Of a stretch of DNA of 64,000 nt, positions 1-64,000 are shown one piece after another. The DNA is from Myxococcales bacterium (GTDB lineage: Bacteria; Myxococcota_A; Polyangia; Polyangiales; Polyangiaceae). Each line of letters begins with the position of its first letter. Position 1 is the stretch's first letter. The notes beneath the pieces are model-generated. The model was given only the letters and a program-made list of their open reading frames with translations, was not told where the DNA came from and ran no database searches. Where the stretch lies: contig CANJCO010000004.1 of assembly GCA_947473045.1 (NCBI GenBank), positions 1 to 64,000 of the forward strand. The letters run 5' to 3'. Position numbers and translations under genes: made by a program.

Positions 1-291
1 ATCGCCAAGGGCCGCGAGGAGGGCATCGCCCAGGGCATTGCGCAGGGAATCGAGAAGGGAATCGAGAAGGGAATCGAGAAGGGCCGCGAAGAAGGGCTCG
101 AACGAGGCATCGAAGCCGGCCGCGGTGAAGGTGAGCGCGATGCCCTTCGGGTGATCCTGCGTACGAGGGGCCTTTCGCCGACTGCCGCCCAGGACGCGCG
201 CATCGAGGCGTGCGGCGACGTGGCGGTGCTGCGCCAGCGGGTGGCGCGCGCCGTGACGGCGTTGTCAGTTGACGAAGTGCTCGCCGACTGA
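1..291 (+). CDS. C-terminal part of an Rpn/YhgA-like (PD-(D/E)XK) nuclease-type protein, truncated by the window edge
   Basis: An open frame runs from base 1 to a TGA at 289-291; its start lies outside the window. The visible 96 residues open with a low-complexity run of Gly-Ile-Xaa-Lys/Gln-Gly type (GIEKGIEKG repeated) and end in a short helical tail with an arginine- and alanine-rich 'ARIEAC...VARAVTA' pattern. In bacterial genomes, and often in myxobacteria, this tail follows a PD-(D/E)XK nuclease domain of the Rpn/YhgA or DUF4351-like families. The catalytic domain itself is not visible, so the family call rests only on the tail. The downstream XRE gene is on the same strand, 184 bp away. 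Confidence 0.5.
   Translation: MAKGREEGIAQGIAQGIEKGIEKGIEKGREEGLERGIEAGRGEGERDALRVILRTRGLSPTAAQDARIEACGDVAVLRQRVARAVTALSVDEVLAD
46..81 (+). repeat. Three tandem 12-bp units inside the nuclease-type tail
   Basis: GGAATCGAGAAG occurs three times in perfect tandem and encodes the Gly-Ile-Glu-Lys repeat. The unit length is a multiple of three, so copy-number change would keep the frame. Such repeats are normal for the tails of this family. Confidence 0.8.
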
Positions 292-475
292 AGCGCGTGG
301 CGTCGGCAACGCGCGGAGGCGCTGCGGTGACAGCTCCGGGGACGCGAACCGTCGGCGCGCGCGAGGCAGCCATTCAAATCTCCGCAGCGCGTTCGTGGCC
401 GAGTCGTCTCGCGTTCAGGCGTCTCCCGCGCGGCGTCTCCCGCGTTGCGGCCCTGCGCGCTATCGTGCCACGTCG

Positions 476-793
476 ATGCCTCCTTCGCGAAGCCGTCCGG
501 AGATCCGTAACGCTGCGCCTGCGCGCCCCGATGCGCCCGTCACGATCGGAGCGCTGCTGCTCGCCATTCGCGAGGGCGAGGGTCTGAGTCAGGCCTATAT
601 GTCCGACCGCCTGAACATCTCCCGCGCCAACCTCTGCGACATCGAAAAGGGGCGCAAGAGCGTGGCGCCCGCGCGCGCTGCCAAGTTCGCGAAGGTGCTC
701 GGGCGCAGCGAGCAGCAGTTCGTGCAGCTGGCGCTTCAGGAGATCGTCGACAGCGCCGGACTTCGCTTCCTGGTCGACTTGCGTCCGCGCTGA
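476..793 (+). CDS. Small XRE-family helix-turn-helix transcriptional regulator
   Basis: This is a 105-residue protein. After a disordered N-terminus of about 25 residues comes a Cro/C1-type helix-turn-helix, with helix 2 and recognition helix 3 around LSQAYMSDRLNISRANLCDI, and then the usual conserved E-KG-R-----R----A--L segment. The ATG at 476 is preferred because the upstream in-frame extension to 269 overlaps the previous gene and is Arg/Ser-rich shadow sequence. The protein could be an orphan HigA-like antitoxin or a simple repressor. No toxin-like partner is visible on either side, so its target is unknown. It ends 7 bp from the convergent pseudokinase gene. Confidence 0.75.
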   Translation: MPPSRSRPEIRNAAPARPDAPVTIGALLLAIREGEGLSQAYMSDRLNISRANLCDIEKGRKSVAPARAAKFAKVLGRSEQQFVQLALQEIVDSAGLRFLVDLRPR

Positions 794-800
794 AGGCTGC

Positions 801-2972
801 TCAAATCCCCTGCCGCACCACCGCTGTGGCGCCTGCCGTGACCTCGACCGACACGAGCTTTCGGCTACCGCCTTCGCCGCGCAGGGTGAGCTGGTGACGG
901 CCCGCGGCGACGCTTTGCTTGAATATGGGTGACGGCCCGAGCGAGTGGCCTCCGTCGATCACGTCGGTGCACGCAGGCGTGCAAACGACGGTGAGCAGTC
1001 CGGTCCTGGCCGGTTGCGGCGGAGTCGGTTGCGGCGCCGGCGTGGCCTTCGGGGGCGACACGGGAAGCGAGGTCACGTTGACCGCGGGCGTCGGGCGACT
1101 CGCGAGGGTCGTGCTCGCAGGCGGCGGCGCGGCGGGCTGCGGCGTCGGCGCAGGCGCAGGCGCGGCGGTCGTCGTGGCGGCGGTGGTCGGGGCGACGGTG
1201 GTCGGGGCGGGCGCTGCGGGCTGCGTCGCGGCGTGCGTCACGCTTGATTGCGGCAGCGACGGAGCAGCGGCCGACGCCGATGGGGCGGCCGTGAGCGGAG
1301 TGGGGTCTTCGTTCGTGAACGCGCGAACGAGCACGATGAACCCGAGAAAGAGCACGAGGCCGACGCCGCCCCCGATGAGCGCCGCGCGCACGTTCTGCGA
1401 GCGCGGATAGCCGGGAATGCGATAGGGACCCGGCGTGGCGGGCGGCAGCGCCGGCATGATGCGCGCGCCGAGCGGAATCACCGGACCGTCGTCGTCAAGG
1501 GCGCCTTGCGAAAACGCGGGAGGCTGCGGCGCGAGCGCCGGCGCGGGAGGCGTATCGGGCAGCTCGAGCTCGAACGGCGCGATCGGCGTCATGTGCGAGA
1601 TGTATGAAGGATCGGGCGGCGGCGGCGCGGGCCTGGCGCCGGGGCGCACCCACACCTGCGAGCCGGCATCGAGCCGGTCGACGTGCGCGCGCAGCTCGAA
1701 CGTGGGCGGGGCAGGGGCCGCCGCTGGCGCCAAGCGCGCAGCGAGGGACGGAGGCGCTGGAGGTGGGGTGAAGGGGCCCAGCTCGGCCTGCGCGTTCGGA
1801 CGCTCCTGAGTGGCCGCCAGATCGTCGACCGAAGGGGCCCTGGGCCTGTGCGGAGCGCGGCGCGTGGGCGCCGTCGGCGGATCGTTGACCATCGTGGGCT
1901 CGGCCTCGAAGTCGCTCGCGAGCGAGTCGGGAATACCGATCCGCACAGCGTGCCGCGACTTGAGAAATACTTCGGTTACGTCCGACGCCTCGCGCAGCTG
2001 CGCGTCACGTTCGGCGAAGGTGTCGGCGAACATCGTGCGCATGTAGCCGGCGACGTCGTCGCTTCGCACCAGCACGCCGCGCGCCACGAGCGCCGATTCG
2101 AGTGCGCGCGACAGGTCCCGCGCCGTCGCGAAGCGGTCTTCTTTGCGGTGCGCGAGCGCCCGGCGCACGACGCCGTCGATTTCGGCGGGAAAGCCGGGCA
2201 CTTCGTCGCCGAGAGAAGGCACCTCTCCGGCCTCGACCCTCGCTCGCGTCTCGTCGTCGGTCTCGCGGGCGAACAGCCGCTGGCCGGCGCACAGCTCCCA
2301 GAGAATGACTCCGAGCGCGAACACGTCGGTGCGGGCGTCGACCGCCTCGGACCAGATCTGCTCCGGCGCGGCGTAAGCCAGCTTGCGGCGATCGAGCGTG
2401 CCGCGCGCCCTCGGCTCGAACGCGCCCTTGATCTTGGTGCTGCCGTCGAACGTGACGACGATGCTGTGCGGCGCGACGTCGCCGTGGAGCAGCCCCAGCG
2501 GCGTGCCGTCTGCGCGGGTGTGGCAGTGCACGGCGTGCAGTCCCTCTGCGGCGTCGGCCACGATGCGCGCCGCCACGTCCCACGACACGGGAGTGTCGGC
2601 GAGCTGCACCCGCCCGATGAGCTCTTCGAGGCGCTCGCCCAGCAGGTGCTCGGTGGCGAGCCAGGAGGTGCCGTCGGTCTCTCCGACGTCGAACAGCGCG
2701 GCCACGTTGGGGTGAAGGAGCGCGGCGCCCTGCCGGGCACGCTCGAAGAACTCCGACATGAAAATCGAGTCGCGGGCCCGCACCTGGTCGACCATGCGAA
2801 TGGCCGCCCAGCGCTGAAAGCCCTGCGTGCCCTCGAGCCGAGCGAGGTGCAGAGGCCCGACAGCGCTGCGACCGATCTCGCCGAGCACGTGGTACTGCCC
2901 GAGCAACCGGGGCCGCCTCAGCGAGGTGCTGCGAGGCGGCACTCTCGGTAGCGGCGCGCGGGGAGACTGCAT
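801..2972 (-). CDS. Membrane-anchored Hanks-type pseudokinase with PEGA-like C-terminus
   Basis: This 723-residue protein has a Ser/Thr kinase fold at about 25-310, a long Pro/Ala-rich linker, one membrane helix near residues 545-570 (GGGVGLVLFLGFIVLV), and an exported C-terminus ending in a PEGA-like module. Fold landmarks are present: APEQ at 202-205, DVFALGVILWEL, and a terminal Arg. The catalytic residues are not. The ATP-anchoring Lys is Arg59 (WAAIRM), HRDxKxxN is HGDVAPHS with Asp165 but no Lys or Asn, and DFG is replaced by GAF at 183-185. I infer a signalling scaffold or cell-wall sensor rather than an active kinase. The ATG at 2972 was chosen because the upstream frame is antisense shadow of argJB. 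It lies 47 bp downstream of argJB on the same strand. Confidence 0.85.
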   Translation of the reverse strand: MQSPRAPLPRVPPRSTSLRRPRLLGQYHVLGEIGRSAVGPLHLARLEGTQGFQRWAAIRMVDQVRARDSIFMSEFFERARQGAALLHPNVAALFDVGETDGTSWLATEHLLGERLEELIGRVQLADTPVSWDVAARIVADAAEGLHAVHCHTRADGTPLGLLHGDVAPHSIVVTFDGSTKIKGAFEPRARGTLDRRKLAYAAPEQIWSEAVDARTDVFALGVILWELCAGQRLFARETDDETRARVEAGEVPSLGDEVPGFPAEIDGVVRRALAHRKEDRFATARDLSRALESALVARGVLVRSDDVAGYMRTMFADTFAERDAQLREASDVTEVFLKSRHAVRIGIPDSLASDFEAEPTMVNDPPTAPTRRAPHRPRAPSVDDLAATQERPNAQAELGPFTPPPAPPSLAARLAPAAAPAPPTFELRAHVDRLDAGSQVWVRPGARPAPPPPDPSYISHMTPIAPFELELPDTPPAPALAPQPPAFSQGALDDDGPVIPLGARIMPALPPATPGPYRIPGYPRSQNVRAALIGGGVGLVLFLGFIVLVRAFTNEDPTPLTAAPSASAAAPSLPQSSVTHAATQPAAPAPTTVAPTTAATTTAAPAPAPTPQPAAPPPASTTLASRPTPAVNVTSLPVSPPKATPAPQPTPPQPARTGLLTVVCTPACTDVIDGGHSLGPSPIFKQSVAAGRHQLTLRGEGGSRKLVSVEVTAGATAVVRQGI

Positions 2973-3019
2973 GAGCCCCTCAATCCTAGCAACAAATCGC
3001 GCGAAGCGGCGATCGACGC

Positions 3020-5113
3020 TCAGTCGCGGTGAATGAGCGTACCGACTCCGCGGTCGGTGAACAGCTCGGCGATTACGCTGTGAGGCGTGCGACCGTCGAT
3101 GATGTGCACGCTCCCCACGCCGCCTTCGAGCGCGCGCAGGCAGCTCTTCATCTTGGCGACCATGCCACCCTTGATGGTGCCCGCGGCGATCTTGGCGAGG
3201 ACTTCGCTGGCTGAGATCTCGCTGAGGAGCTCGCCATTTTCGAGCACTCCGGCCACGTCGGTCAGGTAGATGAGCTTCTCGGCCTTGATGGCGACAGCGA
3301 CCTCGGCGGCGGCCGAGTCGGCGTTGATATTGAAGCCCTCGCCGTCGTCGCCCATGCCCACAGGCGAAATCACCGGGACGTATTTGCCGAGCATCATCTC
3401 GAGCAGCTCGGAGTTTACGCTCGTGATCTCGCCCACCATGCCCAGATCGCGACCGCCTTCGCCGAGCTGCTTTCGAGCGCGCAGCAAGCCGGCGTCTTTG
3501 CCCGAAAGGCCCACGGCGGCCGCGTGCGTCTGATTGATGAGGGTTACGATCTCGGTGTTGATCTTTCCCGTGAGCACCATCTCGACGACCTTCACGTCGG
3601 CGGCGTCGGTGATGCGAATTCCGTCGACGAACTCGCTCTTTTTGCTGCCGAGCTTCTCGAGCGTGCGGGTGATTTCGGGGCCGCCGCCGTGCACGATACA
3701 AGGATGCAAGCCGGCGGATCGCAGCAGGTTTACGTCGTTGGCGAAGCTCGCCTTGAGCGAGTCTTTCACCATCGCCGCGCCGCCGTACTTGATGACTGCG
3801 CGCTTGCCGGCGAACCGCGAGATGTAGCTGAGCGCCTCGACGAGCAGCGCGCGCTTGAAGCCGGGGCTGTAGTTGGTGAGGCGATCGTCGCGCGACACGA
3901 CACCATCGGCCGAAGCGCTGATGAGTGAAGTGTAGTCGGCGTTGATCTTCACGTAATCGTACGACAGATCGCAGCCCCACGCGGTGGCGGCGCGATCGCC
4001 CTCGGCGAGCGTGACCTCGACGGTGACTTCGGGCTCGCGCATCTTCGCGCGAAGTGCCGCGGGATCGGCGCCCGCTGGCTCGCCCGCGTTGAAGACCGTG
4101 ACGCCCTGAATGACGACGGTCGCCTTGGACGGATCGATGTCGAACCGCTGCGAGCCCGCGCGCGCGCCCACGGTGGCGAGCACCCGACCCCAGTTCGGAT
4201 CGGCCCCGAAGATGGCTGCTTTCACCAGCGCGCTGCCCGCGATCGATCGCGAGAGATCTTTGGCGATGGCTTCGGAGGGGGCGCCCTTGACGTTGACGGT
4301 CACGAGCTTGGTGGCGCCTTCGCCGTCTTCGGCGATCGACCGCGCGATCTCGATGCACATGAAGGTGAGCGCGGCCTGAAATTCGGCGTAGCTCGCGCTG
4401 CGCTCGCTGATGATGCGGTTGCCTGCGAGACCGCTCGCGAGCATGAACACCGCGTCGTTGGTGCTCATGTCGCCGTCGACGTTGAGGTGGTTGAAGCTCT
4501 CTTCGACGGCGCGCGAAAGGGCCGCCTGAAGTGCCTCTTTTTCGATTGCGAGATCGGTCGTGATGAACGCCAGCGTGGTGGCCATTTCGGGCGCGATCAT
4601 GCCCGAGCCTTTGCTCATCGCCGAGATCCGTACCTGCGCCCCGTCGATGTTCAGCACGCGCCGCGCGATCTTGATGCGCGTATCGGTCGTGATGATGGCC
4701 TCGGCCGCTCCCTGCATCGACGGAGACAGCCCGTCTTTCAGGCGCGGGGCGGCGTCTTTGAGCTTTTGCAGCGGCAGTCGCACGCCGATCACGCCGGTCG
4801 ATGCGGACATCACGCTGTTCGAGGGAATGCCGAGCGCCTCGCCGAACGCGACGTGGATCGCGCGCACATCGTCGGCGCCCGCCGCACCGGTGAGGGCGTT
4901 GGCGTTCCCGCTGTTGACGACGATCGCCCGGACGCTGTCGGACGGCAACCGAAGCGCGGCGTCGCTCACTGCAGCGGCGCGCGCCTTGTTGACGGTGAAG
5001 CATCCGGCGGCGACGCAGGGGACGTCGCAGTAGATGAGCGCGAGGTCTTTGCGCGACGACTTGATGCCGGCGTTGATGCCGGCATAACTGAACCCACGCG
5101 GGACGGTATCCAT
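3020..5113 (-). CDS. argJB: ArgJ-ArgB fusion: glutamate N-acetyltransferase / acetylglutamate kinase
   Basis: One uninterrupted 697-residue frame holds two arginine-biosynthesis enzymes. Residues 1-395 are ArgJ (ornithine acetyltransferase/N-acetylglutamate synthase), with the self-cleavage region KGSGMIAPEMATT (predicted cut at Ala178-Thr179) and the characteristic ArgJ C-terminal sequence DLSYDYVKINADYTS. After a linker of about 25 residues, residues 423-697 are ArgB (N-acetylglutamate kinase), with AVIKYGGAAM, IVHGGGPE and the C-terminal nucleotide-binding segment. No stop or internal reinitiation site separates them. If ArgJ self-cleaves as usual, ArgB stays attached to the beta chain. 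The ATG at 5113 starts the standard ArgJ N-terminus, and argC ends 17 bp upstream, so argC-argJB is an operon. Confidence 0.93.
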   Translation of the reverse strand: MDTVPRGFSYAGINAGIKSSRKDLALIYCDVPCVAAGCFTVNKARAAAVSDAALRLPSDSVRAIVVNSGNANALTGAAGADDVRAIHVAFGEALGIPSNSVMSASTGVIGVRLPLQKLKDAAPRLKDGLSPSMQGAAEAIITTDTRIKIARRVLNIDGAQVRISAMSKGSGMIAPEMATTLAFITTDLAIEKEALQAALSRAVEESFNHLNVDGDMSTNDAVFMLASGLAGNRIISERSASYAEFQAALTFMCIEIARSIAEDGEGATKLVTVNVKGAPSEAIAKDLSRSIAGSALVKAAIFGADPNWGRVLATVGARAGSQRFDIDPSKATVVIQGVTVFNAGEPAGADPAALRAKMREPEVTVEVTLAEGDRAATAWGCDLSYDYVKINADYTSLISASADGVVSRDDRLTNYSPGFKRALLVEALSYISRFAGKRAVIKYGGAAMVKDSLKASFANDVNLLRSAGLHPCIVHGGGPEITRTLEKLGSKKSEFVDGIRITDAADVKVVEMVLTGKINTEIVTLINQTHAAAVGLSGKDAGLLRARKQLGEGGRDLGMVGEITSVNSELLEMMLGKYVPVISPVGMGDDGEGFNINADSAAAEVAVAIKAEKLIYLTDVAGVLENGELLSEISASEVLAKIAAGTIKGGMVAKMKSCLRALEGGVGSVHIIDGRTPHSVIAELFTDRGVGTLIHRD

Positions 5114-5130
5114 TCTTCGAACTCCGAAAG

Positions 5131-6171
5131 CTACGGCGCGATCCGCGCCAGCGTGCCCAGTCCCAGTGTTTCGCCAAGGCCCAGCGCCAGATTCATGTTC
5201 TGCACGGCCTGCCCCGCCGCGCCCTTGATGAGGTTGTCGAGCGCGCACACCACGACGATGGCGTCGCCCCGGCACTCGGCGCCGACGTACGCGAAGTTCG
5301 TTCCGGCGACGGCGTGAATGCTCACCTCGTCTGCGGCGACGACCCGAACGAACGACGAATCGGCGTAGGCCGCGCGCAGGGCGTCGCTCACGGAGGCCTT
5401 CGTCGCGCCAGGGCGCGCGCGCAGGTAGCAGGTGACAAGCAGCCCGCGCGACAGCGGCAGCAGGTGCGGCACGAAGGCGAGCCCGGTGACGCCCCTGGCC
5501 GAGCCTTGGGTCACGGCGCGCTCGATTTCAGGTGTATGCTGGTGCGACAGCAGCTTGTAGGCGCGCAGGTCTTCGTTGGCCTCGACGAACGAGTAGGCCT
5601 CTTTTGCCTGACGACCGGCCCCGGACACGCCGCTCTTCGCGTCGACGAAAATGCCCGATGGCTCTGCGAGTCCGGCCTTGAGCACCGGCGTGAGCGCGAG
5701 GATCGTGGCGGTCGCGTAGCAGCCGGGATTCGAGATGAGCACAGCGTCTTCGGGCGGCGGGCCAAACACCTCGGGCAGGCCGTAAAAAGCGCTCGCGAGG
5801 TAAGCGGGCGCCGGATGTTCGAAGCCGTACCATTGCGGATAGGCAGCAGCCTCGCCGAGTCGAAACGCGCCCGACAAATCGATGGTGAGCTTGCCGAGGT
5901 CGGCGAACGCAGGCGCGAGCTTCGCGGCGATTTCGGCGCTCGTGGCGAGGAAGACCACGTCGGCGCTGGCGGCGAGCTCGACCGCAGAAGCGTTCGGTGA
6001 AAAGCGCAGGCTCGGGTCGAAGAAGCCACCGAGGCGGTCGCGGGCGCGCTCACCCTCGTGGCGATCGCTGGTGACGAACCCGAGCTTCATCCCGGGATGT
6101 CCCGCCGCGATGCGGGCGAGGGTGGCTCCCGAATACCCAGAAGCTCCTACGATGCCAACGCGCGACGCCAT
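5131..6171 (-). CDS. argC: N-acetyl-gamma-glutamyl-phosphate reductase
   Basis: This 346-residue enzyme performs the third step of arginine synthesis, the NADPH-dependent reduction of N-acetylglutamyl phosphate to the semialdehyde. An N-terminal Rossmann motif VGIVGASGYSG is followed by the catalytic SNPGCYAT (Cys151) and the conserved His-containing HQHTPEIE segment. Length and start fit bacterial ArgC. It is immediately upstream of argJB, so the three chemical steps that follow or supply acetylglutamate are made from one message. The ATG at 6171 lies 44 bp after a small lipoprotein gene in the same orientation. Confidence 0.95.
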   Translation of the reverse strand: MASRVGIVGASGYSGATLARIAAGHPGMKLGFVTSDRHEGERARDRLGGFFDPSLRFSPNASAVELAASADVVFLATSAEIAAKLAPAFADLGKLTIDLSGAFRLGEAAAYPQWYGFEHPAPAYLASAFYGLPEVFGPPPEDAVLISNPGCYATATILALTPVLKAGLAEPSGIFVDAKSGVSGAGRQAKEAYSFVEANEDLRAYKLLSHQHTPEIERAVTQGSARGVTGLAFVPHLLPLSRGLLVTCYLRARPGATKASVSDALRAAYADSSFVRVVAADEVSIHAVAGTNFAYVGAECRGDAIVVVCALDNLIKGAAGQAVQNMNLALGLGETLGLGTLARIAP

Positions 6172-6215
6172 GATGCGAGCGCGGATTTAGCCGCATTCGC
6201 TCGCCCGGTGCACGA

Positions 6216-6539
6216 CTAATCGTGATGCGACGACAGGATGCGTGGGTCGGGGGACACCGGCAGGTCGGCAGCGTCGGCTTCGGGCGCGTCGGCGTCGCGC
6301 TCGGCTCCCGCGTCCGGGCGCGCGAGGGCCGGATCGGCCAGGCATCGCCCGGCCCGGCACATCTCGGCATCGGCGCAGTCGACCGCGGTGCGGCAGTACA
6401 AGCACACCCCGGAAACGCAGTAATCGTGGCCGCCGTCGACCGCGCACTGATCGTCACGCTCGCAGCGGGGATAGGGCGGTGGCCGCGAGCAGGCGCACCC
6501 CGCCGCGGCGAAAATCAAGCCGGCAGCAGCCCCGCGCAC
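6216..6539 (-). CDS. Small cysteine-rich lipoprotein of unknown function
   Basis: This is a 107-residue protein with a short hydrophobic signal and a lipobox-like LIFAAAGC. The mature part has eight or more cysteines in the spacing C-x4-D-x2-C-x8-C-x4-C-x2-C, typical of the EGF/Dickkopf-like modules common in myxobacterial secreted proteins, and then an acidic Ala/Asp-rich tail. It starts 8 bp after the serA stop, on the same strand, and precedes argC. It probably shares their transcript, though no functional link is apparent. The coding frame is supported by signal, lipobox and Cys pattern; the role is unknown. Confidence 0.7.
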   Translation of the reverse strand: MRGAAAGLIFAAAGCACSRPPPYPRCERDDQCAVDGGHDYCVSGVCLYCRTAVDCADAEMCRAGRCLADPALARPDAGAERDADAPEADAADLPVSPDPRILSSHHD

Positions 6540-6547
6540 GCGCCTGC

Positions 6548-7783
6548 TCAGGACGCGACGACGCGGGTCTTGATGTTGGTGACCAGCTTCGCGATGTCGG
6601 CCGCGACCGCGCCGGCGACCGCCACGCCCTCGGCGCCTGCGGTAACCTCGAGGTCCATCACGAGGTAGCCGATGCTGGCGTCGGTAGAGAGCGTCTGCCC
6701 GCGAATGTTGCCGCCGTGCTGGCTCACGATGTGGTTGACGTCGCCGAGCACGCCCGGAACGTTTCGGTGCACGTTGAGCACGCGGTGCAGCCCCGGCGTC
6801 ATGGGCAGCTCGACGTTCGGGAAATTCACCGACGCCGTCGTGGTGCCGCTGTCGATCAGCTTGATGAGGCTGGTGGCGACCTCGCGGCCGATCATCTCCT
6901 GGGCCTCTTCGGTCGAGCCGCCGATGTGCGGCGTGAGGATCACGTTCGGCAGGTTGCGCAGCGGCGAAGCGAACGCGTCGCTCGCGCCCTCGGGCTCCTC
7001 GGGATACACGTCGACGGCGGCGCCTCCGACCTGTCCCGATGCGATGGCCGCGGCCAGCGCGGCGATGTCGACCACGGTTCCGCGCGAGGCGTTGATGAGA
7101 TACGCGCCGCGCTTCATGCCGGCGATTTGAGGCTCGCCCATCATGCCGTGCGTCTCGCGCGTGGCAGGCACGTGGAGCGTGACGAAATCGCTCTGCTCGA
7201 GCAGGTCGCCGAGGGTCGCGAGCGAACGGTTGTTACCCATCGGCAGCTTGGTGGCGACGTCGAAAAATACCACGCGTAGCCCCATGGCCTCGGCGAGCAC
7301 GCCGACCTGCGAGCCGATGTGCCCGTAGCCCACGATGCCGAGGGTCTTGCCGCGCACCTCGAAGCAACCGGCGCTGACTTTGCGCCACTTGCCCTCGTGC
7401 ACTTCGCGGGAGCGGTCGCCCAGCTGTCGCGAGAGCATGATGATCTCGCCGATCACGAGCTCGGCGACGCTGCGTGTGTTCGAAAACGGCGCGTTGAATA
7501 CCGGCACGCCCAGCGCGTTGGCGCTGCCCAGATCGACTTGATTGGTGCCGATGCAGAAGCAGCCGAGCGCGATGAGGTCGGGGGCCGACGCCAGCGCGGC
7601 CTGTGTGATCTGAGTCTTTGAGCGGATGCCGAGCAGGTGCACGCCGGCAAGCCTGGCGGCCATCTCGTCGGGCTTGAGCGCTGCCTTCAAGGTCTCGACC
7701 TCGAACCCCGCCTGCGCGAGGAGCGCGACGGCGCCCGGGTGAATGTTTTCGACGAGGAGCGCTTTTTTGCGGGTCTGAACCAT
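6548..7783 (-). CDS. serA: D-3-phosphoglycerate dehydrogenase
   Basis: This 411-residue protein catalyses the first step of serine synthesis, oxidation of 3-phosphoglycerate with NAD+. The substrate domain and the nucleotide-binding domain are clear (GIVGYGHIGSQVGVLAEAMG), followed by the catalytic Arg (NASRGTVVD), Glu (YPEEPEG) and His (LTPHIGGSTEEA). Residues from about 335 form an ACT-like regulatory domain (HRNVPGVLGDVNHIVS), giving the same length as the E. coli-type serine-inhibited enzyme. The ATG at 7783 begins the family-typical N-terminus; the longer upstream frame is antisense shadow of the divergent esterase gene. It is likely the first gene of the serA-argC-argJB transcript. Confidence 0.95.
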   Translation of the reverse strand: MVQTRKKALLVENIHPGAVALLAQAGFEVETLKAALKPDEMAARLAGVHLLGIRSKTQITQAALASAPDLIALGCFCIGTNQVDLGSANALGVPVFNAPFSNTRSVAELVIGEIIMLSRQLGDRSREVHEGKWRKVSAGCFEVRGKTLGIVGYGHIGSQVGVLAEAMGLRVVFFDVATKLPMGNNRSLATLGDLLEQSDFVTLHVPATRETHGMMGEPQIAGMKRGAYLINASRGTVVDIAALAAAIASGQVGGAAVDVYPEEPEGASDAFASPLRNLPNVILTPHIGGSTEEAQEMIGREVATSLIKLIDSGTTTASVNFPNVELPMTPGLHRVLNVHRNVPGVLGDVNHIVSQHGGNIRGQTLSTDASIGYLVMDLEVTAGAEGVAVAGAVAADIAKLVTNIKTRVVAS

Positions 7784-7876
7784 GAGCGCGCTCGCAACTA
7801 GGTCAAAGCTCGGGCGGCTGCAAGTGCGCCTCGCGTAGGTCGCCCGGCGGCCCGCAATTCGTGATACAATGCGCCG

Positions 7877-8794
7877 ATGGATCGCCGCTGGATCGTCACG
7901 CTCGCGGCGACCGCCCTGGGCCTCGTCGCGTGTCAGTCGCAGACGGAGGCTCCCCCGGCCGACCCGAGCCCGCCGGTGTTCGGAGGCGCGCGCCCGCTGA
8001 CCCAACTCAAGGTGCCGTCGAGCTACGATCCGGCCCGGCCTGTGCCGCTCGTGATTCAGCTCCACGGGTCGGGCTCCAACGGATACCAAACCGACCTCGT
8101 CACCCGACTTTCGAGCATCGTCGATGCGCGGGGCTTCATCCTCGCGGCTCCAGAGGGCACCGTCGACAAGGTGGGCCAGCAGTTCTGGAACGCCACCGAA
8201 GCGTGCTGCGACTTCGGCCACACCGGCGTCGACGACGTCGCCTACTTGCTCGGCCTCGTGAAAGAGCTGCGCGCGGCCTACTCGATAGATGCAAAGCGCA
8301 TCTATGTGCTCGGGCTGTCGAACGGCGGGTTCATGTCGCTGCGCCTCGCGTGCGACGCCGCCGACGTGTTCGCGGCTGTCATCGACATCGCGGGCGCGAG
8401 CTGGGCCGACGTCGGTCGGTGCGCGCCCAAGGTGCCGGTGGCCACGCTTCACCTTCACGGCACCGCCGACGATCTGGTGCCCTACGATGGCGGGCCGACC
8501 AGCGATCCCGCGTGGCCTGGGCTCGTGGGCGACGTTCCCTCGGTGGCGCACACCGTCGCCGCGTGGGTTGCCTACGACGGGTGCGACAGCGCCGCCGACG
8601 AGACCAGCCCGCCGATGCGCATCGATTTCGGCTTTCCGACGCCTCAGACGTTCGTGACGAAATATCACGGCTGCAAGCCCGGCGGCGCGGTCGAGCTGTG
8701 GACCGAGCGGGGCTCGGCGCACATCGTGTTCGACACCACTCCCGACTTTCCGTCGCTGCTCTACGCGTGGCTCGACGCGCACGCGCGGCCGTGA
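7877..8794 (+). CDS. Exported alpha/beta-hydrolase lipoprotein, PHB depolymerase/feruloyl esterase-like
   Basis: This is a 305-residue protein with an N-terminal signal and lipobox (GLVAC), so it is probably lipid-anchored. The alpha/beta-hydrolase triad can be seen: nucleophile Ser in GLSNGG, Asp in HGTADDLVPY, and His in GSAHIVF. The oxyanion motif QLHGSGSNG matches LpqC/PHB-depolymerase-like esterases. Two adjacent cysteines (ACCDF) and others suggest disulfides in an exported enzyme. The substrate cannot be told from sequence; polyester, acyl-polysaccharide or aryl esters are possible. Its stop overlaps the GTG start of the next gene by 4 bp, so the two are translationally coupled. Confidence 0.85.
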   Translation: MDRRWIVTLAATALGLVACQSQTEAPPADPSPPVFGGARPLTQLKVPSSYDPARPVPLVIQLHGSGSNGYQTDLVTRLSSIVDARGFILAAPEGTVDKVGQQFWNATEACCDFGHTGVDDVAYLLGLVKELRAAYSIDAKRIYVLGLSNGGFMSLRLACDAADVFAAVIDIAGASWADVGRCAPKVPVATLHLHGTADDLVPYDGGPTSDPAWPGLVGDVPSVAHTVAAWVAYDGCDSAADETSPPMRIDFGFPTPQTFVTKYHGCKPGGAVELWTERGSAHIVFDTTPDFPSLLYAWLDAHARP

Positions 8795-9702
8795 AATCGC
8801 TTCGGCTTGCGCTCGTCGTGTGCCTCACCTTCGCGGCGCTCGCCTCGTGTGGCAAGCGCTCAGATGCTCCGCGCCCGCTGGCGATCGCGCCGGTTGCCTC
8901 GGCGACCGCGGGGCTGCGCGGAGGAGCTCCCTGCGCGGGCGTGACGTTGCCGTGCGGTCAGTTCGCGACGCCTGCGGAGGCGCTGCGCGCGGTGCTCGTC
9001 GACCGGCCGCTGGTGCTCGCCATCGGTGAGGCGCACGCGCAAAAAAACGCCACTGTCGCTTCGAGCGCGAAGCGGGCGGAGACGCAGCTGCTGCCGGCGC
9101 TGAAAGGTCAGGCGAGCGATCTGCTCGTCGAGCTGATGAGCCCGCCGGCGGGGTGCCAGAAGGCGACCGACGGCGCGCGCGAGCAGCAAAAAGTGGTGAC
9201 CGAAAAGCAGGCGCCCACCGATCAGAACGAGTACGTCGCGCTCGGGGCCGCGGCGCGCAGGCTCGGCATCGCGGCCGACCTCCTGCGGCCCAGCTGTGAC
9301 GATCTGTCAGCCGTCAGCGACGCCGGAGCCGACGCGATCGACGTCTCGCTAAAGTTGATCAAACGCCTCACGCTCGCGAAGGTGATCGCGCTGCGCGGGC
9401 GCAACGACGCGCCTGCTGCGGACCACGAGAAAATGGTCGTGACCTACGGCGGCGCCCTTCACAACGACGTAGCGCCGTCCGCCGAGCGCGCGCCGTGGTC
9501 GTTCGGTCCCGAGCTCTCCGCGGCCCTGAATGGCCGATACGTCGAGCTCGACGTGTACGTACCCGAGTTCATCGACGGCTCCGAAAAGTGGCAAAAAATG
9601 TCGTGGTTCGCCGGCTGTGATGTTCGCAAGCTCGGCGGTGCGGTCACCTTGTTTCAGACTGCGCCGCAGTCGTTCGTGATGGTGTTTGCTGCCGGGCAGT
9701 GA
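8791..9702 (+). CDS. Lipoprotein of ChaN/EreA-like superfamily, function unknown
   Basis: This 303-residue protein is read from a GTG at 8791 that overlaps the TGA of the preceding esterase. The signal peptide ends in a lipobox-like ALASC. The mature domain has LVLAIGEAHAQKN near its start and a late VVTYGGALHND, both resembling the paired His-containing motifs of the ChaN/erythromycin-esterase-like superfamily (heme-binding lipoproteins and related enzymes). This relationship is tentative: the motif spacing is right but I cannot score it. Several Cys residues could form disulfides. The translational coupling suggests co-expression with the esterase. Confidence 0.65.
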   Translation: MKSLRLALVVCLTFAALASCGKRSDAPRPLAIAPVASATAGLRGGAPCAGVTLPCGQFATPAEALRAVLVDRPLVLAIGEAHAQKNATVASSAKRAETQLLPALKGQASDLLVELMSPPAGCQKATDGAREQQKVVTEKQAPTDQNEYVALGAAARRLGIAADLLRPSCDDLSAVSDAGADAIDVSLKLIKRLTLAKVIALRGRNDAPAADHEKMVVTYGGALHNDVAPSAERAPWSFGPELSAALNGRYVELDVYVPEFIDGSEKWQKMSWFAGCDVRKLGGAVTLFQTAPQSFVMVFAAGQ

Positions 9703-9741
9703 CGCCTGCACCGAGGGCAGCTCTCGCGTATGATCGGCCGC

Positions 9742-10077
9742 ATGGGCTGCCTCTTCTGCAAAATCATCGCGCGCGAAATTCCGTCTGAAATCCTCGCTGA
9801 AAACGAGCACGCGCTCGCGTTTCGCGACATCAATCCGGTCGCGCCGACGCACGTCCTGGTGATTCCGAAGAAGCACCTCGCAGGCCTCTCCGATGCCGCT
9901 CCCGAAGACGGTGGCGCGCTTGGCGAAGTGCTGCTGCTGGCGCGCGCGGTCGCGGCGAAAGAGCTGTCGCAGGGCTACCGACTCGTCATCAACAACGGCG
10001 CCGACGCCGGCCAGAGCGTCTTTCACCTGCACGTGCATGTGCTGGGTGGTCGCCCACTCGCCTGGCCGCCGGGCTGA
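9742..10077 (+). CDS. HIT-family (HinT-like) nucleotide-binding protein
   Basis: This is a 111-residue histidine-triad protein, probably a purine nucleoside phosphoramidate hydrolase. The N-terminus CLFCKIIAREIPSEI and the active site QSVFHLHVHVLGG (H-x-H-x-H) are those of the HinT branch, including the conserved Trp near the C-terminus (LAWPPG). The ATG at 9742 gives the exact family N-terminus; an in-frame ATG at 9730 would add four residues. It converges with the FAD-oxidase unit, whose stop is 11 bp away. It is a housekeeping enzyme with no obvious link to its neighbours. Confidence 0.9.
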   Translation: MGCLFCKIIAREIPSEILAENEHALAFRDINPVAPTHVLVIPKKHLAGLSDAAPEDGGALGEVLLLARAVAAKELSQGYRLVINNGADAGQSVFHLHVHVLGGRPLAWPPG

Positions 10078-10088
10078 GTCGCGCTTTT

Positions 10089-10559
10089 TTAGCGGCTGGT
10101 TTCGAGCGCGAGCGAGATGCTGACGGCCAGCGCTTCCTCTTCGGACGACGGCTCGCTGCCGCCTTCGGCGTCGTGAAACGGCGCTGCGACGGGGCGCGCT
10201 TCACCTGCGAGGTGAACGCGCAGCCACACCGTGTGGAGCGCACCGAAGCGCCCGTGTTGTCCGAACAGGAGCGCGAACAGATCCGGCCCGGTCGCGCGTC
10301 TCGGCGCAGGTCGCACTTCGACGCGTTCGCCGCCGATCGTGCCGACGTAGCCCGCAACCAGATGATCGCACGGATCGAGCCATGCGCTGCGGGCCCCGTG
10401 AGCCCCTGCCGCCAGCCAGTCGCCCACTGTCTGCTCGGCGACGGCGGCTGTGTCGAGCGTCAGGCCGTCACGCGCGAGGGCGGCTTCGAGCGAGGGCAGA
10501 GAGGCGCTCGCGTCGACGTGAACGAGCAGGCTCTCGCGATCGAGCTGCACGTAGCTCAC
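10089..10559 (-). CDS. Short FAD-binding-domain-like partner of the adjacent FAD oxidase
   Basis: This 156-residue protein is read from a GTG at 10559 that overlaps the stop of the upstream FAD oxidase (GTGA), so translation is coupled. Its sequence resembles the late part of a PCMH-type FAD domain: TVGDWLAAGAHG, then DPCDHLVAGY, RPAPRRATGPDL and GQHGRFGALHTVWLRVH, the segment that closes the FAD site in glycolate-oxidase-like proteins. The PP-loop and the C-terminal substrate domain are missing, so it is half a flavoprotein. It may be a GlcE-like accessory subunit or a degenerate duplicate. A similar stand-alone fragment in related genomes would favour a real subunit. Confidence 0.65.
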   Translation of the reverse strand: MSYVQLDRESLLVHVDASASLPSLEAALARDGLTLDTAAVAEQTVGDWLAAGAHGARSAWLDPCDHLVAGYVGTIGGERVEVRPAPRRATGPDLFALLFGQHGRFGALHTVWLRVHLAGEARPVAAPFHDAEGGSEPSSEEEALAVSISLALETSR

Positions 10560-12067
10560 GGGCGCGCCTCCTCGGGTGGCAGCAGCGCGCCGGGATTGAG
10601 GATGCCGTCGGGGTCGAACGCGCGCTTGACCGCGCGCGCAACCGCGATGCCGCCGGACCCCAGCTCGCGGTCCATGCGCGGCGCCTTCGAGCGCCCGACG
10701 CCGTGATGGTGGGCGATGGTGCCGCCGGCGGCGAGCACTGCATCGAGCGCGCGGCGCCACGTTTGGTCGTAGGTCTGCTCGCACGCTGCGTCCCACGGCC
10801 CGCCGTCGGGGCTTGCGCTGCCGGCAAACGAAAAATAGATGCAGCAGCCGTCGGGATAGGCGTGGCTGAAGTGAGCCATGATGAACGCGTGCGGGCCTAC
10901 GGCGCGCAGCACGCCCTCGTAGAGCTCGCCGAGCTTCGCCCACGGCGCCGCCACCTCCATTGTGTCGATGAACAGCCCCGCGGCGATCGCAGGCGCTTGC
11001 CGGTAGCTCACCGAATAGCGATGGGCGAGCCACTTTTGCGCGGGCCCTTCGCCTTCGTAGCGCGCGCCCATTGGCTCGACGATCGCCCGCGCGCGCTCGG
11101 CGTTCGCTTCGGCGTCGTCGCCTGCTCCGTCGAAAATGACGACCAGCATCGCTCCTCCCGCCGCGCGCGTGAACGAGCGCGTCGCGAGCAGCGCGTTGAG
11201 CGCCGCCGGGTTGCGCAGCATGGTGCGTAAAACGGCCGATCCTGCGCCCGGCGCGTGCGGACCCGTGTGCGTGCGCCGCTTCGCCGAGCCCTGCTTGGCG
11301 AGCATGGCATCGAACGGATCGTACAGCCGCGCGATGGCCGGTCGAAGCCCCCTTTGGAAGAGCGCGCGCATGGCCTGCCAGCCTTCGCGCGTGGAGTCGA
11401 ACGACCACGCTGCGAAGGCACGCGCAGCTGGCGCGGGGTGAAGTCGAAGCGTAACGCTCGTGATGATGCCGAGCGTCCCTTCGCTGCCGATCACGAGCGG
11501 GAGCAGGCTCGGTCCCGTGGCGCGCTGGCGAAGGGTCACCACGTCACCGCGGCCGGTGACGCACTCGAGGGCCACGACCATGTCTTCGATCTTGCCGTAG
11601 TACCCCGAGGCCTGTCCCGCGCTCCGGGCGGCCACCCACCCGCCCACCGTGCTGCACAGGATCGAGGACGGAAAGTGTCCGAGGGTGAACCCTTCGCGAT
11701 TGAGTCGCTCTTCGAGCGGTAGGCCCATGTGGCCCGACTCAACGTCGAGCAAGGGCGCGCCGCGGTCGAAGCGGCGCCAGCGCGCCATGCGCTTCAAGTC
11801 GACCACGACCGCGTCGCTCGACGGCAGCACGCCCGCGCACACCCCGCTGCCCGCGCCGAAGGGCACGAGCGCGACGCTTCGCTTGCGCGCCCACGCCACG
11901 ACTTCAGCGACCTCCTCGGTGGAGCGCGGCCATACGATCGCGGCAGGCCCCGCAGGCAACCGGCCCGAGCGCACGCCGAGGTGATGGCGAGGCCAGAGAT
12001 CGCGGCCGTAGGCCACGCGATCGGCGGCGTCGTCGCTCGCCAGCAGCTTCAATCCGTCGAGCAGCAT
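10556..12067 (-). CDS. FAD-binding oxidase of alkylglycerone-phosphate-synthase type
   Basis: This 503-residue protein has a PCMH-type FAD domain (VPFGAGSGVCAG; GHFPSSILCSTVGGW; SGYYGKIEDMV; GSEGTLGIIT) and a C-terminal FAD-oxidase domain ending in the diagnostic GGTIAHHHGVGRSK and FDPDGILNPG. The HHHGVG histidines and the GHFPSS/YGKIEDMV motifs match alkyldihydroxyacetone-phosphate synthase, which swaps an acyl for an alkyl chain in ether-lipid synthesis. Myxobacteria do make ether lipids, so that role is plausible, but related (S)-2-hydroxy-acid oxidases share the fold. The ATG at 12067 was chosen because the extra N-terminal frame is Arg-rich and lacks family similarity. It is divergent from the kinase at 12190. 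Confidence 0.8.
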   Translation of the reverse strand: MLLDGLKLLASDDAADRVAYGRDLWPRHHLGVRSGRLPAGPAAIVWPRSTEEVAEVVAWARKRSVALVPFGAGSGVCAGVLPSSDAVVVDLKRMARWRRFDRGAPLLDVESGHMGLPLEERLNREGFTLGHFPSSILCSTVGGWVAARSAGQASGYYGKIEDMVVALECVTGRGDVVTLRQRATGPSLLPLVIGSEGTLGIITSVTLRLHPAPAARAFAAWSFDSTREGWQAMRALFQRGLRPAIARLYDPFDAMLAKQGSAKRRTHTGPHAPGAGSAVLRTMLRNPAALNALLATRSFTRAAGGAMLVVIFDGAGDDAEANAERARAIVEPMGARYEGEGPAQKWLAHRYSVSYRQAPAIAAGLFIDTMEVAAPWAKLGELYEGVLRAVGPHAFIMAHFSHAYPDGCCIYFSFAGSASPDGGPWDAACEQTYDQTWRRALDAVLAAGGTIAHHHGVGRSKAPRMDRELGSGGIAVARAVKRAFDPDGILNPGALLPPEEARP

Positions 12068-12189
12068 CGCTACCGAAACGTCGCGCGCTTCCCGCGGGCG
12101 CGCAAGGGCCGAGCCCCGGCGGACGCTGCGGCTTCTGGTCCGGGCGCCGCATTGCCGGTAGGGTCGCCTCAAGGAGCTCTGCACGACCG

Positions 12190-13623
12190 ATGCCCGATCC
12201 TGCTTGCGCTGACGAACGCGGACTGCCTGCTCCGGGCGACCTGATCGCAGGCAAGTACCGTATCGAGCGCATGATCGGCAAAGGCGGAATGGCGGCGGTT
12301 TTTTCGGCGCACCACGAGCTGCTGGGCGATCGCGTCGCGGTGAAGTTTCTGCTCGGCACGCTCGCGTCTGGTCCCGAGGCGACGCAGCGCTTCGTCAACG
12401 AGGCGAGAAACGCGTTCAAGATCAAGGGCGAGCACGCGTGTGCCGTGCTCGACGTCGGCGCGACCGAGGCCGGACTGCCTTATATGGTGCTCGAATACCT
12501 CGAAGGCCGCGATCTGGCGCAGCTCCTCGAACAGGACGGTCCGCTGCGCGCGGAGACCGCCGTCGACTATGTGGTGCAGGCCATCGAAGCTGTCGCGCAG
12601 GCCCACGCGCTGGGCATCGTTCATCGCGATCTGAAGCCCGCGAACCTCTTTTTGGCCGAGCGCCCTGATGGCAGCGTCACCGTGAAGGTGCTCGATTTTG
12701 GCATCTCGAAGGCGACCAACCCGCTCGCCGAGGAGGCGGATCTCTCGCTCACGTCGACGACGGCGATGCTCGGATCGCCTCTGTACATGTCGCCGGAACA
12801 GCTGCGCAGCTCGAAGCACGTCGACCCGCGCTCCGACATCTGGGCGCTCGGAGTCATCGTCTACGAGCTCGTTGCCGGGCGGTTGCCGTTCAACGGCCAG
12901 TCGCTGGGGGAGCTGTTCGTCGCGCTTCTCGAGCAGCCGCCGGTGCCGCTTTGCGAGCTTCAGGAAGACGTTCCCGAGGCGCTGAGTCATGCCGTCATGC
13001 GGTGCTTGGAGCGCGCACCGGAGGCCCGCTTTCAGAATGTGGCCGAGCTCGCGCAGGCCCTGGCTCCGAGCGGTTCGGTGCGCGCGTTCGCTTCGGTCGA
13101 GCGCATCGCGCAGACCCTCGGGGTCCCCCCGGCTGCGCTGGCCGGCGCAGCCGCAGTCGGCGCGCAGACGGGCGCTTCCTGGGGCAGCGCTGCGGGCAGC
13201 CTCGCTCCGAAGAGCCGGGCGCCCGCGATCCTCGGAGCCGGGGTCGCGCTGCTGCTCTTCGCGGGCGGCGCGGCGGCAGGGCTCGCGCTGCTCGGAAGAT
13301 CTGCGGCCTCCGGCGCGCCGTCCGGATCGGCCGCGCCCGCGCCGGTCTCTGCCTCTGCTGCGGCGATGGCGCCGGCGCAAGCGACCGCCATTTCAGTCGC
13401 GTCGGCGCTAGCGTCCGCGTCGCCGCCCCTCGCCCCTGCCGCCGATGCGGGCGCCCCCGCGACCGCGGCTTCGGCCTCCACGCGTCCTGCGTCGCCAGGG
13501 CCGAGGAACGCAGCCGCGAGCGCGCCCGCACGCCCGGCCCCGTCCGCGCCGCCCGCCTCGCTTCCCGCCGCGCCGATCCCTGCCGGTCCCGGCAAGGCCT
13601 TCGACCCGTTCGGTGGACGCTGA
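12190..13623 (+). CDS. Hanks-type Ser/Thr protein kinase, membrane-anchored
   Basis: This 477-residue protein carries an intact kinase domain at about 20-285: glycine loop IGKGGMAAVF, VAVKFL lysine, HRDLKPAN, DFGISK, and SPEQ. A Ser/Thr-rich activation loop (SLTSTTAMLGS) offers autophosphorylation sites. After the kinase come an Ala-rich linker, one membrane helix near 350-372 and a long Ala/Pro/Ser tail outside the cytoplasm with no recognisable sensor domain. All catalytic residues are present, in contrast to the pseudokinase at 801. It is transcribed towards a TPR-type protein 18 bp downstream, so the two may be co-expressed. Confidence 0.93.
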   Translation: MPDPACADERGLPAPGDLIAGKYRIERMIGKGGMAAVFSAHHELLGDRVAVKFLLGTLASGPEATQRFVNEARNAFKIKGEHACAVLDVGATEAGLPYMVLEYLEGRDLAQLLEQDGPLRAETAVDYVVQAIEAVAQAHALGIVHRDLKPANLFLAERPDGSVTVKVLDFGISKATNPLAEEADLSLTSTTAMLGSPLYMSPEQLRSSKHVDPRSDIWALGVIVYELVAGRLPFNGQSLGELFVALLEQPPVPLCELQEDVPEALSHAVMRCLERAPEARFQNVAELAQALAPSGSVRAFASVERIAQTLGVPPAALAGAAAVGAQTGASWGSAAGSLAPKSRAPAILGAGVALLLFAGGAAAGLALLGRSAASGAPSGSAAPAPVSASAAAMAPAQATAISVASALASASPPLAPAADAGAPATAASASTRPASPGPRNAAASAPARPAPSAPPASLPAAPIPAGPGKAFDPFGGR

Positions 13624-13641
13624 CCGCCGCGCTGCGCTAAA

Positions 13642-14688
13642 ATGGGGGAAATGCCCTCGCGCCGCCGATCCTGCTCCGCTGCGCTCGCCCGCGTCGCGGT
13701 CGCTTCGCTCGTGGCCGCAGCGCTGCCGTTGCGAGCGCGGGCCGAGGGCGTGAACGTGACGCAGGCGGAGTCGCTCTACAATCAGGGCAAAGAGCTCATC
13801 GAAAAAAAGCAGTACAAGGCGGCGTGCGACAAGTTTTCGGCCAGCCTCAAGCTCGACGAGAACACCAACACGCAAGTGGCCCTGGCCCGGTGCTTCCAGC
13901 TCGACGGTCGCACCGCGAGCGCGTGGGGCCAGTACCTGCTCGCCTCAAAAAAGGAGGCGGGTAGTCCCGCCGCTGCCTATGCCGCCGAGCAGGCGAGCGC
14001 GCTGGGCAAGACGCTTCTCAACGTCTCGCTGGTGATGGCTTCCGTGCCGCGCGACCTTTCGCTGAAGCTTGATGACGAAAGCCTGCCGGCCGAGTCGGTC
14101 AACGCCGATCTCCCCCTCGATCCGGGAGAGCATCAGCTCGTGGCGACCGCGGCGGGCAAGCGCCCGTTTGCCATTCGCTTTGTGCTGTCTTCCGCGAACT
14201 CGCCGCTGCCGGTCGTGATCGCGCTCGACAACTTCTCGGCCATCGAGCTCCAGCAGCAGCAGGAAAATTCGGCGGCCCGAACGGTGATCATCGATCGCGC
14301 CGCCCCGAACGTCGAGTGGACGTCGACGAAGACCGCTGGCTTCGTCGTCGGCGGCGTAGGCGCGGCGAGCGCTCTCGGCGCCGCAGCGCTCGGCGTGCTC
14401 ACCCTTGTGAGCGACGCCAACCGCCAGACGCAGAGCAACCGCTGCGTGGCCGGCAGCGACGCGGCGTGCGCCTCGGCCAACGACTACCGCGACAAGGCGC
14501 TCACCTTCCAAAAGCTCGGCATCATCAGCGGCGCGGTTGGCGGCGCCGCGCTCATCACCGGCATCGCGATGATGGTCGCAGGCGGCAACAAGGCGGCCCG
14601 GATTTCCGCTGCTCCGAAGGCGGGGGCTCAGCTCGTTCCGGTCGCGTCGCCGACGCTGGCGGGGCTCGGCTTCATCGGCGCGTTCTAG
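13642..14688 (+). CDS. Exported TPR-containing protein with two C-terminal membrane helices
   Basis: This 348-residue protein has a signal peptide (cut near RARA-EG), TPR-like helices (AESLYNQGKELIEKKQYKAA, ALARCFQLDGRTASAW) and a PEGA-like beta segment around 135-175 (the LPLDPGEHQLVATAAG pattern). Two hydrophobic helices near 235-260 and 295-315 follow. This architecture is a recurrent myxobacterial hypothetical family. An alternative start at 13651 would remove three residues. It follows the kinase at 18 bp and may be its substrate or partner, which is only inference from position. No catalytic motif is seen. Confidence 0.8.
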   Translation: MGEMPSRRRSCSAALARVAVASLVAAALPLRARAEGVNVTQAESLYNQGKELIEKKQYKAACDKFSASLKLDENTNTQVALARCFQLDGRTASAWGQYLLASKKEAGSPAAAYAAEQASALGKTLLNVSLVMASVPRDLSLKLDDESLPAESVNADLPLDPGEHQLVATAAGKRPFAIRFVLSSANSPLPVVIALDNFSAIELQQQQENSAARTVIIDRAAPNVEWTSTKTAGFVVGGVGAASALGAAALGVLTLVSDANRQTQSNRCVAGSDAACASANDYRDKALTFQKLGIISGAVGGAALITGIAMMVAGGNKAARISAAPKAGAQLVPVASPTLAGLGFIGAF

Positions 14689-14750
14689 CCCTACGTTGGC
14701 TCGCTTTGCCTTGCGCGACCCGCCCTTGACGCGTAGCTAACCCTGCAGCC

Positions 14751-16637
14751 ATGTCCGCCGACCTACAGCGACCGCTGCTCGAAGCCCTGAAATCAGACGT
14801 TCTCGTCATCGACGGGGCGATGGGGACGCAGCTCTACGAACGCGGAATATTGTATTCTGCATGCTTTGAAGAGCTCAATGTGTCGCGCCCCGAGGTCGTC
14901 TCGCGCGTGCACGAAGACTACGTGCGGGCCGGCGCGACGCTGATCGAGACCAACACGTTTGGAGCGAACGCGCTCCGGCTTGAAAAGCACGGTCTGTCCC
15001 ACCGCGTGGCCGAGCTCAATTTGGCCGGCGTGAAGCTCGCGCGCGCCGCCGCGGCCGGAAAGGCCTACGTCGCCGGTGCCATAGGCCCGAGCGGTTACTT
15101 CCTCGGCGACGCCAGTCAGGACGACCTCGACAAAGTCGGGGCTGCGTTGCGCGAACAGGCCGAGGCGCTGATCGAGGCGGGCGTAGACGCGCTCGTCATC
15201 GAGACCATGCGCCAGCCTGCCGAGCTGCGCGTCGCCATCCGCATCGCCCGCGCAGTGGCCACCAGCGGCTTGCCAATCGTCGCGCAAGTCTCGGTCGACG
15301 AGCACGGCCGCATGGCCGACGGCACGAGCAGCTTCGACATCGCCAGCGAGATGCGCGACCTCGGCGCCGACGTCGTCGGCGTCAACTGCTCCGACGGCCC
15401 GATGAACGTCCTGTCCGCCGTCGAGGCCATGCTCAAGGCAGGCCTGCCCGTGTCGGCTGTGCCCAACGCCGGGCTGCCCCGCCGGGTCGACGAGCGCCTC
15501 GTCTATGTGTCGACGCCTGAGTATTTCGGCGTCTACGCGCGCCGCATGTTCAAGCTCGGCGTGCGCCTCGTGGGCGGGTGTTGCGGGACCACGCCCGAGC
15601 ACACCAAGCGCATTGCCGCGGCTGCTCGAATGGCGGGCGCGAGCGAGACCGAGGAGCCCGCGGCGGGCGAGCCGCGTGAGCGCGCCGACTCGGCCGACAT
15701 CGTGAGCATCTCGCTCCCGAGCAGTCCGATGCCGATGGCGCAGCGGAGCGATCTCGGTGCGAAGCTGGCCCGCAAACGCTTCGTGGTGTCGGTCGAGGTC
15801 AACCCGCCGATCGGCCTCGACCTCACGCGCGCCGTCGCTGCCGCCAAAATGCTCCGCGACGGAGGCGTCGACGTGATCAACATCGCCGATGGCGCCCGCG
15901 CGCAGGCGCGCATGGGCAACGTAGCGATGGCGGCGCGGGTTCAGCGCGAGCTCGGCATGGAGACGATTCTCCACGTGTGCGGCCGCGATCGAAACCTCCT
16001 GGCGTCGCTCGCGCACCTGCTCGCGGCGCACGAGTTCGGCGCTCGCAATCTTGTGGTCATCACAGGCGACCCTCCCAAAATGGGAGATTTTCCCGACGCG
16101 ACTCCGGTCTACGATCTCGACTCGATCGGCCTGCTCAAGCTCGCTTCGCGGCTCAATCACGGCATCGATCCGGCGGGCAAGCCGCTCGGATCGCACACGT
16201 CGTTCGTGCTCGCCACGGGCGCCGAGCCGGCCGCGCTGAACTATCCGCGCGAGCTGGCGCGCCTGCGGCAAAAGAAGTCCGCAGGGGCCGAAGTGTTGAT
16301 GACGCAACCGGTCTACGATCCGGCTGTGCTCGAGCGCTTCCTCGACGACGTAGCGCCGCTCGGGCTTCCGGTGCTCGTCGGCCTGCTGCCGCTCGCGAGC
16401 TATCGCAACGCCGAGTTCCTCCACAACGAGGTGCCCGGCATGCAGGTGCCCGAGTCCGTGCGGGAACGCATGCGCAAGGCCGGCACCGGCGCTGCTGCCC
16501 GCAAAGAGGGAGTGGCGATCGCCCGCGAAATGCTCGGCGCCGTGCGCCATCGCGTCGCCGGCGCGTACATCATGCCGCCGCTCGAGCGCTACGAGCTCGC
16601 CCTCGAGGTCGTCGACGGCTTTCTGGACCGCGATTGA
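14751..16637 (+). CDS. Homocysteine S-methyltransferase / methylenetetrahydrofolate reductase fusion
   Basis: This is a 628-residue two-domain enzyme of the YitJ type. Residues about 15-290 are a homocysteine methyltransferase with the zinc-binding cysteines GVNC and GGCCGT, and the N-terminal DGAMGTQL. Residues about 335-625 are a methylenetetrahydrofolate reductase barrel (VSVEVNPP, VVITGDPPKMGDFPDA, MTQPVYDP, GLLPLASYRNAEFLHNEVPG). It would reduce methylene-THF and use a methyl group to make methionine without the cobalamin module of MetH. That suits supply of methionine to MetK, also in this window. Its stop overlaps the next gene's ATG by one base. Confidence 0.93.
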   Translation: MSADLQRPLLEALKSDVLVIDGAMGTQLYERGILYSACFEELNVSRPEVVSRVHEDYVRAGATLIETNTFGANALRLEKHGLSHRVAELNLAGVKLARAAAAGKAYVAGAIGPSGYFLGDASQDDLDKVGAALREQAEALIEAGVDALVIETMRQPAELRVAIRIARAVATSGLPIVAQVSVDEHGRMADGTSSFDIASEMRDLGADVVGVNCSDGPMNVLSAVEAMLKAGLPVSAVPNAGLPRRVDERLVYVSTPEYFGVYARRMFKLGVRLVGGCCGTTPEHTKRIAAAARMAGASETEEPAAGEPRERADSADIVSISLPSSPMPMAQRSDLGAKLARKRFVVSVEVNPPIGLDLTRAVAAAKMLRDGGVDVINIADGARAQARMGNVAMAARVQRELGMETILHVCGRDRNLLASLAHLLAAHEFGARNLVVITGDPPKMGDFPDATPVYDLDSIGLLKLASRLNHGIDPAGKPLGSHTSFVLATGAEPAALNYPRELARLRQKKSAGAEVLMTQPVYDPAVLERFLDDVAPLGLPVLVGLLPLASYRNAEFLHNEVPGMQVPESVRERMRKAGTGAAARKEGVAIAREMLGAVRHRVAGAYIMPPLERYELALEVVDGFLDRD

Positions 16638-17875
16638 TGCGCCGCGGGTCGTTGTCGCTGCTGCTCGCGCTCTCGGCCTGCGGGCGCGCGTGTGACCGCG
16701 GTGATTTCGCCGAACCGGCCGCTCCCGCGTCGACCGAAATCGCGCCCGAGGCCGCGGCGCCGGCGTTTGCGCGTGCGCGGTGCGCTCCGGCGGCGGCACC
16801 TGTGAGCCTTCAGGCGGAGGTCGTCGGCGATCTCGTCGTCTCGGGCGATCGCGTGTATATTGCATCGATTCGCGGCGGGTCGTCCGCAGTCGGCGTCACC
16901 TCCGCCGCGCTCGGCGCCCCTGAATGGACGCCCCTCGGCGCGGCCCTCGGTGACGCTCCGCCACCCGAGCTGGTCGGGGCTTCGGGAGGGCGCGTGTATG
17001 CCCTCCACTGGGAGCGCGGCGACGGCGGCGGGCGCACCCTCGCGGTCACGCGCGTGGCACCTTCGACGGAGCGCGTGTTCTCGGTTCGCGAAGGCGACGT
17101 CGCCGAGTCCATGTCGCTCGACGCCGCTTTTACTGACGCCGCCGGACTTTTGGCGTGGGACTCGGCGGGCGGGGTGAAGATCGCGCTCATGGCGCCCGGC
17201 AAGCCGCTCGCGCCCATCGAGCTGCCCGCCGTCGGGCTCGCCAGCGGAGCGCGCGTCATCGCTCGGCAGGCCGGCGGTTACTGGGTGATCTGGTCCGAGC
17301 GGCGCATCGATGCGATCGCCGACGGCGCTCCGCGCGCCCTCGCAGGCGAGAGTCTCGAGTCCCCCGGCGATCGCCGCGGCTTCGAGTGGCTCATGGCCGC
17401 GCAAGTTGGCAGCGGCGGTGAGCTCGCCGCCGCCCCGCGCCGACTCACTCCCGAAAACGGGCACGTTGGTGCGTTCGACGTCGCGCTCGGGCCCGCCGCG
17501 GGCGTCGACGTTTACGCGCTCGACGAGTCGGACAACTTCGCGATGGAGCGCGGCGGACGCATCACGCGCATCAGCGTCGACCGACCCCCGGCGGCCCCCG
17601 AGGTGCTCGGCTACGGCGCGGGCAGGGGCGCGCCCCAGGTAGCCTCGTCGCCCGGCGGCGCGCAGTGGGTGTTCTACGAAGATCCCCTCGGCCGTACGCG
17701 GGCAGTCCCGCTCAGCGCACCTTCGCGCATGCCCAGCCTCGAGCCGGCGCTCGACAGCGCCCGCCCGTCGGCGTTGGCGCCGGGCAGCCCCGAGCGCTGG
17801 CTTGCGTCCTGCTCTTCGCCTCCCGCTGTGCTGCAACTGCGCTGTGCGATCGCGCCCGATCCTCCGGCCCGTTGA
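16637..17875 (+). CDS. Predicted lipoprotein with beta-propeller-like repeats, unknown function
   Basis: This is a 412-residue protein whose signal ends in a lipobox-like ALSAC. The body is rich in short beta-type repeats (VVSGDRVYIASI, GGRVYALHW, GVDVYALDESDN, and the closing AQWVFYEDPLGRT), suggesting a propeller or a set of value-reporting repeats. No catalytic residues stand out. The TGATG overlap with the methyltransferase/MTHFR gene shows translational coupling. I cannot assign a function. Many such secreted lipoproteins occur in Polyangia. Confidence 0.75.
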   Translation: MRRGSLSLLLALSACGRACDRGDFAEPAAPASTEIAPEAAAPAFARARCAPAAAPVSLQAEVVGDLVVSGDRVYIASIRGGSSAVGVTSAALGAPEWTPLGAALGDAPPPELVGASGGRVYALHWERGDGGGRTLAVTRVAPSTERVFSVREGDVAESMSLDAAFTDAAGLLAWDSAGGVKIALMAPGKPLAPIELPAVGLASGARVIARQAGGYWVIWSERRIDAIADGAPRALAGESLESPGDRRGFEWLMAAQVGSGGELAAAPRRLTPENGHVGAFDVALGPAAGVDVYALDESDNFAMERGGRITRISVDRPPAAPEVLGYGAGRGAPQVASSPGGAQWVFYEDPLGRTRAVPLSAPSRMPSLEPALDSARPSALAPGSPERWLASCSSPPAVLQLRCAIAPDPPAR

Positions 17876-18006
17876 CCCCGCGCGTCGAGCGAGGTTGAAC
17901 GGGGCGTGCATATCGTCTACCCTCGCTGGCGTGCCATCCTTTGACGTTGGAGCCGCTCGCAGTGCCCGTTCGAGGCTCTCCGCGTGCGGTTCGTCGGGAT
18001 GGGACC

Positions 18007-18080
18007 GGGCCCATAGCTCAATCGGTCAGAGCCCCCGGCTCATAACCGGTCCGTTCCTGGTTCGAACCCAGGTGGGCCCA
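18007..18080 (+). tRNA. tRNA with CAU anticodon (Ile2 or elongator Met)
   Basis: A full cloverleaf of 74 nt without encoded CCA can be drawn: acceptor GGGCCCA/TGGGCCC pairs perfectly, D-arm GCTC...GAGC, anticodon loop CTCATAA (anticodon CAT), and T-arm CCTGG-TTCGAAC-CCAGG. The initiator form is ruled out because position 1 pairs with 72 and the anticodon stem lacks three G-C pairs next to the loop. The acceptor pairs C4-G69 and C5-G68 are those favoured by TilS for the Ile2 tRNA, so tRNA-Ile(k2C) is somewhat favoured over elongator Met. A weak promoter-like pair, TTGAAC and TACCCT with a 17-bp spacer, lies at 17895-17923. Confidence 0.93.
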
Positions 18081-18115
18081 CTCTGTGCCGTTTCATTTCG
18101 CCAAGGAGACACGCG

Positions 18116-18856
18116 TTGACGATAGTCGAGCAGATCAGCACCCTCGAGGAGCTCGCCGTTGCAGACGCGGAGCTCAAGGTCGTCGGCGAGGAGCTCGCAA
18201 ATGAGCGAGCCTCGCTCTCGCAACGCAAGTCGACGCTTCGAGCGCTCGAAGAACGCATCACCAAAGACCGCGCACATCTGGTCGCTGTCGAAAAGCTCAA
18301 GACCGATTACATCATCGAAGTTCGCACGATGATGCAGCAGGTCGATCACTCGCGCGACAAGATGAACCGCTCGCGCACGGAGCGCGAGACCAACGCCGTC
18401 ACGCGCGAGTTCGAAGAGCTGCGCAAGCTGATGCGCGACCGCGAAGATGAAATCGGCAAGCTCTCGACCGACGCCGACAGCGCGCGTCAGTCCCTCGACA
18501 GCATCGAGGCTGAAGCCAAGTTGCTCGCGAGCGAGCTCGGCGAAAATGAGGGCGCCATCAACACGAAGCTGGGCATGCTCGACGCGAGCTTCGCCGCGAA
18601 GTCGGCGCTTCGAGCAGAGATCGTGAAGCGACTGCCGTCGATCGTCTTCCGGCGCTACGATCAGGTGCGCGGCAAGCGCGGCAGCGGGCTCGCCCAAACC
18701 ACCGACGGGACGTGCAAGGCCTGCCACATGAGCCTGCCGCCGCAGCTGTTTCACAAGCTGCGCCGCGAGCCGATGCTCGAGCAGTGCCCCTCGTGCGCTC
18801 GCGTGATTTACTACCAGGCGCCGGTCGCGATCGCAGACCCCGCCGCCAAGGCCTGA
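18116..18856 (+). CDS. Coiled-coil zinc-ribbon protein (CdsZ-like)
   Basis: This 246-residue protein is mostly a long antiparallel coiled coil (residues 10-180, Glu/Lys/Arg-rich heptads) ending in a C4 zinc ribbon: CKAC-HMSLPP...CPSC-ARVIYY. This is the DUF/zf-RING_7 family found across bacteria, proposed to bind nucleic acids or the transcription machinery. The start is a TTG at 18116, fixed by the strong Shine-Dalgarno AAGGAG at 18103-18108, seven bases upstream, and by the lack of a better ATG. It lies 35 bp after the tRNA and 11 bp before a kinase, forming a small operon. Confidence 0.88.
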   Translation: MTIVEQISTLEELAVADAELKVVGEELANERASLSQRKSTLRALEERITKDRAHLVAVEKLKTDYIIEVRTMMQQVDHSRDKMNRSRTERETNAVTREFEELRKLMRDREDEIGKLSTDADSARQSLDSIEAEAKLLASELGENEGAINTKLGMLDASFAAKSALRAEIVKRLPSIVFRRYDQVRGKRGSGLAQTTDGTCKACHMSLPPQLFHKLRREPMLEQCPSCARVIYYQAPVAIADPAAKA

Positions 18857-18867
18857 GGAGAGCGCAG

Positions 18868-20139
18868 TTGAAGAGCTGCCGGGCTTGCCAGCGAACCTAC
18901 CCCGACGACGCGGGCTTCTGTCCGGCTGACGGCAGCGAGCTCGTGAGCGCCACCATGGTTCCCGTGGCGTCTGACGACGATCCGCGGGTGGGCCAACGCC
19001 TGTGCGGCCGCTACGAAATTCGTCGCGTCGTGGCCGACGGCGGCATGGGCCGCGTCTACGAGGGCATCGATCGCGAGACCAACACGCGTGTGGCTGTGAA
19101 GGTGCTTCACGACGCGGTCGCTCGAGACGAAGTCGCACTCGCGCGATTTAAGCGCGAGTACGAGATCTCGGCGCAGCTGCAGCACGATCACATCGTGAAG
19201 GTGCTCGATTTTCAGCACGATCTCGTGTTTTCGCTGTGGCTTTTGGTCATGGAGTTCCTCGACGGCGAGGAGCTCCGGGTGGTGCTGAAGCGCGAGAAGG
19301 TCATCGCGCCCGAGCGCCTCGTACGCATGCTCTCGCAGGTTGCGCTCGGCCTCGACGTCGCCCACGGCCGCAAGTTCGTGCACCGCGATCTCAAGCCCGA
19401 CAACTTGTTTCTGTGCGGCACGCGCGAAGGCGACGACGTAAAAGTGCTCGATTTTGGCTCGGTCAAAGACAAAAACGCCGACGCGAAGAAGCTCACCGTC
19501 ATGGGCACTGCGATCGGCTCGCCCTACTATATGGCCCCCGAGCAGGCGCAGGGCCTCGACACCCTCGATGCGCGCGCCGACGTGTTCGCCCTCGCTGCGA
19601 TTACCTACGAGTGCGTCGTCGGCACGGTGCCCTTCGTGGGCAGCAACGGGCCTTCGATTCTCCTGGCGATTCTCACCAAGGATCCGGTGGCCCCCTCTAT
19701 CGCGGCCAAGGGCTCGAAATGGCCGGTGCCTGCCAAGTTCGACGACGTCATGGAAGAGGGGCTCGTCAAGAACCCCAACATTCGCACGCCGAGCGTGGGC
19801 GCCCTCGTCGATGCCGTCGGCCGCGCCTACGGCCTCGAGGGTGACCACCGCGTTTGGGCGGTAACGCCGCAGGCGACGCTCGCCGCTGACATCGAGGCGG
19901 GCCGGTCGCGCGTGGTCCAGGCCGCGGCCGTGGCCGATCCGTTTGCCACGCCGCCCGCCCAGCCATCGGGCGGCAAGTCGATGGACCGCGCGTTCGAAGA
20001 AATGCGCGCGCAGGAGTTTGCTGGCAGTGACGACGTGGTGCCCGTGAGAAAGGGACCGCCAACGTGGCTTCTGGTCGTCGTCATCGCGGTCGTTGCGCTC
20101 GGCCTGGGCGGTGGCGCCGTGCTGCTGCTCGCTCGCTGA
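18868..20139 (+). CDS. Ser/Thr protein kinase with N-terminal zinc-ribbon
   Basis: This is a 423-residue protein from a TTG start at 18868, with GAGGAG seven bases upstream. A short Cys-rich ribbon (CRACQRTYPDDAGFCPADG) precedes a full kinase domain at about 45-310: DGGMGRVYEG, VAVKVL, HRDLKPDN, DFGSVK, APEQAQG. One membrane helix sits at the very C-terminus, giving a cytoplasmic, tail-anchored kinase. The zinc ribbon is a common N-terminal add-on in myxobacterial kinases and may read redox state or protein partners. It is co-transcribed with the zinc-ribbon coiled-coil protein and ends 3 bp from the convergent protease gene. Confidence 0.92.
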   Translation: MKSCRACQRTYPDDAGFCPADGSELVSATMVPVASDDDPRVGQRLCGRYEIRRVVADGGMGRVYEGIDRETNTRVAVKVLHDAVARDEVALARFKREYEISAQLQHDHIVKVLDFQHDLVFSLWLLVMEFLDGEELRVVLKREKVIAPERLVRMLSQVALGLDVAHGRKFVHRDLKPDNLFLCGTREGDDVKVLDFGSVKDKNADAKKLTVMGTAIGSPYYMAPEQAQGLDTLDARADVFALAAITYECVVGTVPFVGSNGPSILLAILTKDPVAPSIAAKGSKWPVPAKFDDVMEEGLVKNPNIRTPSVGALVDAVGRAYGLEGDHRVWAVTPQATLAADIEAGRSRVVQAAAVADPFATPPAQPSGGKSMDRAFEEMRAQEFAGSDDVVPVRKGPPTWLLVVVIAVVALGLGGGAVLLLAR

Positions 20140-20142
20140 CGT

Positions 20143-21618
20143 TCAGCGCGCGAGCTTCCAGGGGCGGCCGGTGAGGCTCGGCACGCTCACGTGCGTGGCT
20201 CCCGCGGGGGCCTCGGGAGCGACGATATAGCCTCCGGGGAGGTGATCGTAGCGCACCATCCGGCCGACGACGTCGGCGCCGCGACCGCCGCTGAAGCGCA
20301 CTGAAATAGGGGCCCCCGAGGCTTGCTCGCGCGCGACGCCCGCGGTCGCCCCCATGATGTTGCCGTCGCCGTCGACCCGAATGCGTGTAATATGCACAAG
20401 CGGAGCCGGCGTCAGTTGGATGTGCGTGTTCACGTAGGTCATTCGCGTAAACAGCGCCTTGTAGGTGTAGTCGCTGACCCACTCGGGCGGGCAGTAGCTC
20501 ATCATGTCGGCTGCGGCGCTGCCGATGAGTGCCTGATCGGATGTGCGAAAGCCCGAGACGCCGATCGAGCCGTCGGGATACGGAAACTTCGGATCAACGC
20601 CAGCCGGGCCTCCGCACGGCGCATGCGCCCGACCCATCGTGTGGCCAATTTCGTGCGCCACGGTTTCGGTGGTCTCGTAGCCGCCGAAGCCGACTACAGC
20701 CGCCCCGCGCGCGTCGGCGCTGGTCGCGTCGGCGAGCGGCGCGAGGCCCAGCACGCATCCGCCTTTGCAATACTGCCCAAAGCTGGCGCTGGGCGAAAAC
20801 AGGCCGACGTAATACACTTCCGAGGTCGGCCCGTCGGCGGCGCGCTGGTTCAATGTGGCCTCCAGTACGCTGTCCCAGCCCGTGCCGTCGGCGTTGATCG
20901 GCTCGCTCCACGGCACCACGGGGCCGACGTCGAGCGTCACATTGCTTGCAGGATACAGGTCCATCATCTGGTTCGCGATCGCGGTGAGCTGCGGCGCCTG
21001 GGTGAGCGGGACGCGCTTGGAGCCGTCGGCGTCGTACTCAAATGGCACAACGTGCAGCTTCACGGACCCGGGGCTCTTGTCCACGTGAATCAACCCGGTA
21101 TCGAGGCCGGCCGGATATCGCAGCGTGGCGATTTCGTCGCCCGAAGCGGCGAGCTTCGGATCGCTGACGAGCACGTAGTACGGGACCGATCCGGCCTTGG
21201 TGAACGTCGTGGCAGGGAACGGAAACACGAACGTGGAGTCGAGTGAGTCGTCGTCCGACGTCGCGCCGATGAGCCGTTCATCGGCGATCACGACCTCGCC
21301 CTGCGGCAGAAAAAGGTGCATCTCCGCCTTGAGCTTGCGCGCCCTCCACGCCTTCGGAACCACCGAAACATACGCGCGCACGATGCCGCTGCGCTTCGGC
21401 ACGATCGGCGCGTTCGCGTAGACGATGTCGGCGCCGTCGCGCATGACGTCGACTTTCACGACCTGATAAACGGCAATTTCGGTGAGCGATGCGAGCTCTG
21501 ACAGCGCCCTCGGAGCGGCGTCGACGCCGGCATCCGCGGGCGGCGGGGCAGGGGCGACCTCGGGGGACGCCGAGCATGCCATCACCCCGAGGACCCACCA
21601 GCCGAGCGATCGCTGCAT
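20143..21618 (-). CDS. Secreted zinc metalloprotease lipoprotein, M66-like
   Basis: This 491-residue protein has a signal and lipobox-like GVMAC, then a beta-rich N-terminal half and a metzincin catalytic centre, ETVAHEIGHTMGRAHAPC, with the expected H-E-x2-H-x2-G-x2-H. A downstream Met-turn-like DMMSYCPPEWVSDYTY follows and the C-terminal domain is beta-rich. The motif and 'DMMSYC' environment resemble M66 (StcE-like) peptidases, which cut mucin-like glycoproteins. The substrate here is unknown, and a predatory or nutrient role is inference. The ATG at 21618 starts a proper signal peptide; the upstream frame is Arg-rich shadow. Confidence 0.8.
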   Translation of the reverse strand: MQRSLGWWVLGVMACSASPEVAPAPPPADAGVDAAPRALSELASLTEIAVYQVVKVDVMRDGADIVYANAPIVPKRSGIVRAYVSVVPKAWRARKLKAEMHLFLPQGEVVIADERLIGATSDDDSLDSTFVFPFPATTFTKAGSVPYYVLVSDPKLAASGDEIATLRYPAGLDTGLIHVDKSPGSVKLHVVPFEYDADGSKRVPLTQAPQLTAIANQMMDLYPASNVTLDVGPVVPWSEPINADGTGWDSVLEATLNQRAADGPTSEVYYVGLFSPSASFGQYCKGGCVLGLAPLADATSADARGAAVVGFGGYETTETVAHEIGHTMGRAHAPCGGPAGVDPKFPYPDGSIGVSGFRTSDQALIGSAAADMMSYCPPEWVSDYTYKALFTRMTYVNTHIQLTPAPLVHITRIRVDGDGNIMGATAGVAREQASGAPISVRFSGGRGADVVGRMVRYDHLPGGYIVAPEAPAGATHVSVPSLTGRPWKLAR

Positions 21619-21679
21619 GCGCCGGATGCTGTCATGGCCACGCGTCACTGCCAACGCGCGCGTAGGTGGCCAGCGCGAT

Positions 21680-24600
21680 CTATCGTCGCTTCTCTCGCCG
21701 TTTTTGGGCAAGACGCTCGGCTGCGCTCACCGCTGGCACGGGCGGCTGATCCGGTGGGGCGGCGCGCGGCGCGCGAGGAGGCATCGCTGCCGCGTTCGGC
21801 AACCGCGCGGGCGCGTCGGCGAGCGAGGCGGCGGGCGCGTTCGAGGCGACGCGGGTGGCCTTGCGCGCGAGCAACTGGTCGCTGGTGCGGGCGGCGGCCT
21901 CGCGGCGCTGACGATCGCGCGCGTCGGCGAATGCGAGGGCCGCGCGGCGCTCGGTCTCGGATTGCTGCACGCGCGCTCCGGTCCGCGTCATCGCAGCGGT
22001 GAGCCATTCGGGGACTCCGAGCCTTCGCGCGCCCACCCCGAGCAGCATCGCTACCGCCGCCAGCAGGATGAGCGGCGTGCCCGCGGGAGAGTATGCAAAT
22101 CGGCGCGCCGCGCGGTCGTCGTACGCGCCCGCGAGGGTGTCGCGCATCTTGCCTCCGGTCATCGTGGCGAGGCGCGCGAGCAGCGCGCGATCCGAGCCCG
22201 TCGGTCGAAGCTCGAAGCCCGCCGAAAGCACCGCGCCCGTCGTGCCGACCGCCTCGCCGGACAGCTCGTCTTTCGCCGTCGCGACGTAGGTCCCCGGCCG
22301 CGACAGGGGCACGCTCGCCGCGTACCGCCCCGCGCCAATCGCCTCGAGTTGAACGTCCCGCGCGAAGCCGTCGGGGCCGGCGACGTGCACGTTCAGACGT
22401 CTGAACGTCTGGGCTCGCCCGTCATCGCCCACGACGTCGGCGCGAACGTGCAGCTCGCCGCTCGACGCGTCGCTGTCGAGGCGCACCCGCGGATCGTCCT
22501 CGCGCCGGGCCGTGTCGCGGCCCAGCTGCCCGATGAGCTTTACGGCGCCGGGCCACTTGAGCCACGCGGAGCCCCAGCGGTCCTTGAAGTCGCTGGTGAA
22601 CGCGGCAGCGCGCCCGATCCCCACGGCCCACGTCGTGAGAATCGGGTCGCCTTCGGGCCCTCCGAGAGCGACTTGCGCTCGCGGCTTGGCCTGCGTGACG
22701 ACGTAGCCGCGCAGCGCCGGCGCGCTCGACCAGTCGATGCCGCGCGTGGCCGAGGTCGGATCGCCGACGCGCACCGTGAAGTCCTCTTCCTTGATCGAGC
22801 TCTTCGCCGCGAGGATGGTCTCCTGCGTAAATACCGCGGGCAGCTTCGTGGCGTCTTCGATGAGATAAAACCGGCCGGCGCCGAGCTTGCTGAGCACTTC
22901 GAGCTCGGCGGTATCGCTTCCGCGACCGAGGGAGATGACGCTCGTCGTGATCCCCCTTCCTGCGGCGGCGGTGACCTGTGCGCGGCAGCCGGCGAGCTGC
23001 TCGGCGTCGGCTCCGTCGGCGAACAGCAGCAGGTGCTTGAGGTTGACCGTCTCTTTCGCGAGCGCGGCGTAGCCTTCGCGCAGCGCGAGGTCGGTGTAGA
23101 TGCCTCCGCCGCCCACGCCCACCGCGCGAATCCTGCTCCCGAGCGCAGCGGCGTCGGTGACAGGACCGATCGGCACGGTCCACGCGGCCACGGTGTCGAC
23201 GTGCTCGACGCCCAGGCGGTCGCCAGGGCCGAGGATCGACGCGCTGCGCGCTGAGGCCTCGTTCGCGAGCGCGAGCTTCGTCTGCCCGCCGACCATCATC
23301 CCCATCGAGCCCGAATAGTCGATGGCGATCACCTCGGCGAGCGACGCGCGCCGCTTCTCGTCCTTGAGATCGAAAGACACCGGAGACACTTCCTCGATCG
23401 CTGTTCGCGCATAGCCGCCCGGGCCCATGGAGCGATCGCCGCCCATCAGCAAAAGGCCCCCTCCCAGATCGCGCGCATAGCTGGCGATCGCGGAGATTTG
23501 AGTCGGCGACAGATCGCTCGCCCGCACGTCGCTGAGCACGACGAGGTCGAACGCTGCGAAGCCGCCGATATCGTCGGGGGCGCCCGAAGCCGTGCGCTCG
23601 ATCGTCTTGAACCCGCTCGCCTCGAGCGCCTGCGCCATGGGCGCGCCTTTGCCCGCGTCGCCCTCGAGCACCAGCGCGAGCGACTGTCCGCGCACGCGCA
23701 CGAACGTCGAGCCGGTGTTGTCTTCGGTTGATCCGTCGGCCGAAGGATCCGTCGCGGAAATTTCGACGTCGTACCGGTGGAGGCCGGGCTCGTTCGCGGT
23801 CTCGCGCAAACGCAGGACGTCCTCTCCCGCCGCCACGCGCACCTTTCCGGTGCGGATCAGCTCGCCGTCGCGCTTGATGCGAACCTCGACTTCGGCCCCG
23901 GCCGTGCTCGCGAGCACGACACGAAAATCGAGGGCCTCTCCCTCGCCCGCGTGGCTCGGCGCGCGCACCGAAACCACACGCACGTCGGCCACAGTCTTTT
24001 GCTCGAGCGCCACAACGTCGATTGGCACCCCGGCCGCGACTGCCGCCGCAGCCGCGACGAGCGCATCTCCGCGCGTCTGCACGCCGTCGCTGACGAGCAC
24101 GAGCCTCGCCGCCGTATCGCTCGGAAGCTCGGCGATCGCGCGGCGAACGGCCGCTTCGATGTTGGTGCCGTCGCGCCCGACCTCGATGCGCTGCGGAGGA
24201 GGCAGATCACTCCTGGGCCGCGGCGGATCTTCGGTGACGGCCTCGGCGCCGAACACCACCGTGCCGGTGCGGTCGTCGTCGCGCATGCTGCGCTCGGCGA
24301 GCTTGAGCTCGGTCGCGATGCGAGCATCTGCGTTCGGCACGAGATCGATCGATCGCGAGCGGTCGAGCATCATGATGATCGTCATGCGGTCGAGGGGGCG
24401 GCCGATCTCGGGCTCAGCGACTGCGAGCGCGGCGGCGAGCGCGGCCACCGACGACAGGATCACGACGAGCCTGCGGCGCGTTCGCGTCATGCGAGCAGGC
24501 AGCTGCGAAAACCGCCACGCGAGCAGCAGCGCGAGGGCGGCAGGCAGCAGCAGCGCGATCGGCCTGCCGAAGCGCACGTACGTTTCGCCCACCAACTGCG

Positions 24601-24772
24601 CGTGCACCAGCCCCTGATAGGCGAGGGGGATCACGGCGATCACAGCGAGGATCACCGTGCTCGCGGTGAGCTGATTTCGTCTTTTCAAACGAACGATGAG
24701 CGCGATCGTCACGAGCGCGGTCAGCAGCGCCGCTCCGAGGTAGGCGAGCCTGGGCAACGATAGCGGGCTCAC
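21680..24772 (-). CDS. Large double-VWA membrane protein with GATase1-like segment; last gene of the MoxR operon
   Basis: This 1030-residue protein is read from a GTG at 24772 overlapping the upstream stop (GTGA). Four N-terminal membrane helices precede a VWA domain with MIDAS DRSRS. A glutamine-amidotransferase-like fold follows (LVVLSDVRASDLSPTQ, GGGLLLMGGDRSMGPGGY), then a second VWA (IDYSGSMG, LLFADGADAEQ). A beta-rich region and a C-terminal membrane helix with a basic tail close the protein. Such proteins occur with MoxR/DUF58 genes and are thought to assemble envelope complexes. Both MIDAS motifs look intact. Confidence 0.85.
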   Translation of the reverse strand: MSPLSLPRLAYLGAALLTALVTIALIVRLKRRNQLTASTVILAVIAVIPLAYQGLVHAQLVGETYVRFGRPIALLLPAALALLLAWRFSQLPARMTRTRRRLVVILSSVAALAAALAVAEPEIGRPLDRMTIIMMLDRSRSIDLVPNADARIATELKLAERSMRDDDRTGTVVFGAEAVTEDPPRPRSDLPPPQRIEVGRDGTNIEAAVRRAIAELPSDTAARLVLVSDGVQTRGDALVAAAAAVAAGVPIDVVALEQKTVADVRVVSVRAPSHAGEGEALDFRVVLASTAGAEVEVRIKRDGELIRTGKVRVAAGEDVLRLRETANEPGLHRYDVEISATDPSADGSTEDNTGSTFVRVRGQSLALVLEGDAGKGAPMAQALEASGFKTIERTASGAPDDIGGFAAFDLVVLSDVRASDLSPTQISAIASYARDLGGGLLLMGGDRSMGPGGYARTAIEEVSPVSFDLKDEKRRASLAEVIAIDYSGSMGMMVGGQTKLALANEASARSASILGPGDRLGVEHVDTVAAWTVPIGPVTDAAALGSRIRAVGVGGGGIYTDLALREGYAALAKETVNLKHLLLFADGADAEQLAGCRAQVTAAAGRGITTSVISLGRGSDTAELEVLSKLGAGRFYLIEDATKLPAVFTQETILAAKSSIKEEDFTVRVGDPTSATRGIDWSSAPALRGYVVTQAKPRAQVALGGPEGDPILTTWAVGIGRAAAFTSDFKDRWGSAWLKWPGAVKLIGQLGRDTARREDDPRVRLDSDASSGELHVRADVVGDDGRAQTFRRLNVHVAGPDGFARDVQLEAIGAGRYAASVPLSRPGTYVATAKDELSGEAVGTTGAVLSAGFELRPTGSDRALLARLATMTGGKMRDTLAGAYDDRAARRFAYSPAGTPLILLAAVAMLLGVGARRLGVPEWLTAAMTRTGARVQQSETERRAALAFADARDRQRREAAARTSDQLLARKATRVASNAPAASLADAPARLPNAAAMPPRAPRAAPPDQPPVPAVSAAERLAQKRREKRR

Positions 24773-26718
24773 GCGCGCGCCTTCGTGTCGCGTGGCGCCT
24801 GCGCCGCAGCCTTCGGCTTGCGTGTCAGCCAGATCAGGTCGGCTGCGATGAGCGCGGTCGCCGCCAGCGCGAGCCAGGCCGCCCACTCATGGTGGGCATC
24901 TTTCATGCGGCCAGCGGTGACTTGCGATCCGCCGCCTGAGCCAACCGTCATGTTTTTGGGACGAATATCGCTCTCGCGGTCGCTCGTTAGGTTGGCGGCG
25001 ACCAGCTCACCGCCGATTTGCGGAAGCGTCCACTTGGCGCGATACAGCCCCGCGCGATCGACCGCCGGCACGATCGCGAATCCGCCGCGCGCGGACAGCT
25101 CCCGCTCGCTCAGGCCCGGCCCTTCGATCGTCAGCTTGTCGACTTCCGGAGGCACTGTGATGCGCAGCGCGTCTCCGGTGCGAACGGGACCGACCGATCC
25201 CTGCGCGCGATGAACCCTCGCAGTCTCGACAATATTTCTAATGAAAAGAACGAACGAGGCCTGCATCGGCCAGTCGCTCTCGCCGACGTCGAAGCCGATG
25301 ATCGTCGCCGCCCGGCCCGGGGACGAGGCGTCCGCAGCGACCGTAATCGTGCCCGCCCGCACGAGCGAACCTCCTGCGCCCGCGGCTTCGAGCGGGGTGG
25401 CCCGCGTCAGGTGGACGCCGTCGAGCGTGAGAAACCGCAGTCTCGCGTCTCCGCTCTCCCACGACGTGAGCTGCGGCTGCACGGTTGGCTTGCCGACCCC
25501 GACGCCGAGGCACGTGCCCTCGGGAGGCCCGACGATGAGGCGATCGCGTCCCTTGCCAGTTGCAGGGCAGGCGCCTTCGATCACCACGAGCGCATCCGGA
25601 TCGACGTTGACCTCGGCCAGCTGCGCGAGCGACAGCCGCTGCAGGTCGACGTCGTCGTCGGCCTCGAGGGCGCGCATGAGCCACGAATATTCGGCCTTCG
25701 AGGCGACGGTGACCGGCATTTTTCGGCCTCGCGGCACGCGCGCGAAGGCGCGATCGTCGGCGGCGAGGGCGTCGTGCGGCGAGAGCTCGACGACGAGGCC
25801 CTTGCCGTACTCGCCAGGCTCGGGCGCGAAGGTGAGCACGACGGGCGCCTTTTCGTGCGGCGGGATGAGCACGCGCCTTGACGCGCGCGGCTCTCCGCTG
25901 CCCTCGAGGGTCAGGGTGACGTACGCGTCCCGCGGCGTGTCCGCGTAGTTCTCGAGCATGACGAAGACCTGCGCCTGCTCGCGTCGCGATGGGCCCTCGG
26001 TGCCGGCGCGCAAATCGATGCGCACGATGGCCGCGTTGTCGCGAGGGTCGCCCACCGCCTCGACCTGCGTGTCGAGTCCTGCTGCCTCGAGCGGAGCGTC
26101 GTGCGCGAGCGCGCCGTCGGTCACGATGACGATGCGCCGCCTGCCGCCAACGCTCCGCAGGCGGTCGGCCGCCAGCGCCACTGCGCTCGACAGATCGCCT
26201 TCCACTTCGCGCGCCGTCAGCGACGCGACGGCTGCCTTGATTTTGCGCACATCCCGGTCGAGCGGAGCGATCACGGTCGCCTCGCGCGCGGCCTCGATGA
26301 CGATCGCGTCCGCGCCTGGCTGCATCGCGTCGACAACATCGGTTGCGGCCGCGCGGGCGAGCGCGATTCGCGTCGTCTGCGCGCCGTCTTTTCCGGTCGC
26401 CGCGGCGCCCATCGACGCGCTCGTGTCGATGACGATGGCCACGTGATCGCCGTCGATGCGGCCGCCGCGCCTGGCGGGCCGCGAAAGCGCAGCCGCGAGG
26501 GTCAGCAGCGCGAGGAGCTGGAGCAGCAGCGCAAGCTCGGGAACAAGCCTCTTAAACGGGCTCTTCGCGAGCAGATCGCGGCGCGCTTCCGCCCACAGCC
26601 ACGTCGAAGCGACGCGCATCCGCTGCCGCTTGATCTTCAAGATGTAAAGGACCACGAGCGGGACGACGCCGGTCAGCAGCCACAGTCCGCGCGGGTTGAG
26701 CAGCTCAACGTCGCCCAT
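24769..26718 (-). CDS. BatA-like VWA-domain membrane protein
   Basis: This is a 649-residue protein. The N-terminus has the BatA signature LLNPRGLWLLTGVVPLVVLYILKI and a second helix, with basic residues between. A VWA domain at about 90-260 carries the MIDAS DTSASMG. A long exported region of CARDB/beta-sandwich type and a C-terminal membrane helix (WAAWLALAATALIAADLIWL) end the protein. BatA-type proteins act with MoxR and DUF58 proteins at the envelope. It overlaps both neighbours (ATG against the DUF58 stop at 26718, and the next GTG at 24772), indicating tight coupling. Confidence 0.88.
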   Translation of the reverse strand: MGDVELLNPRGLWLLTGVVPLVVLYILKIKRQRMRVASTWLWAEARRDLLAKSPFKRLVPELALLLQLLALLTLAAALSRPARRGGRIDGDHVAIVIDTSASMGAAATGKDGAQTTRIALARAAATDVVDAMQPGADAIVIEAAREATVIAPLDRDVRKIKAAVASLTAREVEGDLSSAVALAADRLRSVGGRRRIVIVTDGALAHDAPLEAAGLDTQVEAVGDPRDNAAIVRIDLRAGTEGPSRREQAQVFVMLENYADTPRDAYVTLTLEGSGEPRASRRVLIPPHEKAPVVLTFAPEPGEYGKGLVVELSPHDALAADDRAFARVPRGRKMPVTVASKAEYSWLMRALEADDDVDLQRLSLAQLAEVNVDPDALVVIEGACPATGKGRDRLIVGPPEGTCLGVGVGKPTVQPQLTSWESGDARLRFLTLDGVHLTRATPLEAAGAGGSLVRAGTITVAADASSPGRAATIIGFDVGESDWPMQASFVLFIRNIVETARVHRAQGSVGPVRTGDALRITVPPEVDKLTIEGPGLSERELSARGGFAIVPAVDRAGLYRAKWTLPQIGGELVAANLTSDRESDIRPKNMTVGSGGGSQVTAGRMKDAHHEWAAWLALAATALIAADLIWLTRKPKAAAQAPRDTKARA

Positions 26719-27584
26719 CAGTCGACCGCCCTCGACACGAACCGGCGCACCGCGGGCAAGATCGCCTCGTCGCTCGTCATGCGCACGTAGCTGGCTCGAT
26801 GGCGGCGCGCGAGGTTGCGCAGCCCCGACAGCAGCCCTGCGAGCCGCGCGAGATAGGCTTCGATGGCGCGGTCATCCATCGTGACCTCGACGACCGCGCC
26901 GGTCTCTGCGTCTTCGAGCGCGAAGTCTCCGTCGTAGGAAGGCTCGACCTCTTCACGCGCGAGCACCTGCACGAGCGCGACATCGTGGCCCGCCGCAGCG
27001 GCTCGGGCGACAGCCGCTTCGATGGGTCCGTCATCGAGAAAATCGCTGACGACAACGAGCATGCCGGGCCGCGCGGAGCGGGCGAGGGTTTGCTCGATCG
27101 CGCGCGAGAGATCGGTGCGTCCGCCCGCTCGCATGGCATCGAGATCGCGCAGCAGCTTCGGCAGCGCTGCGCGCCCGCGCGCGGGCTCGGTCACGCGCGA
27201 CAATCCGTCGCCTGCGGCGAGGACCTGCGCGCGCTCGGAGCTCGCGAGTGCCATGTAGCCAACGGCGGCGGCGAGGCGTTTTGCCGTGTCGAGCTTCGGC
27301 GGCGTTCCGCTGCCGAGCGACGCGCTGGCGTCGATGACGAGGCGCACGATCACGTCTTCTTCGGCGCGAAATAGCTTGAAAACGGGCTCTCCGGTGCGTG
27401 CGAACGCGAGCCAGTCGAGGCGCCTGAGATCGTCGCCCGGCGCATAGGGACGGTGCTCCATGAACTCGGCGGCGCCGCCCCTCCGCCGCGCAAGATGATC
27501 GCCGCCGCTGCCCGATCGCGCCCGAATCGACAGGCGACGTCGGAGGGCCTCGAGCTCCCGCGCGAACGACGGATCGAAGAGCAT
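26718..27584 (-). CDS. DUF58-domain protein
   Basis: This 288-residue protein begins at MLFDPSFARELEALRR. The DUF58 core is clear: EFMEHRPYAPGDDLRRLDW, then a VWA-like fold (VRLVIDASASLG, RTDLSRAIEQ, VVVSDFLDDG). DUF58 proteins are the standard partners of MoxR ATPases. The usual N-terminal membrane helices of some family members are absent, so it is probably cytoplasmic or peripheral. The ATG at 27584 shares a base with the stop of the permease gene. The longer upstream frame is shadow of the permease and was rejected. Confidence 0.92.
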   Translation of the reverse strand: MLFDPSFARELEALRRRLSIRARSGSGGDHLARRRGGAAEFMEHRPYAPGDDLRRLDWLAFARTGEPVFKLFRAEEDVIVRLVIDASASLGSGTPPKLDTAKRLAAAVGYMALASSERAQVLAAGDGLSRVTEPARGRAALPKLLRDLDAMRAGGRTDLSRAIEQTLARSARPGMLVVVSDFLDDGPIEAAVARAAAAGHDVALVQVLAREEVEPSYDGDFALEDAETGAVVEVTMDDRAIEAYLARLAGLLSGLRNLARRHRASYVRMTSDEAILPAVRRFVSRAVD

Positions 27585-29278
27585 CACGTGGTCGCAGCCG
27601 CCGCGTGCGTCGCGATTGCCTCGTCTTCTGCGCGCAGCGCGGCCTCCGTCTGCGCGATGGCCTCGCGTTGCGCGCGAATCGCCCGTGCGCATCGCCCCAT
27701 CGCCGCTCCGAGCAGCAGCAGGCCGAGGAGTCCCCAGCCAAGCGCGCACGCGAGCCCTGCGGGTACGAAGGGCATTTCGGAGGTCGTTGCGCGCGAAATA
27801 TTCTCGACCATCAGGAACGCAAAAAACGGACTCGGCGCCCCTGCGATCAGCCAGTCGTCGGCCCCATGGGCGGCGATGCCTCCGATCGCTGCGACGAGCC
27901 ACGGCGCCGCCGAGATGGAGAACATGGCGGCCAGGCCGATCAAGCGCGCTCCCCACGGCGACGACCCGCGCGCGCGCAGCCACGCGAGCAGGCCGGCGGT
28001 GAACACCGCGAACCCCGCGGCGTAGGCGGCAAACGCGAGCACGCTGCGCACGTCGCCGCCCGTGGAAAGGCCGCCGTAGGTAACCGTGGAGCTCGAGGCC
28101 GCCAAGCTGATGCTCATGACTCCGACCGCGACGATTTGCGCGAGGCCGGCGAGGCCCATGACGAGCAGGAGGATGGTCGTCCTGCCGATGCCCGGGCCGA
28201 AGAAACGGCGAACCGCCCCCGCGCCGTCACGGGCCCAGTGGACCTCGACGCGCCGCGAGGGTCCCGCGGTGTCGAAGCTGAACATCAGGGCGCATACGGC
28301 GAGGTAGCACGCGAACGCTGAGAGCTCTGCGAGCGTCGCGACGACCCGCGATTTTCCGTCATCGGCGAGCAGCACCGCAAGCGAAAGCATCGAGGCGACC
28401 ACCGGTGTCGACAGCGCGTACCAGCGCTTGAGTCCCGTCGCGCGGTCGTCGGTTTCGCCGGTGAGATTGCTGGTCGTAAATTCGAAGAGCAACCACGCGG
28501 GCAGCAGCAGCAGCAGCAACGGCATCGCGATCAGCACCAGCACGTATTCGAGCCCGAAGGGGGCGCGCGTATAAGCGAGCGGCAGCCACACGGGAAACGC
28601 TTCCGGAACCGAGTTCCACTCTTTGTGAAGCACCGTCGACGCCGCCACTCCGAAGATTCCGTAGAGCGTCGGACCCGCGAGCAGCGCCAGCATCAGCGTC
28701 ACGACGATCGCCCCACGAAGGCTCGACATTTGCGAGGAGATGGCGAGCCCAAAGGCCACCGCGAGTGCGGCGACGATGAACAGAAAAACGAAGGCGACGA
28801 CGACCTCGAGCGCGGTCACGCCGCCGAACAGAAAGGGCAGGGCGCCGACCGGCGCGATCACCACGATGTACAGCCCGAGTGAAGTGTACGCGGCCATGAA
28901 TTTGCCGCGCGCGATGTCCTTGGCGTGCAATCCGGTGAGCTGCACGGCCTCCCACGTTCTCCCCTCGCGCTCGCTCGCGATGCTGTTGGCGGCGATGGTT
29001 GGGCCCGCGATGACGACGACGAAATAGGCGAGCGAGAAGAAGCCCTGAAACAGCCCTTCCCCGAGCTTTGCCGGGCTCGCACCGCTCGCGGCCCCGATGG
29101 CTCCGGACGAGCACATGACGAGCGCGATCATGAGCGTGAGCGAAAACAGCACCCACGGCGTGCGGCCCAGGCGCGCGCTCTGGCGCATTTCGCGCATCCA
29201 GATCGCGTTCGGATCGCGGCCGAGCCGGGAAAACAAGCCGGGCTTGCGCGGCGGCTGTGCGGAGACGGTTGCGCTCAT
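27584..29278 (-). CDS. ABC-2 type transporter permease
   Basis: This 564-residue protein has roughly twelve membrane helices, against six in a single ABC-2 permease. The N-terminal half has the typical NPIWMREMR-like start (DPNAIWMREMRQSARLG) and EREGRTWEAVQLTGL, the hallmark of ABC-2 permeases near the coupling helix. It is probably a double-length subunit pairing with the ATPase gene just upstream (stop at 29281, ATG at 29278). The partner and cargo are unknown. A link to envelope assembly is inferred from its place inside a MoxR/VWA operon. Confidence 0.88.
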   Translation of the reverse strand: MSATVSAQPPRKPGLFSRLGRDPNAIWMREMRQSARLGRTPWVLFSLTLMIALVMCSSGAIGAASGASPAKLGEGLFQGFFSLAYFVVVIAGPTIAANSIASEREGRTWEAVQLTGLHAKDIARGKFMAAYTSLGLYIVVIAPVGALPFLFGGVTALEVVVAFVFLFIVAALAVAFGLAISSQMSSLRGAIVVTLMLALLAGPTLYGIFGVAASTVLHKEWNSVPEAFPVWLPLAYTRAPFGLEYVLVLIAMPLLLLLLPAWLLFEFTTSNLTGETDDRATGLKRWYALSTPVVASMLSLAVLLADDGKSRVVATLAELSAFACYLAVCALMFSFDTAGPSRRVEVHWARDGAGAVRRFFGPGIGRTTILLLVMGLAGLAQIVAVGVMSISLAASSSTVTYGGLSTGGDVRSVLAFAAYAAGFAVFTAGLLAWLRARGSSPWGARLIGLAAMFSISAAPWLVAAIGGIAAHGADDWLIAGAPSPFFAFLMVENISRATTSEMPFVPAGLACALGWGLLGLLLLGAAMGRCARAIRAQREAIAQTEAALRAEDEAIATHAAAATT

Positions 29279-29280
29279 GG

Positions 29281-30423
29281 CTACTGCACCTCGCCCTTGG
29301 TCACTTCGAGGAAAATGCGCTCGAGCTCGCTTCGTTCGGGCTCGACCCCGATGACCGCGATGCCCGCGGCCACCAGCGCGCGCACAATCGCAGCGACGAG
29401 CTGGTCGTCTCCGCTGTGCGTGACGATGACGGTCGTGGCGGGGCCCGGTGCTACCTCGCTCACGCCGGGCAGGCCCGTCAGCGCGGTCTGAATCACCTCG
29501 CACGTCGCCAGCGCGCGCAGCTTGAGGCGGCGCCTGGTTATGGCCGACGGCGTGCGGGCGGTCACCGGCGCAGCGTCGCTGGCGACCGGCTCGCCGGGCG
29601 CCCGCGCGGCGTGGGCAGCAGGGCCCGCGGAAAAGGCGGTGGCGTGGTCTTCACGTTCGGCCGCGGCCGCTTCGAGTCGTTGCGCGATCTCCGAGATCGG
29701 ACCGGCCACCACCAGACGACCGCGCTCGAGAATGGCGACCGACGTGCACACATCGGCGAGCTCCGTCAGAATGTGGCTCGACAGAAACACGGTCTTTCCC
29801 ATGGCCCGCAACTCGACCAGCAGGTCGCGAATCTCGATGCGCGCGCGCGGATCGAGATCGCTCGCGGGCTCGTCGAGAATGAGCACTTTGGGATCGTGCA
29901 GCAGGGTGCGCGCCAGCTGAAGCCGCTGCTTCATTCCCTTCGACATCGTGGCGACGAGCTTGTCGCGAAGCTTTGTCAGATCGGTCAGCTCCATCACCGC
30001 GTCGACCACGCCGTAGTTGCCGTCGGGCGCCACCCGGTAGGCGTCGGCGAAGAACTCGAGGTATTCGCGCACCGTCACGCGCTCATAGATTCCGGCGTGG
30101 TCGGGCATGTATCCGATGATCTTGCGAACGGCCTCGGGATCGACCGCGACGTCGAAGCCGTCGACCTCGACGCGCCCCGCCATCGGCTCGAGCAGGGTCG
30201 TCATCACGCGGATGGTCGTCGTCTTGCCGGCGCCGTTCGGTCCGATGAACCCGAAGATCTCGCCTTGCGCGACATCGAAGGTCACGTCGCGCAAGACGTC
30301 GAAGCGCCCGAAGCGGTGCCACAGATGGCGCACGCGAATCGCGGGAACCGGCGGCAGCGACAGGGGCGCCGACGAAGCGGGCGGCGCGTCGGAGTTTGTA
30401 GAATGCATGTAACTCTGCGTCAC
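29281..30423 (-). CDS. ABC transporter ATP-binding protein
   Basis: This is a 380-residue ATPase. Walker A is GPNGAGKTTT, the signature is MSKGMKQRL, Walker B is KVLILDEPASDLDP and the H-loop is SSHILTE. Residues after about 260 form an extra C-terminal domain with an Ala-rich linker and a small alpha/beta fold (VIVTHSGDDQLVAAIVRALV), as in gliding-type and Nod-type ABC ATPases. The GTG at 30423 overlaps the previous stop (GTGA); an ATG at 30408 is possible. It pairs with the permease 2 bp downstream. Confidence 0.92.
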   Translation of the reverse strand: MTQSYMHSTNSDAPPASSAPLSLPPVPAIRVRHLWHRFGRFDVLRDVTFDVAQGEIFGFIGPNGAGKTTTIRVMTTLLEPMAGRVEVDGFDVAVDPEAVRKIIGYMPDHAGIYERVTVREYLEFFADAYRVAPDGNYGVVDAVMELTDLTKLRDKLVATMSKGMKQRLQLARTLLHDPKVLILDEPASDLDPRARIEIRDLLVELRAMGKTVFLSSHILTELADVCTSVAILERGRLVVAGPISEIAQRLEAAAAEREDHATAFSAGPAAHAARAPGEPVASDAAPVTARTPSAITRRRLKLRALATCEVIQTALTGLPGVSEVAPGPATTVIVTHSGDDQLVAAIVRALVAAGIAVIGVEPERSELERIFLEVTKGEVQ

Positions 30424-32678
30424 GGTCCGCCTCCTGCGCCCACGATGCGTACGAGCGCCCGATCGCTCTCGATGCGCAGCCCCGAGTCGGTCGTGGTGTG
30501 CTCGCCGCCCTCGATTTCGGCCATCACGACGGGCGCTTCGTCCGGCCACCAGTCGACCTGCTCGCCGGCGGCGTTTCCGAACGGCTCCCAACGCGCGGCG
30601 ACGCGGGCCGCGTGTTCGCCACCCAGCGGCGCGGTGAAGGTCTGCGTCTCAATCGGGTGCACCGGCGCGCTGCCCGCCGACGTGGTCGCGCGGCCCGACG
30701 CCGGGAGCACGAGCCTGCCGCTGGTCGAGTGCACGGTCTCGCCGTCTTTGATCTTCGAAAAATAATGCGCGCCGATCCGCGGTACCCACACCAGCGCGTC
30801 CTGCAGCTCGCTGCCGGAGTGATTGGTGACGTCGAGCGTCGACGCGCCGGTCCACGTGATGTCGATCGGCCCTTTTAGCGTGCGGGTAGCGTCTTCCCGA
30901 ACGACGAGGGTCTGCCACGGAAGGCAGCTGATGTTTTCGAGCGCCGAACCGCCGCGGTCGATGCGCAAGGCCGCGCGGGAGCCCATCACCGAGTCGTTTT
31001 CATTCATGACCTCGAGCACCGCCGCGCGATCCGTCGCAGCCACGCCGAGGGCGCGTGATTCACTCGTGTAAAATCCACGGAATCGCGTGACGGTTCCGCG
31101 TGCGTCGCCCGATCCGAGCTCGGTGAGCGAGATGCGCCGCCCCCGACCGCGAATGCCTTTGACGGCGAGGCCCGCCGCGACGATCGCGCTGAACGTGAGC
31201 AGGCTGAGCAGTGGCGCCCACTTGAGCGGCGACAGCGGCGTTCCGCGCTTTTTTGCGCGGCCGAACAACAGCGGTCCCGCCGCGAACGCGTACGCGAGGA
31301 GGAGCAGGGCCGCGAACGCGAGCGCAGGGCGGTAGTTTTCGTTCGGATCGAGCGCGCGCCGAACTTCGTCGCTTCTGCGGTAGGGCTGCCGCTGGTCGCT
31401 CGAGCCGATTGGGAAGGCCTGGCGCGCGCGACGGTCCCACGCCTGCGCGACCATCTCGGTCACGCGCGTTTGGGTCCAGGCATCGTCGAGGCCGGGCACA
31501 GCGGTCGGGTCGAAGGCGAGCAGGTGAACCTGTCCCGTTCCGAACGCGGCGGTCGCACCAAACGTGCTGGGCACAAGGCGACCTCCCGAATAGCCCCTGA
31601 GCGTTGCCTTGATGGCCGGGGGAACGGTGCCCTTAAGTTTCGCAGCGGGCGGCGGGCTCGTGCGAGTGGGGAGAAAGAGGCCGATCGGCGTATATTTCGA
31701 GCCTCCGGCGTCGGGCGCGGCATGAAAATCGAGCGGCGCGTCGTCTTCGTCCTGGGGGTCGGGAGGCAGGGCCGGGACAATACCGGGACCTCCCGGTTTT
31801 GGCAGACCTCCGCTTCCGGACGATCCGGCCGCGGGCATGGGAGCCGATGGGAGATCGTAGAGCGCAGGGTTCGCCGCGCTCTCGGCCATTGCTCCGCCTG
31901 TCATCGACGTGAGGTTTGGATCGCGCAGGTCTTCCGGTCGCGTAGCCACCACGGCGAGGGTACCGCCACCGGCGACCCAGTCACGAAGGGCCTCGAACGG
32001 CTCAGCGCCAAGCCTCGCGAGCACGTCGGAGTGAACCACGACCAGCGTCACGCCGGAATACGAAGCCGCCGATCGGGGCAGCACTGCGTCGCCGGTCGTT
32101 GCGTCCATTTGCGGAGCGCCGACCGCGAGCGCCAGCGGTGTCCCGGCGGCCCCGGCGGACCACGGCGCGGCAGAGACCGCGCGCAGTGTCGGCAGTGCGC
32201 GTCCACGCAGCGCGAGGCTCATGCGCGGCGTCGCCGCTATTTCGATGAGCGTCGGACTCTCGGTCATGTTCGCGGTCACCGCGGCCGACGCGATGATCTG
32301 ATCGCTCTCGTCTCGCGCCTCGAGTGACAAAGTCGGCACTTGATGCTCGAGGGCGTGCGTCGGGAGCTGGACGATGGCGGTCTGGCCCGCAGGGACGTTG
32401 AACGGCGCGCGGGTGATCAGCGGCTCGGCGCGCCACGGCATCACGGCGCGCAGCTCCAGGACTCCCTTGCGTGGCGCCGTGCCGCCATTGGCGATGGACA
32501 CCACGAGCTCCTGCCAGCCCAGTCCCAGCGCGGCGTCAGCGCCAAAAATGGGGCTCACGGTCATCGACACCGAAGGGCGCACGCCGCTCGCCTGCGGGGC
32601 GGCACGCGCATCGCCCGAGACGGCGCCGGTCGACGCCAGCGCAAGCAGCGCGATCGCAGCGGCGCGGTAAGTCCTCAA
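30420..32678 (-). CDS. Exported membrane protein with GATase-like region, unknown function
   Basis: This 752-residue protein has a signal peptide (cut near ARA-AP) and a long extracytoplasmic part. That part holds beta-sandwich segments and a GATase1-like patch (ALRDWVAGGGTLAVVATRPEDL), as in DUF4350/BatD-like proteins. Two membrane helices near 455-475 and 490-510 separate it from a final beta-rich domain. Its ATG at 32678 overlaps the moxR stop by 4 bp, and its own stop overlaps the ABC ATPase start. It probably links the AAA+ ATPase to the ABC transporter, which is inference from position. Confidence 0.75.
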   Translation of the reverse strand: MRTYRAAAIALLALASTGAVSGDARAAPQASGVRPSVSMTVSPIFGADAALGLGWQELVVSIANGGTAPRKGVLELRAVMPWRAEPLITRAPFNVPAGQTAIVQLPTHALEHQVPTLSLEARDESDQIIASAAVTANMTESPTLIEIAATPRMSLALRGRALPTLRAVSAAPWSAGAAGTPLALAVGAPQMDATTGDAVLPRSAASYSGVTLVVVHSDVLARLGAEPFEALRDWVAGGGTLAVVATRPEDLRDPNLTSMTGGAMAESAANPALYDLPSAPMPAAGSSGSGGLPKPGGPGIVPALPPDPQDEDDAPLDFHAAPDAGGSKYTPIGLFLPTRTSPPPAAKLKGTVPPAIKATLRGYSGGRLVPSTFGATAAFGTGQVHLLAFDPTAVPGLDDAWTQTRVTEMVAQAWDRRARQAFPIGSSDQRQPYRRSDEVRRALDPNENYRPALAFAALLLLAYAFAAGPLLFGRAKKRGTPLSPLKWAPLLSLLTFSAIVAAGLAVKGIRGRGRRISLTELGSGDARGTVTRFRGFYTSESRALGVAATDRAAVLEVMNENDSVMGSRAALRIDRGGSALENISCLPWQTLVVREDATRTLKGPIDITWTGASTLDVTNHSGSELQDALVWVPRIGAHYFSKIKDGETVHSTSGRLVLPASGRATTSAGSAPVHPIETQTFTAPLGGEHAARVAARWEPFGNAAGEQVDWWPDEAPVVMAEIEGGEHTTTDSGLRIESDRALVRIVGAGGGP

Positions 32679-33721
32679 GCTCCGGCTCCAGGGCTTCGCT
32701 CGGCGTCGACATTGGCCGGCCGCGTGGCGACCGACGCGAGCAGCGCGTCGACGATCGCGTCAGTGCTGACGCCGTCGGCCTCCCCTTCGAACGACCGAAT
32801 GAGCCTGTGTCGAAGGGCGGCCTTCGCGACCTTCTGCACGTCGCCAAACGACACGTTCGCGCGGCCTTCGCAGAGCGCGACCGCCTTGGCCGCCAGCACG
32901 AGCGACTGCGCCCCGCGCACGCCCGCGCCGAATCGCACCGCTCGCTTCACCGCCTCGGGCGCCGCCGCGGACGCCGGATCGCTGGCGCCGACCAGCCTCG
33001 CCGCGTACCGAACGATCGGCTCGGCGATCTGCACATCCCGGCACATCGCGCGAAGCTGCATGACGCCCTCGCGGCCGAGCACCTTCGGAGGCGCGGCGCC
33101 TTCGCGGCCCGTCGTGCGCGTAAGCACCTCGCAGAGCTCATCTTCGCTCGGATTCGGAACGACGACCTTGAGCAGAAAGCGATCGAGCTGCGCCTCGGGC
33201 AGCGGATACGTGCCCTCCTGCTCGATGGGGTTTTCGGTGGCCAGCACGAAGAACGGCTCTTCGAGCGCGTGGCGCGTGCCTGCGATCGTCACGGCGTGCT
33301 CGGCCATCGCCTCGAGGAGGGCGCTCTGCGTCTTCGGCGTGGCGCGGTTGATTTCATCAGCGAGCACGATCTGGCCAAAAATAGGGCCTTTTTGCACTGC
33401 GAACATGCTCCCCGCGGCTCGCTGCGCCGGGTCCATGACGAGCACGTTCGTGCCTATCACGTCGCTCGGCATCAAGTCGGGCGTGAACTGAATCCGCGAA
33501 AACTTCAAGTCGAGGCACTGCGACAGGGTGCGCACCAGCAGCGTCTTTCCGAGCCCTGGCGCCCCTTCGAGCAGCACGTGCCCGCCCGAGACCAACCCCC
33601 ACATCACCTGATCGACGACCGCGCCCTGGCCCACGACGACGTGCCCGATCGCCTCTCGGAGCGTCGCGATGGTGGCGGCAGACTGCTTGAGCAGCGTCTC
33701 GTAGTTTTCGGCCTGCGTCAT
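32675..33721 (-). CDS. MoxR-family AAA+ ATPase
   Basis: This 348-residue protein has Walker A EGAPGLGKTLL, Walker B VLADEINRATPKTQ, sensor ATENPIEQEGTYPLPEAQ and an Arg-finger region LDRFLLKV. It is a standard MoxR chaperone-like ATPase that remodels or matures VWA/DUF58 partners, which are encoded downstream in the same operon. The length fits the family. It starts 33 bp after the coiled-coil/GQ-repeat gene and overlaps the next gene by ATGA. Confidence 0.95.
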   Translation of the reverse strand: MTQAENYETLLKQSAATIATLREAIGHVVVGQGAVVDQVMWGLVSGGHVLLEGAPGLGKTLLVRTLSQCLDLKFSRIQFTPDLMPSDVIGTNVLVMDPAQRAAGSMFAVQKGPIFGQIVLADEINRATPKTQSALLEAMAEHAVTIAGTRHALEEPFFVLATENPIEQEGTYPLPEAQLDRFLLKVVVPNPSEDELCEVLTRTTGREGAAPPKVLGREGVMQLRAMCRDVQIAEPIVRYAARLVGASDPASAAAPEAVKRAVRFGAGVRGAQSLVLAAKAVALCEGRANVSFGDVQKVAKAALRHRLIRSFEGEADGVSTDAIVDALLASVATRPANVDAERSPGAGA

Positions 33722-33754
33722 GAATGTCCTCTGGAGTGCGCCGACGTTCGGCGA

Positions 33755-35650
33755 CTACGGTTGAAAGTACTGCCGAACGTGGTCGCGGTATTCCTGCGGC
33801 ACGTCGCTGTGCTCGACGCCATCGACCTCGGCGGGCCCGACGGAGCGGAGGTCACCGGTGCCGCGCGCGTTCGCTGTGCCGCCTGCGCGCCCGGGCATGA
33901 ACGTGGTCGACGCGCCAGGCATCGCCGAAGCTTTGTTGAGCTTGCCGCCCGATCGGCTCTTCAGCGTCTGAGCGTCGAGCGTCGGGGTGGCGCCCTGATG
34001 GTTTGCGGTGCCGGTGTCGTGGTGCGATCCCGGTCCAGGCGAGCCGCCCTTGTCCGCGGAATCGCCGCCTCCCGAGCCCCCCGTCCCTTGCTGTGGTGAC
34101 GGAATGCCGGCCTGTCCTTGACCCTGTCCCTGACCCTGACCCTGACCCTGACCCTGTCCTTGACCCTGTCCCTGTCCCTGTCCCTGACCCTGTCCCTGAC
34201 CTTGCGACTGACCTTGTCCCTGCTTTCCGAGGTCCTTCTCGGCCCCCTCGGCGCCGTCCTGCGCGTCGTCGAGGCCTTTTTGCGTGCGACTCTCAGCGCT
34301 GCTGTCGTCCTGGTTGGCGAGGTCCTTGAGCGATTCGGCGAGCTTTTTTTGCCCTTCCGGCGTCGAGAGGTCCTCGGCGAGATCGCTCAGCTCGCCGGGC
34401 TCGCTTTGGGCGCCCGCGCCGGGTTTCGACTGCTGCTTGAGCTTTTCGGCGAGCTTTTTGCGCTCGGCCGGTGTGAGGCCTTCGAGCGCCTTGCCCATCG
34501 CGTCCGCGAGTTGGCGCGCGGCGGCGTCGCTTCGGGCCTGATCGAGCGCGGCGCTTTTTTCCTGCACGTCGCCTCCGCCGAGGTGTTCCGACTTCATCGC
34601 GTCGGCGAGGTCGCGCAGCATCTCTGCGCGTTTTTCGCGCTTTTCGAGGGCCTCCTTCTGGCCTTCGAGCGCCTTGGCGACGCCGGGGGCACCGGCCTTG
34701 TTCGCAGCGTTTGCGGCCTCTTCGAGCTTCTGGCGCGCGACGGCCCGGTCCTGCTTTTCGCGTTCGTTGGCGAGCCGCTCCATGCTCGCGTCGAGGCGCT
34801 CCAGGTCGTGATCGCCGAGCGCTCTCGCCGCCTCTCGCGTCGCGGCGTTGTCGCCGAGTTTGTCGATTGCGCTCTCAAGTCCCGCGCGCTCTTCGCCGTT
34901 TCCGAGCGACAGGCGCTCTGCAGCGAGCAGCTCTTTGATGCGGGCGAGTTTGTCTTGAGCGTCGCGCTTTTCGAGTCCGCGAGCCAGCTCATCTTTCAGC
35001 TTCGCGGCGTCGCTCGCGATCTTGTCGAGGCGCTCGCGCTGGGCCGGATCGCGCGCCGACAGCTGCGCAAGCCGCGCGATCTGCTCGAGTCCCGCGACAT
35101 CACCGACCTTCACGACCGACGTGCCGGGAATCGGAGACACCGGCGGCGCTTGCGGAAGCTCGGCGCGCGCGATGAACAGCAGCCCCGCCGCGGCGATCGG
35201 AGCGAGCGCGTGCACCGGCTTCATCAGCCTCGGCCGAGCGTCGCGAGGAAGGCCTTTTTCGAGGGCGACGGCTGCCGTCTCCAGCACCACGGCGCGCGCC
35301 GCGCCTTCGCCTCCGCGCACCGCGTTTGCGGCCTCGCGCAGCTCCACCGCGGTCGCGATCGACTCGTCTGCGGCGAGTTGACGGTCGAGATAAAGCGCCA
35401 CGTCCTCATCCGTCCAGCGTTTGCGGCGTGCGCTCAACGCGCCGGCCGCGAGTCCGATCACGCCGAGCACACCGGCGACCGGCCTGAGCGTCCCATGCCG
35501 CGACTTCCACGCGAGGCCCGCCGGCACGAGCGCGACCGCGAGACCAATGGCCGCCCCGGTGATCGCCGCGCGCGTCGCCAGCCGCACGCGAACGCGCGAC
35601 GCCCAGCGCTCGAAGAGCGCGTCGAATCTGTGGGGAGGGCGGGGCGGCAT
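33755..35650 (-). CDS. Coiled-coil membrane protein with Gly-Gln repeat tract (DUF4175-like architecture)
   Basis: This 631-residue protein has two or three membrane helices in the first 170 residues, then about 250 residues of charged coiled coil (Glu/Lys/Arg/Ala-rich heptads, ALEKREKRAEMLRDLADAMK). A run of about 20 Gln-Gly pairs follows, and then a Gly/Ser/His-rich tail ending in EYRDHVRQYFQP. Architecture and operon place recall DUF4175/TIGR02302 low-complexity proteins, though sequence identity is not certain. It is the first gene of the eight-gene operon and is preceded by the 278-bp divergent region towards the gene at 35929. Confidence 0.75.
   Translation of the reverse strand: MPPRPPHRFDALFERWASRVRVRLATRAAITGAAIGLAVALVPAGLAWKSRHGTLRPVAGVLGVIGLAAGALSARRKRWTDEDVALYLDRQLAADESIATAVELREAANAVRGGEGAARAVVLETAAVALEKGLPRDARPRLMKPVHALAPIAAAGLLFIARAELPQAPPVSPIPGTSVVKVGDVAGLEQIARLAQLSARDPAQRERLDKIASDAAKLKDELARGLEKRDAQDKLARIKELLAAERLSLGNGEERAGLESAIDKLGDNAATREAARALGDHDLERLDASMERLANEREKQDRAVARQKLEEAANAANKAGAPGVAKALEGQKEALEKREKRAEMLRDLADAMKSEHLGGGDVQEKSAALDQARSDAAARQLADAMGKALEGLTPAERKKLAEKLKQQSKPGAGAQSEPGELSDLAEDLSTPEGQKKLAESLKDLANQDDSSAESRTQKGLDDAQDGAEGAEKDLGKQGQGQSQGQGQGQGQGQGQGQGQGQGQGQGQGQGQGQAGIPSPQQGTGGSGGGDSADKGGSPGPGSHHDTGTANHQGATPTLDAQTLKSRSGGKLNKASAMPGASTTFMPGRAGGTANARGTGDLRSVGPAEVDGVEHSDVPQEYRDHVRQYFQP
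34111..34223 (+). repeat. Hexanucleotide repeat encoding (Gly-Gln)n on the minus strand
   Basis: Near-perfect copies of CCCTGA/CCCTGT run for over 100 bp. On the minus strand they give alternating Gly and Gln codons. Hexamer units keep the frame when copies are gained or lost, so the tract length may vary between strains. Confidence 0.85.
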
Positions 35651-35928
35651 GGCGGGTTTTGTGGAAGGCGCGCGTAACGCTAAACGATCGTGGCGGGCAC
35701 GCTGTGTCGTTTGTACGCCCGGCGGCCGGAAATCTCCCTGGCCCGCCCGAGGCTCGGAGCGCCGTGGATCATTCTACCCCCACGCGCGGGTCCTGGCCGG
35801 AGCAGACCGCACTTCGGCAGCGCACCTCCGTTCTCGCGCGCGTCCCGTTATCTGCCGGTTTTTAAAAAGTGCCGCTCGCACCTCGCGATGGACCGACTTC
35901 TGCAGTAGAATCTTCCCGAGGTCCCACG

Positions 35929-36909
35929 ATGCTCTACTCGAATCACCGCTCGCCCGCCGCAGACCACGAACTCGACTCCGACGACCTGGAGGACCTCCAG
36001 CCCGCGCCGGTGCGGTCGACCCTCGCGTTTCCGCATCGCCCCGAAGTTTCTTTCCGCGACGAGAGCGACGAGCGCACCATGATGATGCCCGCCCGTCGTT
36101 CGACCCGGTCGGTGTCCTCGCCGGCGCCCGCGGCCTTTCGCCGGCAGGAGCGGTCGTTCTCCGACGAAGTGACGGCGCTGCGCCCCAGCGTTTCCGCCTC
36201 GGGCAACTTGCTCGCGATGCGCGCCCAGCCGCGCCGCCAGTCGGCCGTTGCAGCCGCTCCGTCGCAGCCCGAGGTCGTGGTTCCCCGCGCTGAGGCCTCG
36301 CAGAGCGGCCCGCTCGCGATGGTCGTGAACACCGATGCGCTCGCGTCCACCACGCTCGTCCGTCTCGCCGCTGGGCGACCGACGGCGACGTGGGCAGCCG
36401 CGCTCGTGGCGCTCGGGCTGTTCGCAGGCCTCGTAGGCTCGCTCGTCATGCGCACGTCCGACCGCGCGCTGCCGGCTGCGGCCGCTGCAGCCCCGCCCAT
36501 CGAGATGGCTCAACCCATTCGTTTCTCGTCCGTTCAGGCCCCCGCGCCCGTCGCCGCCGAGCCCGTACCTGCTGCCGTGGTGGCCCCGGCGCCTGCGCCC
36601 GTCGCCGCTGCCCCCGCGGTCGCCCTGGCGCCTGCGCCCGTCGCCGCCGCGCCCGTACCTGCCGCCGTGGTCGCCCCGGCGCCTGCGCCCGTCGCCGCCG
36701 CGCCCGTGTCGAAGGTCGTCGTTCAGGCTGCTCCGGTGGTCCGAGAGGCTGCCGTTGCCAAGCCCGTTGTTGCGGCCGCCCCCGCCTACAAGGCGCCCGC
36801 GGCCCCCGCCGCGCGCAAGGCTTCCAAGCCGTCGGGCGATGATTTCGAGCAGGCTTCCGCTGCCGACGCGCTCGCCAAGGCGCAGCTCGAGGCCGCGCTG
36901 AACCGCTGA
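35929..36909 (+). CDS. Single-pass membrane protein with long Ala/Pro-rich stalk (TonB-like architecture)
   Basis: This 326-residue protein has a basic, disordered N-terminal cytoplasmic part of about 150 residues with many Ser/Thr. One membrane helix follows (WAAALVALGLFAGLVGSLVM), then a long periplasmic stalk of Pro-Ala-Val repeats, and a short C-terminal helix (DDFEQASAADALAKAQLEAAL). The architecture resembles TonB or other envelope-spanning stalks, but no TonB C-domain is present. The ATG at 35929 has GAGG seven bases upstream, so it is preferred over the GTG at 35869. The gene is divergent from the MoxR operon. Confidence 0.75.
   Translation: MLYSNHRSPAADHELDSDDLEDLQPAPVRSTLAFPHRPEVSFRDESDERTMMMPARRSTRSVSSPAPAAFRRQERSFSDEVTALRPSVSASGNLLAMRAQPRRQSAVAAAPSQPEVVVPRAEASQSGPLAMVVNTDALASTTLVRLAAGRPTATWAAALVALGLFAGLVGSLVMRTSDRALPAAAAAAPPIEMAQPIRFSSVQAPAPVAAEPVPAAVVAPAPAPVAAAPAVALAPAPVAAAPVPAAVVAPAPAPVAAAPVSKVVVQAAPVVREAAVAKPVVAAAPAYKAPAAPAARKASKPSGDDFEQASAADALAKAQLEAALNR
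36541..36709 (+). repeat. Two imperfect ~80-bp direct repeats encoding the Ala/Pro stalk
   Basis: The block encoding PAPVAAxPVPAAVVAPAPAP occurs twice in direct order and is highly similar at the DNA level. It likely arose by duplication within the gene. Confidence 0.7.
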
Positions 36910-36954
36910 GACAGTTCGGCTGGAAACGGCCTTTCAGCGCCGCAGAGCCTGCCG

Positions 36955-37297
36955 TCAGGCGCCCGCGTTCCACCGCCTGCGAGGGGCCTTGGCGCTCGCG
37001 TCATCGCTGAGCGCCGCCGCGATCGGGCCGGCGTGCGCTTCGCAACGTGCGATCGGATCGCGAACGGCCGAGGGGCTCTTGACGCTCGCCGCGCGTCGCA
37101 ACTTTTCGAGCGCGGCAGGCCAGCTCCCCGCGTCTTCGTCATTCTCCGGCTTTCGCGAACAGCTCTCGCGCCGCCTCGATTTCGCCCGGAGTGGGCGGAG
37201 CCTGCGCCTGCGTCAACAGCGCTCTGAAGCCCCGCAAGCGTGAGGCCTCACCCAGACGATGTGACCGCTGCGCGAAGCCGATCAATGTACCATGCAC
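36955..37297 (-). pseudogene. Frameshifted remnant of an exported TPR protein gene
   Basis: This 343-bp region holds no intact gene but reads as two pieces of one TPR protein on the minus strand. The first frame (37297 down to a TGA at 37141-37139) ends in GEIEAARELFAKAGE. The second (37143 down to a TGA at 36957-36955) continues with DAGSWPAALEKLRRAASVKS and IARCEAHAGPIAAAL, a typical myxobacterial TPR pair. The join needs a one-base shift near 37141, and the C-terminus looks cut short. The same family is intact at 13642. I call this from translation by eye; an assembly error could also explain the shift. Confidence 0.5.
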
Positions 37298-37341
37298 GCG
37301 GCCTCGGTTGCACGCTCCGTCCGCGCTAGCCTGAGCCGACC

Positions 37342-38205
37342 ATGAGCCGCCCCGAACTGCACGCCTCGCCGACCGACTTTCGCCTCGCGTGCGACCGCGC
37401 GCGAAGCTCTGGCGCTCGCGTCGCGCTCGTGCCGACCATGGGCGCGCTGCACGACGGGCACTTGTCGCTGGTCCGCGAGGCGCGACGCCACGCCGAGGTC
37501 GTCGCGGTCAGCATCTTCGTCAACCCTACGCAGTTCGGTCCGAGCGAGGATTTCTCGCGCTATCCGCGCGATTTGGCCAGCGACGTGGCGAAGTTGGCGG
37601 GCGAGTCGGTCGACCTCGTCTTCTGTCCCGATGCGCCGGCGATGTATCCCGCGGGCGAGCAAACCCGAGTGCGCGTGGGCGCGCTCGCCGAGCCGCTGTG
37701 CGGCGCATTCCGGCCGGGTCACTTCGAAGGCGTCGCGACGGTCGTGAGCAAGTTGCTCATCCTGACAGGGCCCGCAGTCGCCGTGTTCGGCAAAAAAGAC
37801 TACCAGCAGCTCGCGGTTCTGCGCCGCGTTGTCGTCGATCTCATGCTGCCGGTCACCATCGTCGGAGCCGGGATTGTGCGCGAGCCGGATGGCCTCGCGA
37901 TGAGCTCCCGAAACGCCTATTTGTCCCCGGAAGAGCGGGCCCGCGCGCTCGCGCTTTGTCGTGGCCTGCGCGCCGCCCACGCGCTTTTTTCTGCAGGTGA
38001 GCGCGCGCCTGACGCGCTGCTTGCTCCCGTGCTCGGCGAGGTGCGCAGCGCCGCCGATCGCGTCGACTACGTGTCGCTCGTGGACGCGGACTCCCTCGCG
38101 ACGGTAGCCCGCGCGGGCGAGCGTGCGCTCGTGGCGATCGCCTGTCACGTCGGGCGCACGCGCCTGATCGACAACGTGGTGCTCGGCGAAGATCCGTCGC
38201 CGTAG
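37342..38205 (+). CDS. panC: Pantothenate synthetase
   Basis: This 287-residue enzyme joins pantoate and beta-alanine with ATP to make pantothenate. The nucleotidyl-transferase signature [39 protein letters not shown] and [10 protein letters not shown], then [14 protein letters not shown], are all in the expected order. Length and start are standard. No panB or panD is seen nearby. The gene lies 44 bp after the TPR pseudogene, on the opposite strand, and 56 bp before tmk. Confidence 0.96.
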
Positions 38206-38261
38206 GGCTCGGCGCCTCTGAGCGTTGATGGTGCGCGGGCGCTGGAGTACACCGCCTCGCC

Positions 38262-38900
38262 ATGAAGACCGGACGTTTCGTCGTGATCGAAGGCATCGAC
38301 GGCGCGGGCACCACGACGCAGGTCGCGCGCCTCGCTGCGCGGCTCAAGCAGGGCGACGGCCTGTCGGTTCGCACCACGCGCGAGCCCTCTGACGGCCCAA
38401 TCGGAACGATGATCCGCCAGGTGCTCACGGGCCGCATCGTCGGCGCGGACGGTATCGCGCCCGGCTGGGCCACGATGGCGCTGCTCTTTGCCGCCGATCG
38501 CATGGACCACGTCGAAGTGGACATCGATCCGCTCCTCGCTCGCGGTGTGATCGTCCTTTCGGATCGCTACGACGCATCGAGCGTGGCCTACCAGAGCGTG
38601 GTCAGCGGGAGCCGGGGCGAGCAGGCGGTCGACTGGATCCGCACCCTCAACCGGTACGCCCGACGCCCCGATCTCACGATCGTCGTCGACGTGCCGCCCG
38701 ACGTCGCGGCGATGCGGCGGGAGGCGCGCGGTGAGGCCGCGCAGCTCTACGAACAAAACGAGATGCAGCGCGCGTTGGCTGCATTCTACAAGGATTTGCC
38801 CCGGCATCTGCCGGGCGACCGCATTCTGGTCGTCGACGGCGTCGGCTCCCCGGACGAAATCGCCGATCGCGTGTACGCCGCGTACTGCCAGCCCGAATAG
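38262..38900 (+). CDS. tmk: Thymidylate kinase
   Basis: This 212-residue protein phosphorylates dTMP to dTDP. P-loop IEGIDGAGTTTQ, the TREPSDGPIGTMIR segment and the DRYDASSVAYQ motif identify it. The P-loop has Thr-Thr-Thr where many enzymes have Lys-Ser/Thr (GxGKST type), a known but less common variant in Tmk-like proteins (usual form GxDGAGKST). The missing Lys is worth noting. The rest is normal in length. It is co-oriented with panC and the lipoprotein downstream. Confidence 0.88.
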   Translation: MKTGRFVVIEGIDGAGTTTQVARLAARLKQGDGLSVRTTREPSDGPIGTMIRQVLTGRIVGADGIAPGWATMALLFAADRMDHVEVDIDPLLARGVIVLSDRYDASSVAYQSVVSGSRGEQAVDWIRTLNRYARRPDLTIVVDVPPDVAAMRREARGEAAQLYEQNEMQRALAAFYKDLPRHLPGDRILVVDGVGSPDEIADRVYAAYCQPE

Positions 38901-38946
38901 CGCCGAAAACTTGCCGCTTTCGGGCGATTCGGCGAAGGGTCCGCTG

Positions 38947-39639
38947 ATGCGCTCCAAGATGATTTTCGCGCTGGCTTGCGCCGGTCTCTTCGCCTGCGGT
39001 GGTGCGGCTTCGCCCGCCGCTCAGGCTGTCGCTTCCCCGGGGGCCCAGAGCGGCCCGCCGAACGGAGCGCCCAACGCCGCGGCGCCCGGCACGATTCGCC
39101 GCACCGACGTCGACGCGCTCGTCTGCGGCGGCTTCGGCGCATTTCTTCAGACGCTGATCATCGATGAGCATCCGGTGTTCATGGGCGGCAAGTTTCACGG
39201 CTTTCGCCTCGTCGATCTCGCTCCGGCGTGGCGCACGTCCGGCATTCGCGCAGGCGACGTGGTCACGCGCGTCAACGGCATGCCCATCGAGCGCCCCGAA
39301 CAGGCTCTCGAGGTCTTTCGTTCGCTGACCGTCGCCAGTGAGCTCCACGTCGACTTCGAACGAGATGGAGAGCCTCACGAAGTCAGGTACGCGATCGACG
39401 ATGATCGCCCGTCCGGCGCTGGCGCTTGCCCGAGCGATGCGCCGCGCGCAGCTGCCCCTCCGGCTGCTGGCGCCCCGACGTCTTCGCCCGCCTCCGCCCC
39501 CGCGCCGGCGCCCGCCGCGGCGCCGCCCGTGTCCCCCGCGGTTTCGCCCGCCGCGCCCGCGGCGCCGCCTTCCGCCGCGCCGGTCAAGCCGGTCAAGCCA
39601 GCCAAGCCCGCCAAGTCCACGCCGGCGACGAAGAAGTAG
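38947..39639 (+). CDS. PDZ-domain lipoprotein, GspC-like
   Basis: This 230-residue protein has a lipobox-like GLFAC at the signal end. The centre holds a PDZ-like domain (FRLVDLAPAWRTSGIRAGDVVTRVNGMPIERPEQALEVFRSL), similar to that of type II secretion GspC. A long Pro/Ala/Ser tail with Lys-Pro repeats follows. It may bind a secreted or periplasmic partner. No secretion genes are in the window, so the role is open. The ATG at 38947 gives the proper signal sequence. Confidence 0.78.
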   Translation: MRSKMIFALACAGLFACGGAASPAAQAVASPGAQSGPPNGAPNAAAPGTIRRTDVDALVCGGFGAFLQTLIIDEHPVFMGGKFHGFRLVDLAPAWRTSGIRAGDVVTRVNGMPIERPEQALEVFRSLTVASELHVDFERDGEPHEVRYAIDDDRPSGAGACPSDAPRAAAPPAAGAPTSSPASAPAPAPAAAPPVSPAVSPAAPAAPPSAAPVKPVKPAKPAKSTPATKK

Positions 39640-39673
39640 CCCCTCGCGCGTGCGCCTTCGCTATGCTCGGGAG

Positions 39674-40972
39674 ATGCGCTCTGCGCTCTCGGTTGTTTTT
39701 GTCGCTGCTGTCGCGAGTCTGGTTGCCGCCTCGAGCTGCGCGACGGCCGTCGAGTGCACGACCAACAGCGACTGCCCAAAAGGCGAATACTGCGCGGCCT
39801 CGCACTGCCGTCTCAACTGCTCCGATTCAGCGCGCGACTGCCGCGCGGGTGAATACTGCGACATCAACGGCATGTGCCAGTCGGGAGACGCCGGCGCGCC
39901 AGTCGACAGCAGCGTCGGAACCGACGGCGGCGTAGCAGACGGCAGCGCGGCTCTGCCGGACGGCAGCGTCGCCGACACCGGCGCCGGGCCTGACGCAGCA
40001 TCTGGAGCGCTGCGCACATTCGATCTCTGCAGCCAGCAGTCCGACTGTAAATCCGGCCTGTTGTGCAAGCCGCTGGCGCCCGGTGATGCCGCCCGGTGTA
40101 CTCCCGTCTGCGCGACCGCCGCGCAGTGCTTTTCGGCCGGGCGGTGCCTCAAGGTCGGCGCCGACCAGTACTGCGTGCGGGGTGACGTGGGCCGCGCGTG
40201 CTCCGGCGCTTCCGACTGCAACTATGCCTGCCTCACGCCGGGCTCGTACTGCACCGCGAGCTGCACGTCGGGCGGGGACTGTCCCAACGGCTACGGCTGC
40301 ATGACCATTTCCAACCAGAAGGTCTGCGTCAAAGCCGAATTTTACTGCGGCGGCGGCCAAACCTGCTCTTCGCTCAAGTGCGACACCTCGATGCTCGTGT
40401 CGAGCTGCACCACGAGCTGCGCGAGCGCGGCCGACTGTCCGCAGCGCGCGGGACCGCTCGCCAAGTGGACTTGCCAGGCCGGCTCGTGCGCCCGACCCTC
40501 CGACGTGGTCGGTCCGGTGGGGCAGGGCGAGACGGCCGAGTACGCGTGCGACGTGTCGAACAACGTCGCCAACCTCTGCAACGACGCGCAGCACATCGAC
40601 TTCGACAAGTTCGTCGTTCCGTCGCCGCCGAGCCTCTCGTGTCCGAGCAACGCGGCTGCAGGGGGCGCTCCCGGCGACGTCTGCGTCAACTCGTGCAAAT
40701 ACGCAGGCGGCTGCATCGACGGCTTCGCGTGCACTGCCGTCGGCAACATCGCAAACCAGCGCATCGGCCTGTGCCTTCCGTCCGGCGGAGGCACCGAAGT
40801 CGGAGGCAGCTGCGCGCGCGATGGCGACTGCGCGTTTGGCTACTGCAGCCAGGGCCGCTGCTCACGCGACTGCTCCGGCGACGGACTTTGCCCGTCCGGG
40901 TCGACGTGCTCGGCCGTCGGCGGACCCATCCCGAACGTCGAAAACTCGGTCGCCTTCCGTCGCTGCCAGTAA
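39674..40972 (+). CDS. Cysteine-rich exported protein with repeated C-x-C modules
   Basis: This 432-residue protein has a signal peptide and a lipobox-like AASSC. It carries many Cys pairs in EB/Dickkopf-like modules (DCPKGEYCAASHC, DCRAGEYCDINGMC, QQSDCKSGLLC, GDCPNGYGC, DCAFGYCSQGRC). The modules repeat six or more times, separated by Asp/Gly/Ser linkers. Such proteins are secreted or lipid-anchored and disulfide-rich, with unknown binding partners. The gene is well bounded by the ATG at 39674 and the stop at 40972. Its neighbours do not suggest a specific pathway. Confidence 0.78.
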   Translation: MRSALSVVFVAAVASLVAASSCATAVECTTNSDCPKGEYCAASHCRLNCSDSARDCRAGEYCDINGMCQSGDAGAPVDSSVGTDGGVADGSAALPDGSVADTGAGPDAASGALRTFDLCSQQSDCKSGLLCKPLAPGDAARCTPVCATAAQCFSAGRCLKVGADQYCVRGDVGRACSGASDCNYACLTPGSYCTASCTSGGDCPNGYGCMTISNQKVCVKAEFYCGGGQTCSSLKCDTSMLVSSCTTSCASAADCPQRAGPLAKWTCQAGSCARPSDVVGPVGQGETAEYACDVSNNVANLCNDAQHIDFDKFVVPSPPSLSCPSNAAAGGAPGDVCVNSCKYAGGCIDGFACTAVGNIANQRIGLCLPSGGGTEVGGSCARDGDCAFGYCSQGRCSRDCSGDGLCPSGSTCSAVGGPIPNVENSVAFRRCQ

Positions 40973-41067
40973 AAACCCCGTTTACACCGATCGCACCGGC
41001 AAGCTACCGTCAGCGCTTGCGGTCGGGCGTCCTTTGCGTCCTGTCGCGTTGCCGCGATCGGGGTTGC

Positions 41068-41799
41068 ATGCGTGCGTTCACCTTGAAGTCTGCGAGATCC
41101 TACCTTGCCATCCTGGCGCCCGGCCTCGCCGTCGCGCTTGCAGCCACCGCCGAGGCCGGCCCCGTCAAGGGACGCATTGCGGGAGCTGAAAAGCTGTTTC
41201 CCGAGGCCTACGCCGAAGCGGCGAAGCCCGACGGTCACAACTACACGTGGCGCGAGCCATCTCCCACGGTGAGGCAGGAGTTTCGCGCGCTCACGGCGAG
41301 CCCCTCGCGCGACATCTGCATCGCGGCGATATCGTCGCAGGCCGCGCCGAAACACGAGCCGATCGCCATTGTGATAACCGGCGGTCACGCCATCCCGAGC
41401 ACCATCGTGGTTGCGCCCGGCACCACGCTGTCGTTCATGAACCACGACCCATTTTCACACCGGTTTTTTCAAGTCGGCTCCGACGCCTTCAAAGCCGACG
41501 AAATGCAAACGGGAAAGCACCGCGACTGGGTCGCGCCGCCGACGCCGGGCCGCTTCGAATTCAAGGACGCGCTCTTTCCGAGCGTTCGCTTCAGCGTAGT
41601 GGTCGAACCTGGCGTGGTCGATGTTGTCTATCCGGTTCGCGCCGGCGCCTTCGCCTTCCGCGACCTGCCACCCGGTGACTATTCGCTGCGCGCCTTTTTT
41701 GGCGGCAGGCAGGTGGGCAAGTCGGTTGCAGTCGTCGCCACCAAGGGCAGCGTCGAGCTCAAGGACGCGATCAACCTCGCTGAGGCGCCCACGCCATGA
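41068..41799 (+). CDS. Exported cupredoxin-like protein lacking the copper Cys
   Basis: This 243-residue protein has a signal peptide cut near AEA-GP. A cupredoxin/plastocyanin-like sandwich is suggested by PGTTLSFMNHDPFSHRFFQVG and the closing VVVEPGVVDVVYPVR, followed by a carboxypeptidase-regulatory-type strand set (FRDLPPGDYSLRAFFGGRQVG). The usual C-x-H-x-M copper loop is absent, so type 1 copper binding is unlikely. The stop overlaps the next ATG (ATGA), so it is coupled to the MXAN_5187-like gene. Function unknown. Confidence 0.7.
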   Translation: MRAFTLKSARSYLAILAPGLAVALAATAEAGPVKGRIAGAEKLFPEAYAEAAKPDGHNYTWREPSPTVRQEFRALTASPSRDICIAAISSQAAPKHEPIAIVITGGHAIPSTIVVAPGTTLSFMNHDPFSHRFFQVGSDAFKADEMQTGKHRDWVAPPTPGRFEFKDALFPSVRFSVVVEPGVVDVVYPVRAGAFAFRDLPPGDYSLRAFFGGRQVGKSVAVVATKGSVELKDAINLAEAPTP

Positions 41800-43463
41800 T
41801 GCTCTTTTCGCGCTTCTGGTACGCGATCCTCGCCATCGTCGGGGGCGCGGCGCTCTACGCCAGCTTCCTCGCGGTGGGGCAGTATAACCGGCGGAGCGTC
41901 GTCGCGACGAGTGAGGCGGTCGCCGCTGACAGTCAGGTGGTCAAGTGGGCGCTGCAAATCGACGCGCGTCGCCGCCTCGACGCGATGCTCCTCGCCAGCG
42001 TCGACAAGGACGTTCAGCAGAGCCTGCTCGCGTGCGTCGACAAAGACAAAGTGCCGGCCAAGGCGCGCGACGACGCCCGAAAAGCGCTGGCCGCCGTCGC
42101 CGAAAAAATGCCTGCAGACTACAAGAACGACGTTCTCTTCGCGGTCGACCGCGACGGGCGTCTCGTGGCGCAAATCGGCTACGATCGGGCGCGGGCGTTC
42201 GAAGACTTCGAGCTGGGCGGTTACGCAGCGGTCTACGACGCGCTGCACGGCTACCTTCGCGATGACACGTGGGTGTGGGGCGACGTCGCCTACCGCGTGG
42301 TCGCCCGGCCGGTCGAATACGATACGACGCAAGCTCCGGTCGGAGCCGTCATCGGCCTGCGCATGATCGACCGAAAGTTCGCTCAGGACATCTCTGCGCT
42401 GACGCGCGCCAACGTCGCGTTTTACGCGGGTGGCCAGCGCGTTGCGTCCGGCGCCTCCGAGGGCTTCGACGACAACCTCCTCGACGTGGCCGACGAGCTC
42501 CCCAAGCTCGAGACAGACGCGGCCTACAAGGACAAAGGGCGCAGCGAGGTTCGCGCTCTCGGCGCGGGCGCCCTCAGCGCCGTGTTCACCCGCATCGACG
42601 GCGAGGCTTACGCGCAGGGCATCGGCTTCGCAGTCGTGCGCTCCCGCGTAAGTCTGCCGGGTCCCCTCGCGTTTCTCACCCAGGCCGACGACAAGGACAA
42701 AGCGTCCGTCGATCTTCGCGTGATCGTGGGCTTCGTCGCCGGAGCGTTCCTCATCGGAGTGCTGCTTACCGCACTCGAACACAACGGCCCGCGCAGCAAG
42801 CTCGCGCGCGAAGCGGCTCGCCTGCGCAAGGGCGAGATCGATCTCTTTCAGCTGCAGGTTGTTCCGGGGGCGTACCGCGCGATCGCAACCGACTTGAACG
42901 CCGGCATCGAGCGCGTGGCCGAAAAGGGCGGAGGTGCCCCGCGCAAGGCGGCCGACCTCGAGTCGATTCTCGGGCCGGCCCTCGCGCAGCCTGCGATGAG
43001 CGCGTTTTCATTCCCGGAGGCCGCGCCGGCCGATGCCCCGCCCGGTCCGCGCGCGCAGCAGGCTGCCATCGCCAAGCCCGCGCCGCCGACGCTCGCCGGC
43101 GAGCCCCGTCCGCAGCCTCCCCCGGCGCCTCGCCAGCAGCCTGCCGCTGCTCCCCCTGCTGCGATTCAGCTTCAGGACGATCCCGACGAGGGCGAATCGA
43201 CCTCACTCGCCGAAGTTCGCAGCGAGCCTGCGCGCGCTGTCGACGGTGACGCCGCCGAATGGCCAGGCGTCTACGACGACTTCGTTCGCACGAAGAAAGA
43301 GTGCGGCGAGTCGACCGAAGGGCTGACGCTCGAGAAGTTCGCCGTCACCCTCAAGAAAAATCGCGACGCCCTCGTGCAGCGCCACGGCTGCAAGCGCGTG
43401 AAATTCACCGTGTACGTGAAAGACGGCCGCGCGTCGCTCAAGGCCACGCCGCTCAAGGACTGA
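41796..43463 (+). CDS. MXAN_5187-type membrane protein with Cache-like extracytoplasmic domain
   Basis: This is a 555-residue protein. One membrane helix near residue 10-30 and another near 310-330 enclose an extracytoplasmic region of about 270 residues that looks like a Cache-type sensor (VLFAVDRDGRLVAQIGYD). A Pro/Ala-rich cytoplasmic linker then leads to the conserved C-terminal domain seen in myxobacterial MXAN_5187-like proteins (VRTKKECGESTEGLTLEKFAVTL, KRVKFTVYVKDGRASLKATP). The signal output is not obvious. It sits between the cupredoxin-like and FadL-like genes with 4-bp and 2-bp spacing. Confidence 0.8.
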   Translation: MMLFSRFWYAILAIVGGAALYASFLAVGQYNRRSVVATSEAVAADSQVVKWALQIDARRRLDAMLLASVDKDVQQSLLACVDKDKVPAKARDDARKALAAVAEKMPADYKNDVLFAVDRDGRLVAQIGYDRARAFEDFELGGYAAVYDALHGYLRDDTWVWGDVAYRVVARPVEYDTTQAPVGAVIGLRMIDRKFAQDISALTRANVAFYAGGQRVASGASEGFDDNLLDVADELPKLETDAAYKDKGRSEVRALGAGALSAVFTRIDGEAYAQGIGFAVVRSRVSLPGPLAFLTQADDKDKASVDLRVIVGFVAGAFLIGVLLTALEHNGPRSKLAREAARLRKGEIDLFQLQVVPGAYRAIATDLNAGIERVAEKGGGAPRKAADLESILGPALAQPAMSAFSFPEAAPADAPPGPRAQQAAIAKPAPPTLAGEPRPQPPPAPRQQPAAAPPAAIQLQDDPDEGESTSLAEVRSEPARAVDGDAAEWPGVYDDFVRTKKECGESTEGLTLEKFAVTLKKNRDALVQRHGCKRVKFTVYVKDGRASLKATPLKD

Positions 43464-43465
43464 TC

Positions 43466-45091
43466 ATGCGCCATCAAAAACTCCATTTTCTAGCCTCTGC
43501 GTGCCTCCTCACACTCACGTCCGGCGCGCTCGCGTCGAACGTCACCGAGTTTCCCGACAACGGCTCCGAGCAGCTCGCGCGCGGCGGAGCGTGGCTGGCG
43601 CGAGCGAGCGATCCGCTCGCGACGCTCTACAACCCCGCCGGCCTGGCCGGTCAGGACACCCGTCTGCTTCTCAACGCGAACCTGTCGATGCAGCGCACCT
43701 GCTTCACGCGCATGAAGGCCGTCAACGACACCACCGAAGACGGCGTAGCGTCGGGCGCGAGCTACCCCGAGGTCTGCAACAAGGGCGGCCCCTTTCCGAA
43801 CCCCCAGCTGGCCTTTACCTACCGCGTGAGTGACCGCCTTGGCCTGGGCCTCGCGGTTGCGGGGCCGAGCGCTGTCGGCAACACGACCTGGCCCGAGTTC
43901 GCCCCCGACGCTTCGGGCGCGAATCAGGCCTCTCCCCAGCGTTATCTGCTCACCAAGGCCGACGTGCTCTTTCTGACCCCGACCATTGGCGCGGGCTACC
44001 AGGTGACCGACACGCTGCGCGTGGGCGCGAGCTTTCACTGGGGCCTCGCGACGCTTCAGTTTTCGACCGTGGCGGACGCGACCAATCAAAACGGCAGCAA
44101 GCCGGCCGACAACGACATTAAGGCTTCTCTCTCCGGAAAAGATCTCTTCGTCCCGGGCGTTACGCTCGGCACCATTTGGAGCCCCACGAGCTCGCTCGAC
44201 GTGGCTGGGTCGTTCAAGTGGAGCGCGCCGATCGACGCGTCCGTCGACGCCGCCACTTACGTTAATTACTTTCGCCCCGCGGTCGCGGCCAACGGTCTCG
44301 ATAGCGCCGTAAAGTTTGGATACACGAAAGACGCCGACTGCGCCTTTGGCGTGAGCGCCGGGGTGTGCGGTCCGGGCAAAGGCAACGTGGTTGTTCCCGT
44401 GCCAATGGAGGCCAAACTCGGCCTTCGTTACCACCAGCCGGTGGTAGGCGCGGATCCCACGCGCCGTGATCCCATGTCGCAGGACAAATGGGATATCGAA
44501 GCCGACTTCACGTTTGCGAACAACAAGACGTTCGACTCGCTCCAGGTGCGATTCCCCGCCGACGCGCAGGGCAACGGCGTCATTCCCGTCAATGGCACGG
44601 GCGGCGGCACGCTCCCTCCCATCGCCGACGTCCCGCACATGTACAAAAACGTGTTCGGCGTCCGCGTGGGTGGTGACTACAACGTGCTGCCCGACCAGCT
44701 CGCAATTCGCGCCGGCGTCTTCGGTGAAACCGACGGTCAAGAGGCCGCCTACCAGAACATTGACTTCATGGGCGGGGCGCGCCTCGGCATCGCAGGCGGA
44801 GCGACCTATCGCCTCAAGCTCGGCAACGGTGAGCGCAAGCGCGCGCTCGACCTGTCGCTCGGCTTCATGCACATGTTCGTCGCCGAACAGTCGTACATGC
44901 CGACCGATCCGAACGCCCCCGGCGTGAAGGCCCTCGGCGGCGTGGCTTGCAACCCGGGCAGCAACGGCAACGTGCCAGGCGACCTTTGCAGCGACGGCAA
45001 GCAAAAGTACCGCACCAACTGGAACGCGAACCTTGGCACCATCACAAGCTCGCTGAACGTGCTTAACGTGGGCGTGACCTACCGGTTTTAG
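43466..45091 (+). CDS. FadL/OmpP1-family outer membrane transport protein
   Basis: This 541-residue protein has a signal (cut near ALA-SN) and the FadL-type N-terminus SEQLARGGAWLARASDPLATLYNPAGLAG, followed by repeated amphipathic beta strands and a C-terminal aromatic residue (VGVTYRF), typical of an outer membrane barrel. FadL-type proteins bring hydrophobic compounds across the outer membrane. The start 2 bp after the previous stop suggests the same operon as the sensor-like gene. The substrate is unknown. Confidence 0.85.
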   Translation: MRHQKLHFLASACLLTLTSGALASNVTEFPDNGSEQLARGGAWLARASDPLATLYNPAGLAGQDTRLLLNANLSMQRTCFTRMKAVNDTTEDGVASGASYPEVCNKGGPFPNPQLAFTYRVSDRLGLGLAVAGPSAVGNTTWPEFAPDASGANQASPQRYLLTKADVLFLTPTIGAGYQVTDTLRVGASFHWGLATLQFSTVADATNQNGSKPADNDIKASLSGKDLFVPGVTLGTIWSPTSSLDVAGSFKWSAPIDASVDAATYVNYFRPAVAANGLDSAVKFGYTKDADCAFGVSAGVCGPGKGNVVVPVPMEAKLGLRYHQPVVGADPTRRDPMSQDKWDIEADFTFANNKTFDSLQVRFPADAQGNGVIPVNGTGGGTLPPIADVPHMYKNVFGVRVGGDYNVLPDQLAIRAGVFGETDGQEAAYQNIDFMGGARLGIAGGATYRLKLGNGERKRALDLSLGFMHMFVAEQSYMPTDPNAPGVKALGGVACNPGSNGNVPGDLCSDGKQKYRTNWNANLGTITSSLNVLNVGVTYRF

Positions 45092-45136
45092 AGCGGGTCG
45101 TCCGCCACTTTATTTCATCGATCGGGAGACACGGCC

Positions 45137-46093
45137 ATGAGCGCAGCGCGCAACGTCATCATCATCGGCTCGGGCCCTGCCGGGCATACCGCTGGCATCT
45201 ATGCTGCGCGCGCCAACCTCGCTCCGCTCATGTTCGAAGGCATGATTCGCGGAGGCATTCCCGGCGGCCAGCTGATGATCACCAACGACGTCGAAAACTA
45301 CCCCGGTTTTCCTGCGAAGATCACCGGGCCCGACCTCATGAAGGCGTTCCGCGATCAGTCGCTTCACCAGGGCGTGGAGATCAGGAGCGAGGACGTCAAC
45401 AAGGTCGATTTGTCGTCGCGCCCGTTCAAGGTTTGGGCGGGAGACGACGACGAGCTCGTGACTGCAAATGCCATCATCATTGCCACTGGCGCGCAGGCCA
45501 AGTGGCTCAATCTCGAGAGCGAGCACGCGCTCAAGGGCAGGGGCGTCAGCGCGTGCGCCGTTTGCGATGGGGCGTTCTTCCGCGGACAGGATGTCGTGGT
45601 CGTTGGCGGTGGTGACACTGCGATGGAAGAGTCGATGTACCTGTCGGGCATTTGCAGCTCGGTTACGGTCGTTCACCGGCGCGGCGAGTTTCGGGCGAGC
45701 AAGACGATGCAGGATCGCGTGCTGGCGAATCCGAAGATCAAGGCAGTCTACAACTCCGCGGTCGACGAGGTTCTCGACGTGTCGAAGGGCGAAGTCACCG
45801 GCGTGCGCCTCAAGAACCTTGTCACCGGCGCCCTCACCGAGATCGCGGCCACGGGCCTGTTCGTCGCCATTGGCCATACGCCGAATACCGATCTGTTTAC
45901 CGGGCAGCTCGACTTGCACGACAACGGCTACATCAAGACCCGGCCGGGCACCGCACAGACCAGCGTCGCGGGCGTATTCGCTGCCGGCGACGTTCAGGAC
46001 TTCGTTTACAGGCAGGCCGTCACGGCGGCTGGCTCGGGCTGCATGGCGGCCCTCGAAACCGAGCGATGGCTCGCGTCCCAGGGAGCGCATTGA
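45137..46093 (+). CDS. trxB: Thioredoxin reductase
   Basis: This 318-residue flavoenzyme has the FAD motif IIGSGPAGHTAG, the redox centre ACAVCDG (Cys140/Cys143), the NADPH motif VVVGGGDTAMEE and the C-terminal FAD motif GVFAAGDVQD. It reduces thioredoxin with NADPH. Length and spacing are standard. The GGGAG at the start of the gap upstream (45123-45127) serves as ribosome binding site. It is on the same strand as the FadL-like gene and the cNMP-binding protein, with a 45-bp gap before it. Confidence 0.96.
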   Translation: MSAARNVIIIGSGPAGHTAGIYAARANLAPLMFEGMIRGGIPGGQLMITNDVENYPGFPAKITGPDLMKAFRDQSLHQGVEIRSEDVNKVDLSSRPFKVWAGDDDELVTANAIIIATGAQAKWLNLESEHALKGRGVSACAVCDGAFFRGQDVVVVGGGDTAMEESMYLSGICSSVTVVHRRGEFRASKTMQDRVLANPKIKAVYNSAVDEVLDVSKGEVTGVRLKNLVTGALTEIAATGLFVAIGHTPNTDLFTGQLDLHDNGYIKTRPGTAQTSVAGVFAAGDVQDFVYRQAVTAAGSGCMAALETERWLASQGAH

Positions 46094-46111
46094 GCAGCGC
46101 CGCAGCGGTTG

Positions 46112-46630
46112 ATGCAAGCCCGTCAGGACGCTGACCGCGTCATGGTCGACCCGGTCGCGCCAGGACAGGAGCGGGTCGCGCAGCTCGCCCGCGTGCCGTT
46201 CTTCGAGGGGCTCACCCCCGAAGCGCTCGCCCTCATCGCGCAGGTGACGACGCTCGAGGCGCACGCGCTGGGAACGCGCATTTTCCAGTTCGGCGATCCC
46301 GGCGACAAGCTCTTCATCATCGTCGAGGGCAAGGTCCGCATTTCTCGCGAAGTGTCGGGGCTTGGCGAAGAGGCGCTGGCGGTGCTCGGGCCCGGCGAGG
46401 TGTTCGGAGAGATGTCGCTGCTCGACGAAGCTCCGCGCTCGGCCGACGCGCGGGCTCACGAGCGCTGTCGCCTGCTCGTCATCAGCAAAGACTCGTTTGA
46501 CGATCTGCTTTTCCTGCACAAGGCGCTCGCCTACGAGGTCCTGTGGGCGTGCGTGCGCATGCTCGCTTCGCGGCTGCGCGAGACCAACGACAAGCTCACG
46601 TTTCTGTCGACCAGCGGCAAGTTCGGCTGA
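46112..46630 (+). CDS. Stand-alone cyclic-nucleotide-binding domain protein
   Basis: This protein of about 172 residues has a single cNMP-binding fold at about 20-150. The phosphate-binding cassette FGEMSLLDEAPRSADARA includes the Glu and Arg needed for cAMP/cGMP binding. There is no helix-turn-helix, so it is not a Crp repressor; it could relay a nucleotide signal through protein contacts. The start is uncertain: ATGs at 46112 and 46142 and a TTG at 46109 are in frame. It follows trxB by 18 bp. Confidence 0.82.
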   Translation: MQARQDADRVMVDPVAPGQERVAQLARVPFFEGLTPEALALIAQVTTLEAHALGTRIFQFGDPGDKLFIIVEGKVRISREVSGLGEEALAVLGPGEVFGEMSLLDEAPRSADARAHERCRLLVISKDSFDDLLFLHKALAYEVLWACVRMLASRLRETNDKLTFLSTSGKFG

Positions 46631-46738
46631 CGCGATCAGCGCTGAACCCCAGCGCACGTAGCGCGTGCGCAGGCGCGCGCGTGAAGGGCCTTCTTTTTGG
46701 CGTCCGGGCGCGGCTCGCCCGCGATCGGGGCCGCAAAG

Positions 46739-46767
46739 TTGACGCCTAAGCGCGCGTTCAGTAACTT
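46739..46767 (+). promoter_or_regulatory. lexA promoter (TTGACG-N17-TAACTT)
   Basis: A -35 TTGACG at 46739-46744 and -10 TAACTT at 46762-46767 are separated by exactly 17 bp. The expected start site (about 46774-46776) falls at or just before the lexA ATG at 46777, and no Shine-Dalgarno is seen, so the message may be leaderless. Confidence 0.65.
46746..46762 (+). promoter_or_regulatory. LexA box
   Basis: CTAAGCGCGCGTTCAGT matches the Myxococcus LexA consensus (from memory, CTRHAMRYBYGTTCAGS) at 15 of 17 positions. It fills the spacer of the lexA promoter, so bound LexA would block RNA polymerase: classical autorepression. Confidence 0.75.
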
Positions 46768-46776
46768 GGTTCGACT

Positions 46777-47436
46777 ATGGAAGGTTTAACCGAGCGGCAG
46801 CAGATGGTCCTCGACTACATCCGCGAATCGATCAACGCCCGCGGGTACCCTCCGACGTTGCGTGAAATCGGCGCGCGAATGGGCATTCGATCGACCAACG
46901 GCGTCAACGATCACCTTCGCGCCCTCGAGCGCAAAGGCTACCTCACGCGCGAAGACATGAAGAGCCGCGCGCTGCGTCCGACGGGGCTGCAGTTGCCCCT
47001 TCCCGGCACCGACGCCGACTCGTCCGCTCCCGCGAACGACGACGATCTCGTCGAGGTGCAGATCCTGGGTCGCGTCGCTGCGGGCCTGCCGCTTCTCGCC
47101 GAAGAGCACGTCATCGACACGGTTCGAATCGATCGCGGTCTGCTCAAGGGCGGGCGAGAAGTCTTCGGACTGCGCGTGCACGGCGACTCGATGATCGAGG
47201 CTGGCATCCTCAACGGCGACTACATCTTCGTTCGCAGGCAGCTCACCGCGCAAAAGGGCGACATCGTGGTCGCGCTCATCGGCGACGAGGCCACGGTGAA
47301 ATACTACTTCCCCGAAAAAGATCACGTTCGCTTCGTGCCGGCAAACAAGACGATGGCCCCCATCTACGTGCGCGCCATGGACTTCAAAGCCACCATGCTC
47401 CTCGGCGTCGTCATCGGGCTGTACCGCAAGATCTGA
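46777..47436 (+). CDS. lexA: SOS-response repressor LexA
   Basis: This 219-residue repressor has an N-terminal winged helix ([45 protein letters not shown]) and a C-terminal S24 peptidase domain. The self-cleavage site is Ala102-Gly103 (RVAAGLPLL), with catalytic Ser138 (HGDSMIEAG) and Lys175 (ATVKYY). The linker is a little acidic and Asp-rich. Upstream is a promoter with an overlapping LexA box and possibly no leader. It represses DNA-damage genes until RecA triggers cleavage. Confidence 0.97.
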
Positions 47437-47501
47437 GCGCGCCCCGGCGTGCTTGGTCGTTGACCACGGCCTTTCGAGGTTGTTACCGTCTCCCGAACTT
47501 C

Positions 47502-47813
47502 ATGGTCAAACGCATCGCGCTCGTCTTGCTCATGCTCGGATGCGTGCCCGCCCTGACCGGCTGCGGCGGCGTCTACTACGCGGTCAATGCGAGCGGCGCT
47601 GCCTCGCGGCTTGAAGAGGCGAAGGCGGTCGGCGCCGAGCAGCTCGCACCCTACGAATACTACTACGCCAAGGCGCACCTCGAGCGCGCGCAGACCGAGG
47701 CCTCCGAGGCCAGCTACTCCGATGCGGCGAGCTTCGCCGAGACGGCCGAAGAGTACGCCACGAAAGCGATTGAGCTCGCGAAGTCGGCGCGCCGGGCCTC
47801 GGGACGCGAGTGA
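47502..47813 (+). CDS. DUF4398-domain lipoprotein
   Basis: This 103-residue protein has a signal with lipobox-like PALTGC. The mature part is an alpha-helical DUF4398 domain (AEQLAPYEYYYAKAHLERAQTEASEASYSDAASFAETAEEYATKA-type pattern, helix pairs rich in Tyr and Ala). DUF4398 proteins often precede OmpA-type genes, as here. The ATG at 47502 is chosen for the signal peptide; an upstream ATG at 47460 is less likely. It precedes the OmpA gene by one base. Confidence 0.85.
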   Translation: MVKRIALVLLMLGCVPALTGCGGVYYAVNASGAASRLEEAKAVGAEQLAPYEYYYAKAHLERAQTEASEASYSDAASFAETAEEYATKAIELAKSARRASGRE

Positions 47814-47814
47814 G

Positions 47815-48966
<1,152 letters not shown>

Positions 48967-49180
48967 TGCGCGCGAATCCATTTCGCGTCTGAGCGCGCAA
49001 CGGTTGGCGTTATGGGCGCAATTGGTGGTAGCGTTCGCATCGTTTATCGCTTTCGTTCGCTCAACATCGTTTTCGGGCGGCGCGCTTCGGCGGCCATGGG
49101 GCTTTGTTGAAGCCGAATTGAATCCTGGCTCCGGCTCGCTCCATCGGTGCGCTCCTGAGTCCTGCAAGGGAGATCTCGAC

Positions 49181-51028
49181 GTGGCTACCTCTTCTCACTC
49201 GGTCATTCGCAAGTTCGGCGCGGCGCTGCTCATCGGCGCAACGCTCTTCTCGGGCGGCGCTGCTCTCGCGCAAGAATCGAAGGCGAAGGACCTTCAGAAG
49301 AAGGCCATGGAAGACGACTACGTCTCGGCCGAATACGACGCCGCGAAGACGAAGCTCACCGAAGCCGTCAAGGCTTGCAGCGGGTGCTCGACGAAGACGA
49401 AGGCGTCGCTTCAGCGCGATCTCGGCATCGTCTACCTCGGCCTGAACAACAAGGCGAAGGGCACGGCGGCCTTCACCGAGGCGCTCAAGCTCGACCCGAG
49501 CATCACCATCGGCAAAGACTTCAAGACCAAAGAGATCGACGCGGCGTTCGCGGACGCGAAGAAGGCGGCGGCAGCGGCCAGCGGCGAATCGGGCGGCGAA
49601 TCGGGCGGCGAATCGGGCGGCGACGGCGAGCCCGCGGTCGCTCCCCCGAAGCCTGCGGGCGGCGGCACCAAGCCGGCAGGCGGCGGCGGAACTCCGGCGA
49701 AGGCCGGCGCGCCGGCAGTCAACGACTTCGCGCATACGCCCGTGGTGGAGCAGGTCGTCAAGACGCCTGTTCCTGTATTTGTAGAATACACGGGAAGCAA
49801 CACGGTCAAGCGCGTCGTCCTCCGCTACAAGGGCTTCGGCATGACCGAGTTCGCCTCGGTCGACATGACGAAAATGAAGGAAGCCGGCTACGGCGCCGTG
49901 GCCAAGTGCACCGACGTGCAGCAGGGCGACTTCAAGTATTTCGTGCAGGGCTTCGACGATCAGGGCGACGTCATCGCGTCGGCCGGCTCGCGCAAGAGTC
50001 CCTTCGTCGTGAAGATTGCAGCGACCGCCGACGACCTCGCGGCCGAGCCTCCGCACCTTCCTGGCAAGCCTGCCGACAAGCAGTGCCGGGACGCCTGCCC
50101 CGAGGGCCCTGCGGGCGCCGAGTGCCGCGGCGAAGACACGTCGAGCGCGGGCGGCGGCGGCGACAAATCCGAAGGCGACGATTGCTCCGAAAACAACGAG
50201 TGCAAGAGCAGCTCGTGCAAAGACAGCAAATGCGCCGCGTCGCTCAAGGACGAAGGCAGCGCGTGCGACGCCGACAAGGAGTGCAGCACCGGTCGCTGCG
50301 CCGAAGGCAAGTGCGGCGCCGCAGCGCCCCGCGTACCGCGCATCTGGATCGGCGCGGGCGCGGGCGTTGACTTCACGTTCATCAACGGCGCGACCGACGT
50401 CTGCTTGCTCAACGCGAGCGGCGCACCGGTCAACGATCAGGGCTACTGGTGCACCACGACGGCGGGCAACGACTACCCGACCACGTCGGCGAACTTCAAC
50501 CCGGGCAAAGGCGGCGCGGTCAACGGCGGAGGCGCGCTTGGCAACATTCGTCTGCTCGCCAGCTTCGACTACGCAGCCTCCACCAACGTCCTCGTTGGCG
50601 CGCGCGTCGGCGTTGTGCTCAACCGCTACAGCGGCACCTTCGGCAGCACCTTCCCGATGATTCACGCCGAGGCGCGTGTTCACTACGTGTTCGGCGAAAA
50701 CGCGATCTTCGGCGCAAAAGCCTTCGCGCCCTACATTATGGGCGGCGTCGGCGTCAGCCAGTACGACGCCTCGGTGCAAGTTCCGGTGACCGCGCTCAAA
50801 GACAGCCAGCCCTCGTCCGACCCGCAGACGAAGGCGGGCCAGCAGCTCGTCAACGCGAGCGCAGTCGGCGGCCCGGGGTTCGTCTCGGTCGGCGGCGGCG
50901 TGCGCATCCAGTTGGGCTCGCCCAAGTCGGCGCTCATGCTCACTCCGCTCAAGCTGGTCGCTGCGCTTCCTGGCGGCGGCACTGCCGTGAGCCTCGAGCC
51001 CGAAGTCGCCGTTCAGTTCGGCTTCTGA
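49181..51028 (+). CDS. Large exported outer-membrane-type protein with TPR and Cys-rich parts
   Basis: This is a 615-residue protein from a GTG at 49181, with AAGGGAG at 49166-49172 as Shine-Dalgarno. Signal peptide cut near ALA-QE; TPR-like helices to about 140; a Gly/Pro/Ala-rich linker; a beta domain (VVEQVVKTPVPVFVEYTG) and Cys-rich repeats (DDCSENNECKSSSCKDSKC). A C-terminal barrel-like region ends in Phe (VAVQFGF), as outer membrane proteins do. The upstream in-frame region to 49004 has no signal sequence. Function unknown. The 214-bp gap before it holds no gene and probably its promoter. Confidence 0.75.
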   Translation: MATSSHSVIRKFGAALLIGATLFSGGAALAQESKAKDLQKKAMEDDYVSAEYDAAKTKLTEAVKACSGCSTKTKASLQRDLGIVYLGLNNKAKGTAAFTEALKLDPSITIGKDFKTKEIDAAFADAKKAAAAASGESGGESGGESGGDGEPAVAPPKPAGGGTKPAGGGGTPAKAGAPAVNDFAHTPVVEQVVKTPVPVFVEYTGSNTVKRVVLRYKGFGMTEFASVDMTKMKEAGYGAVAKCTDVQQGDFKYFVQGFDDQGDVIASAGSRKSPFVVKIAATADDLAAEPPHLPGKPADKQCRDACPEGPAGAECRGEDTSSAGGGGDKSEGDDCSENNECKSSSCKDSKCAASLKDEGSACDADKECSTGRCAEGKCGAAAPRVPRIWIGAGAGVDFTFINGATDVCLLNASGAPVNDQGYWCTTTAGNDYPTTSANFNPGKGGAVNGGGALGNIRLLASFDYAASTNVLVGARVGVVLNRYSGTFGSTFPMIHAEARVHYVFGENAIFGAKAFAPYIMGGVGVSQYDASVQVPVTALKDSQPSSDPQTKAGQQLVNASAVGGPGFVSVGGGVRIQLGSPKSALMLTPLKLVAALPGGGTAVSLEPEVAVQFGF

Positions 51029-51052
51029 TCCACCCGCGCAGGTAGCGCAGCG

Positions 51053-51088
51053 AACGCCTCGGGTCTCGGCCCGGGGCGTTTTGCTTTT
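51053..51088 (+). terminator. Intrinsic terminator after the outer-membrane-type protein
   Basis: AACGCCTCGGG pairs with CCCGGGGCGTT (11 bp including one G-U) around a 6-nt loop TCTCGG, followed by TTGCTTTT at 51081-51088. A T-rich tail on only one side suggests + strand use. Confidence 0.8.
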
Positions 51089-51104
51089 GGGGCGCGCTGC
51101 GCGC

Positions 51105-52517
51105 TCAGCTGATGACGTGCACGCGAATCGAGTTGGTGCTGCCCGAGACGCCGATGGGCGCACCGAACACGATGACGACCCGCTCTCCCGGGGAGGCGAG
51201 GCCGGCGGACATGAGGTCGCCGGAGCACCAGTCGACCAGCGCGTCAGTGTTGTGAATCGAAGGCATCTCCCGCGGGACGACGCCCCAAAGCAGCGCCATG
51301 CGCCTGCGCGTCTTGGCGTTGGGCGAAAACGCGATGATGGGCACGTGCGGCCGCGCGAGGCTCACGCTCGTAGCGCTGCCGCCCGTCTCGGTGAACGAAA
51401 CAATGTATCTTGCACCGATTTCGCGTGCCGTGTTGCACGCGCCCCGCGCGATGGCCTCGGTGATCGTGGTCGCCCGCGTGGCGTAGGGTGGTGCCTGCTC
51501 GAAAAACGGGCTCTTCTCGGCTTCGAGACAGATGCGGCTCATCATCTGCGCGGCGATGGTCGGGTAGTCTCCGTTGGCAGTCTCGCCGCTGAGCATCACG
51601 GCGTCTGCGCCTGAGTACACGGCGTTCGCGACGTCGCTCGCCTCGGCGCGCGAGGGCCTCGGGTTCTTCGTCATCGACTGGAGCATTTCGGTGGCCACGA
51701 TCACCGGCCGCCGAACGCGTCGCGCTACCGAGAGCATTTGCCGCTGGATGATCGGCACCCGCTCGGGAGGGAACTCCACGCCCAGATCGCCCCGCGCGAC
51801 CATGGCCCCGTCGCAGGCGGCGAGCACGCTCTCGAGGTTGTCGACTGCGTCGGGCGTCTCGACCTTCGCGATGATGGGCGTGTCGGCGCCCCACGCCTGC
51901 ACGATGTCGCGCACGAGGCGCATGTCTTCGGCGCGCCGCACGAACGACAGCGCGATGTAGTCGACGCCGAGCGAGAGGCCGAAGAGCAAGTCGGCCTTGT
52001 CTTTTTCAGTGAGCGCGCCGCCGCGCATGGTGCGGCTGGGAAGGTGCACGCCGATGCGGCTGCGCATGCCGCCGCCCTGCTCGACGCGAACCAGCACGCG
52101 CTGCCCGTCGATGCCCGTCACGTCGAGCGAGATCCGACCGTCGTCGAAGAGAATTTTGTCGCCCACGCGCACGTCTTCGGCGAGGCCGTCGTAGGTGATC
52201 GCGATGGTGCGCTCGTCCGGGTTTTCCTTGCCTTCAACGAGCACGGCGTCGACGCCCGAAGGCAGCTCGTAGGTCTGTTTCACGGTGCCGGTGCGAATCT
52301 TCGGGCCGCAGAGATCCATCAGCGCCGCGACCGATTTCTTCTTCTCGTCGCTGACCTTTCGCAGCCGCTGAAACCTCGCCGCGTGCTCTTCGTGAGAGCC
52401 GTGCGAGAAGTTGAACCGCGCTACGTCCATGCCGGCGTCGATGAGCGCCGCGAGGCCCTCCTCGGAGTCGCAAGCAGGGCCCAACGTACACACAAGCTTG
52501 GTATGCCGAATCGCCAC
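51105..52517 (-). CDS. pyk: Pyruvate kinase
   Basis: This 470-residue enzyme makes pyruvate and ATP from phosphoenolpyruvate and ADP. VCTLGPACDSEEGL, MDVARFNFSHGSHEEH, DLCGPKIRTG and the active-site MVARGDLGVE are present, along with IVATEMLQSM and the C-terminal allosteric domain ending near residue 470. Start and length are standard. It is divergent from lysA with a 59-bp intergenic region. Confidence 0.96.
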   Translation of the reverse strand: MAIRHTKLVCTLGPACDSEEGLAALIDAGMDVARFNFSHGSHEEHAARFQRLRKVSDEKKKSVAALMDLCGPKIRTGTVKQTYELPSGVDAVLVEGKENPDERTIAITYDGLAEDVRVGDKILFDDGRISLDVTGIDGQRVLVRVEQGGGMRSRIGVHLPSRTMRGGALTEKDKADLLFGLSLGVDYIALSFVRRAEDMRLVRDIVQAWGADTPIIAKVETPDAVDNLESVLAACDGAMVARGDLGVEFPPERVPIIQRQMLSVARRVRRPVIVATEMLQSMTKNPRPSRAEASDVANAVYSGADAVMLSGETANGDYPTIAAQMMSRICLEAEKSPFFEQAPPYATRATTITEAIARGACNTAREIGARYIVSFTETGGSATSVSLARPHVPIIAFSPNAKTRRRMALLWGVVPREMPSIHNTDALVDWCSGDLMSAGLASPGERVVIVFGAPIGVSGSTNSIRVHVIS

Positions 52518-52576
52518 GGGGTGAGCATGCCAAAATCCGCGCGCCTTGGGGTGTCTTTCGCGCTATTTCTGGCGGG

Positions 52577-53833
52577 GTGCCAACGCTTCGTGACGCTGCA
52601 GGAACGCTTACGCTGGGCGGCGTGAGCCTCGTCGACGTGGCTCGCGTCGCTGAAACTCCTTCGTATGTATACGATCTCGACGCGATGGCCGCGGAGGCTC
52701 GCGAGCTGCGCGAAGCCTTCGGATCGCAGCGCCATCGCGTCTGCTTCGCCGTGAAGGCGAACTCCGCGGGTGCAGTGCTGCGCGCGCTCGCGGGGCAGGG
52801 GTGCGGCGCCGACGTGGTGTCAGGGGCCGAGCTCGTGCTCGCCCGTGCGTGCGGCGTGCCGAGCGACGCGATCGTGTTCAGCGGCGTCGCCAAGCTGGGT
52901 AGGGAGATCGATTTCGCGATCGCAGAGGGCGTGACGATCCAGGTTGAGAGCGTTGAAGAAATTGGCCGCATCGCTGAACGGGCGAGCGACCTCGGCGCCC
53001 GCGCGCGCATTTCGATCCGCATCAATCCAGCCATCGATTCGGCGGCGCTCGCCACGCACGCCAACATCGCGACCGGGCATGACGAGGCCAAATTCGGCGT
53101 TCTCGTCGCCGACCTGCCCGCCGCGCTCGACGCGGCGTCACGCTCCGATCGCGTGTCGCTGGTGGGGCTCTCGGCGCATATCGGATCGCAGCTCACCGAC
53201 ACGGCGGCCTATGTCGACGCGGCCCGCGCCCTGTTCGCGATCGCGCGCGAAGTTCGGCAGGCGCACCCGCTCTCGTTCGTCGACACCGGCGGCGGCTTCG
53301 GCATCGACTACGGCGCGGGCTGCGGCGCGCGTCCCGCCGATTTCGTGCGGGCAGTCTGCCGCGAGCTTGCGCATCAAGGCCTCGGCGACGTCGCGCTCTA
53401 CGTCGAGCCGGGCCGATCGCTGGTGGCGACCCACGGAGTGCTGCTCACGCGCGTGATTCAGCGCAAAGTCTCGGGTGACCAGCGCTGGCTCATGATCGAC
53501 GCCGGCATGAACGACCTGCTCAGGCCCGCGCTTTATCAGGCGCGCCACCGCGTGGTCCCGGTCGAGACCAGCGGGGCGCCTTGCGCGACCGTTCGCGTAG
53601 TGGGCCCCGTGTGCGAGAGCTCCGACGACTTCGGCGCGCACGACTTGCCAGAGGGCGGATTCTCCCTCGCCGCAGTGCTCGACGCGGGCGCTTACGGCTA
53701 CACCATGGCGAGCCGCTACAACGGACGCGCGCTGCCCGCCGAGGTGTTCATCTCCGGCGGGCGAATTGCGTCGATCACGGCGCGCGAAGACTGGAGCGCA
53801 TGGGCGGGCGACCGCGCGCGCGCCGGGGCGTAA
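52577..53833 (+). CDS. lysA: Diaminopimelate decarboxylase
   Basis: This is a 418-residue PLP enzyme. The PLP Lys lies in CFAVKANSAGAVLRAL, followed by the Gly-rich phosphate site DTGGGFGIDYGAG, EPGRSLVATHGVLL and the conserved CESSDDFG. It decarboxylates meso-diaminopimelate to lysine. A GTG at 52577 starts it. Its stop TAA ends at 53833 and the gcvH stop begins at 53834, so the two convergent genes abut with no gap. Confidence 0.95.
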   Translation: MPTLRDAAGTLTLGGVSLVDVARVAETPSYVYDLDAMAAEARELREAFGSQRHRVCFAVKANSAGAVLRALAGQGCGADVVSGAELVLARACGVPSDAIVFSGVAKLGREIDFAIAEGVTIQVESVEEIGRIAERASDLGARARISIRINPAIDSAALATHANIATGHDEAKFGVLVADLPAALDAASRSDRVSLVGLSAHIGSQLTDTAAYVDAARALFAIAREVRQAHPLSFVDTGGGFGIDYGAGCGARPADFVRAVCRELAHQGLGDVALYVEPGRSLVATHGVLLTRVIQRKVSGDQRWLMIDAGMNDLLRPALYQARHRVVPVETSGAPCATVRVVGPVCESSDDFGAHDLPEGGFSLAAVLDAGAYGYTMASRYNGRALPAEVFISGGRIASITAREDWSAWAGDRARAGA

Positions 53834-54226
53834 TCAGCCGCCCGACGCCTTCACGTGGTCGGCATAGGCCTGCGCGCTCATCAGCTCGGACAGATCGGCT
53901 GTCGTCTCGAGGACCACCATCCAGCCCTTGCCGTAGCAGTCTTCGTTGACGAACTCGGGCTTCGAATCCAGGTCGGTGTTGATCGCTACGAGCTTGCCGT
54001 CGACGGGCGCGAAGAGATCGCTCAGCGTCTTGACGCTCTCGATCGTTCCGAAACCCTTGCCGCTCGTCAGGGTGTCGCCGACCTTCGCGTCGAGGTTGAC
54101 GAGCGTGATGTCACCCAGCTGCTCGACCGCAAAGGCGGTGATGCCGACGGTGACGCGGTTGCCCTCGACCTTCGCCCACTCGTGGTCTTTGGTGTACTGA
54201 AGGGTATCGGGGATGCTGTCGCTCAT
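53834..54226 (-). CDS. gcvH: Glycine cleavage system H protein
   Basis: This 130-residue lipoyl carrier has the lipoylation site Lys66 in GTIESVKTLSD. The lipoyl-domain hammerhead runs from LVNLDAKVGD through the APVDGKLVAIN turn. It shuttles the aminomethyl group between P and T proteins. It follows gcvT by 27 bp in the same operon. gcvP is not next to it in this window. Confidence 0.97.
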   Translation of the reverse strand: MSDSIPDTLQYTKDHEWAKVEGNRVTVGITAFAVEQLGDITLVNLDAKVGDTLTSGKGFGTIESVKTLSDLFAPVDGKLVAINTDLDSKPEFVNEDCYGKGWMVVLETTADLSELMSAQAYADHVKASGG

Positions 54227-54253
54227 CGATGTCTCCTGCTTGGCTTGTTGGCG

Positions 54254-55366
54254 TCACTTGCTGCGTTTGTAGAAGGGCGTCGAAACGACGACGGCCTCGA
54301 TGTTCCTGCCGCGGCAGTCGACGAAGAACTTCGTGCCGACCTCGCAGAGCGCCGTCGGAAGGTAGCCGAGGCCTACGTTCTTTCCGATGGTGGGGCACGG
54401 GCTGCCGCTGGTGGTGATTCCGACTTCGTTGCCCTCGAGATCGCGCAGCGGGTAGCCGTGGCGTGCGATGCCGCGCCCGGTGACCTCGAAGCCAACAAGC
54501 TTGCGCGTCAGCGGGCTGGCCTTGATGTTGATCAGCGCCTGCTTGCCGATGAAGTCGCTCTGCTTCTGGAGCTTGGTCACCCAGCCGAGGCCGGCCTCGA
54601 TCGGGTTGGTCGTTTCATCGATGTCGTTGCCGTAGAGAGAAAGCCGCGCTTCGAGCCGCAGCGTATCACGCGCGCCGAGTCCCGCAGGTTTCACGCCCAG
54701 ATCGCGACCGAGCTCGAGCAGCGCCTCCCACAGCGCGGGCGCGTCGTTCCAGGCGCAGAAAATCTCGACCCCGTCTTCGCCCGTGTACCCGGTGCGCGCG
54801 GCGGTGGTGCGCACGTTGGCGATGACCGCGTCGCGAAAGTGGAAGGGCTTGAGCTCGACCAACTTCGCGGCGTCGGCGCCTGCCCGTGCGAGCACATCGA
54901 ACGCCTTCGGGCCCTGAAGCGCGATGAGCGCCGTGGCGTCGGTGCGGTCGTCGAACTCGCAGTGGTTTTCGGCAGCCTTCGCAAAATGGGCCGATATTTT
55001 GCTGTGATTCGACGCGTTGCAGACGACGAGGAACCGATCGGCGGCCGCGCGGTAAATGATGAGATCGTCGAGAATCGTGCCCGACTCGTTGCACGCGCAC
55101 GTGTAGAGCGCCTGGCCGTCGCCGAGCCTGGAGACGTCGTTCGTGACGAGGTAGTCGATGACCGCCCCGGCGTATTCGCCCCGCAGCTCGAGCTCGCCCA
55201 TGTGCGAGACGTCGAAAAGCCCCGCCGCTGTGCGCACGGCGTTGTGCTCGTCGACAATGCCTGTGTATTGTACAGGCATCTCGAAGCCTGCAAACGGCAC
55301 CAGCCGCGCGCCTGCCTTCTTGTGAGCTTCGTAGAGAGAGGTGCGCCTCATGGTCTCGGTCGTCAT
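54254..55366 (-). CDS. gcvT: Aminomethyltransferase (glycine cleavage T protein)
   Basis: This 370-residue enzyme transfers the methylene group from the H-protein to tetrahydrofolate, releasing ammonia. [18 protein letters not shown], the folate-domain [24 protein letters not shown] and [19 protein letters not shown] are present. An internal ATG at 55351 is the alternative start. A possible -35 TTGACG lies upstream, at 55405-55410 on this strand, but no glycine riboswitch is visible in the 63-bp gap to the IgGFc-like gene. Confidence 0.96.
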
Positions 55367-55429
55367 CGGCGCGGGAGGTTAGACTTCTGCGCGCCGTTCG
55401 TCCACGTCAAGCGCGCACGCGTGCCCCAC

Positions 55430-57268
55430 TCAGTTCGGCGTCGGCGGGATGACCACGGTGTTGATCGGCTGAATGTTCATGCCGGCCGGGTAGGAGTACG
55501 ACACGTTGGCGGTGAAATCGGCCGTCTGCGGCGTACCCCAGCCCCAGATCGCCACGCCGAACGGCGCCGCGCTCTTCATCTCGTGGCGACCGTTCGAGCA
55601 CTTGCCGACGGCCTTGAAGTCCCCGGTCGAAAGGTCGGCGCGCGTCCACTGGTAGTTGCCGACGGCCTGCCAACCCGTGAGCTTGCCCGCGCAGTCGAGC
55701 TCGACGTCCTGAAATGCGGCGTTTTGGTCTTTTTCGCGAATGACCACGAGGTTGGTCTCGGGCAGCGTGGGGTCGGTGAAAAAGACGTAGTTGGTCATGA
55801 ACTGCTGCGGGGGCACGACGACCGAAAAGTCGGGATCGCCGAAGCCGTTGCCGTTGGTGAGCTTCGACCAGCCCGAGCCGCTCATGTACTCGTAGAGCGC
55901 GAAGGGGTGCTTGTCGTCCTGGCTCTTGACGACGAACGGCGTCGCCGTGTCGAACTCGGCCATCTGACCGCGCTTGAGCGTCGTGGGCGCGCCGGCGATC
56001 TGCGGCGTGTACGTCAGCGTGGTGCCATCGACCGCCCCAATGAGCCTCCAAATCGCGGGCTCGTTGGCGCGGGGCCGGTACATCACAGCGGCGTACTCGT
56101 TTCCGAGCGCGCGCACTGGCGGGACCATCTGCTCGCCGTGGTCGCAGAAGATCGTTCCCTGCGGCGTGTTCATGCACGGGTTTCCGGCCATCAACCCAAC
56201 GGGCTTGGTCGACTGCAGCACGCTGCCGACGAGATCGCCGCTCTGCTCGATTTGAGCCTGCTCGCCTTTGTTGAGCGTGAGCTTCACCGGCGTGTTGGCG
56301 GAGCCGCTCGGAATGCCCCCGCCGCCAGCGATGGCCACCGTGGGCAGGAGCGTGATCACCGTGTTGTCTTCCGCGGCGATGATGTTGATCGAGGGACTTC
56401 CGATCGTCGCGGGCGAGGCGGTGTTGGCGATGTAGTTCGTGTCCCAGGCGCTCACGGGCAGCAGCAGGGAGGCGCCGGTGACCGCGACGCTGCCGCCGCC
56501 GTACGGGTTCATCTCGTAGGCGACCACGGGCACGTCGGTCGTGATGTGGAACGAATGGCCCTTGCCCGTGCCGCTGACCATCGCGGCGGTGCCCTCGGCC
56601 GTGGGGGCAGGGCACTGCGGTGACGCGCCCTGATCGCCGCCGAGAAACAGAATCGCGACTTCGCCGGGAGGGAGGCCCGCGGCCGCGTTGTAGTTGCTGT
56701 ACGTCAGCGACTTTCCGGAGCCGCTGGGGATGCGCGCGAAGTTGGCGACCGGCAGTGACGAGCCGTTGAAGTCGACGCTGATGTGAACCGGCGTATTCCA
56801 CGTGTTGGCGACGAACGCGGCGAAGCAGTACGTCGGGCCGGCGTAGGTGTTCATGTGCGTTGCGTAGTACTCGCAGCCGACCGACTGCTTGTTGTTCACG
56901 GCGGCGGCGCAAGCGTTGGTGCATTTCACGGTTGAGATGTCGCAGCCGTCGGTGCCGGCGCACGTCTGCACAAGCGTACCGTTGCAGTCGGTGATGGCGT
57001 GGAGGTCACCGGAGCACTTGCCGCCGCACGGCGGGGCCGCTTCCCCCGCTTCTACCGGCGGGAAATAGGGCTCCGAATCGGGAGCGTTGGCGTCCTGGTC
57101 GGGCGGGGAGCCGCCGGCGTCCGGGTCGAGGAACAACGAAGGCGGCGTCGTGCCGCAGCCCGCGAAGGCGACGCCGGCGCCAAGCGCGACGACCGCGAGC
57201 GAGGCGAGGCCAATTCGCAGAGAAATGTTCCTGGGCGCGCGCTTCGAAGGTTCGGCAGAGCTGAGCAT
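55430..57268 (-). CDS. IgGFc-binding-type exported protein
   Basis: This is a 612-residue protein with a signal and lipobox-like AFAGC, then an Asp/Pro/Gly-rich linker and a Cys-rich patch (CGGKCSGDLHAITDC). The main body is an IgGFc-binding-type beta domain (GGDQGASPQCPAPTAEGTAAMVSG, SAWDTNYIANTASPAT, LVVIREKDQNAAF), a large family of cell-surface proteins in Polyangia. The ATG at 57268 gives the best signal; an ATG at 57295 is possible. The role is adhesion-type at best, and is inference. Confidence 0.82.
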   Translation of the reverse strand: MLSSAEPSKRAPRNISLRIGLASLAVVALGAGVAFAGCGTTPPSLFLDPDAGGSPPDQDANAPDSEPYFPPVEAGEAAPPCGGKCSGDLHAITDCNGTLVQTCAGTDGCDISTVKCTNACAAAVNNKQSVGCEYYATHMNTYAGPTYCFAAFVANTWNTPVHISVDFNGSSLPVANFARIPSGSGKSLTYSNYNAAAGLPPGEVAILFLGGDQGASPQCPAPTAEGTAAMVSGTGKGHSFHITTDVPVVAYEMNPYGGGSVAVTGASLLLPVSAWDTNYIANTASPATIGSPSINIIAAEDNTVITLLPTVAIAGGGGIPSGSANTPVKLTLNKGEQAQIEQSGDLVGSVLQSTKPVGLMAGNPCMNTPQGTIFCDHGEQMVPPVRALGNEYAAVMYRPRANEPAIWRLIGAVDGTTLTYTPQIAGAPTTLKRGQMAEFDTATPFVVKSQDDKHPFALYEYMSGSGWSKLTNGNGFGDPDFSVVVPPQQFMTNYVFFTDPTLPETNLVVIREKDQNAAFQDVELDCAGKLTGWQAVGNYQWTRADLSTGDFKAVGKCSNGRHEMKSAAPFGVAIWGWGTPQTADFTANVSYSYPAGMNIQPINTVVIPPTPN

Positions 57269-57360
57269 GGGCTGAAGCCTACCTTGGCAGCGCACCGTTC
57301 GCTGGTCGAAAATCGCATGCTGAAACAGACACGCTTTTCGCTTTGGCAGAAATGCGCTAG

Positions 57361-57404
57361 ACGGCTTTGCCTCGTTTGGAGCCGCGGGTTATGCGGCTAA
57401 GGAG
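57361..57404 (+). promoter_or_regulatory. Structured metK leader with repeated CGGCT/GGAGCC elements
   Basis: Within 45 bp, CGGCT...GGAGCCG (57362-57384) and CGGCT...GGAGCC (57394-57406) form two possible hairpins. A third, GCCGC-GGGTTAT-GCGGC, would compete. The metK Shine-Dalgarno AAGGAG (57399-57404) lies in the loop of the second. This is compatible with translational control, but no known SAM-riboswitch family was matched by eye. Confidence 0.4.
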
Positions 57405-57410
57405 CCTTGC

Positions 57411-58757
57411 ATGTCGCGTTATCGTTTCACGTCCGAGTCTGTCACCGAAGGCCACCCGGACAAGCTCTGCGACTCCGTCAGCGACACCATTCTCGACGCG
57501 ATCCTCGCGCAAGATCCTCGCGCGCGCGTCGCGTGTGAGGCGCTCGCGAAGACCGGCATGGTCGTGGTCGCGGGCGAGATCACCACCACCGCCACGGTCG
57601 ACTACGCCGTGCTCGTGCGCAACGCAGTGCGCGAGATCGGATACACGAGCTCCGAAATGGGCTTCGACTCCGAGACCTGCGCGGTGCTCACCGCCGTCGA
57701 GCGCCAGAGCCCCGACATTGCTCAGGGCGTGACCGAGGGTATCGGCATGCACAAAGATCAGGGCGCCGGCGATCAGGGTCTGATGTTCGGCTTCGCCTGC
57801 GACGAGACCGCCAACCTGATGCCCGCGCCGATCGACTACGCGCACCAGCTCGCGCGGCAGCTCACTGCGATCCGCAAGTCGCGCAAAGTCGACTTCCTTC
57901 GCCCCGACGGCAAAACGCAGGTGACGCTCGAATATGAGGGAAACACGCCGGTTCGCATCGATGCGATCGTCGTCTCGACGCAGCACTCCGAGAGCGTGAA
58001 ATACAAGACCCTCCGCGACGCGGTTCAGACGCTCGTGGTCGAGAAGGTCATCCCGAAGAAGCTCATCGACAAGAAGACGAAGATTCACATCAACCCGACC
58101 GGCCGTTTCGTCATCGGCGGACCTCAGGGTGACTGCGGGCTCACCGGCCGCAAGATCATCGTCGACACCTACGGCGGCATGGGTCGCCACGGCGGCGGTG
58201 CGTTCAGCGGCAAAGATCCGAGCAAGGTCGATCGCTCGGCCTGCTACTACGCGCGCTTCATCGCCAAAAACGTCGTCGCCGCGAAGCTCGCGTCGCGCTG
58301 CGAAGTTCAGATCGCCTACGCGATCGGCGTCGCTCAGCCCGTCGGCGTCCACGTCAACACGTTCGGCACCGGCAAGGTCAGCGACGAGCGCCTCGAGGCC
58401 TACATCCTCGCGAACTTCGACATGCGGCCCAAGGCGCTGATCGAAGAGCTCGACCTCCTTCGCCCGATTTACCGGGCCACGGCTGCGTACGGCCACTTCG
58501 GCCGCTCGGAGTTCTCGTGGGAAAAGACCACGCGCGCTGCGCAGATGGCCGACGACCTGCTCGGCGGTAAGGTGAAGGCCGCTCACAACGGCGCGCCCGC
58601 GAAGCCTGAGAAGGCCGCCAAGGCCGAGAAGGCCGCCAAGGCCGAGAAGGCCGCCAAGGCCGAGAAGGCCGCCGAGCCCGAGAAGGCCGCCAAGGCCGAG
58701 AAGGCAGCGAAGGCGCCCTCGTCCAAAAAGTCGACGGGCCGCCCCGCCACGGCCTGA
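57411..58757 (+). CDS. metK: S-adenosylmethionine synthetase with Lys/Glu/Ala-repeat tail
   Basis: This 448-residue enzyme makes S-adenosylmethionine from methionine and ATP. The signature motifs [34 protein letters not shown] and [20 protein letters not shown] are intact. The normal enzyme ends near residue 390. From about 398 comes a six-fold KAEKAA-type repeat and a basic Ser/Lys-rich end ([10 protein letters not shown]), not needed for catalysis. AAGGAG lies 6 bases before the ATG, in a leader that can form alternative hairpins. A strong terminator follows at 58777. Confidence 0.96.
58602..58709 (+). repeat. Six 18-bp tandem units encoding the MetK tail
   Basis: The unit AAGGCCGAGAAGGCCGCC and near variants occur six times in tandem (units 1 and 5 changed), giving [18 protein letters not shown]. 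Eighteen-bp steps preserve the frame. The purity of the repeats suggests recent expansion. Confidence 0.85.
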
Positions 58758-58776
58758 GCGCCGCGCGCAGCAGCGC

Positions 58777-58816
58777 AGAGCCCTTCTCCTTCGCGGGAGA
58801 GGGGCTCTCGCGTTTT
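58777..58816 (+). terminator. Strong intrinsic terminator after metK
   Basis: AGAGCCCTTCTCC and GGAGAGGGGCTCT form a 13-bp stem (one G-U) with a TTCGCG loop, followed by CGCGTTTT. It lies between convergent metK and the CusF-like gene. Confidence 0.9.
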
Positions 58817-58827
58817 GTGGGCGCCTG

Positions 58828-59163
58828 CTAGCGCTGCTTTTCGATGCGGGACAGCACGCGTCGACCGTCGGCTGTCTCGCTGAAGTCGAACGCCACGCGA
58901 TCGCCAGCCACGAGCCCGTCGAACTGAGCGGCCTTTTCGGGCTCGAACGACATCGTCATCGCCGACATGTAGCCGGCGATCTCGTCGTGCGCGATGTTCA
59001 CGAACGCGCGTGACGGACCGAACGACTTCACGGCGCCCGTCGCGTGCCAACTCTTCGCCGATGCTGCTTCGGAGGGCTTGGTGCACGACGCGGCGACCGC
59101 CGTGGCGGCGCTCATCAGCAGCAGCGTCGCGAGCGCCTTCGCGCGCAGGGAATGGCTTGTCAT
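58828..59163 (-). CDS. CusF-like periplasmic copper/silver-binding protein
   Basis: This 111-residue protein has a signal peptide and a lipobox-like VAASC. The CusF OB-fold is clear (HATGAVKSFGPSRAFVNIAHDEIAGYMSAMTMSFE). The copper ligands His and two Met are in place (AHDEIAGYMSAMTM), whereas the E. coli Trp that shields the metal is a Met here, as in many CusF-like proteins. It would bind Cu+/Ag+ and hand them to an efflux pump, none of which is seen nearby. It follows the GH25 gene by 42 bp. Confidence 0.88.
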   Translation of the reverse strand: MTSHSLRAKALATLLLMSAATAVAASCTKPSEAASAKSWHATGAVKSFGPSRAFVNIAHDEIAGYMSAMTMSFEPEKAAQFDGLVAGDRVAFDFSETADGRRVLSRIEKQR

Positions 59164-59205
59164 GGATTGCCTCGGAGTTTGTCGAAAGTCAGTTCGGCTC
59201 GGTAG

Positions 59206-60084
59206 TCAGGGAACGCACGGGGGCGCCACCACGGGCACCGCGGCATCGACCGCGCTTGCATCAGCAGCGCGTCCCGCGTCGGCCGGCGGCCCGCTGTCTT
59301 TGACGACCCCCGCGTCCGCGGGGGCACCCGCGTCGACGGGCGCGGGCGGATCGGCGAACTTCAACAGGTCGGCGAGGGTGCCGTTGAACTGGTTCAAGTC
59401 GACGCCGCCCGGGATCCCGTTGACCGTGCCTTTGTCGGAGTACTGCCAGGCGATCCACTGCGTCCAGCCGCTCGGCATCGTGGGGCACGCGGGGCCGTAG
59501 TTCGCGACCCAAAGGGGATACGCCTTGAAGCCGGTGCCCACGTTGCTGCTCATAAAGGCGGCCGTATAGATGATCGGTTTACGGCCGATTTTGCCCTCCA
59601 CGTAGTTGAGCCACTTGGTCATCGACGCCTGAATCTGCGCGGGCGTCAGGCCGCCGGTGACCTCGACGTCCAGCACGGGCGGCAGGTCTCCTGCTTGGAA
59701 GCCCCCCGCTTTCTGCACTTCCGAGAACATCAAATCGGCCTGTTTGATCGGGTCCTGGGCAGGCTCGAAGAACTGATAGGTCCCCCGCACGAGGCCGGCC
59801 TTCTTACTCGCGGGCCAGTTGGCCGCGAACTTTGGGTCGATGAAGCCGACGCCGTCGCTCACGCGCGAGATGGCGAAATCGATGCCCGCTGCCTTGACCT
59901 TCACCCAGTCGATCGTCCCCTGATAATAAGAGACGTCGACTCCCTTAATGACGGCGCCCTTGGCGCACACGGTAAGCGCGCTGGCGTTCGACGAGCAGGC
60001 GTCTTCGGAGCTCGACCCGCACGCGGCGACCGAGGAGGCGGCGCCGGCGGCGACCAGCGCTAACAGGGCAATGCGAAGCTTCAT
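59206..60084 (-). CDS. GH25-family muramidase-like lipoprotein
   Basis: This is a 292-residue protein with a signal and lipobox-like SVAAC. The glycoside hydrolase 25 fold starts KGVDVSYYQGTIDWVKV and has the catalytic pair in PPVLDVEVT, plus the terminal QYS, and a Pro/Ala/Asp-rich tail. GH25 enzymes hydrolyse peptidoglycan. Being exported, it may act on its own wall or on other bacteria; the second role is inference only. The 181 bp upstream towards the divergent protease carry several palindromic elements. Confidence 0.9.
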   Translation of the reverse strand: MKLRIALLALVAAGAASSVAACGSSSEDACSSNASALTVCAKGAVIKGVDVSYYQGTIDWVKVKAAGIDFAISRVSDGVGFIDPKFAANWPASKKAGLVRGTYQFFEPAQDPIKQADLMFSEVQKAGGFQAGDLPPVLDVEVTGGLTPAQIQASMTKWLNYVEGKIGRKPIIYTAAFMSSNVGTGFKAYPLWVANYGPACPTMPSGWTQWIAWQYSDKGTVNGIPGGVDLNQFNGTLADLLKFADPPAPVDAGAPADAGVVKDSGPPADAGRAADASAVDAAVPVVAPPCVP

Positions 60085-60146
60085 AGTTAGCCGATTAGAG
60101 CACAGCGCCGGCGCGTGCGCGAGGCGCAGACGCAGACGCCGCAGAC

Positions 60147-60160
60147 GTTAGCGTGCTAAC
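60147..60160. promoter_or_regulatory. Palindrome GTTAGC-GT-GCTAAC (operator-like)
   Basis: A perfect 6+2+6 inverted repeat lies in the divergent region between the GH25 and protease genes. Additional half-sites, GCTAAC at 60059-60064 and GTTAGC at 60086-60091, sit around the GH25 start, suggesting one binding protein. Confidence 0.55.
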
Positions 60161-60181
60161 GGTCGACCTCGGGCGGCCCGT

Positions 60182-60195
60182 TTGCGCAGGCGCAA
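60182..60195. promoter_or_regulatory. Palindrome TTGCGC-AG-GCGCAA (operator-like)
   Basis: A second perfect 6+2+6 inverted repeat lies 35 bp (centre to centre) downstream of the first. Its sequence differs from GTTAGC, so it would be bound by another protein or be structural. Confidence 0.45.
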
Positions 60196-60265
60196 TCGGG
60201 CAGACGGCGGTGCGGTATGGCGTTTGCTGCGCACCCGGTCAGCACGCGACGAAAGGGCAGATTGC

Positions 60266-63200
60266 ATGATTCAATTAAGCTGGCAGCTTCGAGCGGTCGC
60301 CATGGCGGCGTTGGTTGGCGGGGCCGTGTTCGGCGCAGGATGCGCGAAGGAGCGCGATGCCATCAACCGCGTAGGGGCAAACGCGCTTTCAAAGCACTTC
60401 TTTTTGGGCGCCGACCTGAGCGATCGCTCCGACGATCCTGAGTATTACTGGCGCAACTACGTAGTCGATGGCTCCGCCACCCAGTCGCTCGTGGGCGTTG
60501 GCTCGTGGGGCGGCATCGACCGAATTCGCTGGGAGGTGACCGACGACCTGCTGATTGCCCGAAAGAGCTATCAGGTCGCCGCGGGGCAGGATGGTCGCGC
60601 CCAGGTCGACGCCAGCGCGCCGGGCAGCACAGACGCCTATGGCAACGCGCTCGTGCGCTCGGAAAGCGGCACCGTCGTCGCGGCCTACCGCGTTCTGAGC
60701 CACTTCGATATTCGGCGCGCCTACAATCCGCAAACCGGCGAAGAGCTCAACGTCGTCGAAGAAAACGGCAGTGATCGGCCTTGGAATCAGCGCGAGTACA
60801 TGCGCGTCGACTGGTCGACCAACGTCGTGCAAAACCCCATGTGGCAGGAGATGTTTACGGGCAAGGTGTTCGGCAACATCACCGTGACGCCGCTCGCCTA
60901 CGCGGTCACCGATCCGCGCAACGTCGACGCTCCGCACATCGAGGAGGCCGACGGCTACCTCGACGTCACCAACAAGTACTATCTTGCTCCCGCCCAGAGC
61001 GACTCGCCGTTCAGCGACGTCAAAGGGAAGGTGCCGACCTGCATGGTCATTGGCATCTACACTGGCTCTGCGACGTACGACTGCAACGCGCAGGAGGCCG
61101 TCGTTCGCCACTCTTACTGGCGTATCGACCCGAATCACGACTACGAGCCGCTTGAAAACACCCAGGCCAACCTCGACGTAATCGGTAATCCTGGCGGGCT
61201 CGGCGCGAGCAACTCGGTCGGTATCGTCACTGCGGGCCGACAAGGCTATGATCCGCAGTACGGCTACACCGACAAGCTCTATCACCGCTTCGCGCACCGC
61301 CACAACGTGTGGAAGAAGAGCCATCAGGCCGTCAGCTGCGACAACAACGACGATCTCGACACCAACGGCTCCGCCGATGCCTGCGAGAACGAGGTAACGG
61401 GCTACGCGGGCTCCTCCGGATCGCAGTGCGACGTCTTTTCGAAGAAATGTACCGTTCCGTACCGTGACCGCACCGTGAAGCCGATCGCCTACTGGGTAAA
61501 CGCCGACGCGCCGGGAGAGCTGCAGGATACGACGGGCGCAGACGGAAAGGTCACGGCGCGAGGTTCGCTCGAGGACCTCATTTTCTCATGGAATCAGCTG
61601 ATGAGCGTCGCGCTGGGCTACGCGCGCGAAGTGGAGTGCCGGCGCACCCTCGACGGCGATCGCGACACGTGCCACGCGCAGTTTTTCGCATCAACCGGCG
61701 ACCCGGCGACCAAGGCCATGGTCAGCTTCGGCGGCTGGCTGGTCGACACGGTCAAGGAGCCCCGTCCGGCGCTCACGTTCTGCCACAACCCCGTGCGCGA
61801 GTACGATTTCCACGAGTCGTGCGGGCCGACAGGCGCGACCGCGCGCGTGGGCGACGTGCGAAAGAACTTTGTCTTCTACTGGCCCTACGACTCGCGAGCG
61901 CCCTGGGGCGGTATCGCGAACTGGAACGCCGATCCGCTGACCGGTGAGATCATCGGCGCGGCCGCCCAGATCATGGGCCGATCGGCCACCTACGCCGCTG
62001 CGCTCGAGCGCGACGTGATGCAGATCGCGATGGGCGACACCAAGATCGATGACCTCATTCAGGGCGCCCCGGCGGCGACCTATTCCAAGCTGCTGAGCGG
62101 CGGCTCAATGCCCGCAGTCGGGCTCGACGACCGCGAGCTGGCGCAGCGCGTCGGCGTGCTCGATCAGGAGACCACACGGCTTACGATCGGCCTGCCAAAG
62201 CCCCCGGCCGACATGACGGCCGCGGTGCTCGCGCAGATCGGGCGTCAGAGTCAGAGCGTCAGTGATCCGACCCAGTATCCGAGCGCGTTGCTTGCGTGGG
62301 ATACCCTCGCGAAAAAGGTGCAGAATACACCCTACGAGGCCGCGCTCGTTGACTCCAGTTGGCTTGTAAACGCGATGGGGGCGTCTCCTTCGACGTCCCT
62401 GACCGACGACGTGATGTCCTCGGCCTCGCCGCTCCGCGGGATGGACCCGGGGAAGATGCATGCGTTCCAGGACGTGCTTCAGGCTGGGCTGCGGGATCGC
62501 GGGGTGTGCTTTCTCGAAAACGAGGCGCCCGCCTACGGCAGCGTTCAGCTGCCGTCGCTCGCGGGATACTTCAAGGCGAAGTATCAGGGGCTCGATTCGG
62601 TGGCGCGCGGACAGGCGATGTACAACGACTTGTGGAAGCAGGGCGTCAAGGGCATTGCGCTCCACGAGATCGGCCACTCGCTCGGAATGCTCCATCAGTT
62701 CGCGTCTTCGTGGGACGCCATGAACTACCAGCCGCAGTACTGGCAGCTGCGCACCAACGAGGGCAAGTCGACCGCGAGCTGCAACGGCTCCGCGCGCGCC
62801 GGCGAGACCGACTCGTGTATGGGCCCGCGCTACCTCGATCCCGAGACGAAGGACGAGCTCGGCCTCGCGGGCGAGTCGCGCCCGGACGTGCAGTATTTCG
62901 GAAGCACCTCGACCATGGAATACCAGCTCGAGCGCTTCGGAGAGACGTCGGGCCTCGGCACGTACGACCTTCACCTGATGAAGGCGCTCTACGGTCGCGT
63001 GCTCGAGTCGCTCGATGACCGCGTGCTGTCGACGGTCCAGCAGCAGTCGCTCCGCTGGCGCCCCTTTTCTCAGCTGATCGAGCGTGACCTGTTTCAACAG
63101 GGCACGAACGTCAACTTCCGCCACTACACCGAGATGGCGCGTCAAATGAAGGTGTTCGACGCCGCGCGCGATTGCCGTCCCGCGACCGACGAAGAGAAAC

Positions 63201-64000
63201 AGTCGGCCGAGTGGCGCGTGGTTCACGGAAAGGTCTGCGCGCCCGCGCCGCGCGATCACTGGGCGTGGCAGGACTTCAAGAGCGACGCCCTCAAGCCCTT
63301 CAGCAACACCGCTCCGTTTTGGCACGCGAAGGGCGCGGGCAAGGAGTTCATTCGCTGGTTCTACCGCTGGGGCAGCACGCACAACGCGTACTTCCACACC
63401 AACGACTCCGACGCCGGCGCCGACGCGTACGAAGTCACGATGAACACCATTCACAAGTTCGACGTGACCTACCCGTGGACGTATTTCCGCAGGCAAAATC
63501 GGGAGTACTACTATCGGAGCATTCCCAGCCGCATCTCGGACGGATACTTCGAGCGCCTGCGCTCCTACCACTGGCAAGTGGCCAACACGATCGGGCAGAG
63601 CCAGCCGAGCCAAATGCTCAGCGATGACGACGCCCGTCCTGCGGCGGTCGCGCAAACCGAGATATTCAACTTCCTCGCGCGGGCCGTGCTGATGCCCGAG
63701 CCGGGGGGTATGGTCTCGAGCGACGATGACGGCGGAATCGCGGCGCGCCGCGCGCCCGAGTCGATTCGCGCGCTCTTCGACGTTCCCGGTCAGGCGCCTG
63801 CGTCGCCGGCGCTGACGCTGTCGATCGGCGATGGCCGGTATATCGTCGAAGCCTACGACAACCAGGCCGGCGGCTCGTGGGACTACCTGCACTGGATGCA
63901 ACATGCAGGTTTTTCAGTCGAGAAAGAGCTGGCGATTTCGGCCCTCGTCGACGGCCGCCCCACGCTCTACTCCGTCTCTCGCGACAACGTGACCGACGGT
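60266..64000 (+). CDS. Very large exported zinc metalloprotease lipoprotein, right end truncated
   Basis: An open frame of 1245 codons runs from ATG 60266 to the window edge without a stop. Signal and lipobox FGAGC occur near residue 25. A long beta-rich N-terminal part precedes a zinc site GIALHEIGHSLGMLHQ (His800, Glu801, His804, His810), which is of metzincin type, and TSTMEYQ further on is a likely Met-turn. The region after about 1000 is mixed and ends in a beta-type segment (GDGRYIVEAYDNQAGG). It is divergent from the GH25 gene and may share its regulation through the palindromes. Total length is unknown. Confidence 0.82.
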   Translation, partial: MIQLSWQLRAVAMAALVGGAVFGAGCAKERDAINRVGANALSKHFFLGADLSDRSDDPEYYWRNYVVDGSATQSLVGVGSWGGIDRIRWEVTDDLLIARKSYQVAAGQDGRAQVDASAPGSTDAYGNALVRSESGTVVAAYRVLSHFDIRRAYNPQTGEELNVVEENGSDRPWNQREYMRVDWSTNVVQNPMWQEMFTGKVFGNITVTPLAYAVTDPRNVDAPHIEEADGYLDVTNKYYLAPAQSDSPFSDVKGKVPTCMVIGIYTGSATYDCNAQEAVVRHSYWRIDPNHDYEPLENTQANLDVIGNPGGLGASNSVGIVTAGRQGYDPQYGYTDKLYHRFAHRHNVWKKSHQAVSCDNNDDLDTNGSADACENEVTGYAGSSGSQCDVFSKKCTVPYRDRTVKPIAYWVNADAPGELQDTTGADGKVTARGSLEDLIFSWNQLMSVALGYAREVECRRTLDGDRDTCHAQFFASTGDPATKAMVSFGGWLVDTVKEPRPALTFCHNPVREYDFHESCGPTGATARVGDVRKNFVFYWPYDSRAPWGGIANWNADPLTGEIIGAAAQIMGRSATYAAALERDVMQIAMGDTKIDDLIQGAPAATYSKLLSGGSMPAVGLDDRELAQRVGVLDQETTRLTIGLPKPPADMTAAVLAQIGRQSQSVSDPTQYPSALLAWDTLAKKVQNTPYEAALVDSSWLVNAMGASPSTSLTDDVMSSASPLRGMDPGKMHAFQDVLQAGLRDRGVCFLENEAPAYGSVQLPSLAGYFKAKYQGLDSVARGQAMYNDLWKQGVKGIALHEIGHSLGMLHQFASSWDAMNYQPQYWQLRTNEGKSTASCNGSARAGETDSCMGPRYLDPETKDELGLAGESRPDVQYFGSTSTMEYQLERFGETSGLGTYDLHLMKALYGRVLESLDDRVLSTVQQQSLRWRPFSQLIERDLFQQGTNVNFRHYTEMARQMKVFDAARDCRPATDEEKQSAEWRVVHGKVCAPAPRDHWAWQDFKSDALKPFSNTAPFWHAKGAGKEFIRWFYRWGSTHNAYFHTNDSDAGADAYEVTMNTIHKFDVTYPWTYFRRQNREYYYRSIPSRISDGYFERLRSYHWQVANTIGQSQPSQMLSDDDARPAAVAQTEIFNFLARAVLMPEPGGMVSSDDDGGIAARRAPESIRALFDVPGQAPASPALTLSIGDGRYIVEAYDNQAGGSWDYLHWMQHAGFSVEKELAISALVDGRPTLYSVSRDNVTDG

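Follow-up and report, generated by a model that had tools for sequence, protein, structure and literature searches.

Structure and genomic context of the argJ-argB fusion gene

A single uninterrupted frame of 697 codons plus a stop, seen in the ORF translation, runs from 5113 to 3020 on the minus strand of the window (the whole stretch of 64,000 nucleotides that was analysed), and begins with an ATG codon preceded by a GGAG-like ribosome site. The original prediction had given the same frame and span, to which the strand can now be added; neither a stop nor a frameshift, either of which it had regarded as grounds for rejecting the fusion, is present near 3890-3940. Its claim that the frame joins a complete ArgJ to a complete ArgB is borne out by the profile matches of the window protein, namely those to the Pfam ArgJ model (residues 10-396, profile positions 2-377 of 377, E = 1.2e-135) and the Pfam AA_kinase model (residues 437-673, profile positions 1-234 of 234, E = 3.1e-42), together with those to the NCBIfam models TIGR00120 for ArgJ (426 bits against a curated cut-off of 298, residues 3-396) and TIGR00761 for argB (231 bits against a curated cut-off of 151).

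The N-terminal ArgJ part (residues 1-396; 3926-5113, minus strand) contains the complete PF01960 domain with its active-site residues intact, and none of the ArgJ catalytic columns (Thr, Lys, Glu, Asn and the oxyanion Thr-Gly) varies among the 55 fusions scored. ArgJ is a self-cleaving protein, and the predicted autocleavage pair Ala178-Thr179 (4577-4582, minus strand) lies, as had been proposed, in an in-frame motif, KGSGMIAPEMA/TT, whose Thr is invariant in the fusions. Cleavage at this pair would yield an alpha chain encoded by 4580-5113 and a beta chain encoded, together with the kinase part, by 3023-4579 (both minus strand), so that the kinase would indeed be carried on the beta chain.

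The C-terminal part (residues 415-697) is a complete ArgB of the arginine-sensitive type, including the N-terminal helix characteristic of that type. This helix (residues 415-436; 3806-3871, minus strand) aligns to PDB: 2buf, 2bty and 4usj, and its L/Y/F positions are retained across the aligned fusions. The amino-acid-kinase core which follows (residues 437-697; 3023-3805, minus strand) has all eight NAGK catalytic positions intact (KGGGRNDK). It also contains the key arginine-site residue Lys613 (3275-3277, minus strand) and the C-terminal arginine-site motif from H670 to T692 (HIIDGRTPHSVIAELFTDRGVGT; 3038-3106, minus strand), both of which are conserved across the fusions, with the latter fitting the pattern E-(L/I)-(F/M)-(T/S)-X-X-G-X-G-T (PMC4490483).

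The linker between the two parts (approximately residues 397-414; 3872-3925, minus strand) is of conserved length: the spacing between the conserved Asn of ArgJ (N391) and the beginning of the N-helix is 25 residues in 44 of the 52 fusions measured and 24 residues in six of them, and in the window protein it matches the earlier estimate of about 25 residues. The structural model of the window protein consists of an ArgJ and an NAGK joined by this low-confidence linker (pLDDT below 50 over residues 384-431), with a helix at residues 417-432. An internal start that would give rise to a free ArgB is not supported, since the linker has no conserved start codon; its conserved Val is encoded by GTC in 24 cases and GTG in 21, and 14 of the 52 linkers have no ATG, GTG or TTG.

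Immediately upstream lies argC (5131-6171, minus strand), which ends 17 bases before the start of the fusion, forming a putative argC-argJB operon. An argC signature is found directly upstream of most fusions with enough flanking sequence, and at two loci (L007 and L012) the junction has the sequence CCATGA, in which the stop of argC and the start of the fusion would overlap. The neighboring genes are a D-3-phosphoglycerate dehydrogenase-like gene upstream of argC (6548-7780, minus strand) and a serine/threonine protein kinase-like frame downstream of the fusion (801-2951, minus strand).

Phyletic patterns of the fusion

A search for the co-occurrence of ArgJ and ArgB in one protein, which had been suggested as a check, recovered the fusion in 40 of the 184 genomes of the window's order, 35 of them in the window's family (f1) and five in family f8 (these designations, like f16, g15 and g61 below, are group codes and not taxon names). 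An even sample of the phylum Myxococcota contributed 16 further fusion genomes from other orders and classes. The named fusion records, all NCBI Myxococcota, are those of Archangium violaceum Cb vi76 (L065), a Myxococcales metagenome assembly (L064), which seems to be the same genome as G099, and a genome from groundwater (L077). Two genomes, G288 and G331, with profile matches in separate or interrupted frames were excluded from the fusion set. An assembly or frameshift artefact is ruled out by the occurrence of the fusion in 40 genomes of the order, three of which are single-contig; absence from close relatives, the other anticipated ground for rejection, does not hold either, as a genome of the same genus has the fusion at 79% identity. 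No fusion was found outside Myxococcota among the 56 scorable of 77 GTDB r220 loci, which were drawn from the best 80 of at least 597 candidates. In all 56, argJ and argB are separate yet close together, suggesting that an argCJB-type operon is the likely source of the fusion.

The fusion is old and widespread but patchy in Myxococcota, which partly answers the question of its spread left by the original prediction. We also agree with the latter that such a fusion is not commonly described: no description of it was found in the open-access literature searched. Classical ArgA (TIGR01890) was absent from all 56 fusion genomes tested. Within the order, TIGR01890 ArgA is present in 51 of the 184 genomes and in none of family f1, and f1 genomes without the fusion must therefore make N-acetylglutamate by ArgJ or by an unrecognised synthase. 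Replacement of ArgA by the fusion has no clean test here, because ArgA is missing from f1 as a whole, which amounts to one or a few events.

Differential conservation of the arginine site and the kinase active site

The kinase parts of 59 fusion rows were aligned with E. coli ArgB (L186), 2buf and 2bty, and with stand-alone ArgBs of the fusion genomes themselves and of a few relatives. The catalytic positions scored were K8, G11, G44, G45, R66, N158, D162 and K217 (E. coli numbering), taken from PMC3329491 and the established NAGK residues, and the arginine-site columns were defined after PMC4490483. The catalytic set is complete in 25 of the 59 fusion rows (one genome being counted twice), including the window protein; nine rows have lost one or two of the eight positions, where loss includes conservative changes such as K to R, so that these mildly changed kinases may still work. 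The remaining 25 have lost three or more positions, and belong to several separate lineages. The arginine-site columns (the N-helix, the Lys and H...E-L-F-T-x-x-G-x-G-T) are kept throughout the 59 rows save for one Tyr to Phe change, one Lys to Arg change and one row truncated at the end of a contig.

The stand-alone ArgBs show the reverse pattern: essentially every row that could be scored retains the catalytic set, whereas more than half of these ArgBs are without the N-helix and the arginine motif. They fall into two types, namely type i, with N-helix and motif, and type ii, with neither, which mostly adjoins an argC and which, on its sequence features, we read as the arginine-insensitive type. 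Among the fusions, those of genus g61 (L150, L151 and L152) have D-P-(G/S)-(Y/A)-G-R in place of the ArgJ motif D-P-N-W-G-R; their kinase part is also degraded, and the checked ArgJ catalytic residues remain. The fusions of family f16 (L223-L231) bear a near-invariant T-R-Q tail after the arginine motif that is unseen in other fusions.

These patterns bear on what the fusion is for. Channelling of acetylglutamate to the attached kinase, the reason first put forward, is not the best supported, as a channel cannot be the shared function of a family of which about half lacks the kinase catalytic residues. The effect on arginine feedback, which had been left open, instead looks central: the arginine site is the feature kept in essentially all fusions, making feedback control the apparent main point, and the kinase set kept in 25 fusions implies that kinase activity matters there too.

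Three genomic situations illustrate this range. In the six genomes of genus g15 neither an ArgJ nor an ArgB was found other than the fusion, which has a complete catalytic set and hence probably does both jobs; sole-copy statements such as this one draw on genomes that are mostly drafts, in which the absence of a gene may be an assembly gap. In the nine genomes of family f16, the only ArgJ found is a fusion with a shortened kinase part that has lost nearly all catalytic residues and retains a perfect N-helix, Lys and arginine motif, and the only NAGK found is of type ii. The structural model of the f16 tail is a single domain that still has an arginine-type NAGK fold; its best matches in the kinase family are NAGKs, including arginine-bound 2bty (Z 18.6, 3.3 A over 200 residues, for a predicted model). 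The window organism has, besides the fusion, a second argJ (contig C12); as the kinase residues of its fusion are intact, this protein is probably bifunctional too. Its contig C81 (L003, 150-3365) carries an argC-argB-hisH-hisA cluster, with a second argC and a type ii ArgB lacking the N-helix and arginine motif, so that the genome has a kinase of the arginine-sensitive type and one of the insensitive type.

The window protein, the 24 other fusion rows with a complete catalytic set and the sole ArgJ and ArgB of g15 would all be expected if the fusion were a bifunctional enzyme for co-expression or channelling, in which ArgJ makes N-acetylglutamate, the attached arginine-inhibited NAGK uses it and the arginine site serves the kinase only. 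We consider this unlikely, as it leaves unexplained both the many relatives that have lost kinase residues but retain the arginine site in a domain under selection, and f16, whose tail could not act as a kinase.

Selection on the degraded kinase domains and their evolutionary history

Pairwise identity among degraded fusions of different lineages falls to as little as 0.19 in the N-lobe, compared with 0.56 in the N-helix and 0.65 in the arginine motif. The kinase-like part has a dN/dS of 0.03 to 0.53 in eight pairs of degraded fusions (e.g. 0.03 for G489/G478 and 0.15 for G290/G259), often below that of the ArgJ part, with some dS values near saturation. Thus, the wrecked kinase domain remains under purifying selection. 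This selective decay, in which the N-lobe is lost and the N-helix and arginine motif are kept, along with the low dN/dS and the fixed linker length, makes it very improbable that the fusion was a passive event fixed by drift in an argJ-argB operon, with the kinase decaying wherever another ArgB exists. In favor of such an origin, the side-by-side genes of the 56 loci from other phyla could be fused by the loss of one stop, and another ArgB is present in every checked fusion genome with a degraded kinase.

In a tree built from the ArgJ part only, the fusions cluster together, with the exception of G422, which pairs with the stand-alone ArgJ of G331. This tree requires a minimum of 10 transitions between the intact and the lost state of the kinase, with "lost" including mild changes. 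Within the window's order, a separate ArgB with an N-helix accompanies 14 of 18 catalytically lost fusions and one of 19 intact ones (G152, which is intact and has such an ArgB, lies outside that tree). The counts are suggestive of kinase loss where a second N-helix ArgB exists, but do not reach significance when independent pairs are compared (sign test median p 0.5). They would also suit a metabolon scaffold, in which the N-helix of the tail would let it assemble with the separate ArgB, so that ArgJ is brought to the kinase and arginine sensitivity is tuned, an arrangement for which the yeast NAGS-NAGK complex offers a precedent (PMC3329491). However, f16 and several other lineages have no separate ArgB except one without an N-helix, and this, together with the lack of significance, leaves the scaffold with little probability as an account of the family.

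A candidate arginine sensor on ArgJ

Taken together, the sequence features indicate that the protein is likely to be an ArgJ acetyltransferase whose C-terminal amino-acid-kinase domain senses arginine and controls ArgJ. Following self-cleavage of the precursor at Ala178-Thr179, the sensor would be carried on the beta chain. In arginine-sensitive NAGK and NAGS the binding site of arginine lies between the N-helix and the C-lobe, and arginine would bind the kinase domain of the fusion in the same place; the resulting movement, passed on via the fixed-length linker, would lower ArgJ activity, thereby placing N-acetylglutamate formation itself under feedback control. In the window organism this domain is probably an arginine-controlled kinase of N-acetylglutamate as well. 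Where a lineage has another NAGK, the kinase activity of the fusion may have been lost such that the sensor alone remained. In NAGS the signal likewise passes to the acetyltransferase, and a longer linker abolishes arginine inhibition (PMC4490483).

The closest functional parallel is classical NAGS (ArgA), which also combines an N-acetylglutamate-forming acetyltransferase with an amino-acid-kinase-fold domain bearing an arginine site, and whose kinase-fold domain, in the mono-functional forms, is not a working kinase. In the fusion, by contrast, the acetyltransferase is ArgJ, an autocleaving enzyme whose Ntn-hydrolase-like fold has no relation to GNAT, and the kinase-like domain follows it at the C-terminus. 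The fusion may thus work like classical NAGS by analogy but is not a member, because the C-terminal GNAT domain of the latter is absent: for the window protein Pfam gives only ArgJ and AA_kinase, and TIGR01890 scores 128 against a cut-off of 203. With the arginine-sensitive hexameric NAGKs (ArgB of Pseudomonas aeruginosa, PDB: 2buf, and Thermotoga maritima, PDB: 2bty) it shares the N-helix, the arginine-site motif and, in the window protein, the catalytic residues, the kinase part of the latter being about 50% identical to 2buf; unlike them, it is fused behind ArgJ and many of its members are without catalytic residues.

NAGK is also part of a larger arginine-controlled protein or complex of the arginine pathway in yeast NAGK/ARG5,6, the NAGS-NAGK metabolon and the bifunctional NAGS/K of Xanthomonas and Maricaulis, but the partners there are ArgC or a GNAT/DUF619 domain rather than ArgJ. 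The ArgH(A) fusion of Moritella and relatives is another arginine-pathway gene fusion, proposed to place acetylglutamate synthesis under arginine control (PMC1382215), although it involves different enzymes and no amino-acid-kinase domain.

The ArgJ part resembles known ArgJ (ornithine acetyltransferase or bifunctional N-acetylglutamate synthase) in its complete domain, autocleavage motif and invariant catalytic residues, and differs in bearing the C-terminal kinase-like domain. The general view is that arginine feedback on arginine synthesis acts at ArgB or ArgA, and reaches ArgJ only through ornithine. The controls reported so far are those of ArgB by arginine and of ArgJ by ornithine; regulation of known ArgJ is thus by ornithine and not arginine, in that the ArgJ enzymes studied are inhibited by ornithine and the C. 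glutamicum OAT is unaffected by arginine (PMC3827942). Given this, arginine control of ArgJ would be a new control point.

On balance, it seems plausible that Myxococcota invented an arginine-controlled glutamate acetyltransferase independently of ArgA/NAGS by moving the arginine-sensing ArgB domain onto ArgJ, that this domain became a pure sensor in several lineages, and that in one family ArgJ took over control from the kinase, which there is now of the arginine-insensitive type. For annotation, it is relevant that some tails score as argB yet are without kinase residues. If true, the sensor reading would add, beside the new control point, a second and independent case of the evolutionary move behind classical NAGS. 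The family contains the stages side by side, from a working kinase through a part-degraded kinase to a reduced sensor, which would make the passage from enzyme to allosteric domain testable.
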